DNA from: an uncultured Bacteroidota bacterium
GTDB lineage: Bacteria > Bacteroidota > Bacteroidia > UKL13-3
Length of the DNA stretch: 36,118 nt
Assembly: GCA_903910445.1 (NCBI GenBank)
Contig: CAIVZR010000039.1
Coordinates: 1-36,118 of the forward strand
Direction of reading: 5' to 3'
In this document: piece by piece, positions 1 through 36,118 of the stretch
How the letters are laid out: each line of letters opens with the position of its first letter
Numbering within the stretch: the stretch's first letter is position 1
Translations under genes and position numbers: made by a program
The notes under the pieces: generated by a model
Databases searched by the model: none
Seen by the model: the letters and a program-made list of their open reading frames with translations, nothing else
What the model was told of the DNA's origin: nothing

Positions 1-864
1 CATCAGAAATTATTGTACGTTCGATTGATGCAAAAACTAAACAAGCCATATAATATTGGAGATGTGGTGGGTTTGTCGAATACCTTGCCTGGGGGCGCTT
101 TATATTGGGGAGGTGTGGTTTATAATTATCAGTACGACCAAGCGGCCAATACACTATTAGCATTTGAAATTTTAAGTAAGGATAGTTCAGGACGTAACCT
201 GCTTCCAAATGTGAAAAAATATTTTAGTAGCGATAATTTCACTCGGCATACGCTTGCAAGAGCCAATCTCATTACACTTTATCTCAACGATTGGACTGCA
301 CATCATTCAAAAGATTCTTCATTATTTGGAAAGGTTGCTGTTGATGGTAGAACTTTGGCTTCCAAGGACTATCCTTTTACACGCACCTACCATGCCCATG
401 ATACCATTCGGATCACGCATCAAGGCAACGAAAGCTTCGTGAATATCATCACACAAAAAATTGAGGAGAAACCACAACCTGATGAAACGTTTTTCAAAAT
501 TAGAAGCTCCATCAATAAAAAAGGTGATACAATTAGCCTTGCTCCCGGACAAATTACAACCATTGAAGTAACTGTTGAATCGTTCAAAACGAATGATAAT
601 GTGATGCTTGAAATACCAATTCCTGCTGGGTTTAGCTATTATACCAAACCACAACAATCATACGGTGTGGAATCGCATCGCGAATATTATAACGACAAAA
701 CTTCAATTTTCTGCACCAGTATGCCACGAGGAAAGTATACCTTCGTGATACAAATTGTTCCAAAATTTTCGGGTGTATTTAGCTTGCCACCTGCAAAGGT
801 AGAACTGATGTATTATCCTGAAATCAGAAATAACGAAGTGCCTAAAACGATAGAAGTAAAATAG
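1..864 (+). CDS. Alpha-2-macroglobulin family protein, C-terminal part (5' end outside window)
   Basis: The reading frame is open from the first base, so this is the last 287 or so codons of a longer gene. The sequence resembles the C-terminal end of the very long alpha-2-macroglobulin-like proteins of Bacteroidota: a helical part around residues 5-110 (an AFEILSKDSSG segment and a following helix with NLITLYLNDW), then beta-rich domains with a repeated polar pattern (GKVAVDGRTL, then PGQITTIEVTVES) ending in a macroglobulin-like sandwich (IPIPAGFSY, PRGKYTFVIQIVPKFSGVFSLPPAKVELMYYPE). Family members are periplasmic or surface lipoproteins thought to trap proteases or support the envelope. 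The thioester region, if any, would lie upstream and cannot be checked. It converges with cphB, 17 bases away. Confidence 0.7.
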   Translation, partial: HQKLLYVRLMQKLNKPYNIGDVVGLSNTLPGGALYWGGVVYNYQYDQAANTLLAFEILSKDSSGRNLLPNVKKYFSSDNFTRHTLARANLITLYLNDWTAHHSKDSSLFGKVAVDGRTLASKDYPFTRTYHAHDTIRITHQGNESFVNIITQKIEEKPQPDETFFKIRSSINKKGDTISLAPGQITTIEVTVESFKTNDNVMLEIPIPAGFSYYTKPQQSYGVESHREYYNDKTSIFCTSMPRGKYTFVIQIVPKFSGVFSLPPAKVELMYYPEIRNNEVPKTIEVK

Positions 865-881
865 TAGCTAAGAATAAATTT

Positions 882-1745
882 CTATTGTTCTACTTTATTT
901 ATAGATAATTCGAAGATGCGGGTTTTGATATTATAACAATTGCCCGCCTCCATAATATGAACGATTAACCCTTCAACACTGATAGGTTGCTTATCTTCAA
1001 TATCGGCGATATTATTATGTCGAACATTTCGTCCGTCAACAATAGTAACTGCTCCGCGACCAATGGCCTCAAGTTCGCAGCCATTGCGAACAATGACCCC
1101 TGTATCTTCTCCGAGTCCCACACCAATAGCCCCAGGGTTGGCGGCTACAGCTTGTGCCAATCGAGAGAATCGTCCTCGCTTATCAAAATGCGAATCAATT
1201 ATTACACCGGGAAGGAAACCCAACCCTGTGGTGAGTTTTACTTCTCCTTTAAGATGTGCCTTACCCGCATTGCCTTCATAAATCATCGTTGCACTCATGG
1301 CCATAGCCCCAGCACTTGTTCCTGCAATGATGAATTTTTCGTCGGTATATCGTTGGTTGATGATATCTAAGAAGTCGGTGCCACCAAAAATAGAAGAAAG
1401 ACGCAATTGATTGCCACCGCTAAACATGAGGCACTGGCAATTTTTTAGTCGTTCAATATTTTCAGCAATCCCAACATCCATACGGTCGCGTATGCGAAGA
1501 TGACCTGCATTTTTATATCCAAGCTTTTCAAAAGCGTCTACGTAATTTTGGGCCACCTCATCAGGAATGGAAGAGGCCGTGGTAATCACTTCTATTCTAT
1601 CTTCATGACTGCTTAAAAAGTTCACAATATTTTTCAGGATTCCCAACTCCATGAAATTAAGTCTATTGCGCTCAATGATACCTGCTTCTAAGTCGGTACC
1701 TTTATCTTCTGCTCCACCTACTGGGATGAGTATTCCGTTAATCAT
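882..1745 (-). CDS. cphB: Cyanophycinase
   Basis: A 287-residue peptidase S51 family protein. Cyanophycinase cuts the storage polymer cyanophycin (multi-L-arginyl-poly-L-aspartate) into beta-Asp-Arg dipeptides. Visible motifs are the N-terminal LIPVGGAEDKG, SGGNQLRL at 109-116, the nucleophile elbow AGTSAGAMAMS with Ser144, and DSHFDKRGRFSRL near 184-196, all typical of the family. There is no signal peptide, so the enzyme should be cytoplasmic and act on internal granules. The length matches the usual 270-290 residues. It is divergent from cyanophycin synthetase across a 555-base spacer, which strongly supports the assignment over other S51 members such as peptidase E. Confidence 0.93.
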   Translation of the reverse strand: MINGILIPVGGAEDKGTDLEAGIIERNRLNFMELGILKNIVNFLSSHEDRIEVITTASSIPDEVAQNYVDAFEKLGYKNAGHLRIRDRMDVGIAENIERLKNCQCLMFSGGNQLRLSSIFGGTDFLDIINQRYTDEKFIIAGTSAGAMAMSATMIYEGNAGKAHLKGEVKLTTGLGFLPGVIIDSHFDKRGRFSRLAQAVAANPGAIGVGLGEDTGVIVRNGCELEAIGRGAVTIVDGRNVRHNNIADIEDKQPISVEGLIVHIMEAGNCYNIKTRIFELSINKVEQ

Positions 1746-2300
1746 AATGAAAACTTAAAATTGAGGTATCCCTTAATTTTAAAACAATTAAATTATACAA
1801 GCAAAAAAGTAATTTTTTATTAGTTATGAAGCAAGTAGTTTTCAACAGTATAGCCTCATTCGAGGTCGAAAGAACCGATATTATTAGTGATAGCAACCCA
1901 CTTTGAGAATTGACTACTTGTTAATTAAACACCCTTCCTTTTTTGAAATGATAGGATGCTTTTTATAAATTGCCTCAATTAATCACCTCAAAAGCAACAA
2001 ATCCTCAAATGAATTGATTAGATAATTTGTGGAATACATGGAATAAAATAGCTCATTTGTATCAAAAGTGATTTATGAATTTGAGTATTTATAATCAAAC
2101 TTATGATGCTTTTTACGATGCACTAAAGAAATTGAATTTAAATGATTCATTCTTAAGGAATCTTCTCCTCATTTCATCATACTAGCCATTTTCTTTTTTT
2201 ATATTGCACAAAAATAATTTTATTGTGAAATTTGGTATTTGTGAAACATACCCAATAGCTATAAAATTATGAATTCATAAAAATTAATTAAACCATTCCC
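1746..2300. other. AT-rich divergent spacer between cphB and cphA
   Basis: This 555-base stretch holds no recognised gene. It must contain the promoters of both cyanophycin genes; a weak -7-like element TATATTGC lies at 2200-2207 before cphA. An inverted repeat joins CAAGTAGT (1832-1839) with ACTACTTG (1913-1920), reinforced by CAA (1843-1845) and TTG (1910-1912), and encloses a short palindrome TTCGA-GG-TCGAA (1859-1870). Two short frames begin with ATG: 26 codons at 1826-1906 and 36 codons at 2075-2185, the second with an amphipathic look (DAFYDALKKLNLNDSFLRNLL). Neither is recognised and neither has a clear ribosome binding site, so they may be chance or decayed sequence. Confidence 0.5.
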
Positions 2301-4910
2301 ATGAATATCATCGATATAAAAGTAATGAAAGGACCGAACTACTGGAGCGTTCGTCGTCATCATTTAATTGTTATGCGCCTCGACCTAGAAGAAATGGAAG
2401 AGCGACCAACCAATACCATCGATGGTTTTCTGGAACGATTGAAGGCGATGTTCCCAACCATGTATGAACATCGTTGCAGTGAAGATAAGCCAGGTGGTTT
2501 TTTTTCACGCGTAGAAATGGGAACCTGGATGGGACATGTTATTGAACATATCGCCCTCGAAATCCAAACCTTGGCTGGTATGGATTGTGGTTTTGGACGT
2601 ACCCGCGAAACCAGTACCAAAGGGGTTTACAATGTGGTGTTTAGTTACTATGAAGAAAAGGCCGGTGCTTATGCTGCACGCGCAGCAGTGCGTATAGCGC
2701 AGGCATTAACAGACGGCACTGATTATGATTTGCCATCCGACATACAAAAATTGCGAGAGATTCGTGAGGATGATCGCTTGGGCCCATCTACAGGATCAAT
2801 TGTAGAAGAAGCGATCAAAAGAAAAATACCATATATCCGTCTCAATCGTTCTTCTCTTGTTCAATTGGGTTATGGTATCAATCAAAAACGCATTCAAGCC
2901 ACCGTTGCAAGCACTACAAGCAGTATCGCCGTAGAAATTGCATGTGATAAGGAAGACACAAAGAACCTCTTAGAAGCCGCAGAAATACCTGTTCCTAGAG
3001 GTCGTATCTGTGTAGATATGGACGACTTGGAAGCAGCAGTTGAACGAATTGGATATCCATTGGTTACCAAACCAATCAATGGAAACCATGGGAAAGGAGC
3101 CACCACCAACCTATTAAATTGGGAAGAAGTAGTAAGAGGTTATGAGGCTGCAAAAAAATATAATAGAAAAGTAATCGTTGAGAAATTCATTACCGGATAC
3201 GACCATCGTGTTTTGGTAATCAATTACAAATTTGTGGCAGCTGCAAAGCGCACCCCTGCAGCCGTTACAGGCGATGGGGTACATACCATTCAGGGGCTCA
3301 TCGATATTGTAAATCAAGATCCTCGCCGTGGTTATGGTCACGAAAAAGTGCTCACCGCAATTAAGGTCGACGATTTCACCTTAGATATCTTACAAGAAAA
3401 ACATTTAACACTTGAAAGTATTCTTCCTGCTGGCGAAGAGCTTTGGTTGAAACCAACGGCAAATATCTCTACGGGTGGAACTGCCACCGACATCACCGAT
3501 ATCGTTCATCCAAGCAATGTGTTTTTATGCGAACGTATTGCACGTATTATCGGTTTAGATATCTGCGGGATTGATATTATGGGTCCCGACCTGAGCAGCC
3601 CGATAACAGAGAATGGTGGCTCCGTGCTTGAAGTGAATGCGGCTCCAGGATTCCGCATGCATCTTGAGCCTACCGACGGTTTGGGAAGAAATGTAGCTGA
3701 ACCTGTAATCGATATGTTATATCCTCCAGGTGTGAGTGCACGTATCCCAATTATTGCGGTAACTGGTACCAATGGAAAAACTACCACCACCCGACTCATT
3801 GCACATATTCTAAAGCATATGGGGCATAAGGTTGGGTTTACAACCACCGATGGGGTATATATTCAAAATCAATTGATGATGCGTGGCGATTGTACAGGCC
3901 CTGTTTCGGCGGAGTTTGTTTTGAAAGATCCAACGGTTGATTTCGCAGTATTGGAAAGTGCTCGTGGAGGAATTCTTAGGGCTGGACTCGGATTTCATAA
4001 TTGTAATATTGGAATTGTAACCAATATCGCTGCCGATCATTTGGGCTTGCAAGGGATTGATACCCTTGATCAATTGGCTCGTGTGAAAGCAGTAATTCCT
4101 GAGAGTGTATTGCCTGAAGGTTATGCCATCCTGAATGCAGATGATGAATTGGTTTATAATATGAATAAAGACCTCAAATGTAAGGTGGCCTTTTTCAGTA
4201 TGAACGAAAACAATCAACATATTCAAACACACACACAAGCTGGCGGATTGGCCGCAGTGTATGAAAATGGGTATGTTACCATTATGAAAGGAACCTGGAA
4301 AATTCGTGTTGAGAAAGTGACCAATATTCCACTAACATTTGGTGGCAAGGCCGAATTTAATATCGCCAATGTGTTGCCAGCTATCTTAGCTGCACATATC
4401 AATAATTTCAAATTGGAAGATGTGAAACTCGCACTTCAAACCTTCATTCCTTCAGCGGTTCAAACACCAGGACGAATGAATATGTTCGACTTTAAAAACT
4501 TCAAAGTATTGGTCGATTATGCTCATAATGCCCACGGACTCAAGGCCATTGGAAAATTCATCGCCAAGTTGGATGCCACACCTAAAGTGGGAATCATTGC
4601 TGGCGTTGGCGATCGTAGGGATGAAGACACTATTGAATTGGGCGAAAATGCAGCTCAAATTTTCGACGAAATCATCATCCGACAAGATCGTAATTTGCGT
4701 GGTAAGAGCGACCAGGAAATTATTGATTTAATGCTTAAAGGCATCCATAATATCAATCCAGATAAGAAGGTAACTGTTATTCAAAAGGAACTTGAAGCGA
4801 TTAATTTCGCCATCACCAATGCTGTAAAAGGAAGTTTCATTACCATTTGTAGTGATGTTGTTCCCGATGCGCTAGAGCAGATTATGTTATTGAAAGAAGC
4901 CGAAGGGTAA
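2301..4910 (+). CDS. cphA: Cyanophycin synthetase
   Basis: An 869-residue, full-length enzyme (family usually 870-900) that elongates cyanophycin by adding aspartate to the backbone and then arginine to each aspartate side chain, using ATP. Three parts are visible: an N-terminal domain (about 1-160) with the HxxEH motif H79-V-I-E82-H83; an ATP-grasp domain (about 165-475) with KPINGNHGKG and the metal-site run EVNAAPGFRMH; and a Mur-ligase-like domain (about 480-869) with P-loop VTGTNGKTTTTRL, ARGGILRAG, and DYAHNAHG near 738. The intact P-loop argues for CphA1 rather than the dipeptide-using CphA2. It starts at an ATG after a long AT-rich leader and stands alone, followed by a hairpin at 4920-4949. 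Confidence 0.96.
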   Translation: MNIIDIKVMKGPNYWSVRRHHLIVMRLDLEEMEERPTNTIDGFLERLKAMFPTMYEHRCSEDKPGGFFSRVEMGTWMGHVIEHIALEIQTLAGMDCGFGRTRETSTKGVYNVVFSYYEEKAGAYAARAAVRIAQALTDGTDYDLPSDIQKLREIREDDRLGPSTGSIVEEAIKRKIPYIRLNRSSLVQLGYGINQKRIQATVASTTSSIAVEIACDKEDTKNLLEAAEIPVPRGRICVDMDDLEAAVERIGYPLVTKPINGNHGKGATTNLLNWEEVVRGYEAAKKYNRKVIVEKFITGYDHRVLVINYKFVAAAKRTPAAVTGDGVHTIQGLIDIVNQDPRRGYGHEKVLTAIKVDDFTLDILQEKHLTLESILPAGEELWLKPTANISTGGTATDITDIVHPSNVFLCERIARIIGLDICGIDIMGPDLSSPITENGGSVLEVNAAPGFRMHLEPTDGLGRNVAEPVIDMLYPPGVSARIPIIAVTGTNGKTTTTRLIAHILKHMGHKVGFTTTDGVYIQNQLMMRGDCTGPVSAEFVLKDPTVDFAVLESARGGILRAGLGFHNCNIGIVTNIAADHLGLQGIDTLDQLARVKAVIPESVLPEGYAILNADDELVYNMNKDLKCKVAFFSMNENNQHIQTHTQAGGLAAVYENGYVTIMKGTWKIRVEKVTNIPLTFGGKAEFNIANVLPAILAAHINNFKLEDVKLALQTFIPSAVQTPGRMNMFDFKNFKVLVDYAHNAHGLKAIGKFIAKLDATPKVGIIAGVGDRRDEDTIELGENAAQIFDEIIIRQDRNLRGKSDQEIIDLMLKGIHNINPDKKVTVIQKELEAINFAITNAVKGSFITICSDVVPDALEQIMLLKEAEG

Positions 4911-4919
4911 GTTATAGGA

Positions 4920-4949
4920 GCAGGGTAATGGCAATTAGCATTGCCCTGC
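4920..4949 (+). terminator. Hairpin after cphA, possible terminator
   Basis: An 11-base-pair stem (4920-4930 with 4939-4949, one G-U pair) and an 8-base loop lie 10 bases after the cphA stop. No T-run follows on the plus strand, so it may be an RNA 3'-end stabiliser or an atypical terminator rather than a classical one. Confidence 0.45.
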
Positions 4950-4967
4950 ATCCAAAAACCAGATCAC

Positions 4968-5000
4968 AAAAAAAAGCCGATAACAAATGTTACCGGCTTT
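4968..5000 (-). terminator. Rho-independent terminator of rpsT
   Basis: Read on the minus strand, a 12-13 base-pair stem starting AAAGCCGGTAACA, with a very tight loop and one G-U pair, ends in a run of eight T. It lies 25 bases past the rpsT stop and is the clearest classical terminator of the left part. Confidence 0.85.
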
Positions 5001-5024
5001 AACCATGAAAAACTTAACCTGAAA

Positions 5025-5279
5025 TTAAGCTAATTTAGCTATCAATTTAGCTAACTTAGATTTTTTATTGGATGCATTATTCTTGTGAATAATACCTCTT
5101 TTTGCTAATTTATCTAACATACTAGAAGCTTTCAAAAACAATGGAGAAGCTTCAGTTTTTGTTTTGCTTGCACGAACCGATTTTAAAACGGTACGAGTTG
5201 ATTTCATTTGGTAACGGTTGCGCATACGTTTTGCTGCGCCGCTGCGAATACGTTTTATTGCTGATTTATGATTTGCCAT
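5025..5279 (-). CDS. rpsT: 30S ribosomal protein S20
   Basis: An 84-residue, lysine/arginine-rich protein that binds 16S rRNA early in assembly of the small subunit. The N-terminus MANHKSAIKRIRSGAAKRMRN is the family signature, and the body is an alpha-helical bundle with an SMLDKLAKRGIIHKNNASNKKS segment. The frame is open a further ten codons upstream to another ATG, but MANHK is the conserved family start, so 5279 was chosen. It is a single-gene transcription unit with its own promoter (5307-5337) and terminator (4968-5000), as expected of a gene made at high level. Confidence 0.97.
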   Translation of the reverse strand: MANHKSAIKRIRSGAAKRMRNRYQMKSTRTVLKSVRASKTKTEASPLFLKASSMLDKLAKRGIIHKNNASNKKSKLAKLIAKLA

Positions 5280-5306
5280 TGTTGAGCTATCTTTTTTAAA
5301 GGGCGA

Positions 5307-5337
5307 CAAAAGTACAAGTTTTTCTCAGATTTTCAAA
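5307..5337 (-). promoter_or_regulatory. rpsT promoter, Bacteroidota type
   Basis: On the minus strand TTTG (5337-5334), 19 bases, then TACTTTTG (5314-5307) match the Bacteroidota consensus of -33 TTTG and -7 TAnnTTTG exactly. Transcription should start near 5302, giving a leader of roughly 22 bases before the ATG. Confidence 0.8.
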
Positions 5338-5522
5338 ATAAGTTCAAAAATAACCTCACAACCCAATGAAATAAAGGGGTTGCGGCTTTTAAAATAGGAC
5401 TAAAACTGCATAAAGTCAGTTTTCAGTTTTCAATAATTGTTCAATTTTCCCATTTCTCCTTTAATTCTCCTGGCACATAATTAAATTCTTGATTCTTAAC
5501 TTTTAGTATTTAATTTGAAACA

Positions 5523-6161
5523 ATGGATTGGCTGCATCATCTTACAAGTTCAGAAGCACTTCTTACCTATGGTGGGTTTGCGGCCATTATCTTGGTTATT
5601 TTCGCCGAAACAGGCCTCCTTATTGGATTCTTCTTACCAGGCGATTATTTCTTATTTCTGGCGGGAGCCTTTTGTGGTAGTGGACGTCTAAATATCGAAT
5701 ATACGCCACTGGTATTGAGTGTTTTTCTTGCTGCCGTAGTAGGGAATTTCACAGGTTATATCATTGGGAAGATGATTGGTGATAAGCTTTTTATTAAAGA
5801 AGAATCGTTTTTCTTTAAGAAATCTTACCTCGAAAGAACCCGAATCTTTTACGATAAATTTGGGGCAAGGGCATTAATCCTTGGCAGGTTTTTACCAGTA
5901 ATTCGAACCTTCGTGCCGGTATTCGCCGGTGCAGTGCATCTCGACATTAAAAAATTTGCACTGTATAATATCATTGGTGCTGCCTTATGGGTAGGGTTGC
6001 TTATCAGTTTGGGATTTTATTTTGGAAATAAGTTCCCTCAAATTATTGATTATGCTGTTTATATCATTATTGGTTTCATTCTCATCACCACATTCCCTGT
6101 AATCAATACCTTTCGAAAGCTTAAGAACATTACCATTCTTAAAAACAAGGACGAAGAATAG
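5523..6161 (+). CDS. DedA family membrane protein
   Basis: A 212-residue inner-membrane protein of the DedA/SNARE-associated superfamily, whose members act as lipid transporters (for example recycling undecaprenyl phosphate or moving phosphatidylethanolamine). The signature FAETGLLIGFFLPGD at 27-41 supplies the conserved acidic pair E29 and D41, and GRFLPVIRTFVPVFAGAV at 121-138 supplies the conserved arginines and prolines of the re-entrant region. Hydrophobic segments run about 17-35, 60-85, 140-165 and 175-197. It precedes two phosphoglycosyltransferases that use undecaprenyl phosphate; a role in carrier recycling would fit but is inferred. The 243-base spacer before it carries the rpsT promoter, small direct repeats (CAGTTTT twice, 5417-5430) and a 7-bp inverted repeat (5402-5408 with 5417-5423). 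Confidence 0.88.
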   Translation: MDWLHHLTSSEALLTYGGFAAIILVIFAETGLLIGFFLPGDYFLFLAGAFCGSGRLNIEYTPLVLSVFLAAVVGNFTGYIIGKMIGDKLFIKEESFFFKKSYLERTRIFYDKFGARALILGRFLPVIRTFVPVFAGAVHLDIKKFALYNIIGAALWVGLLISLGFYFGNKFPQIIDYAVYIIIGFILITTFPVINTFRKLKNITILKNKDEE

Positions 6162-6223
6162 CAGCGCGTTTAACTTAATTTGTTAATTTCGCGCTATAAA
6201 CAATAACCTAGACGAAATTAAAT

Positions 6224-7351
6224 ATGCTATTACGGTACCTGTGGAATAATGCAACCCCTACAATTCTTACTTATTTTCTTTTTGCTTTATTATTTTGCTT
6301 TATTTTCAATGCACTATTCTATAAGTTCGCTAGCAATCTAGGAATTCGTGATATGGACGAGAATGACCATATGCGTTGGAGTCGTCAAAGCAAACCAAGT
6401 ATCGGAGGTATCACATTCTATATTGTATTTCTACTTTCAATTTTTGGGTATGTGGTTATCAACCCAAATTATACACTCGGAGGTGACGCGAAATTTGGAT
6501 TTGATTTTCATTCCTTAGGATTTACACTCTCCATTACGGTGGGATTTTTAATAGGTTTGGCCGATGATGCCTATAATACCAATCCAACCTTGAAACTAAT
6601 TGGACAGTTTTTTTGCGCAAATATTCTCATCATGAGTGGTTATGTAATTTGGGCTACCCCGTTTTTTGTACCCAACTACCTAATCACCACCTTATGGATT
6701 GTGGGTTTGATGAATAGCATCAATCTCCTGGATAATATGGATGGCGTGGCAGGAAGTATTGCACTAGCTATCATTGGAGGTTGCATTGTGCTTTTAAATG
6801 TGAGCGGACATAACGACGACTTCATGAAGATTGTGCTCCTAGGTGTAATGGCAGCATTAATAGCATTTCTATATTTTAATATCTACCCATCTAAAATTTT
6901 TATGGGAGATACTGGTAGTCAGTTCCTCGGCGTTTTTTTAGCAGGAATCAGTATTCAATATTTATGGGGAGTGCGATACGAAGGTGGCGCACCGGTGCAA
7001 GTAAAACAGTTTTTAGTGCCAGCACTTTTTTTTATCATTCCGCTCACCGATACCGTAACTGTTTTCTTCTGGCGTATAAAAAATGGTAAATCACCAAGTA
7101 TGGGAGGAACGGATCATATCACCCATCATCTTATTTATAACGGTTTGAGCGAACGTCAAGTGGTTTTGTTCTTGGTATTGGTTTCTATGCTATCGGCAGC
7201 ATTAGCAACCTGGATGATTGTCTTGAATGAATGGACAACTCTTCAATTAATCTTGCTTTCTACCTATGGAATTGGAATGTTTGCGCTCATTCAAGTATTA
7301 TATATTCGTGGTGCATCACGCAAACCTGCCATTAATAAAGAGGAATTATAG
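6224..7351 (+). CDS. WecA/TagO-type undecaprenyl-phosphate sugar-1-phosphate transferase
   Basis: A 375-residue polytopic protein of the MraY/WecA family (GT4-type PNPT). It should move a HexNAc-1-phosphate from a UDP-sugar to undecaprenyl phosphate at the inner leaflet, starting a surface glycan. Signatures are GLADDAYNTNPTLKLIGQ with D114 and D115, NSINLLDNMDGVAGS with D170 and D173, KIFMGDTGSQFLG with D229, and the loop histidines DHITHHLIYNGLS near 298-309. About eleven hydrophobic segments are seen. Start ATG at 6224 follows a weak -7-like TAATTTCG (6184-6191). Its stop overlaps the GTG start of the next gene by one base, so the two are translationally coupled. It is separate from the peptidoglycan enzyme MraY. 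Confidence 0.9.
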   Translation: MLLRYLWNNATPTILTYFLFALLFCFIFNALFYKFASNLGIRDMDENDHMRWSRQSKPSIGGITFYIVFLLSIFGYVVINPNYTLGGDAKFGFDFHSLGFTLSITVGFLIGLADDAYNTNPTLKLIGQFFCANILIMSGYVIWATPFFVPNYLITTLWIVGLMNSINLLDNMDGVAGSIALAIIGGCIVLLNVSGHNDDFMKIVLLGVMAALIAFLYFNIYPSKIFMGDTGSQFLGVFLAGISIQYLWGVRYEGGAPVQVKQFLVPALFFIIPLTDTVTVFFWRIKNGKSPSMGGTDHITHHLIYNGLSERQVVLFLVLVSMLSAALATWMIVLNEWTTLQLILLSTYGIGMFALIQVLYIRGASRKPAINKEEL

Positions 7352-7929
7352 TGAATAGATATCTAAAAATCAGGTATCTCTTCGATCGGCTTATTGCCCT
7401 TTTGGTGCTTCCACTTTGCATCCCCATCCTGATGATTATTAGCCTTATTCAGTTTTTTGTTTTTGGAGAAATTATTTTTGTTCAACAACGAAGCGGCTTG
7501 AATGGAAAGGTTTTTACACTCTTTAAGTTTATTAGCATGCAATATGATGAAGAAAAAACAGAGGAGGAAAGAATCCCGGCATGGGGGCGTTGGATGCGAC
7601 GTACAGGCTTGGATGAACTCCCACAACTGCTTAATATCATCAGTGGGGAGATGGCATTTATTGGTCCTCGACCATTACTCGCCGAATACAATGCACTATA
7701 TAATTTGCAACAAAAAGAAAGATTAAATATAAAACCAGGAATCACCGGATATGCACAAGCTACCCATCGAAACGATACCACTTGGAAACAACGTTTTGAA
7801 CACGATTTGTATTATGTCAAGCACGCATCTTTATGGCTTGATTTGAAAATCCTTACCAAAAGTTTTTTGCATATTTTGAGGGGTTCTCCTTCAATAATTA
7901 TGAATAAATTTGAAGGTAATAGAGATTAA
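7351..7929 (+). CDS. Bacterial sugar transferase (PglC/WcaJ-like phosphoglycosyltransferase)
   Basis: A 192-residue monotopic phosphoglycosyltransferase, which transfers a sugar-1-phosphate to undecaprenyl phosphate. The N-terminal hydrophobic re-entrant helix (about 10-35) is followed by QQRSGLNGKVFTLFKFISM and the catalytic pair D66-E67, then TGLDELPQLLNIISGEMAFIGPRPLL at about 85-110, the family hallmark. In most relatives the motif before the catalytic pair reads KFRTM or KFRSM; here the arginine is isoleucine (I61). GTG start, one-base overlap with the WecA-like gene. Having two different priming enzymes in one operon is unusual; one may serve a different glycan or have shifted in substrate. 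Confidence 0.9.
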   Translation: MNRYLKIRYLFDRLIALLVLPLCIPILMIISLIQFFVFGEIIFVQQRSGLNGKVFTLFKFISMQYDEEKTEEERIPAWGRWMRRTGLDELPQLLNIISGEMAFIGPRPLLAEYNALYNLQQKERLNIKPGITGYAQATHRNDTTWKQRFEHDLYYVKHASLWLDLKILTKSFLHILRGSPSIIMNKFEGNRD

Positions 7930-7990
7930 ATGTTTAAACGACACATACAACTTTGACTTCCTACATTCAATCGATTTTTAAAAAGGATAA

Positions 7991-9169
7991 TTAATTAGCT
8001 CCTATAAAAGCTAAGAGTCCAACTCCAACTTTAAGTGCCTCCTCTTCAATATCGAATGTAGGGGTATGAACCGATGAGGTGATTCCCCTTGCTTCGTTGC
8101 GGGTCCCTAATCGATAAAAACAACTTGGTACTACTTGAGAGTAATAAGCAAAATCCTCAGCAGCCATCCAGATATCTAAATCAATTACATTTTCATGTCC
8201 TAAATATTCATGGGCTAACGATTTATTTTTCTGAGTGAGTGCCTCATCATTATAAAGAAATGGATATCCTTTTCTAATTTCAAATTCGCAAATTCCACCC
8301 ATGGCTTTGGCTAAATCTTCTGCCATCTGTTTCATGCGAATATGTGCTTCATTCCTCCATTTTTCATCGAGGGTTCTAAAGGTTCCTTCCAAATATACTT
8401 CATCAGGAATTACGTTGGTAGCACCATTGGCAATTACCTTTCCAAAGCTAAGCACTGTGGGCATTATCGGGCTAGCAACTCTACTTACTATTTGCTGTAG
8501 GGCAACAATAATATGAGAGGTAATTAAAACAGGGTCGATATTGTATTGAGGCATGGCACCGTGCCCCCCTTTACCTTTTACAGTAACGTAAAGTTCATCG
8601 GTTGAAGCCATGTACAATCCACTTCTGAAACCTACTTTACCGGCAGGTATCTGTGGCATTACATGCTGCCCATGCATGAATTTCACTTCAGGATTTTTAA
8701 GTACCCCATCTTTAATCATTAAGCTAGCACCGCCAGGAAGTTTTTCTTCGGCTGGCTGAAACACCAGCTTAATGGTTCCTTCCCACTCATCTTTTAATTC
8801 ATTTAAAATTTGTGCAGCACCTAAAAGCGAGGAGGTATGTACATCATGACCACAGGCATGCATCACTCCGGGATTGGTTGACTTGTAAGAAACATCGTTG
8901 GCCTCAACAATTGGCAGTGCATCCATATCCGCTCTAAGTGCACGAATTTTACTCTGAGGATTTTTTCCTTCAATAATTCCTACCACACCAAACCCTCCAA
9001 TATTTTTTGTATGCGCGATGCCTAATTCGGTGAGGCGAGCACTTACAAATGCAGCGGTTTTTTCCTCATGATAGGAGAGCTCTGGGTTACTATGTAAATG
9101 ACGTCGATAATTTACCACCTCCGGGTAAATTTCATTGCTTCGTTGTTTAATTTTATCTTTTAAGTCCAT
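7991..9169 (-). CDS. M20D family amidohydrolase (N-acyl amino acid hydrolase type)
   Basis: A 392-residue metallopeptidase-like enzyme of the hippurate hydrolase/IAA-amino-acid hydrolase/N-acyl-L-amino acid amidohydrolase group. Metal-binding and catalytic motifs are HACGHDVH with C106 and H108, PAEE with E141 and E142, MHGQHV, and the late DIWMAAEDFAYY. The dimerisation lid lies about 185-300. It has no signal peptide, so it should act in the cytoplasm, freeing amino acids from acyl or amide conjugates; the exact substrate cannot be read. It follows the M1 peptidase gene by 14 bases on the same strand, suggesting one peptide-use operon. Confidence 0.9.
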   Translation of the reverse strand: MDLKDKIKQRSNEIYPEVVNYRRHLHSNPELSYHEEKTAAFVSARLTELGIAHTKNIGGFGVVGIIEGKNPQSKIRALRADMDALPIVEANDVSYKSTNPGVMHACGHDVHTSSLLGAAQILNELKDEWEGTIKLVFQPAEEKLPGGASLMIKDGVLKNPEVKFMHGQHVMPQIPAGKVGFRSGLYMASTDELYVTVKGKGGHGAMPQYNIDPVLITSHIIVALQQIVSRVASPIMPTVLSFGKVIANGATNVIPDEVYLEGTFRTLDEKWRNEAHIRMKQMAEDLAKAMGGICEFEIRKGYPFLYNDEALTQKNKSLAHEYLGHENVIDLDIWMAAEDFAYYSQVVPSCFYRLGTRNEARGITSSVHTPTFDIEEEALKVGVGLLAFIGAN

Positions 9170-9183
9170 GCAAAATTTCAGAA

Positions 9184-11049
9184 TTAGTTTACCATTTCAT
9201 CAATGGTTTGTTGTGCAACACTATGGTATCCCGGCCGCGCCATGGTATATACTTTTTTGGCAAATGCTTTTCCATCAGGGGTTTTAACAAGTGCCTTATA
9301 AAGAGGAACAATGAATTTACGGCGTCCAACATTTTCTAAGAATATTTCAAGCTGAGCTTCCGAAGGTAAGTAATTACTTGTAATGGTGTGTTGAAACCAA
9401 TCGCATAGAATTTCACAATTGCCACTCATGGTGAAATGGAATTTTTTATCCAATTCAGCAATCTGCTCCCTCGACATTCCTTCGGGAAGGTTGCGCAAGA
9501 AATGTAGCCATTCATGAGTACTCCAATCCTTCGTTACTAATTCCTTGGCGGGTTTGCCTGCAATAAATTCTTTCGCTTGGGCGGCAGCTTTTTCAAGCAA
9601 TACACTTTTCACGCGGAAAGAATTTTCAGGGATTCCTGGGCCATAAATCCATTTCTCTAACTGAATTTTATTAGCACTTGCGGTATCGCCATTAATTAAG
9701 TTTTCGTTGAAATAGGTTATGAATCTTTCGGTGGTCATACTTTGGAAAGCGTGCTCAGTGAAATATTTATTGATAAATACATCCATGCGTTCTCTGCCCA
9801 CAACATGCTCCACCGTCTTCAAGAAGAACTGCCCTTTGATATAAGCGATATCATTCATGCCATCATCAGGATCACGATCTTTTAAAGATAAAAATAGATG
9901 TGTGTCGATACTTGTATCACCCAATTCTTTAACAGTTTCTTGTAATTCATTAAATCCTAATTCATCGAGCATATCTGCATAATCGCGACCATATAATTTC
10001 TCCATGATACGATTCTCGAAATACATGGTGAATCCTTCATTCAACCAGAAATCATTCCATGTAGCATTCGTTACCAAGTTGCCACTCCAGCTATGCGCCA
10101 ACTCATGAGCAACAAGTGCTACCAAGCTGCGATCGCCAGCGATAATTGTTGGAGTAGCAAAAGTTAATCGTGGATTTTCCATGCCACCAAAAGGGAAGGA
10201 TGGAGGCAATACAATCATATCATAACGCCCCCAAGCATATTCACCATATAAATCACCTGCAGCATCCACCATCTTTTGCATGTCTTCAAATTCATAAATA
10301 CAACGTTCCATCATCACAGGTTCGGCATATACCCCAGTATTTTTTCCAAACGAATGAAAACGAACATCACCCACTGCAATGGCCATTAAATAGCTAGAGA
10401 TAGGCTGAGGCATATTAAAATGATATACACCATCTTTATGTAATAAGGTATCATTCTCTGCACTCATTAATGCCATCAATGAATGAGGACAAGTGATATC
10501 AGCGCTATAGGTGAATTTTACTCCAGGTCCATCTTGGCAAGGCACCCACGTGCGAGCTAAAATAGCTTGCGATTGTGAGAACATAAACGGAAATTGTTTT
10601 CCTGCAGTTTGTTCGGGAGTTAACCACATTAATGCGCCTGCATCGGGAGATGTTTCATAATACACAGTAACCTGGGTGGTACTTGTTTCCACTTCAATAG
10701 ATAATGCTTTGCCTAAAAACTTCACTTCCTCACCGAACTGATATTTTGTTTCCGTTTCATTCTCCCCTTGGGTAATTTTTGAAACCTTCAAATCACGGGT
10801 ATCCAAAATAAGTTGATGGGTACCAGTAATATTTTTAAAATTAATCTTTGCAAATCCTTTCAGAATATGATTTTCAAAGTCAACATTCAAGTTGAGGTGT
10901 ATATGCGTAACCACTGCTTCCGCTGGTTTTGCAAAGGAATGAACATCAGAATTTGTCATGGGTTTATCTTGGTTATTAGGTGTAGTTGACATATGGCAGC
11001 TATAAATTAGAATGCAGGCAATTAAAACTAAATTTTTGAATTTAAACAT
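9184..11049 (-). CDS. M1 family metallopeptidase (leukotriene A4 hydrolase-like), probable lipoprotein
   Basis: A zinc aminopeptidase of 621 residues when started at 11049. That start gives MFKFKNLVLIACILIYSC, a signal peptide with a lipidation cysteine at 18; the frame extends 24 codons upstream, but this adds a charged stretch before the signal. M1 motifs are GGMEN at 288-292 (peptide N-terminus binding), HELAH at 315-319 with zinc ligands, and the third ligand E338 in NEGFTMYFE. The C-terminal part contains YGPGIPEN and an armadillo-like helical domain, as in leukotriene A4 hydrolase and cold-active aminopeptidases. It probably trims peptides outside the inner membrane and hands them on to import. 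First gene of an operon with the M20 amidohydrolase. Confidence 0.9.
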   Translation of the reverse strand: MFKFKNLVLIACILIYSCHMSTTPNNQDKPMTNSDVHSFAKPAEAVVTHIHLNLNVDFENHILKGFAKINFKNITGTHQLILDTRDLKVSKITQGENETETKYQFGEEVKFLGKALSIEVETSTTQVTVYYETSPDAGALMWLTPEQTAGKQFPFMFSQSQAILARTWVPCQDGPGVKFTYSADITCPHSLMALMSAENDTLLHKDGVYHFNMPQPISSYLMAIAVGDVRFHSFGKNTGVYAEPVMMERCIYEFEDMQKMVDAAGDLYGEYAWGRYDMIVLPPSFPFGGMENPRLTFATPTIIAGDRSLVALVAHELAHSWSGNLVTNATWNDFWLNEGFTMYFENRIMEKLYGRDYADMLDELGFNELQETVKELGDTSIDTHLFLSLKDRDPDDGMNDIAYIKGQFFLKTVEHVVGRERMDVFINKYFTEHAFQSMTTERFITYFNENLINGDTASANKIQLEKWIYGPGIPENSFRVKSVLLEKAAAQAKEFIAGKPAKELVTKDWSTHEWLHFLRNLPEGMSREQIAELDKKFHFTMSGNCEILCDWFQHTITSNYLPSEAQLEIFLENVGRRKFIVPLYKALVKTPDGKAFAKKVYTMARPGYHSVAQQTIDEMVN

Positions 11050-11310
11050 TATGGAAATCATATAAAAAAAAGGTAACCGTTTTTTCAAATGGGTTGCTGT
11101 AACAGGATACCCTTGCTGCAAATTAAAGCGTTTTTAGATGATTCGTGTTTATGCCTCAAAAGATATTGTACATTATTTTAATCAATCCTTTACGTTGTAG
11201 TTCTAAATATGACAGTAGATGTTGAAAATTTGCAATTCTTAACTTTGATTTTGTGTAAATTGATGCTTAATTTGCATCATCAAATAAATATTCAATCCAA
11301 TTCTTTTCAA

Positions 11311-11979
11311 ATGGTTAAAAAACTTTTAGTAAGTGTATTTTCATTGTGCACTTTCGGAGCATTTGCACAAACGGCCCCGGCTGTTGCACCTCCCGATAGC
11401 TTGTCCAATTACACCTTTGCCAATGATGATAGCTCCACCCAAGGAGGAGAGGCAAATACGCCAGTAGTAAAGCCTTATATACGCTTAAAGGTTACCAATA
11501 TAGATACTATAACCAATCTCATCACCTATAAGGAGATTGTTGAGCAGGAAGAATCTCAAGAAGATTCACTTTATATCCGATGCTTAAAACTTCTAAAAAG
11601 AAAATTTGGAGTTTATGGTAAAATGATTCCGGTGAATAAACCCAATGAAAAAATTCAGGTGACCCTACAATTACCTGTTTATAGTAAACCGACGGCTTAT
11701 AATAAAATGCCAGCAGGTATGATTGATTTCACTTTTACACTAGATATCAAATCGGGTAGATATCGTTACCGTATCGATAATATACGCCACCTACCTCCAC
11801 CAAATTCATTAAACCCTGAACCACGCCCAATCTATTTGGAATACTATATCGATTCGAAAGCGAATGTGAAGGCTACCGACCTAGTTATAAAAAGCGCGGA
11901 TGAAGAAATTAAGAAATTTATTATTGAGTTAAAGAAACGCTTGCAAGATCCGAAAATTGCCGATGATGACGATTGGTAG
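11311..11979 (+). CDS. Secreted protein of unknown function, possibly DUF4468-like
   Basis: A 222-residue protein if started at 11311, where MVKKLLVSVFSLCTFGAFAQ is a clean Sec signal peptide cut after AFA. The longer frame from 11209 would bury this signal, so it was rejected. The mature part opens with a low-complexity P/A/S stretch, then a two-part alpha/beta region: YIRLKVTNIDTITNLITYKEIV, a CLKLLKRKFGVYGKMI helix, QVTLQLPVY, and FTFTLDIKSGRYRYRIDNIRHL. The GRYRYRI strand and the following C-terminal helix resemble the DUF4468 (TBP-like fold) proteins of Bacteroidota, but this is a weak match by eye. It ends with an acidic DDDDW tail. A TAACTTTG -7-like element sits at 11240-11247. Confidence 0.6.
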   Translation: MVKKLLVSVFSLCTFGAFAQTAPAVAPPDSLSNYTFANDDSSTQGGEANTPVVKPYIRLKVTNIDTITNLITYKEIVEQEESQEDSLYIRCLKLLKRKFGVYGKMIPVNKPNEKIQVTLQLPVYSKPTAYNKMPAGMIDFTFTLDIKSGRYRYRIDNIRHLPPPNSLNPEPRPIYLEYYIDSKANVKATDLVIKSADEEIKKFIIELKKRLQDPKIADDDDW

Positions 11980-12002
11980 ATTGCAGCCCCTACAAAATAC
12001 AG

Positions 12003-12036
12003 AAGCCTGTTACTTTAATGTAACAGGCTTTTTTTA
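12003..12036 (+). terminator. Rho-independent terminator, overlapping the convergent gene
   Basis: A perfect stem of AAGCCTGTTAC with GTAACAGGCTT, a six-base loop and a run of T follow the secreted-protein gene by 23 bases. The loop and right arm form the stop and the last six codons (KKSLLH) of the convergent glycosyltransferase gene. Confidence 0.9.
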
Positions 12037-12782
12037 TGCAATTCTTTTAGAAGTCGGTATTTCCTGTGTGTTTCCTGTGCACTTATGATGGCAATAGTAT
12101 AACCATAAGCGCCATCCAGAAATCCAGCATGTAAGAAATAGTTGCGAATGAATTTGCTAATTGTTTTAATAAATATCATTGGCACGGAAATATTTTTCTT
12201 AAGCTCAAATAAATGCCGAGCAGAAATCTCCGCATAGCGCAGGCTTCTATTACGATGCTCTTCAACAGTATAATAGCTGTAATGTAAAATATTTCCTTGC
12301 AGATGTATGATACTTGCAGCAGGTTCATAGAGCTCAAACTTATCATGAGGATTTATTCCTCCCCATTGCCCCTGATGTCGATTCCACAAGCGCAACTTGA
12401 TATCTGGGTACCAGCCACCATGCTTAATCCATTGCCCGCAATAATTTGTCAAACGGTTCATTGAATATCCATCAGCTTCAACAGAATTTTTCACACGATG
12501 AATTTCATTCCGCAGTGTTTCGTCTAAACATTCATCGGCATCGAGGCTTAATACCCAATCGCAGCTTGCTTGTGAAGCAGCGTAATTTTTTTGCTGTATA
12601 TGCCCTTCAAAGGGATGGATAATAAACTTCACTTTGAACTTTTCACAAATAGCTTTGGTATTATCAGTGCTATTTGAATCAACTATAACAATTTCATCGG
12701 TCACGTCAACTAATGAATCGAGGCATCGTTCAATATTCCGCGATTCGTTAAAGGTGATAATTACTGCAGATAATTTAATCAT
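12015..12782 (-). CDS. GT2 family glycosyltransferase, WaaE/KdtX-like
   Basis: A 255-residue GT-A fold transferase of family 2. It opens LSAVIITFNESRNIERCLDS, has VDSNSTDNT at 35-42 for nucleotide binding and the metal motif SLDADE with D81 and D83, then a core-specific region with RLWNRHQGQWGGINPHDKF and a membrane-proximal C-terminus (FIRNYFLHAGFLDGAYGYTIAII). This layout matches the LPS-core beta-1,4-glucosyltransferase WaaE group, common in Bacteroidota with varied acceptors. Its start overlaps the aroQ stop by four bases, so it is coupled to aroQ. Its last codons lie inside the terminator of the gene coming the other way. Confidence 0.88.
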   Translation of the reverse strand: MIKLSAVIITFNESRNIERCLDSLVDVTDEIVIVDSNSTDNTKAICEKFKVKFIIHPFEGHIQQKNYAASQASCDWVLSLDADECLDETLRNEIHRVKNSVEADGYSMNRLTNYCGQWIKHGGWYPDIKLRLWNRHQGQWGGINPHDKFELYEPAASIIHLQGNILHYSYYTVEEHRNRSLRYAEISARHLFELKKNISVPMIFIKTISKFIRNYFLHAGFLDGAYGYTIAIISAQETHRKYRLLKELHKKSLLH

Positions 12783-13201
12783 TTGACTTCAGTAAAATAT
12801 TTAAGAGCCAGTTCGTATCCATGCAATCCAAAGCCAATGATGCTTCCAGCACAGGATTTACTTACCATCGATGAGTGACGGTATTCTTCTCTGTTTAAAA
12901 TATTACTAATATGTACTTCAATAACTGGAGTGCGAATAGATGATACACAATCGGCAATAGCCACAGAGGTATGGGTATACCCCCCGGCATTTAAAATAAT
13001 GCCATCACATACGAAGCCCGACTCTTGCAACTGATTAATTATTTCTCCTTCAACATTACTTTGATAATAGGTAATATTGATATTCGGATATTTTTGGATG
13101 AGTTTTTCCAAATAATCTTCAAAGTATTCCGAGCCATAAATCTCGGGCTGACGGCGTCCCACCAAATTGAGGTTAGGTCCATTGATGATGCAAATATTCA
13201 T
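12779..13201 (-). CDS. aroQ: Type II 3-dehydroquinate dehydratase
   Basis: A 140-residue enzyme of the shikimate pathway that dehydrates 3-dehydroquinate to 3-dehydroshikimate; it forms a dodecamer in the cytoplasm. Signature parts are INGPNLNLVGRRQPEIYG with the catalytic Tyr22, LNAGGYTHTSVAIADC with N71 and H77, and IEVHISNILNREEYRHSS with H97 and R108. Length is usual (140-150). It is divergent from xerD, and its -7 element TAACTTTG (13223-13216) lies 14 bases before the start codon. Confidence 0.96.
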   Translation of the reverse strand: MNICIINGPNLNLVGRRQPEIYGSEYFEDYLEKLIQKYPNINITYYQSNVEGEIINQLQESGFVCDGIILNAGGYTHTSVAIADCVSSIRTPVIEVHISNILNREEYRHSSMVSKSCAGSIIGFGLHGYELALKYFTEVK

Positions 13202-13223
13202 TTTGTACTTTTGTGCAAAGTTA
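13182..13223. promoter_or_regulatory. Face-to-face promoters of xerD and aroQ
   Basis: The plus strand has TTG (13182-13184), 21 bases, TACTTTTG (13206-13213), directed at xerD. The minus strand has TAACTTTG (13223-13216), directed at aroQ, but no clear -33 element. The two -7 boxes are only two bases apart and form the near-palindrome TACTTTTGTGCAAAGTTA, so the polymerase could serve only one gene at a time. Confidence 0.55.
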
Positions 13224-13275
13224 AATTAAAAATTTACTCCTACCCGATTACATAAATAGATAGTAGCAGCACCTC

Positions 13276-14184
13276 ATGAGTTGGCCAGTATATAAGAAAG
13301 GATTTAAATCTTATCTAAAGTTAGAGAAGAGTCTGTCGAAGAATACAGTAGAGGCCTACCTGCGCGATATTGAGAAGCTCACACAGTATTTTGATGTGCA
13401 TCAAATGGAATATGCACCGGAGGATGTGAAGCTAAAACAATTGCGAGAGTTTATTGGATGGCTGAACGAACTGGGGCTGAGTGCATTCTCTCAAGCCCGA
13501 ATCATATCAGGTATCAAAGCCTTCTTCGAATACTTATTGCATGAAGAAGCCATTGATTCGAGTCCTGCCGAATTATTAGATGCTCCTCGCCTTGCTCGTA
13601 CGCTTCCTGATGTACTCTCTGCCGATGAGATTGATGCCATCATTCAATCCATCGATATGTCGAAGCCCTTTGCACATCGAAACCGGGCTATCGTGGAAAC
13701 GCTCTATAGCTGCGGCTTGCGGGTAAGCGAGCTGGTTCAATTGAAGCTAACTGATATTTATGAAACGGAGAAATTCCTTCGTATCGTAGGCAAAGGAAAT
13801 AAAGAACGATTGGTGCCCATAGGAAATATGGCACTGCGCCAAATTGAAATGTACTTAAAAGAACGCCAGCATTTGCCAGTGGTAGAAAGCGCGCGAAATT
13901 TATTGTTTCTCAATAATAGAGGCAAAGCCATTTCACGGGTAATGATTTTTTTAATTATTAAAAAGCTTGTGAAAGAGGCCGGCATTCAGAAGGTGATTTC
14001 ACCTCATACTTTCCGACATAGTTTTGCTACCGTGCTTATTGAGAATGGGGCTGATTTACGTGCTGTTCAAGCCATGCTGGGCCATGCAAGTATTACCACT
14101 ACCGAAATTTACACGCATTTGAATACTCAGTATTTGCATCAGGTGGTGAATGAATTTCACCCGAGAGGGAAACATAAAAAATAA
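13276..14184 (+). CDS. xerD: Tyrosine recombinase XerC/XerD
   Basis: A 302-residue site-specific recombinase of the usual XerC/D length. It resolves chromosome dimers at dif with FtsK. The N-terminal SAM-like DNA-binding domain (1-100, LEKSLSKNTVEAYLRDI) is followed by the catalytic domain with all expected residues: R149 in CGLRVSEL, K173 in VGKGNKERLVP, H244 and R247 in SPHTFRHSFAT, H270 in GHASITTTEIYTH and nucleophile Y279. No integrase arm-binding domain, no att-like repeats and no phage genes surround it, so it is a housekeeping enzyme. XerC and XerD cannot be told apart with certainty here. Confidence 0.94.
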   Translation: MSWPVYKKGFKSYLKLEKSLSKNTVEAYLRDIEKLTQYFDVHQMEYAPEDVKLKQLREFIGWLNELGLSAFSQARIISGIKAFFEYLLHEEAIDSSPAELLDAPRLARTLPDVLSADEIDAIIQSIDMSKPFAHRNRAIVETLYSCGLRVSELVQLKLTDIYETEKFLRIVGKGNKERLVPIGNMALRQIEMYLKERQHLPVVESARNLLFLNNRGKAISRVMIFLIIKKLVKEAGIQKVISPHTFRHSFATVLIENGADLRAVQAMLGHASITTTEIYTHLNTQYLHQVVNEFHPRGKHKK

Positions 14185-14206
14185 GGTAGTAAGATTTAAT
14201 TGAAGG

Positions 14207-15538
14207 CTAGAACCGTTTTCCAACTCCAATCACCACTTGCATTTGCCAAGGGTATTCGCGGAGCCAGCGATCATTTTTAGAGAGACTGGTTAAGGCAATT
14301 TTAAATTGTGGAGCCAGGGTATATTCTACATTTCTGCGAGCCTTATACATGAAACCTCCTCCAGCTATTAAATTGAAAGCATCTTTATAATTCAAATAAT
14401 TAAAAGAACTGCTGCTGCGACTCACCTCTGCTACCACAAACCCAACATTGTCGGCATCAACCAACTTCACATTGGCGCCACTTAAATACATATATGATAA
14501 TCCGATATTCATCACATAGCTTAAGTTATTGTACTTAAGGGTAGGACGATTGAATTCAAAAATCAAAGGAATCTCTCTCAAACTATATTTATTAGTATAT
14601 GAATTCGCATTCCCTGAAACTATAGTATCAGCTCGTTCAGAAACATTGGCATCAGAAATATTAGGATCGAGCTGAGATAAGGCAATATCCTTTCCGCAAT
14701 TACATGGAGATTGCTCTGGGGTTGCGTTATAGTATAGTGTTTGATTTACCTGAGTGAAATAATATCCTGTTTTGATACGAATATCCTGGGTAATATTCAT
14801 TTTCAATCCGAAACCAGTGGTATAACTAAATCCAACATGACTAATACTATTGCGCAGGTTACGATTGTTAGAAGCAGTTTTGCTTCCCAAGAAACTGGAG
14901 AGCGGGCTTTTAAGAATTATATTACTGAACCCTGGTGCATACAATATTTCCAAAACATATTTATTTTCTAAAGTAGTGGCCGGTTTTAATGGTGTTTGTG
15001 TATCCAATAATTTTGCTGCATCAAGCGGTAATACTTTGGTTTTGGTATAGAAGAGTTTTAGGTCGGGTAGATGCAGTAGTGAAGCAAAATCCGCCTTTCT
15101 TGTAGGCTTAACTAAAGTTTCAGCAGGTGTTGTAATGGCAGGAACTACAGGTGTCGGAGTAATTGGAGAAGTGACAATGGCTTGAGAAGCAACAGGAGGT
15201 TGTGAAACTACAGACCCTGAAGGAACAGTATTAGATATTGTGGCTTCTGACGATGTCGCTAATGGCATAGCAACAATGTTCGAAGCCTTTGAATTATTAG
15301 CATTGTTGGCAGGTGCTTCAATGCTTGGAATAGCCACCACAGGTGAGGTACTAGCTTGATGTTCGAATAACCACCACGCGGCAGTAGTGCCAGTGATAAA
15401 AAGTGGCAAGAGCCAAAGAAGATAACGACGTTTCTTCTTGACGGGCATCTCGGCGTTCAATCGTCCCAGTAGCTGCTGCCATGTAGCATGCTGAGGCATT
15501 TCGCGGTAGTCTTCAAATTTTTCTTTTAAGGAGCTCAT
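14207..15538 (-). CDS. Putative dual-membrane-spanning anti-sigma factor (Dma-like)
   Basis: A 443-residue protein with three parts: a short N-terminal cytoplasmic segment (1-38, with the helix HATWQQLLGRLNAE), one inner-membrane helix (39-58, YLLWLLPLFITGTTAAWWLF), and a long P/A/S/T/V-rich linker (60-145) leading to a beta-barrel-like region (about 190-443: alternating strands such as YVLEILYAPGFSNIIL, FGLKMNITQDIRIKTGYYFTQV, ending in WQMQVVIGVGKRF with a terminal Phe). It follows the ECF sigma gene by two bases. This layout fits the dual-membrane-spanning anti-sigma factors reported in Bacteroides thetaiotaomicron (recalled from memory): sigma binding inside, a barrel in the outer membrane. 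No FecR or zinc-finger anti-sigma motif is visible. Confidence 0.7.
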   Translation of the reverse strand: MSSLKEKFEDYREMPQHATWQQLLGRLNAEMPVKKKRRYLLWLLPLFITGTTAAWWLFEHQASTSPVVAIPSIEAPANNANNSKASNIVAMPLATSSEATISNTVPSGSVVSQPPVASQAIVTSPITPTPVVPAITTPAETLVKPTRKADFASLLHLPDLKLFYTKTKVLPLDAAKLLDTQTPLKPATTLENKYVLEILYAPGFSNIILKSPLSSFLGSKTASNNRNLRNSISHVGFSYTTGFGLKMNITQDIRIKTGYYFTQVNQTLYYNATPEQSPCNCGKDIALSQLDPNISDANVSERADTIVSGNANSYTNKYSLREIPLIFEFNRPTLKYNNLSYVMNIGLSYMYLSGANVKLVDADNVGFVVAEVSRSSSSFNYLNYKDAFNLIAGGGFMYKARRNVEYTLAPQFKIALTSLSKNDRWLREYPWQMQVVIGVGKRF

Positions 15539-15540
15539 GA

Positions 15541-16080
15541 TTAATTTTTAGTAACAAAAAATGTTTTTTCAATTAATTTCTTCAAATATGTCTTACTTCG
15601 ATTAAGTTGCGATTTACTGGTGCCCTCACTAATTCCCATGGCCTCAGAAATTTCTTTATGGGTATACCCTTCGATGGCATGCATGTTTAAAATCATCCTG
15701 TACCCTTCTGGCATGCCTTCCATTAGTTTTAAAATATCACGTGCACTGATGGAGTCAATTACATAATCATCCACCCCACTATCTTGTGAATCAAATTCAT
15801 CGAAAGGCATTTTGCTTAGTTTGCGATAATGTTCAATTGCGGTGTACACCATGATTCGTTTCATCCATCCTTCAAAAGAACCACTAGCGGTATAACCAGA
15901 GATGAGTTTATATATTTTCATAAACCCTTCCATCATTACGTCTTCGGCTTCGGCACGATGCTTCACATAGCGCAAACAAATTCCCAGCATCAGCCCTGCG
16001 TACTTTTTGTAAAGTCGCTCTTGGCTTTTGCGGTTGTTTTGCCTGCACCCTTCTATCAGTTCAGCTTCGCTTTCGTGCAT
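15541..16080 (-). CDS. RNA polymerase ECF sigma factor
   Basis: A 179-residue sigma-70 family factor with only regions 2 and 4. Region 2 lies about 25-85 (YAGLMLGICLRYVKHRAEAEDVMMEGFMKIY ... FEGWMKRIMVYTAIEHYRK) and region 4 about 119-167 (MPEGYRMILNMHAIEGYTHKEISEAMGISEGTSKSQLNRSKTYL, a clear helix-turn-helix). It would direct polymerase to a small set of envelope-related promoters, perhaps including its own: TGCAAC and CGAT separated by 17 bases lie 25-52 bases upstream. It is co-transcribed with a predicted membrane anti-sigma partner. Confidence 0.95.
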   Translation of the reverse strand: MHESEAELIEGCRQNNRKSQERLYKKYAGLMLGICLRYVKHRAEAEDVMMEGFMKIYKLISGYTASGSFEGWMKRIMVYTAIEHYRKLSKMPFDEFDSQDSGVDDYVIDSISARDILKLMEGMPEGYRMILNMHAIEGYTHKEISEAMGISEGTSKSQLNRSKTYLKKLIEKTFFVTKN

Positions 16081-16105
16081 AATGCGTTAGTGAATTTACA
16101 CAATA

Positions 16106-16132
16106 ATCGTAATAACCATCCATTTCGTTGCA
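16106..16132 (-). promoter_or_regulatory. Candidate ECF-type autoregulated promoter
   Basis: On the minus strand TGCAAC (16132-16127), 17 bases, CGAT (16109-16106) resemble the AAC/CGT promoters of ECF sigma factors and have their usual spacing. It is flanked by the inverted pair CTAACGCA (16134-16141) and TGCGTTAG (16083-16090). Transcription would start near 16098, about 18 bases before the sigma ATG. Confidence 0.5.
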
Positions 16133-16143
16133 TCTAACGCAAG

Positions 16144-16167
16144 AAAATCGCGATTATTTGCGATTTT
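16144..16167. repeat. Short inverted repeat between sigma gene and comB
   Basis: AAAATCGC (16144-16151) pairs perfectly with GCGATTTT (16160-16167) around an eight-base loop; on the plus strand a T-rich tract follows. It could be a weak terminator or a protein-binding site in the divergent spacer. Confidence 0.4.
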
Positions 16168-16204
16168 ATTTGTTTTTTCGTGGAGCAGATTTTTTTATTC
16201 CACC

Positions 16205-16936
16205 ATGCCTAAAATTCAAACCGTGCTTTCGCCGATGCTCCTCCAGCTTACCAATCTTACTGGTAAAACGGTGGTAGTAATCGATATTTTAAGAGCTACA
16301 AGTAGTATGTGTGTTGCGTTTGCGCATGGTGCCCAAAGAATTAAACCCGTTTCTACACCTCAGGAATGCATCACCTATGCACCTCAGGGTTTCATCTGCG
16401 CCGCCGAGCGTGACGGAAAACCAGTAGAAGGGTTTGCCATTGGAAATTCACCGTTTAGTTATATGGAGCCAGCCATCAAAGGTGCCTCCATCGCCATCAC
16501 CACCACCAATGGAACCCAGGCCATCGAAATGTCGAAATCGGCATCCCGTATTATGATTGGCAGTTTCCTGAATAAAAAGGCGCTTTGCAAAGAGCTCATC
16601 AGGCAACAACAGGATGTAATTTTATTATGCAGTGGATGGAAGAACAATTATAACCTGGAAGATACGCTCTTTGCTGGTGCTGTAGCCAAGGAACTTCAGG
16701 ATGAATTTAGTATTGCAGATGATGCCACCATTGGTGCCATCGACTTATACGAAGTGGCCAGTCGCGATTTGAATTCGTATATCAAGAAATCGAGCCATGC
16801 ACATCGCTTCATTACGCTTGGTATCGAAAAGGATATAGCCTTCTGTTTACAACAAGATATTTATGATTTGGTTCCTATTCTTGAAAATGATTTCTTAATT
16901 TTACCAGAATCAAATTTAATTGCATCCATTACATGA
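16205..16936 (+). CDS. comB: 2-phosphosulfolactate phosphatase family protein (ComB)
   Basis: A 243-residue member of the ComB family, Mg-dependent acid phosphatases that convert 2-phosphosulfolactate to sulfolactate. Signatures are TVVVIDILRATSSMCVAFAHGA with D27, FICAAERDGKPVEGFAIGNSP, ITTTNGTQAIEMS and LLCSGWKNNYNLEDTLFAGA, and the length matches the family. In methanogens this step belongs to coenzyme M synthesis; in bacteria it can end in sulfolactate. No ComA (phosphosulfolactate synthase) is in the window. Its stop overlaps the start of the next lipoprotein gene (ATGA). Confidence 0.92.
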   Translation: MPKIQTVLSPMLLQLTNLTGKTVVVIDILRATSSMCVAFAHGAQRIKPVSTPQECITYAPQGFICAAERDGKPVEGFAIGNSPFSYMEPAIKGASIAITTTNGTQAIEMSKSASRIMIGSFLNKKALCKELIRQQQDVILLCSGWKNNYNLEDTLFAGAVAKELQDEFSIADDATIGAIDLYEVASRDLNSYIKKSSHAHRFITLGIEKDIAFCLQQDIYDLVPILENDFLILPESNLIASIT

Positions 16937-17331
16937 AGAAATTGCTTTTTATTTTCATCTGCTTTTTAGCCATTGCCTCCAATTGTAAAAAGAAGACCGC
17001 CAAAGACCATCTGGTAGGGAGCTGGGGAATTCTTAATTATATCGAAAATGGGGTAGAAAAAACGAGTGATTTCAACCTGATTTATCAAGGATATAAGATA
17101 ACTTTCGATGCCAAAGGAAATTACAAGGAATACTATCGAAATGTTTTTGGTATAGAAACAAATATCTCAGGAACATGGACGCTCGAATCAAACAACCTTC
17201 AGTTAATATTGGTTGATAACGATCCTAATAGTGTAAATAAATTGCGCACTTTCAATGTTCTTACTCCGATTACCGATTCTGAACTAAATGTAGGTGAAAC
17301 TAATAAGGAGTATGATTTACGACGGAATTAA
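16933..17331 (+). CDS. Lipocalin-like lipoprotein
   Basis: A 132-residue protein with a lipoprotein signal (MKKLLFIFICFLAIASNC, lipidation at C18, then KKK). The mature part starts DHLVGSWGILNYIENG and continues with strands KITFDAKGNYKEYY and ISGTWTLESNNLQLIL, the pattern of the small lipocalin-like lipoproteins widespread in Bacteroidota (G-x-W near the start of the barrel, GTW on a later strand). The ligand is unknown. It overlaps comB by four bases, so the pair is made together, although a functional tie is not evident. Confidence 0.75.
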   Translation: MKKLLFIFICFLAIASNCKKKTAKDHLVGSWGILNYIENGVEKTSDFNLIYQGYKITFDAKGNYKEYYRNVFGIETNISGTWTLESNNLQLILVDNDPNSVNKLRTFNVLTPITDSELNVGETNKEYDLRRN

Positions 17332-17353
17332 CCGATTGCAATTTTAAATTTCC

Positions 17354-17361
17354 TAAGTTTG
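17354..17361 (+). promoter_or_regulatory. -7 promoter element before the small membrane-anchored protein
   Basis: TAAGTTTG matches TAnnTTTG and lies 22 bases before the start at 17384. The nearest upstream TTG (17337-17339) is only 14 bases away, shorter than usual, so the promoter is uncertain. Confidence 0.35.
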
Positions 17362-17383
17362 CCCTTTATTTTACACGCATCTA

Positions 17384-17758
17384 ATGACTACATTCAAACG
17401 TATATTAATATATATCATCGCAGCGGTGGTATTTTTTAGTATTGGCTATTTTGCCTTTGCCAGCTTCACTTACAGCCAAGGCAGTCGCACCGGATTGCTT
17501 ATGAAATTCTCCAATAAAGGATATGTATTCAAAACCTGGGAAGGAGAATTAAACCTCGGAGGAATGACCCAAGAAGGTGGTGCTTTACTAAATAATATCT
17601 GGCAGTTTTCGGTTCTCGACGATGAGAAAGAAACCATCGATGGTCTCAATAAATACGAAGGGAAACGCATTCGACTTTCCTATAAAGAGAAAATGCGACA
17701 CTTCCCATGGCAAGGTGAAACGAATTACTTTGTTTACAAGGTGGAAGTTGTCGAATAA
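17384..17758 (+). CDS. Small membrane-anchored protein of unknown function
   Basis: A 124-residue protein with one N-terminal membrane helix (about 6-28, ILIYIIAAVVFFSIGYFAFASF) and a small extracytoplasmic domain of beta strands: GLLMKFSNKGYVFKTWEGELNLGG, NNIWQFSVLD, GKRIRLSYKEK and NYFVYKVEVVE. Relatives are common in Bacteroidota and, as I recall, are often labelled 6-phosphogluconate dehydrogenase. Nothing here supports that: there is no Rossmann nucleotide motif and the protein is about a quarter of the length. A structural or OB-like role is possible. It sits 14 bases before the nitronate monooxygenase-like gene. Confidence 0.75.
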   Translation: MTTFKRILIYIIAAVVFFSIGYFAFASFTYSQGSRTGLLMKFSNKGYVFKTWEGELNLGGMTQEGGALLNNIWQFSVLDDEKETIDGLNKYEGKRIRLSYKEKMRHFPWQGETNYFVYKVEVVE

Positions 17759-17772
17759 AATTAATTCTTTCA

Positions 17773-18717
17773 ATGAATTCTATTTGCGAATTATTCAAAA
17801 TTAAATATCCTGTTATTCAGGCGGGAATGATATGGAACAGTGGCTGGCGCCTGGCTTCCGCTGCCTCTAATGCTGGTGGACTTGGACTCTTGGGTGCAGG
17901 CAGCATGTATCCCGAAGTGCTTAGAACGCATATTCAAAAGTGTAAAGCGACTACCAGTATGCCATTTGGCGTCAATGTGCCATTACTCTATCCTGATATT
18001 GATAAAATCATTTCAATAATTATTGAAGAAGGGGTGAAAATTGTATTCACCTCGGCAGGGAATCCTGCCACCTGGACGAAAATTTTGAAGGATCAAAATA
18101 TCACTGTGGTGCATGTGGTGAGCAATTTAAAATTCGCACTCAAAGCGCAGGAAGCGGGTGTAGATGCGATTGTAGGAGAGGGTTTTGAGGCGGGAGGTCA
18201 TAATGGCCGCGAAGAAACCACCACCCTTTGCTTGATACCCTTGCTTCGTGAAAAAATTGCTGTACCCATCATTGCAGCAGGTGGCATTGGCTCAGGGGCC
18301 GCCATGTTAGCAGCGATGTCACTGGGCGCACAAGGTGTTCAGGTAGGCAGTCGTTTTGCAGCAAGCATCGAATCGAGTGCTCACGATAATTTTAAACAAG
18401 CGATTATTCACGCCAAGGATGGTGATACCCAGCTCATGCTGAAAAAATTAGCTCCTGTGCGATTGCTAAAAAATAAGTTTTATGAAGAAGTGAAGGCTGC
18501 TGAAGCTGCGTGTGCCAATGAGGAAGAACTTAAAAAACTATTAGGCCATGCCCGCGCCAAACACGGTATGTTTGAAGGGGATATGGAAGCAGGTGAATTG
18601 GAAATCGGACAAATATCAGCCACCATTCATAGCATAAAATCGGTTCAGGAAATTATGGATGAAATAATTGGAGAATATGAAATGTTGGTGAAGAAAGGAT
18701 TCGAATCGTTTCGTTAA
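17773..18717 (+). CDS. Nitronate monooxygenase / FabK-type FMN enzyme
   Basis: A 314-residue FMN-binding TIM-barrel enzyme. The opening FKIKYPVIQAGMIWNSGWRLASAASNAGGLGLLG, the PFGVNVPL strand, GEGFEAGGHNG with catalytic His143, AAGGIGSGAAMLAAMSLGAQGVQVGSRF (phosphate-binding part) are shared by nitronate monooxygenase (detoxifying propionate-3-nitronate and similar) and enoyl-ACP reductase II (FabK). The two cannot be separated by eye. Its TAA stop overlaps the stop of the convergent purQ by three of its bases. Confidence 0.85.
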   Translation: MNSICELFKIKYPVIQAGMIWNSGWRLASAASNAGGLGLLGAGSMYPEVLRTHIQKCKATTSMPFGVNVPLLYPDIDKIISIIIEEGVKIVFTSAGNPATWTKILKDQNITVVHVVSNLKFALKAQEAGVDAIVGEGFEAGGHNGREETTTLCLIPLLREKIAVPIIAAGGIGSGAAMLAAMSLGAQGVQVGSRFAASIESSAHDNFKQAIIHAKDGDTQLMLKKLAPVRLLKNKFYEEVKAAEAACANEEELKKLLGHARAKHGMFEGDMEAGELEIGQISATIHSIKSVQEIMDEIIGEYEMLVKKGFESFR

Positions 18718-19412
18718 GCAGGCACCTTGGCCGACTTCATAATACTTTCAAACAATCCCAAACCATCGGTATTAAACACCTCCATGCTCGCAGCGCGCTC
18801 AGGGTGCGGCATCATTCCAAATACATTTCGGGTACTATTGGTAACACCAGCAATATTTTGAAGCGATCCATTAGGGTTTGATTCAGGAGTGATATTCCCT
18901 GCTGCATCGCAATATTTAAATAGGATTTGATCGTTATCGTTCAATGCCTTGAGTGTTGCCTCATCAGCATAATATCTTCCTTCCCCATGTGCAATTGGGA
19001 TTTTCAAGGCCTGATTGGTATCAAGTGAATTCGTTACCAAACTATTAACTGAAGTGGTTTTCAAATACACATTATCACAGGTAAACTTCATATTCGTATT
19101 ACGAATCAGTGCGCCTGGAAGTAATCCAGCCTCACATAAAATTTGGAACCCGTTGCAAATTCCCATTACAAATCCACCATTATTGGCAAAGGCAATGACA
19201 TTTTGCATGATAGGGCTAAAACGAGCAATGGCACCACTTCTTAGGTAATCGCCATAACTGAAGCCACCAGGCAAAAAAATCATATCACAACCTTGTAAAT
19301 CGTGGTCTTTATGCCAAAGCCTTACTACTTCTTGTTGTGTGGTTTGTTGTAGGCAATGAATAAGATCTTCATCGCAGTTGCTACCGGGAAATACTACTAC
19401 TCCAAATTTCAT
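18714..19412 (-). CDS. purQ: Phosphoribosylformylglycinamidine synthase subunit PurQ
   Basis: A 232-residue class I glutamine amidotransferase that supplies ammonia to PurL in step four of purine synthesis. MKFGVVVFPGSNCDED is the family N-terminus; the triad is C86 in VMGICNGFQILCEAG with H203 and E205 in MMPHPERA. The frame continues 20 codons upstream, but the conserved start is at 19412. The presence of free PurQ implies the split PurQ/PurL/PurS type of enzyme. A perfect -7 box TATCTTTG (19424-19417) ends only four bases before the ATG, so the transcript may have almost no leader. Confidence 0.96.
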   Translation of the reverse strand: MKFGVVVFPGSNCDEDLIHCLQQTTQQEVVRLWHKDHDLQGCDMIFLPGGFSYGDYLRSGAIARFSPIMQNVIAFANNGGFVMGICNGFQILCEAGLLPGALIRNTNMKFTCDNVYLKTTSVNSLVTNSLDTNQALKIPIAHGEGRYYADEATLKALNDNDQILFKYCDAAGNITPESNPNGSLQNIAGVTNSTRNVFGMMPHPERAASMEVFNTDGLGLFESIMKSAKVPA

Positions 19413-19416
19413 GCGG

Positions 19417-19424
19417 CAAAGATA
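19417..19424 (-). promoter_or_regulatory. purQ -7 promoter element
   Basis: TATCTTTG on the minus strand is a perfect TAnnTTTG box, four bases from the start codon. No clear TTG is found 17-23 bases further upstream. Confidence 0.5.
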
Positions 19425-19547
19425 AGATAATTTGAGAATCGTACTTCCTTTAACAAAACAGAGAATGCACAAATCATTAACTATCCTTAATCCGTGTAAT
19501 TCATTTCATTACTGACGAAGATTCTCCCCCTATCTTTTGTATTTGTG

Positions 19548-19555
19548 TATTTTTG
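19548..19555 (+). promoter_or_regulatory. surE -7 promoter element
   Basis: TATTTTTG matches TAnnTTTG and ends eight bases before the surE ATG at 19564, again implying a very short leader. A second similar string, TATCTTTTG, lies at 19531-19539. No good -33 box was found. Confidence 0.45.
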
Positions 19556-19563
19556 CCGTAGTC

Positions 19564-20340
19564 ATGACCAAAAAATCGACCCGCCCCTTAATTCTTATTA
19601 CCAACGACGACGGTATCAGTGCTCCAGGCATTAAAAATTTAATTGAAGCAGCAGCCCCATACGGCGACCTCGTAATTGTAGGTCCCGATAGCCCACAAAG
19701 TGGCATGGGACACGCCATCACCATCTCTAAACCACTGCGTATCGATAAGGTGAAAATTTATCCTGAACATACCGCGTATCAATGTAGTGGAACCCCTGTT
19801 GATTGTGTGAAAATTGCCGTAGATAAAATCATGCATCGCAAGCCGGATATCTTGCTTAGCGGAATCAATCATGGGAGCAATAGCAGCATTAATGTAATTT
19901 ATTCGGGTACCATGAGTGCCGCAGTGGAAGGCGCCATCGAAGGTATTCCTTCTGTGGGATTTTCATTGCTCGATTATAGTTATGAAGCCGATTTTACTTT
20001 TTCGAGAGAAGTGGTGCAATGGACCATTCAACGCATCCTAAAACATGGGATGAGTAAAGGAACATTACTCAATATCAATATTCCTAAGTTGCCTATTGAA
20101 AAGGTTAAAGGTTATAAAATTTGCCGACAAGCGAACGCCAAATGGAAAGAGGCATTTGATGAGAGAGTTGACCCGAATGGAAGAAAATATTTTTGGTTAA
20201 AAGGAGAATTTGATAATTTCGACAAAGGAAAAGATACGGATGAATGGGCATTGAAGAATGGTTATGTATCGGTAGTACCTGTACAGTTCGATTTAACCGC
20301 ACATCAAGAAATAAAAAAATTGCAAAAATGGACAAGCTAA
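19564..20340 (+). CDS. surE: 5'/3'-nucleotidase SurE
   Basis: A 258-residue metal-dependent nucleotidase acting on nucleoside monophosphates. The N-terminus LILITNDDGISAPGI supplies metal ligands D15 and D16; GPDSPQSGMGHAIT supplies the conserved serine; LSGINHGSNSSINVIYSGTMSAAVEG supplies N102 and the substrate loop. The frame opens nine codons earlier, but ATG 19564 gives the family N-terminus. The last 13 bases overlap the next small gene, and lpxB follows, a gene order I recall as common in Bacteroidota. Confidence 0.95.
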   Translation: MTKKSTRPLILITNDDGISAPGIKNLIEAAAPYGDLVIVGPDSPQSGMGHAITISKPLRIDKVKIYPEHTAYQCSGTPVDCVKIAVDKIMHRKPDILLSGINHGSNSSINVIYSGTMSAAVEGAIEGIPSVGFSLLDYSYEADFTFSREVVQWTIQRILKHGMSKGTLLNINIPKLPIEKVKGYKICRQANAKWKEAFDERVDPNGRKYFWLKGEFDNFDKGKDTDEWALKNGYVSVVPVQFDLTAHQEIKKLQKWTS

Positions 20341-20603
20341 AAATTGATAACGATTGGTTTGGAGCACTGGTGGGCTTAGTTGTTCCCACGGCCTTTTACG
20401 GTTTAGCCCTCGCAATCAAAGCATTGATTCATCACATGATTTCAACGCCCTTTTTATTAATACTTTGTGTAGGCGCCAACTTCTTACCTGTGCTTTTCTA
20501 TACCAAATACAACTTAGATAAAACCTCTCGTGGATTGGTTCTTATAACAATTCTATTAGGCCTGGTTTTCTTTTATTATAAATTGTTTGTGCTGAAGGAT
20601 TAA
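20328..20603 (+). CDS. Small three-helix membrane protein
   Basis: A 91-residue protein of unknown function that starts inside the end of surE (13-base overlap, different frame). Three hydrophobic segments are visible at about 11-32 (FGALVGLVVPTAFYGLALAIKA), 40-58 (TPFLLILCVGANFLPVLFY) and 68-88 (RGLVLITILLGLVFFYYKLFV), with short charged connectors. The frame is open upstream inside surE, but ATG 20328 gives a sensible N-terminus with a polar lead. Its steady place between surE and lpxB in related bacteria would suggest an envelope role; that is inferred, and nothing in the sequence shows an activity. Confidence 0.8.
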   Translation: MDKLKIDNDWFGALVGLVVPTAFYGLALAIKALIHHMISTPFLLILCVGANFLPVLFYTKYNLDKTSRGLVLITILLGLVFFYYKLFVLKD

Positions 20604-20614
20604 TGTTTTAAGTT

Positions 20615-21700
20615 ATGAAATACTATATCATCGCCGGTGAGGCTAGTGGAGATTTACATGGGAGTAATCTCATCAAGCAACTAAAATTAAAAGATGCGAA
20701 TGCAGAATTTACTTGCTGGGGCGGCGATGCGATGCAAGCCGCCGGAGCCTCTTTAGTAAAGCATTACCGCGAGTTAGCATTCATGGGTTTTGCAGAAGTG
20801 CTGATGAATATTCGCACCATCATGAATAACTTGTTTTTTTGCAAGCAAGATATTTTAGATAACAAACCCGATGTATTAATTTTAATTGATTACCCTGGAT
20901 TTAATTTAAGAATAGCGCAGTGGGCCAAGAAACAAGGGATTCCAGTGGTATATTATATCTCACCGCAGGTATGGGCCTGGAAAGAAAGCCGTATCCATAA
21001 AATCAAACAATGTGTTGATTTGATGCTGGTGATACTGCCTTTCGAAAAACCATTCTATGATAAATGGAATTACGATGTAACATTTGTAGGCCATCCTTTA
21101 TTAGATGCGGTGGATCATATCCCTGCAAGTAATTTGCATTTTGAGAAGCCTGTGATTGCACTATTGCCGGGCAGCAGGAAACAAGAAATAAAAGCCATGC
21201 TTCCGGTGATGCTCGAGGTGATTCCACAATTCCCCGAATATGAATTTGTGATTGCACAAGCACCTTCGCAACCTGATGAATTGTATCAGGAAATCATGGG
21301 TGAAATGAAAGTTGCGATGGTAAAGAACAATACGTATGCCTTGCTTCAAAAAGCCACCGCAGCCATAGTTACCAGTGGTACCGCTACCCTTGAAACAGCC
21401 CTCTTCAATGTGCCTCAAGTAGTATGTTATAAGGCCAATGCAATATCATATACCATTGCCAAGCAACTGGTAAAAATCAAGTATATCAGTTTGGTAAATT
21501 TAATTTTAGATCGTGCTTGTGTTACCGAATTAATCCAAAATGAGATGAATGCGAAACGGTTAGGGGAGGAGTTGAAAAGTATCTTAACTACTCGCAGAGA
21601 TGTAATCTTGAAAGATTATGTTGAATTGATTGCTGCCTTGGGTTCAAGTGGTGCTTCGGCTCGTGCCGCGGAGGCAATCGTCGCAAAATATGCGATATAG
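20615..21700 (+). CDS. lpxB: Lipid-A-disaccharide synthase
   Basis: A 361-residue GT19 glycosyltransferase that joins UDP-2,3-diacylglucosamine and lipid X to form the lipid A disaccharide at the cytoplasmic face of the inner membrane. Motifs are [16 protein letters not shown] at 6-21, [19 protein letters not shown] and [17 protein letters not shown] (about 90-127), and [18 protein letters not shown] and [24 protein letters not shown] in the nucleotide-binding half. The length is slightly below the E. coli enzyme. It confirms a Gram-negative envelope with LPS. It follows the small membrane protein by 11 bases and converges on the DinB-like gene, three bases away. Confidence 0.95.
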
Positions 21701-21703
21701 TAT

Positions 21704-22219
21704 TTATCTCAAATAGCGTTTCACCAATTTGAAATGATGATTTTGATGGAAGGTTAAAAACTCCAGCAAATCTTTTACCCTCAGCTCTTTCAGGTAGATA
21801 TGGTTTACCCAGAATAAGGGCCACTGTTCGGGCGTTACACTTTCAAATAACTGTTTTAATTGCTGACGCGTTTTCTCAAAGTCTTTCTTCAATTCCATTA
21901 ATTCAAAGTTTTCGATGGCAGGTTCAATGACCTTGGGTGATTTTAATTTCACTCCAAAATTGAGATAGGCTTTGAAAAGGAAGCTCCTAAAAACGGTCTT
22001 CATGGGTGAACCATTTAATGGCTGGTTGCTTCGCAATGCCTTCGATAAAAGAATCACAAAACTACGTTCGGCCTTATTGATATGTACCAATTGCTGTAAC
22101 GCACTCCATTTGCCTTGGGCAGGCGATAAATTCAATGTTTGACCATCGTATTTATCGAAGTATTTCCAAATTTGATCGGTATTCGTTTGTAAGGTGTTAA
22201 AAGCTTTTTCAAATGACAT
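21704..22219 (-). CDS. DinB-like four-helix protein
   Basis: A 171-residue, mostly helical protein resembling the DinB/YfiT metal-binding superfamily: an N-terminal helix (EKAFNTLQTNTDQIWKYF), the SPAQGKWSALQQLVHINKAERSFVILLSKAL segment with a histidine at the place of the first metal ligand, and FLTFHQNHHFKLVKRYL at the C-terminus with the usual paired histidines. In this superfamily three histidines bind a metal, and members act in thiol transfer or unknown reactions. The exact function is not recognisable. It has a textbook promoter (22242-22272) reaching into the neighbouring permease gene. Confidence 0.8.
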   Translation of the reverse strand: MSFEKAFNTLQTNTDQIWKYFDKYDGQTLNLSPAQGKWSALQQLVHINKAERSFVILLSKALRSNQPLNGSPMKTVFRSFLFKAYLNFGVKLKSPKVIEPAIENFELMELKKDFEKTRQQLKQLFESVTPEQWPLFWVNHIYLKELRVKDLLEFLTFHQNHHFKLVKRYLR

Positions 22220-22230
22220 GCGTTTAGGCT

Positions 22231-22272
22231 TATTTTTGCATCAAAGATAAACAACAACGATTCATGTTCAAA
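22231..22272. promoter_or_regulatory. Face-to-face promoters of the DinB-like gene and the ABC permease
   Basis: For the DinB-like gene, on the minus strand: TTTG (22272-22269), 19 bases, TATCTTTG (22249-22242), an exact consensus, with the -33 box inside codons 2-3 of the permease gene. For the permease, on the plus strand: -7 TATTTTTG (22231-22238), with no good -33. Together the boxes make the near-palindrome TATTTTTGCATCAAAGATA. Confidence 0.65.
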
Positions 22273-23574
22273 CGTATTCGGTTAGTTCTGCAAAGGGAAT
22301 ATATTTCTCGCGTTAAGAAACGCTCGTTTCTGGTAATGACCTTTTTAACACCCATTCTGGTTGCCTTATTCTATGGGGTTATTTTCTATATCATTTACAG
22401 TCAGCAAAACACCCAAAGTGATAAACAAATTTGTGTTTTCGATAACTCTGGATACTTCGTTAATAATCTAAAAAACAGCGATCATGTAAAATTCACGTAT
22501 AAACCGGAAGCCTACCGCACCGATTATAATTTTATCGATGATGGCTTTGATGCCTGTTTAATTCTAAATGCTCCCGATACAGCTTCATCAGAATTCAAGG
22601 CGGAAATTCTCACCAAAGAATCTTTGAGCCTGAATGATCAAGGGAATATCGAACGCACTATTTCTGATTTGCTTTATCTGAATAATTTGAATCAATTAAA
22701 TATTAGCAAACAACAACTCGATCATGCACGCATTGATGTAACCTTAAATGCAAAAAAATGGAGCCATGGTGAACTGAAAGATAGCAGCGCAGGAGCAGCC
22801 ACAGGACTGGGTTTCGCAGGTAGTATTCTTATTTATTTCTTCATCTTTATTTATGGTTCACAAGTAATGCGAGGCGTATTGGAAGAGAAAACAAATCGTA
22901 TTGTAGAAGTAATCATCTCGTCGGTGAAACCTTTCGAATTGATGATGGGAAAAATTTTAGGCATTGCCCTCGTAGCCCTCACACAGATGGCGCTATGGGT
23001 TATTTTATCGAGTGTTGCCATGGGTTTCGTTTCGAATTTATTGGGATCACAAATGCACCTCGATGGTACCTCACAACAAATGATGGAACAAGCTCAGCAA
23101 GGTGGAGGCAAATTTAAAATGTTGCAAATGCTGGCTTCTCTCAATTTGGGAATCATGGGATTTGCTTTCTTCTTTTATTTTATTTTTGGATACCTCTTCT
23201 ATGCCTCTCTCTTCGCGGCAGTAGGCTCGGCAGTAGATAGCGAAACAGAACTACAACAATTTACTTTGCCTATTTCATTGCCCTTGGTTTTCTCATTTAT
23301 CCTTACCCAGTCGCTCATAAGCACCGACCCCAATGGGTCACTACTATTTTGGATATCCATGATTCCATTCTCCTCCCCCGTGGCGATGATGGCGCGTATT
23401 CCATTTTTGGAGAGCAATAATTACTGGCAAATATTGCTATCGATGGGCATCCTCATTATTTCATTTATTGGAACGGTATGGGTTGCTGCCCGAATTTACC
23501 GCACCGGAATTTTAATGTATGGTAAAAAAGCAAGCTGGAAAGAAGTAGGTAAATGGCTGTTCTATAAGCGTTAA
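22264..23574 (+). CDS. ABC-2 type transporter permease (NatB-like)
   Basis: A 436-residue inner-membrane protein of the NatB/ABC-2 permease family. A first membrane helix (about 24-45) is followed by a large outside domain (about 46-175), then five or so helices from about 178 on. MRGVLEEKTNRIVEVIISSVKPFELMMGKILGIALVALTQ near 200-240 is the family hallmark. Such permeases pair with an ATPase (NatA-like) to export substrates such as Na+ or drugs. The cognate ATPase is not adjacent: the next gene downstream, ettA, is a translation factor. The ATPase must be elsewhere in the genome. Confidence 0.88.
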   Translation: MFKRIRLVLQREYISRVKKRSFLVMTFLTPILVALFYGVIFYIIYSQQNTQSDKQICVFDNSGYFVNNLKNSDHVKFTYKPEAYRTDYNFIDDGFDACLILNAPDTASSEFKAEILTKESLSLNDQGNIERTISDLLYLNNLNQLNISKQQLDHARIDVTLNAKKWSHGELKDSSAGAATGLGFAGSILIYFFIFIYGSQVMRGVLEEKTNRIVEVIISSVKPFELMMGKILGIALVALTQMALWVILSSVAMGFVSNLLGSQMHLDGTSQQMMEQAQQGGGKFKMLQMLASLNLGIMGFAFFFYFIFGYLFYASLFAAVGSAVDSETELQQFTLPISLPLVFSFILTQSLISTDPNGSLLFWISMIPFSSPVAMMARIPFLESNNYWQILLSMGILIISFIGTVWVAARIYRTGILMYGKKASWKEVGKWLFYKR

Positions 23575-23654
23575 TAGCCTTAGTTTGATTGTTTAACCGA
23601 TTCGTTTTGAAGTCTGTTTCAAATCGAGACAATTCGATATTATTCCTACTTGCC

Positions 23655-23671
23655 TATCTTTTGTATCTTCG
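23655..23671 (+). promoter_or_regulatory. Candidate ettA promoter elements
   Basis: Two overlapping-style -7 strings, TATCTTTTG (23655-23663) and TATCTTCG (23664-23671), lie 15-32 bases before the ettA start; neither has a good -33 box at the right distance. Confidence 0.35.
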
Positions 23672-23686
23672 CGTCTCAATTATCAT

Positions 23687-25372
23687 ATGGACAGACAAAT
23701 AATTTTCTCGATGGCTGGGGTAAGTAAAACCTACCCACCTCAAAAGCAAGTTTTAAAGAATATTTACCTTAGTTTTTATTACGGGGCAAAAATTGGTGTA
23801 CTCGGATTGAATGGTAGTGGAAAGTCAAGCCTATTGCGCATTATCGCGGGTGAAGACAAAGACTACCAAGGTGAAATTGCGTTTAAGGGAAACTATAAAA
23901 TAGGGCATTTGAGTCAGGAGCCACAACTCGATCCTACCAAAACGGTGATGGAAGTAGTGAAAGAAGGAGTGAAGCCACTGGTTGATAAACTGCAAGAGTT
24001 TGATGATGTATGTATGAAACTGGGTGAGCCTATGGATGATGATCAAATGAATAAATTGCTCGATCGCCAAAGCCGCCTGCAAGATGAGCTCGATGCATCC
24101 AATGCATGGGAACTCGATAACCGCCTGGAAGTTGCCATGGATGCACTTCGCTGCCCTGAGAGTGATAAACTTTGTAGTGTACTGAGTGGTGGTGAGAAAC
24201 GCCGTGTGGCATTATGTCGTTTGCTTTTAAGCGAACCAGATATTTTATTACTCGATGAGCCTACGAATCACCTCGATGCCGAGAGTGTAGCATGGCTCGA
24301 AACCTTCTTGCAAAATTTCCCTGGAACTGTAATTGCAGTAACGCATGATCGTTATTTCTTGGATAATGTAGCAGGCTGGATTTTAGAATTGGATCGTGGA
24401 GAAGGTATTCCTTGGGAAGGAAACTATAGTAGCTGGCTGGAGCAAAAGAGCAATCGATTGGCTCAGGAAGAGAAGCAAGAAAGCAAGCGCCAGAAAGCAT
24501 TGGTGCGAGAATTAGACTGGGTACGCCAAGGAGCGAAAGGTCGCCAAGCCAAATCGAAAGCGCGTTTGGGAGCATATGATAAAATGATGAGTGAAGAGGC
24601 GAAAGAGAAAGAAGATAAATTAGAATTGTTTATTCCTTCGGGTCCTCGTTTGGGAGATGTGGTGATTGAAGCCAATGGGGTAAGCAAAGCATTTGGGCAT
24701 AAAATTTTATTTGAAAATTTCAGTTTCACTTTACCAAAGGCAGGTATCGTGGGAGTAATCGGTCCCAATGGTGCTGGTAAAACCACCCTCTTCAAAATGA
24801 TTATGGGCTTGGAAGCACCAGATAGCGGTACTTTCAAGGTAGGTGAAACGGTAAAAGTTTCTTATGTAGATCAGAGCCATGATAGCTTAAACCCAGAGCA
24901 AAGTATTTTTGAAGCCATCAGCGGTGGCACGGAAAATATGATTGTAGGTGGCAAGCAATTGGTATCGAGAGCATATATCGGAAAGTTTAATTTCGGCGGA
25001 CAAGATCAACAGAAAAAAGTAGGTGTACTCTCCGGTGGTGAGCGCAACCGCTTGCATCTGGCCATGACCTTGAAAGACGGTGGTAACGTGCTTTTGCTCG
25101 ATGAGCCTACCAATGATATCGACGTAAATACATTGCGTGCACTGGAAGAAGCCATAGAAAATTTTGCTGGTTGTGCCGTAATTATTAGTCACGATCGCTG
25201 GTTCCTCGACCGTGTAGCTACGCATATCATTGCCTTTGAAGGTGATTCTCAAGTGGTATTCTTCGAAGGTGATTATAGTGCCTATGAAGAAAGTTTGAAG
25301 AAACGCAAAGGTTACAGTGGTCCGCACCGCGTGCGTTACAAGGATATTAGTGGTGGCGTAATGAATGCGTAA
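23687..25372 (+). CDS. ettA: Energy-dependent translational throttle protein EttA
   Basis: A 561-residue ABC-F protein with two ATPase domains and no membrane segment. EttA binds the ribosomal E site and gates the first peptide bond according to the ATP/ADP ratio. Walker A motifs are GLNGSGKSS at about 40-48 and GPNGAGKTT at about 361-369; signatures are VLSGGEKRRVAL (about 165-176) and VLSGGERNRLHL; Walker B runs are ILLLDEPTNHLD and VLLLDEPTNDID. The linker between domains is lysine/arginine-rich, and the C-terminus EESLKKRKGYSGPHRVRYKDI is like EttA. ribE follows by 22 bases. Confidence 0.95.
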   Translation: MDRQIIFSMAGVSKTYPPQKQVLKNIYLSFYYGAKIGVLGLNGSGKSSLLRIIAGEDKDYQGEIAFKGNYKIGHLSQEPQLDPTKTVMEVVKEGVKPLVDKLQEFDDVCMKLGEPMDDDQMNKLLDRQSRLQDELDASNAWELDNRLEVAMDALRCPESDKLCSVLSGGEKRRVALCRLLLSEPDILLLDEPTNHLDAESVAWLETFLQNFPGTVIAVTHDRYFLDNVAGWILELDRGEGIPWEGNYSSWLEQKSNRLAQEEKQESKRQKALVRELDWVRQGAKGRQAKSKARLGAYDKMMSEEAKEKEDKLELFIPSGPRLGDVVIEANGVSKAFGHKILFENFSFTLPKAGIVGVIGPNGAGKTTLFKMIMGLEAPDSGTFKVGETVKVSYVDQSHDSLNPEQSIFEAISGGTENMIVGGKQLVSRAYIGKFNFGGQDQQKKVGVLSGGERNRLHLAMTLKDGGNVLLLDEPTNDIDVNTLRALEEAIENFAGCAVIISHDRWFLDRVATHIIAFEGDSQVVFFEGDYSAYEESLKKRKGYSGPHRVRYKDISGGVMNA

Positions 25373-25394
25373 TCAGCAATCAAACGAATAGAAA

Positions 25395-25997
25395 ATGTTT
25401 ACGGGTATCATAGAAAGTTTAGGCAAGGTCATCGCTATCGAGAAGTCGGGAAGCAATATTACGTTTACAATAAATTCTCCTATTTCCAGTTCATTAAAAG
25501 TAGATCAAAGTGTGGCTCATAACGGCGTTTGCTTAACTGTAATTGCTGTTGATGATAATCAACATCAGGTCACTGCCATTGATGAAACACTTCAAAAAAC
25601 CAATATGAAATTTCTTCAAATTGGGTCAGAGATAAATTTGGAACGCTGCCTTAAACTGGGTGAAAGGCTTGATGGGCATATGGTTCAAGGACATGTGGAT
25701 CAAACAGCGAAATGCATTCAAAGAACAGAAGAAAATGGAAGCTGGATTTTTAGTTTTGAATATGATGCCACACAAAATAATATCACGGTAGAAAAAGGAA
25801 GCATCTGTATCAACGGCGTAAGCCTTACGGTGATTCATTCTCAGCGTAATTCATTTTCAGTTGCCATCATTCCTTATACCTATGAGCACACGATTTTTCA
25901 TTTAATCAAAGTGGGCGATGAAGTAAATCTTGAATTCGATATCCTCGGGAAATATATTACCCGCTGGATGGAATTGAATCAGAATGCAACTTCATAA
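25395..25997 (+). CDS. ribE: Riboflavin synthase, alpha subunit
   Basis: A 200-residue enzyme that dismutates two 6,7-dimethyl-8-ribityllumazine molecules into riboflavin and the pyrimidine precursor. The start MFTGIIESLGKV is diagnostic. Two homologous lumazine-binding barrels are visible: SVAHNGVCLTVIAVD in the first (about 35-50) and GSICINGVSLTVIHSQ in the second (about 130-150), with GHMVQGHVDQTA between them. The C-terminal helix (DEVNLEFDILGKYITRWME) makes trimers. It lies 22 bases after ettA, probably in one transcript. No FMN riboswitch was seen nearby. Confidence 0.96.
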   Translation: MFTGIIESLGKVIAIEKSGSNITFTINSPISSSLKVDQSVAHNGVCLTVIAVDDNQHQVTAIDETLQKTNMKFLQIGSEINLERCLKLGERLDGHMVQGHVDQTAKCIQRTEENGSWIFSFEYDATQNNITVEKGSICINGVSLTVIHSQRNSFSVAIIPYTYEHTIFHLIKVGDEVNLEFDILGKYITRWMELNQNATS

Positions 25998-26063
25998 TTG
26001 CAAATAGCTCCCATAAAAAATTCCTTCTTTTATTTCGAAAAAAACGATTTACTTTGACCTTAC

Positions 26064-27308
26064 ATGTTACGTAAACTAAGGAATCATTTCACTCCCCAAA
26101 GTGCCATCAACGAAGATGATTATCGCAAAGCGGGCTTGCTCATTTTTGGATTGCTACTCATCGCAATTGGCTCCTGCGTGTCAGCTACAGCATGCCTTGT
26201 GCTCAGCGTTATCAGGGGAGCGATTATCTTAGGTGCCTTAAGCTTAGGTTCTATCATTTTATTATTGCTATTCAAAAAAGAACAATGGGGTTATCACCGA
26301 ACCGCCAATATTTTTATTTTATCTATTGTACTGGCAATAGGATTATGTGTATTTTTTGATGGAGGAATTTATTCGGCGGTGCTTCCATGGTTTGCCCTGG
26401 CTGCAGTTGGCGCCATCGTGCTATTATCGAAACGAGAAGCCATGCGTTGGGGAATTCTCATTTCATTAATCGTAATTTCTTTCTCCTTTCTTAACTATAA
26501 TGATATTGCCGTGAGTAAAGATGTACCCAAGTCGGTGTATCCTATGTTTATCTCTATTTGCACCCTGGGATTAATCATGGCTTTCTTCATGATTATTCAA
26601 TATTTTGAAGATACCCTGATGCGCTCCATGGCAGCCATTCATGCACAGAAAATTGTGATTGAAAGAGAGCAAAAAAGAAGTGATGAATTACTGCTGAATA
26701 TTCTCCCCGAAGAGATCATGCGCGAGTTGAAGGAAACAGGTAAAACCCGCGCCTATAGCTATGAACAGGTATCTGTGATTTTTGCCGACTTCAAAGATTT
26801 TAGTAAAATAAGTGCAACGCTTACTCCGGAAGTTTTAGTGGAAGCATTGGAAGATTATTTCGAAGCCTTCGATATGATTATTAAGGATTTCGATATTGAA
26901 AAAATTAAAACAGTAGGCGATGCCTATATCTGCGCTTCAGGAATTCCGGTTGCGAATAATTCCAATGCCTTCATTGCAGTGGAAGTAGCACAAAAGTTTT
27001 TAGATGTGATAGATGCATATAAAATTAAAAGAAAGGACAAAGTGCTTTTTGATATCCGAATCGGAATTCATACTGGCCCAGTGGTAGCGGGCGTTGTAGG
27101 CATTAAGAAATTCGCCTACGATATTTGGGGCGATACGGTGAATACGGCAGCACGTATGCAAGAGAATGGAGAAACCAATCTGATTAATGTTTCTCAATCG
27201 ACCTACGATTTAATTAAAGACAAGTACAATTGCTCTTATCGTGGAAAAATTTCAGCGAAGAATAAAGGAGAAATAGATATGTATTTTATTCAAGGAATAA
27301 AATCATAA
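26064..27308 (+). CDS. Membrane class III adenylate cyclase
   Basis: A 414-residue protein: six hydrophobic segments in residues about 24-180, a coiled helix (190-220, SMAAIHAQKIVIEREQKRSDELLLNILP), then a class III catalytic domain (about 233-410). Metal ligands are D242 (IFADFKDFS) and D286 (TVGDAYI). The base-recognition pair is K282 (IEKIKT) and D353 (AYDIWG), the adenine-specific choice, so cAMP rather than cGMP is expected. Transition-state residues N360 and R364 (NTAARM) are present, so the domain should be active as a homodimer. The membrane part looks like a receptor module. Its stop overlaps the convergent trmN6 by six bases. Confidence 0.9.
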   Translation: MLRKLRNHFTPQSAINEDDYRKAGLLIFGLLLIAIGSCVSATACLVLSVIRGAIILGALSLGSIILLLLFKKEQWGYHRTANIFILSIVLAIGLCVFFDGGIYSAVLPWFALAAVGAIVLLSKREAMRWGILISLIVISFSFLNYNDIAVSKDVPKSVYPMFISICTLGLIMAFFMIIQYFEDTLMRSMAAIHAQKIVIEREQKRSDELLLNILPEEIMRELKETGKTRAYSYEQVSVIFADFKDFSKISATLTPEVLVEALEDYFEAFDMIIKDFDIEKIKTVGDAYICASGIPVANNSNAFIAVEVAQKFLDVIDAYKIKRKDKVLFDIRIGIHTGPVVAGVVGIKKFAYDIWGDTVNTAARMQENGETNLINVSQSTYDLIKDKYNCSYRGKISAKNKGEIDMYFIQGIKS

Positions 27309-28019
27309 ATAGAAATCTTTTGTGATAGAAATATATTCGGGATGACGTGTCCCATCTTCATTATAAATGATGAGGATAGATTCGGTTTCAGGTATCTTCT
27401 TTTTTCCAAATCCCAGCACGACCCTTTGAAACGCACTACTGGCCTTGCTTTGAATGCGGGTAGGATGAAACTTATGCAATCCATTCGAAGTACATATTGC
27501 TTCAAACTTTTCACTGGCATTCGCTGGAATAATTACAAAAAATGCTCCATCAGTTTCCAATAATCGGGATGCATGTTGTGCCAGTTCATCAAAATTAAGT
27601 GTGAACTGAGTGGCAAGTTTTTTCCTTCTCTCCGAAATATTTTGTGTGTTATTCCCTTTCTCGAATTCGGGCACTTCAAAATAGGGAGGGTTACTTACAA
27701 TCAAATCATACTGCCTATCAGGGTGAAAATTCTGAAGTGGTTCATGAAAAGTTTTCATTCGGGAAGCAAAGGGCGAATTTTCAAAATTGAATGCCGCTTC
27801 ATTACAGCTTGCTTCATCGGGTTCTAAGCCATGAATGATGGCCTTGGGGAATTTCTGCGCCAGCATCAAGGCAATGACTCCGCACCCTGTTCCAATATCC
27901 AAAATAGAATTTGTGCTGGCATCATGCATCGCAATGGCACCCAGCAATACCGCATCGGTATTTACTTTTAATAAACTATCGCGATGCCGAACTTCAAATT
28001 CTTTAAATCGAAAAATCAT
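27303..28019 (-). CDS. trmN6: tRNA1(Val) (adenine(37)-N6)-methyltransferase
   Basis: A 238-residue SAM-dependent methyltransferase of the TrmN6/YfiC family, which makes m6A37 in one valine tRNA. The N-terminus FRFKEFEVRHRDSLLKVNTDAVLLG is family-typical; LDIGTGCGVIALMLAQ (40-55) binds SAM and SNPPY at 109-113 is the catalytic motif for N6-adenine methylation. It is the last gene of a four-gene minus-strand operon and overlaps mnmD by four bases; another tRNA-modification gene immediately upstream fits. Confidence 0.9.
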   Translation of the reverse strand: MIFRFKEFEVRHRDSLLKVNTDAVLLGAIAMHDASTNSILDIGTGCGVIALMLAQKFPKAIIHGLEPDEASCNEAAFNFENSPFASRMKTFHEPLQNFHPDRQYDLIVSNPPYFEVPEFEKGNNTQNISERRKKLATQFTLNFDELAQHASRLLETDGAFFVIIPANASEKFEAICTSNGLHKFHPTRIQSKASSAFQRVVLGFGKKKIPETESILIIYNEDGTRHPEYISITKDFYL

Positions 28020-28717
28020 ATTTTGGGTTTGATGGCACGCAGCATTTCTCTTTTGCCTGGTGCACCTGCCATACGTTCTACTTCCAGTCCGAGGTCGCGC
28101 ATGGCACGTTTCAAATTGCCAGTTACACTATAGGTTACAAATACACCTCCTGGTGCCATGAGCGATACCACCTTGGCAATCGTTTCGCCTTCCCACATTT
28201 CTTGTTGACTATGGCGTGAGAACGCATCATAAAAAATCAGATCGTATTTTAAATCCGACTGGAATTCTTCGAGACTTGTATTAAATACTTTCAATTCACA
28301 ATTGCCCAAGTATAAAGTCATCGGGTTAAGTTCCTGCTCCGTTTGTTTTTTATATTGATCAACCAAATAATCCTTTAAATGCTTTTGCTTTAAATATCGT
28401 GTGTAGTTGGTATTTTTTATGATATCCAAAGGCACTAAAAATGGTTCGAGGGTATGATAAATGAAGGGCTCAATACAGTTGTAATCGGCAGTGAGCATGG
28501 CATTTAGCCCTGTTCCAAATCCTACTTCCAAAATTTTTAGTGGGCGATGCCCCGTGCTTAAAATAAATTCCAGTCCCGTTTTTATAAATACATGTAACGA
28601 CTCCTGCACCGCCCCATGTTTGGAATGGTAGGTTTCGTTGGTAGTTTTATTGATGAGGGTATTCGACCCATCACCCGTTTCATAAAATGCTATGTTCTCT
28701 GCGAACTTCAGTTTCAT
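28016..28717 (-). CDS. mnmD: tRNA 5-methylaminomethyl-2-thiouridine methyltransferase MnmD
   Basis: A 233-residue protein equivalent to the methyltransferase half of MnmC (MnmC2), which finishes mnm5s2U at the wobble position of some tRNAs. TYHSKHGAVQESLHVFIKTGLEF (about 29-51) and LEVGFGTGLNAMLTA (63-77, SAM binding) are diagnostic; DLIFYDAFSRHSQQEMW carries the catalytic acidic residue, and GGVFVTYSVTGNLKRAMRDLGLEVERMAGAPGKREML is the usual C-terminus. The FAD oxidase half is absent, as in other single-domain MnmD. It follows the HhH/barrel gene by three bases. Confidence 0.93.
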   Translation of the reverse strand: MKLKFAENIAFYETGDGSNTLINKTTNETYHSKHGAVQESLHVFIKTGLEFILSTGHRPLKILEVGFGTGLNAMLTADYNCIEPFIYHTLEPFLVPLDIIKNTNYTRYLKQKHLKDYLVDQYKKQTEQELNPMTLYLGNCELKVFNTSLEEFQSDLKYDLIFYDAFSRHSQQEMWEGETIAKVVSLMAPGGVFVTYSVTGNLKRAMRDLGLEVERMAGAPGKREMLRAIKPKI

Positions 28718-28720
28718 CGT

Positions 28721-30727
28721 TTAAAATTTAATTTTCAATAACACTTTAACACTTTCTTTTTTATTGCCTTCAATTTTGTCTAATCCACTGCCAAGGGTGG
28801 TTTCATCGGGAGAAAAACTATTCGAATATCGTATCCATATCTCACATTTTCTACTAAGTTTATAATTCATCATGAAGTAAAACCGAGAACCATTTCCATT
28901 TAACTGGGCCATACTAAATGTATATGGAACGTCATTTTCAAAGGTATACATTCTGGTGCTTGCATCCTCCGATTTAAATAAACAATATCGAAGGTCGAAG
29001 CCCCAACGCCCTGCCAGCGAATTAAAATGAATATCTTGAGAAATCAAACTGCCCGATTGAGGAAATGACAAATCGGTGCTTGCCCTATTTTGCTCCACCC
29101 GGGTGCGGAATATGAGTTGTTTGGAAAATAGATAATCGAGTTGCACCCTCAACGTTTGATGCATGGCGGTTTGTAGGTAGCCTATTGTTTCTCCAGTGGA
29201 AGCGGGCTCGTTGGCTTCATTTGAAATACTACGGTATCTTAATTCTAACTTCATCGCTTTCGATGGCTGATACTGTATGGCACTGGCATAATCGCGGCCA
29301 TGAGAAGGTCCATTGGTGCGATATTTTGGCATGGGAGAATTGAAAAAATCGGCATAGCCCAAAACCCGAAATCCATTGGGTAGCTTGAGGGTAGTACCCA
29401 AATACAATCCATTTTCATTGGTAGGAGAGGAACCATTGCTAAAGGCATTGCTCAAATTATTTTGAAAGGTTGCCTCATAGTTTCTGTAGATGATAGCAAT
29501 ATCTAAATCTTTATTCAGTGATGCCATCATGCCCGCCACCAATGCCTTTCCTCCCCCTAATTGTTCGGCAGCTTCAGCAAAGAGGGAATAATTTTGCCTA
29601 GAATAGGTAAGGTCCAAATGCACCAAATGATTGAGTGCTGTTGTTTGTTGTGATACCCACCCAATGCCTGCATGGAATTTTTTAAGCTGGGTTTGAACAT
29701 AAACACCTCCAATTTTTTGTGTGGTCGTATTCTTCAATGCCAGTTCCTTCACCGTGCGGTGATAGCCAGTTTGAATGAGATTATAGAATCGGTCCTTTTC
29801 AAAAAGTACCGTATCCGTCATCACCGTATTTCCATCCATTTTTTTATAAGACACATAGCATGTTGCGGATAATTTATCACTCCCTAAAGTAATGGCCCCT
29901 CCTCTGAAAAATCCAAATTCATTCATCGAGCGATAGGGCATCAATCCAGCGGCATAGCGATGTACTTGCAATACCTCAATACTTTTGTTCAGCACAAATC
30001 CGCTACCAACACCGAGGCCTTGGCCTATACTCAAATTATAATCACCCAAGGCGAGTTGTTTTATGAATCCCATATCCTTCACAAAAAAATGAGCAGAGTA
30101 GAAGTCGAATCCTTTTTGCTTTTGTTTAAATGACAAGGGCTCGCCCATATCTTTATCGGCATTAAAGCCAATACTCATGCGACTTCCACGAGTACATCGG
30201 TAACGGATATTGGTTTTGAAATTTCCACCCAGATAATCATTTAACGTATTGCTGTCTGTTGCATTCTTCAACCCTTGTGGCTTTTGAAATGGTTGTTCGT
30301 AGAAAAGAATCACCATTTGGTCGGCTCCCTTGAGCAGTTTCTTCATCGTAGTTTTGTTGAGTGTGGTGGTTTCACCAACAGTGATAAAGGGTAAAATTTT
30401 TCGAATCGTTTCCAAATCAAATCCTGGAACGCTCTGCAATTCATAGCACGATAAATAATTGCCATATCGCAAACGATGCAAGAGGAGTGCCTGAATTTGA
30501 ACAGGGGTTAATAAATGCATCTCATCGAATGCTCCACGGTCTGCAGTATTAATATTGAGTGGATGGCTCTGATAATGCTCCAAAAGCTCCGCATAATCGG
30601 AGATGGAGGCATTGCCTGAGGCTGAATTATTGCTGTCGTCGGTAGTTTGGGTAGTGCCTTGCGCACAGAGTACCCCCTGAAAACAACAAAATAGAAAACA
30701 AAAAATATAAGTTTTTATCGAATACAT
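28721..30727 (-). CDS. Helix-hairpin-helix and outer-membrane beta-barrel protein
   Basis: A 668-residue exported protein. MYSIKTYIFCFLFCCFQGVLCAQ is a signal peptide. A polar linker (24-45) leads to a ComEA-like helix-hairpin-helix region (56-118: HPLNINTADRGAFDEMHLLTPVQIQALLLHRLRYGNYLSCYELQSVPGF) and then about 500 residues of alternating beta strands with aromatic girdles ending in KKESVKVLLKIKF, with the terminal Phe of outer-membrane proteins. Thus a putative DNA-binding module would sit in the periplasm, joined to a barrel. Similar proteins occur widely in Bacteroidota without known role. Second gene of its operon, three bases after the GT39 gene. Confidence 0.8.
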   Translation of the reverse strand: MYSIKTYIFCFLFCCFQGVLCAQGTTQTTDDSNNSASGNASISDYAELLEHYQSHPLNINTADRGAFDEMHLLTPVQIQALLLHRLRYGNYLSCYELQSVPGFDLETIRKILPFITVGETTTLNKTTMKKLLKGADQMVILFYEQPFQKPQGLKNATDSNTLNDYLGGNFKTNIRYRCTRGSRMSIGFNADKDMGEPLSFKQKQKGFDFYSAHFFVKDMGFIKQLALGDYNLSIGQGLGVGSGFVLNKSIEVLQVHRYAAGLMPYRSMNEFGFFRGGAITLGSDKLSATCYVSYKKMDGNTVMTDTVLFEKDRFYNLIQTGYHRTVKELALKNTTTQKIGGVYVQTQLKKFHAGIGWVSQQTTALNHLVHLDLTYSRQNYSLFAEAAEQLGGGKALVAGMMASLNKDLDIAIIYRNYEATFQNNLSNAFSNGSSPTNENGLYLGTTLKLPNGFRVLGYADFFNSPMPKYRTNGPSHGRDYASAIQYQPSKAMKLELRYRSISNEANEPASTGETIGYLQTAMHQTLRVQLDYLFSKQLIFRTRVEQNRASTDLSFPQSGSLISQDIHFNSLAGRWGFDLRYCLFKSEDASTRMYTFENDVPYTFSMAQLNGNGSRFYFMMNYKLSRKCEIWIRYSNSFSPDETTLGSGLDKIEGNKKESVKVLLKIKF

Positions 30728-30730
30728 TTT

Positions 30731-32425
30731 CTAAAACAACATCTCATACACTTCTGCCATCTCATCCTTCCCCTCCGAGTGTACAAGCTTAAATTTCTCC
30801 GGGTACTTATCATGAATACGACCCATAATTACATTGATGGTATTCACAATTTGGTTCGGATCCTTCTTTAAGGGATTCGCCCGAAGCTGAGCCAAAATTA
30901 CATATTTACAATGATATTGTTGCACAAAACTTACCATGGAATCGGGCGTAATAATACTGTCCTTGGTATATGCAGGCACCTGATAAATGGGAGTAAACTC
31001 GCGACCATTTCCATAAATAAAACTCATCGAATGTTTGCGGGCAATGATTCCTTCTCCTTCAGGAATACTATCTCCACACCATTCACTTGCACGTAAATAA
31101 TTTACCCAGTCGGGCGTGAAACCCGCATAGCGGTTGCCTTTCATGTTCTCTTTCAAGATGGGGAAATTGGTGGACGACTTAACCGCTGTATTATACAAGC
31201 TGGATACGATGATGAAACCAAAAAAGCCAATGAACAAAACCTGAAGCACCACTTCCTTACGTGTTAGCTGGTAAAAACCAAACATGAATAATAAAATCAA
31301 ATAAGGAACTATGATGATGATGAGGCGCCATTGGGTGTTCTTTGATTGAATACCAAAAAACACAGCTCCAATCAACGATAAAATATAAAGGCTAATGAAG
31401 AATACCACCTTATTATGGCGATATGCTATATAAGTAAAAACAGCAATTAATACCAGTAAGAAATAAGCTAATGATGGAATTACAGCAATAAAATTTTCCT
31501 GAAATGATCGTAGATAAATGATACTAAAAAAGCGTGCCGACAAATACGTATTTGCATTATCGAAGAAACGGGTAATCATTCCTCCTGCCGTTTCGTATCC
31601 CAATTGGGGCTTGTATAAATCCACCAAAAACATCGACTGAAACTGGCCCACATCGGGCGCTCCATAAATAGAACGCACCGTGAGTTCATATAAAATTTTA
31701 AGACCAGCAAATGCTGCAAAACTTCCGATAACATAGTCCCATTTTTTTTGCAACATGAAATAAGCAAATAAGGGAAAAACACAAATAATAGCCACCGTTT
31801 TGGTGAGCGATATCAGCAAGTAAAATAGTCCCACCAACAGCACGAGCTTCCAGTCGGTTTTATAATTTAACTTTTGCGTATTGCTGAGGTCGATGAGTTT
31901 CAGGCTAAACAAAATGGCAACCGATTGCATGAGCAGGAAGAAAGCCTCGGTATAGGTTACACTCGCAAAGTATTGATAGAAGGCATTCAACGCCATGAAC
32001 GACAAGAGTAAGAAAAGGAGCAAATATGGAATACGTCCTTTCAATGCCTTATAGGTAAAAAAGAAAGCCAGGTTAAGAAAGAGGCAGGAAACAAACTTTA
32101 AAACAAACAGGTTAATTCCAAATAATTTTACAAAGATGCTCAGTGTTAATGGATACAATGGTCCTTGTTCGAATGGGAAAATCCCCTTCTTCAAAAAATC
32201 GTGGGCCCTTTGAATATACGTGGCATCGTCACCCCCAATAGATAGTCGCATATCGAAGAGCACCAGTCCGGAGATGATTGAAATGCCCAGGAGGATATAA
32301 AAAAGAGTATTGGATCTGGCTTGCAAGAACTCCTCCATGAAATTGTATACACTCATTACCTTCCCTCCTGCACTCGGCTGGGGTTGTTTCTTCTCGGGTG
32401 CTGATTGTTTCTTTTTGCTGGCCAT
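30731..32425 (-). CDS. GT39-type (GT-C) membrane glycosyltransferase
   Basis: A 564-residue polytopic protein. After a K/P/Q-rich cytoplasmic start (1-25) and a first helix (41-58), the loop DMRLSIGGDDATYIQRAHDFLKKG supplies acidic residues D66-D67 at the place of the catalytic Asp of GT39/ArnT-like enzymes, and about eleven more hydrophobic segments follow to residue 430, with a C-terminal soluble domain (430-564). GT39-type enzymes take a sugar from a polyprenyl-phosphate donor at the outer face of the inner membrane. A DPM-synthase-like GT2, which could make such a donor, is divergently encoded 93 bases away. It has its own promoter (32445-32475). Start at Met24 is a less likely alternative. 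Confidence 0.85.
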   Translation of the reverse strand: MASKKKQSAPEKKQPQPSAGGKVMSVYNFMEEFLQARSNTLFYILLGISIISGLVLFDMRLSIGGDDATYIQRAHDFLKKGIFPFEQGPLYPLTLSIFVKLFGINLFVLKFVSCLFLNLAFFFTYKALKGRIPYLLLFLLLSFMALNAFYQYFASVTYTEAFFLLMQSVAILFSLKLIDLSNTQKLNYKTDWKLVLLVGLFYLLISLTKTVAIICVFPLFAYFMLQKKWDYVIGSFAAFAGLKILYELTVRSIYGAPDVGQFQSMFLVDLYKPQLGYETAGGMITRFFDNANTYLSARFFSIIYLRSFQENFIAVIPSLAYFLLVLIAVFTYIAYRHNKVVFFISLYILSLIGAVFFGIQSKNTQWRLIIIIVPYLILLFMFGFYQLTRKEVVLQVLFIGFFGFIIVSSLYNTAVKSSTNFPILKENMKGNRYAGFTPDWVNYLRASEWCGDSIPEGEGIIARKHSMSFIYGNGREFTPIYQVPAYTKDSIITPDSMVSFVQQYHCKYVILAQLRANPLKKDPNQIVNTINVIMGRIHDKYPEKFKLVHSEGKDEMAEVYEMLF

Positions 32426-32444
32426 AGATGGGATGTTTTTGCAA

Positions 32445-32475
32445 CAAATCTATAATTATAAAGTGTAATTTACAA
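32445..32475 (-). promoter_or_regulatory. Promoter of the GT39-HhH-mnmD-trmN6 operon
   Basis: On the minus strand TTG (32475-32473), 20 bases, TAGATTTG (32452-32445) agree with the Bacteroidota consensus. The leader before the ATG would be about 15 bases. Confidence 0.65.
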
Positions 32476-32518
32476 TAGCATAGAAATTATAAAATGCCTA
32501 TTTTGCAGCCCTTTTAAA

Positions 32519-33247
32519 ATGAGCACCCATAGCGTAAGTTGTATCGTACCAGTCATCAATGAAACCTTTTCGTTGGAGCAAACCATTGCTGCCGTGGAAT
32601 CGCAAAATGGTGACTCGATATTGGAATATATCATTGTGGTAAGCAGCGCCAAAACTACGCCGGAGAGTTTTGCAGTGATTGAGAAATTGCAGCAACAGTA
32701 TGGATCAAAGGTGGTGGTGCACAGGCAAACCTTAAAATTTTTGGGAGGTGCCATTCGCGAATCATTTGAAATTGCCCGAGGTACACATACGGTGATGATG
32801 AGCAGCGACCTCGAAACCGATCCCAATTTGGTGAAGGAGTTCATCGCACTCAGCAAGGAGCAGCCCGAGATTATTATTACTGCCACCCGCTGGAAAGGTG
32901 GGGGCGGATTCGATGGTTACAATCCATTAAAATATTTGCTGAATGCGGTATTCCAAAAATTCTTCTCCTTGCTTTATCGCACGCACTTGAGCGATATGAC
33001 CTATGGATACAGAATTTTTCCAACGGCATTAGTACAAAAAATTCACTGGGAAGAACTCAAGCATCCATTTTTATTAGAAACTATTTTGAAGCCATTGAAA
33101 CTTGGGGTGAAGGCCATCGAAATTCCATGCCGCTGGGAAGCCCGAAAGGAAGGGGTTTCACAAAATCCATTCTTCAATAATTTCATTTATTTTCGCATAG
33201 GACTCAAAGTATTATTCTTAAAGAAAGAAGATATCTTAAAAAAATAG
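32519..33247 (+). CDS. GT2 glycosyltransferase, polyprenyl-phosphate-sugar synthase-like
   Basis: A 242-residue family 2 transferase like dolichyl-phosphate-mannose synthase. VSCIVPVINETFSLEQTIAAVE begins the nucleotide-binding fold; MMSSDLETDPNLVKEF (about 96-111) stands where DPM synthases have DADLSHDP; LSDMTYGYRIF (about 160-170) corresponds to the SDxTSGFR motif; AIEIPCRWEARKEGVS is the basic C-terminal segment. No membrane helix is needed in this class. It starts a plus-strand operon (gap 20 to the next gene). A short -7-like TATTTTG (32499-32505) precedes the start by 13 bases. The sugar and lipid carrier are not readable. Confidence 0.85.
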   Translation: MSTHSVSCIVPVINETFSLEQTIAAVESQNGDSILEYIIVVSSAKTTPESFAVIEKLQQQYGSKVVVHRQTLKFLGGAIRESFEIARGTHTVMMSSDLETDPNLVKEFIALSKEQPEIIITATRWKGGGGFDGYNPLKYLLNAVFQKFFSLLYRTHLSDMTYGYRIFPTALVQKIHWEELKHPFLLETILKPLKLGVKAIEIPCRWEARKEGVSQNPFFNNFIYFRIGLKVLFLKKEDILKK

Positions 33248-33267
33248 CATCACGATAATTCACAACA

Positions 33268-34188
33268 ATGAAAAAGGTTATTTGTACTACCACCATCAAC
33301 GCACCAACCAAAGCCATCCGAAAGTTTGAAGCCATGGAAGACTGGGAATTGGTAGTTATTGGTGATTTGAAAACACCTAAAGATTATGCAGCCCAACTCA
33401 ACCGTGGCATTTACGTAACCCCTGAGATGCAGGAGGCATACGATAAACCTTTAAGTGATGCCATAGGCTGGAACTGTATTCAACGACGCAACCTTGCCTT
33501 ATTATGGGCACACGATATGGGCGCCGATATTGTGGCAGTGGTAGATGATGATAATATTCCCTACGATAACTGGGCTCAAAATTTAACCATTGGAAAGCCC
33601 ACAGAAGTAAATTATTATGATACTGATTTGGTGGCATTCGACCCGGTGGGAGCCACCAACCATCCTGCCATCTGGCATCGTGGGTATCCTTTGCAATTAA
33701 TTCCAGAACGCAATTACAGTAAGGTTTCTAAGCAAACCATCATCCCCGATGTGCAAGCCGATTTTTGGAACGGAGATCCGGATATCGATGCCATCTGTCG
33801 CATGGAGCATCGCCCCGATTGTAATTTTGGGAAAGAATATTTCCCATTGGCTGCAAACAAATTATCGCCCTTCAATTCTCAAAATACATTTCTCAATGCC
33901 AAGTGGTTAAAGGATTATTTCCTCTTCCCTCATATCGGTCGCATGGATGATATTTGGGCCGCATATTATATTGAGGCCAAGGGTGCCAAGGTGCTCTATC
34001 ATGAGGCAAGTGTATTTCAGGATCGTAATGTGCACGATTTGGTGCGCGATATGAAGATGGAATATATTGGATATGAGAACAACCTGAAACTCGTTACAGA
34101 GTTGCCATCCACCCCAGAAGCCATGTTAAATTATTTACCCGAACGCAGCAAACTCGCTTTCGAATTATATCAAAAACATTTTAATTAA
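33268..34188 (+). CDS. STELLO-like glycosyltransferase family protein
   Basis: A 306-residue soluble protein. VICTTTINAPTKAIRKFEAMEDWELVVIGDLKTPKDY, a GWNCIQRRNLALLWAHDMGADIVAVVDDDN segment and the metal motif DDD at 93-95 resemble the STELLO (DUF288) glycosyltransferases, known in plants for helping cellulose synthase assembly in the Golgi, and less closely the reversibly glycosylated polypeptide family. A second conserved part is GRMDDIWAAYYIEAKGAKVLYHEASVFQDRN (about 232-262). No signal peptide or membrane helix is present, unlike the plant proteins. It lies between a GT2 gene and a cyclophilin gene with gaps of 20-21 bases. Function in bacteria is not known to me. Confidence 0.7.
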   Translation: MKKVICTTTINAPTKAIRKFEAMEDWELVVIGDLKTPKDYAAQLNRGIYVTPEMQEAYDKPLSDAIGWNCIQRRNLALLWAHDMGADIVAVVDDDNIPYDNWAQNLTIGKPTEVNYYDTDLVAFDPVGATNHPAIWHRGYPLQLIPERNYSKVSKQTIIPDVQADFWNGDPDIDAICRMEHRPDCNFGKEYFPLAANKLSPFNSQNTFLNAKWLKDYFLFPHIGRMDDIWAAYYIEAKGAKVLYHEASVFQDRNVHDLVRDMKMEYIGYENNLKLVTELPSTPEAMLNYLPERSKLAFELYQKHFN

Positions 34189-34209
34189 TTTTCAATTTCA
34201 ACACACAGA

Positions 34210-34890
34210 ATGAAAAAGTCATTACTCGTTATTAGCGCCATCGCCCTCTTTTTATTTGGATGTAAATCGTTTAAATACCCCACCAAAGATGAGCTGGGAC
34301 AGCCATTGCATTATATTCAAATAAGTACCAACTATGGTAATATGGTAGTGAAATTATACAATGAAACGCCCAAGCACCGCGATAATATGATGGCATTGGC
34401 GAAGAAACATTATTATGATAGCACCATGTTCTTCCGTGTGATTCAAGGATTCATGATGCAGGGAGGAAGTTGCGATACCCGCAATGCACCGTCGGGAGTG
34501 GCTTTGGGCAATTGCGATAGTACCTATACCGTACCTGCTGAAATTATGCCAACCTTATATCATAAGAAAGGAACCATCTGTGCAGCACGCGATAATAATC
34601 CTGCCAAGGCATCAAGTGGTACCCAATTTTATATTTCTCAGGGAAGAGTATTTACACCTACCGAATTGCGCGCCTTTGCTACCAGCAGAAATATTACATT
34701 TACTGATGCGCAAACCAAAGCATACACTACCGTTGGTGGTATTCCTCAGCTTGATGGCAACTATACTGTTTACGGGGAAGTAATAGAGGGTTTGAATGTT
34801 ATTGATAGTATATGTAACAGCCCAACTGTTCAGTACCTCAACGATCGTCCGTTACGCGACGTGAAAATGGCCATCAAGGTATTGCGCTAA
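34210..34890 (+). CDS. Peptidyl-prolyl isomerase, cyclophilin type, lipoprotein
   Basis: A 226-residue cyclophilin-like isomerase with a lipoprotein signal MKKSLLVISAIALFLFGC (lipidation at C18). The domain reads ISTNYGNMVVKLYNETPKHRDNM, FFRVIQGFMMQGGSCD (catalytic Arg and the Phe/Met/Gln pocket), GTICAARDNNPAKASSGTQFYIS, and VYGEVIEGLNVIDSI. An insertion of about 30 residues (FTPTELRAF ... YTTVGG) is common in Bacteroidota versions. It should assist folding of exported proteins in the periplasm. It follows the STELLO-like gene by 21 bases. Confidence 0.93.
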   Translation: MKKSLLVISAIALFLFGCKSFKYPTKDELGQPLHYIQISTNYGNMVVKLYNETPKHRDNMMALAKKHYYDSTMFFRVIQGFMMQGGSCDTRNAPSGVALGNCDSTYTVPAEIMPTLYHKKGTICAARDNNPAKASSGTQFYISQGRVFTPTELRAFATSRNITFTDAQTKAYTTVGGIPQLDGNYTVYGEVIEGLNVIDSICNSPTVQYLNDRPLRDVKMAIKVLR

Positions 34891-34934
34891 TCGGCGCGCT
34901 GTCCTTTTGAGATTGTATTGCTAAATTTGTTTGC

Positions 34935-35903
34935 TTGAAACTCTTTCATCATCCTGTACTCTGCAATTATTATGTAACCTATCGTTGCAATGCGAAGTGC
35001 AGCTTCTGTGAAATTTGGGAACGCCCTTCACCCTATATCACTTTAGAAAATGTAACGGAGAATTTGCGCGACCTAAAAAAGATGGGCGTCAAAGTCATTG
35101 ATTTCACTGGCGGAGAGCCCCTCCTTCATCGCGAGATTGCCACCTTCTTTGAGTTGGCTAAGAAGCAACGATTCATCACAACCCTCACTACGAATGCCCT
35201 GCTTTATCCAAAATACGCCGAGAAATTGCGTGGCAAGGTAGATATGCTTCATTTTAGTTTGGATAGCCCCATTGCCGAAGAGCATGATCAAAGCAGGGGT
35301 GTGAACTGTTTTGATGCGGTGATGAATAGCATTCAAATTGCCAAGTCGCTGGGTGAACGCCCCGATATTTTATTTACCGTTCACGAAGGCAACCTCCACC
35401 AAATTCAACAAGTGTATGATGAGATAACACGCCCTAATAATTTGATTTTGATTTTGAATCCGATGTTCGAATACCAGGAAGTGGGGAAGGAATTAAACAA
35501 GGAGGCAATTGACAAACTAAAAAAATGGGGACGAAAAAAACACGTGTATCTGAATAAAGGTTTTATGAAATTGAGAGAAGCAGGAGGCAATCATATTGCC
35601 CATCCTGTATGTAAGGCCATGAGCACCACGGTAGTCATTTCTCCCGAGAACAAAATGATTATGCCTTGTTATCACTTAGGACTGGAACAGTTACCCATTG
35701 AAAATAATTTACTGGAATTGCGTAACTCCAAAGAAGTGAAGGCACAAATCGCTTTAGAGGGTAAGCATGCAGGATGTGAAGGCTGCACGGTGAATTGCTA
35801 TATGCAACCCAGCTTCGCCACCGAAATCAATTCCTACTTCTGGTCGGCATTACCTTCCACTTTAAAGTATAGCTGGGAAAAGAAAATGTGGCGTAGCTTA
35901 TAA
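34935..35903 (+). CDS. Radical SAM protein with C-terminal cysteine cluster
   Basis: A 322-residue radical SAM enzyme. The CNAKCSFC motif (C18, C22, C25) binds the [4Fe-4S] cluster that cleaves S-adenosylmethionine, and GGEP at 59-62 binds the SAM amino group. The C-terminal part (MPCYHLGLEQLP, then CEGCTVNCYMQPSF) holds cysteines for a second cluster, as in SPASM/twitch enzymes that modify peptides or small molecules. No ATG lies before the motif: the frame opens after a TGA at 34908-34910, and TTG 34935 is the best start, six bases after a -7-like TAAATTTG (34922-34929). Substrate unknown; no precursor peptide was seen nearby. Confidence 0.85.
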   Translation: MKLFHHPVLCNYYVTYRCNAKCSFCEIWERPSPYITLENVTENLRDLKKMGVKVIDFTGGEPLLHREIATFFELAKKQRFITTLTTNALLYPKYAEKLRGKVDMLHFSLDSPIAEEHDQSRGVNCFDAVMNSIQIAKSLGERPDILFTVHEGNLHQIQQVYDEITRPNNLILILNPMFEYQEVGKELNKEAIDKLKKWGRKKHVYLNKGFMKLREAGGNHIAHPVCKAMSTTVVISPENKMIMPCYHLGLEQLPIENNLLELRNSKEVKAQIALEGKHAGCEGCTVNCYMQPSFATEINSYFWSALPSTLKYSWEKKMWRSL

Positions 35904-35931
35904 AAAAATCTTCCATTCTCCACTCCCTTGT

Positions 35932-35966
35932 ATTCACGTTTTACGATTCACTATTTACGATTCACG
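35932..35966. repeat. Five tandem heptamers, ATTCACG type
   Basis: ATTCACG, TTTTACG, ATTCACT, ATTTACG and ATTCACG follow each other without a gap between the radical SAM gene and the secreted-protein fragment. Short tandem strings of this kind are familiar from spacers of Bacteroidota. Confidence 0.6.
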
Positions 35967-35980
35967 CGCGCCCCGCGCCC

Positions 35981-36118
35981 TCACCTCACCAGCATCACCT
36001 TCCCACTAAACGTATGCCTGTTATTATCGCCATCGCGTGCGATGATTTGATAGAGATAGGTTTCTGATGGATAGTTGCCACCATCCCATCCTGTTATTGT
36101 TGATTGTCCTGCGATATA
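35981..36118 (-). CDS. C-terminal end of a probable T9SS-secreted protein (partial)
   Basis: Only the last 45 codons are in the window; the frame is open to the edge. The peptide has WDGGNYPSETYLYQIIARDG followed by HTFSGKVMLVR and a TGA stop. The pattern W-D-G, then Y-x-Y-x-I with a DG turn, then F-x-G-x-V-x-L-x-R at the very end is that of the gliding motility-associated / type B sorting domain at the end of type IX secretion cargo. It converges with the radical SAM gene across a 77-base spacer holding heptamer repeats. The N-terminal part, and so the function, is unknown. Confidence 0.75.
   Translation of the reverse strand, partial: YIAGQSTITGWDGGNYPSETYLYQIIARDGDNNRHTFSGKVMLVR

Follow-up and report, generated by a model that had tools for sequence, protein, structure and literature searches.

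An ECF sigma factor and its Dma-type partner, a predicted anti-sigma factor reaching from the cytosol to the outer membrane in an uncultured Bacteroidota bacterium

The DNA analysed here (the window) is a stretch of 36,118 nucleotides from an uncultured Bacteroidota bacterium (assembly GCA_903910445.1, contig CAIVZR010000039.1). It probably encodes a Dma-type sigma/anti-sigma switch, in which an ECF sigma factor would be clamped by residues 1-38 of its partner, the same chain would run on to a barrel in the outer membrane, and the pair would be autoregulated. New here are the probable sigma-contact residues, a conserved promoter element and sequence evidence for modularity at both ends of the partner.

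Results

A conserved sigma factor gene and its partner

A sequence-only reading of the window had proposed an ECF sigma factor and an adjacent partner made up of a short cytoplasmic segment, one membrane helix, a P/S/T-rich linker and a barrel-like end. The gene pair was borne out with exact coordinates, and all four parts of the partner were found, the barrel as a prediction. The features are as follows.

16104..16131, minus strand: promoter-like element GCAACG-N16-CGATTA upstream of the sigma gene (conservation)
15541..16080, minus strand: ECF sigma factor gene (Das-like), 179 aa (Pfam Sigma70_r2 and Sigma70_r4_2; kin of das2-type sigma)
15814..16014, minus strand: sigma region 2, residues 23-89 (Pfam match and coupling analysis)
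15589..15741, minus strand: sigma region 4, residues 114-164 (Pfam match and coupling analysis)
14207..15538, minus strand: Dma-type anti-sigma factor gene, 443 aa (layout, conservation, das2-dma2-type kinship)
15425..15538, minus strand: predicted cytosolic sigma-binding module, partner residues 1-38 (motif and couplings)
15368..15421, minus strand: inner-membrane helix, partner residues 40-57 (hydropathy, genus alignment)
14969..15364, minus strand: periplasmic tether, partner residues 59-190 (composition; variable in genus alignment)
14210..14968, minus strand: predicted eight-stranded outer-membrane beta-barrel, partner residues 191-443 (Pfam in relatives, low-confidence model, VIA-align)
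14696..14704, minus strand: CxC, partner residues 279-281, in the loop predicted to join strands 3 and 4 at the surface

Both Pfam sigma regions are matched by the window sigma (Sigma70_r2, E 9.8e-14; Sigma70_r4_2, E 1.1e-15), and the partner gene starts 2 bases past the end of the sigma gene. A search with the partner matched 58 of 117 relatives at E 0.001. All four other genomes of the genus that were searched contain the partner (identity 97, 53, 52 and 47%), and 27 of 30 loci, counting that of the window, have a sigma ORF immediately upstream, so the pairing goes beyond chance. Two of the three exceptions (L010 and L011) begin at a cut end and the third (L020) is unexplained. The neighbourhood is also kept in G002, G003 and G004, with genes resembling 2-phosphosulfolactate phosphatase, lipocalin and NMO on one side and xerD and aroQ on the opposite side; the contig of the fourth genus genome (L032) covers the xerD side only. 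A search of viral contigs found no relatives. At E 1e-57 the matching sigma subfamily was detected in 291 of the 395 genomes from the class.

Membrane helix and tether

The cytosolic part of the partner comprises the 38 residues before the helix and has no cysteine. The helix of the window protein is only mildly hydrophobic (KD 1.49 over 18 residues, under the 1.6 cut-off), with values of 1.73, 1.97 and 2.02 in three genus orthologues. It is followed by a tether containing 13% P, 11% S, 13% T and 14% A, the sequence of which varies among genus orthologues in the alignment.

It is plausible that a signal passes directly along one intact chain. An alternative, to which we give a low but appreciable probability, is that periplasmic cleavage shortly after synthesis splits the partner, its barrel and sigma-binding part then acting as two fragments rather than as a single chain. 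Self-cleaving FecR-type regulators provide a precedent for two fragments, and the length, low complexity and sequence variability of the tether would suit such processing; however, the covalent layout and the long tether are kept in relatives while the tether sequence varies, as for a spacer. No FecR domain is found among the partner's Pfam matches up to E 1.

A predicted outer-membrane barrel at the C-terminus

Residues 191-443 are predicted to form an eight-stranded outer-membrane barrel. An AlphaFold run on the full-length partner with four sequences gave no usable model (pLDDT 28). The barrel alone, again with four sequences, gave eight strands at low confidence (pLDDT 42, pTM 0.35), at about residues 194-209, 232-248, 253-269, 320-330, 339-351, 387-401, 404-416 and 431-441, with the short turns and long loops of the OmpA-type pattern. 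The best Foldseek rows for this model were Ail, OmpA, a designed barrel, OmpX and OmpA again (E 2e-4 to 8e-4). Re-ranking of the Foldseek matches with VIA-align placed NspA first (Z 13.7, rmsd 3.7, 148 aligned), followed by OprF (13.1) and OmpA (12.8), and the first 15 rows were all outer-membrane or designed transmembrane barrels; the low model confidence weakens these structural matches. A PDB sequence search with the family profile had a best E of 0.083.

Could the C-terminal domain instead be a soluble periplasmic beta domain, making the partner an ordinary inner-membrane anti-sigma factor that senses periplasmic stress? We think this improbable. The Pfam match of the window protein by itself is sub-threshold (OmpA_membrane, 0.0082), confidence in the barrel model is low, shuffling of the strand pattern gave no significant result (154 of 1000), and of the 218 partners 58 complete ones are short-ended as judged by length. 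On the other side, 15 of the 22 relatives in the alignment match OMP_b-brl_2 with E values of at most 0.1 (best 6.1e-8), the VIA-align rows above are barrels throughout, and a terminal F, the final residue of the window protein, is present in 71 of 141 long partners. The barrel assignment of the sequence-only reading therefore stands, within the low confidence of the OmpA-type model.

The N-terminal module and its couplings to the sigma factor

To examine the sigma-binding end we collected 284 loci, 11 of them without a sigma ORF and one without a partner, containing 227 distinct sigma/partner pairs, of which 218 passed filters on sigma score, presence of a hydrophobic stretch and absence of masked residues close to the start. 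One motif is common to the partners, [FIL][DE]xx[FLI][KR]xxL followed after a short gap by PSxxxWxxIxxxL. Its W is found in 88% of the 151 single-module sequences having a residue at that position, and in the alignment A2 the equivalent W20 of the window partner is invariant across 22 rows. Residues 1-38 probably form two short helices, A at about 3-12 and B at about 18-30, with limits taken from the motif and a very low-confidence model.

A profile of this module matches 210 of the 218 partners and 3 of 218 shuffled sequences, but was trained on 150 of the same 218, making partners outside the training set the fairer count: 60 of 66 non-training partners, and 42 of 53 held-out partners versus 0 of 53 after shuffling. 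L295 and L298, from genomes already in the first set, were taken out of the held-out set. In all 11 held-out partners lacking the module, the called start lies at least 88 bases past the sigma stop; these called starts are probably wrong, and the proteins were counted as misses.

Mean-field direct coupling analysis was applied to the 211 pairs with a module of at least 4 bits. Of the top 20 inter-protein couplings, the module accounted for 16, the membrane helix for 4 and the tether for none, against column shares of 42%, 27% and 30%, respectively; the helix and tether controls were positioned by the helix start and not by homology, an arrangement that on its own depresses their couplings and so favours the module. 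In window numbering, the strongest couplings to helix B were sigma M50-L23, R17-L27 and M54-L23, and those to helix A were I116-L4, L117-Y11 and L131-L4. In the sigma factor, region 2 residues 46, 50 and 54, plus residue 17 just outside that region, are thus coupled to the partner on its helix B side, and region 4 residues 116, 117, 118 and 131 to helix A.

The top coupling reached 1.61 for the real pairs and no more than 1.36 in eight re-pairings. In 42 held-out pairs from other genomes, eight preset residue pairs had a mean percentile of 0.70, compared with 0.47 ± 0.09 after re-pairing, a value equalled in none of 60 re-pairings; in this small set the ranks of single preset pairs ranged from 7 to 4411 of 4816. 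When all 253 pairs were used, seven of the eight ranked in the top nine and I136-L23 dropped to 285. Shared ancestry is controlled in part only, since re-pairing breaks ancestry too. Within that limit the covariation supports binding of the sigma factor by residues 1-38, and the proposal that the N-terminal segment holds the sigma factor has survived this comparison. That the partner is instead a structural tether between the two membranes, sharing an operon with the sigma factor without holding it, is very improbable: the partial ancestry control leaves it some room, but it is opposed by the sigma-module covariation and by the B. thetaiotaomicron Dma1 and Dma2 deletions, which work through their sigma according to the part of PMC13088901 available to us.

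The arrangement can be compared with known anti-sigma classes. Class I is defined in the accessible part of PMC7406223 by a domain of 50 residues or more, and its zinc type by Hx3Cx2C; the 38-residue, cysteine-free segment of the partner falls outside both. For the class II protein CnrY on CnrH, the same source places the first helix on sigma4 and the second on sigma2. The window partner may resemble CnrY in its short, probably two-helix segment and, by the strongest couplings, in the same helix split, and its 38 residues lie below the 50 of class II, yet when the top 30 couplings are tabulated as helix A/B against region 4/2 the association does not reach significance (p 0.12), nor does it with the first module (p 0.49) or with single-module pairs only (p 0.33).

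A promoter element upstream of the sigma gene

The element GCAACG-N16-CGATTA upstream of the sigma gene is common to four genus genomes, this one included, and in G002 and G004 the upstream region is otherwise much diverged around it. At one mismatch the window contains 1 match versus 0.09 expected, and the exact element occurs once in this genome. Across 271 distinct regions upstream of related sigma genes, GCAAC was present in 175, whereas shuffled regions averaged 19.6 and the runner-up among the permuted pentamers reached 49; GCAAC was chosen from the four genus sequences, which are themselves among the 271, and the regions are not independent because they include close relatives. GCAAC paired with a -10-like sequence, the alternatives for which were picked after inspecting the upstream sequences, showed a spacer peak at 17 (91 of 271), with 11 at 16 and at most 9 at any other length from 10 to 25. 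The -10 sequence differs by group, being CGATTA here, TGACTA in the two-module group and CATCTA or CGTCTA in many others. In this genome GCAAC lies close upstream of 4 of 9 sigma genes, and both das2-type loci (described below) carry, by eye, GCAGC, 16 bases and CGTCTA. This conservation suggests that the sigma factor positively autoregulates its own operon through GCAACG-N16-CGATTA.

A search for a regulon beyond the operon gave no consistent excess across the genomes. One-mismatch copies of the element in G000 to G004 numbered 19, 22, 16, 24 and 13, versus 10, 23, 15, 10 and 22 for the reversed pattern. As the excess is limited to G000 and its near relative G003, with none in G001, G002 or G004, no regulon is claimed.

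Kinship with das2-dma2

The available part of PMC13088901 describes Dma2 as an anti-sigma segment, a membrane helix, a disordered tether and a barrel, and places it in an operon with the ECF21 sigma Das2, near DUF4943, DUF4858 and NMO-like genes. A DUF4943 search at E 1e-10 identified 6 of 295 genomes, with strong matches in G134 and G094, and 1 of 14 named controls, Bacteroides ihuae; at the same threshold this genome had no match. Both strong loci (L379 and L380) have a sigma gene, a gene for a partner of 351-356 residues and the DUF4943 gene in series, followed by DUF4858 and NMO according to Pfam in L379 and by an NMO-like gene in L380. We call them das2-dma2-type because this order fits the published das2-dma2-DUF4943-DUF4858-NMO, and infer that they come from Bacteroides.

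The L379 partner carries the N-terminal module at 11.6 bits and an OMP_b-brl match (2.6e-7); in the L380 partner the module falls below the 4-bit mark, with similar residues visible by eye. The window and L379 sigmas share 33% identity (E 3e-30), and hhalign of the family profile A2 against the L379 partner (E 1e-4, probability 58) covered the N-terminus, with its tryptophan, and the membrane helix. Both sigma pairs have an NMO-like gene nearby, at 17773-18717 in the window and 3451-4389 in L379, the two being 61% identical. We considered on this ground that the window pair might be the das2 orthologue, and rejected it: searched against this genome, the das2-type sigmas best match a paralogue, L069 on C37, with 145 bits versus 97 for the window sigma, and 147 versus 102 with the sigma of the second das2-type locus.

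These comparisons support the window pair as a new member of the known Dma class, a paralogue of das2/dma2. The sequence-only reading had likened the pair to the Dma class reported for vesiculation. Class membership is upheld by the four-part layout, the sigma identity and the N-terminal motif shared with a das2-dma2-type operon, whereas the link to vesiculation is not, since by best match the window sigma is a paralogue of das2. As far as the accessible text of PMC13088901 goes, the likeness to Dma2/Das2 (BT_1558/BT_1559) extends to the predicted sigma-binding segment, helix, tether, predicted barrel and adjoining ECF sigma; the window partner differs in having the CxC in its predicted surface loop, a possible redox or metal site, and its genome in having no DUF4943 match. 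Within A2, all 4 genus sequences retain the CxC and the other 18 lack it.

Repeated modules and exchanged ends

Nine sigma genes of this kind are present in this genome at E 1e-30. We scanned seven sibling partners with Pfam, the gene downstream of the L070 sigma (C23) being masked as N. Four have OMP_b-brl or OMP_b-brl_2 (one above the curated cut-off) and one has PKD and CHU_C; a barrel match was absent from the Pfam scan of two, one of them cut by the locus end. The PKD/CHU_C case is a sibling pair on C5 (L382 7669-9481), the anti-sigma factor of which (gene at 7669-8937) ends in PKD and CHU_C, without a barrel. Next comes the gene of a large PKD/CHU_C protein, with a longest ORF of 1597 residues that overlaps 7669-8937 by 8 bases; its likely start is about 40 bases past the end of the anti-sigma gene.

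At the other end of the partner the module itself is repeated. At 6 bits, 49 of 218 partners have two copies and two have more, and held-out partners have up to four and five. Tandem arrays of three to five copies are seen among L276 (C37), L128, L246, L252, L288, L336 and L338; four modules are visible by eye in the C37 protein (L276), and those of L246 repeat at the 2-bit threshold only.

C-termini were surveyed in a random 100 of 244 complete partners. Pfam at E 0.01 gave OMP_b-brl_2 in 36, OMP_b-brl in 15, CHU_C in 17 and Por_Secre_tail in 2, and with NCBIfam at E 0.001 type B sorting was matched by 16 and type A by 2. A motif count over 271 pairs identified CHU_C ends in 28. Anti-sigma factors with type IX secretion ends were not described in the titles and abstracts of the literature found, a scope that mostly excludes subscription papers. 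Together these counts are evidence, from sequence comparison, that both ends of the partner are modular, the sigma-binding end repeatable and the surface end swappable.

Two further groups were noted. The short-ended partners end no more than 260 residues from the helix start (e.g. L118, L124, L133 and L140), several of them in a common stretch near NRNYEE. A sigma tail with NEPF occurs in 32 sigmas (L012-L030 and others), all paired with two-module partners. The median sigma tail is 18 residues with two modules versus 14; an association between longer tails and two modules is not claimed because it is confounded with one clade.

Discussion

Covariation, hydropathy and the low-confidence barrel model support the proposal that the partner is an anti-sigma factor spanning both membranes. 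In the off state, residues 1-38 would clamp the sigma factor at the inner membrane, with helix A bound to region 4 and helix B to region 2, the place where core RNA polymerase binds (PMC7406223, accessible part). One helix would span the inner membrane, the tether would cross the periplasm, and the eight-stranded barrel would sit in the outer membrane with its long loops outside. A change at the outer membrane, for instance a ligand at the loops or failed barrel assembly, would then free the sigma factor by pull or proteolysis, and the freed sigma factor would transcribe at least its own operon from the conserved element.

In FecR-type cell-surface signalling an outer-membrane event likewise governs an ECF sigma factor, with receptor and anti-sigma factor as separate chains. 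The proposed outer-membrane control of the window sigma is similar, but here the partner would act as one chain, with no FecR match in Pfam. CnrY is not known to be joined to a barrel, whereas the window partner is linked to a predicted one; the likeness to CnrY is one of layout, not of sequence comparison.

The modularity of both ends allows a wider reading, which we offer as a tentative one with the odds against it. Dma would be one branch of a Bacteroidota family built from modules, where the C-terminus of the anti-sigma factor is itself a client of an outer-membrane machine, and the switch reports delivery of that client rather than a ligand outside. BAM would then serve the barrel ends and type IX secretion the CHU_C ends. 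Since in this genome the gene of a PKD/CHU_C surface protein directly follows, the CHU_C-type switch could couple the synthesis of a secreted protein to its export, for which flagellar FlgM offers a parallel.

How most ECF sigma factors of Bacteroidetes are restrained is an open question, because a class I anti-sigma neighbour accounts for only 6% of them (PMC7406223, in its available part). The presence of the module in 210 of 218 partners points to residue pairs to mutate and a promoter element to look for, and the module family would permit a family-wide test of whether information from the outer membrane reaches transcription through a single chain.
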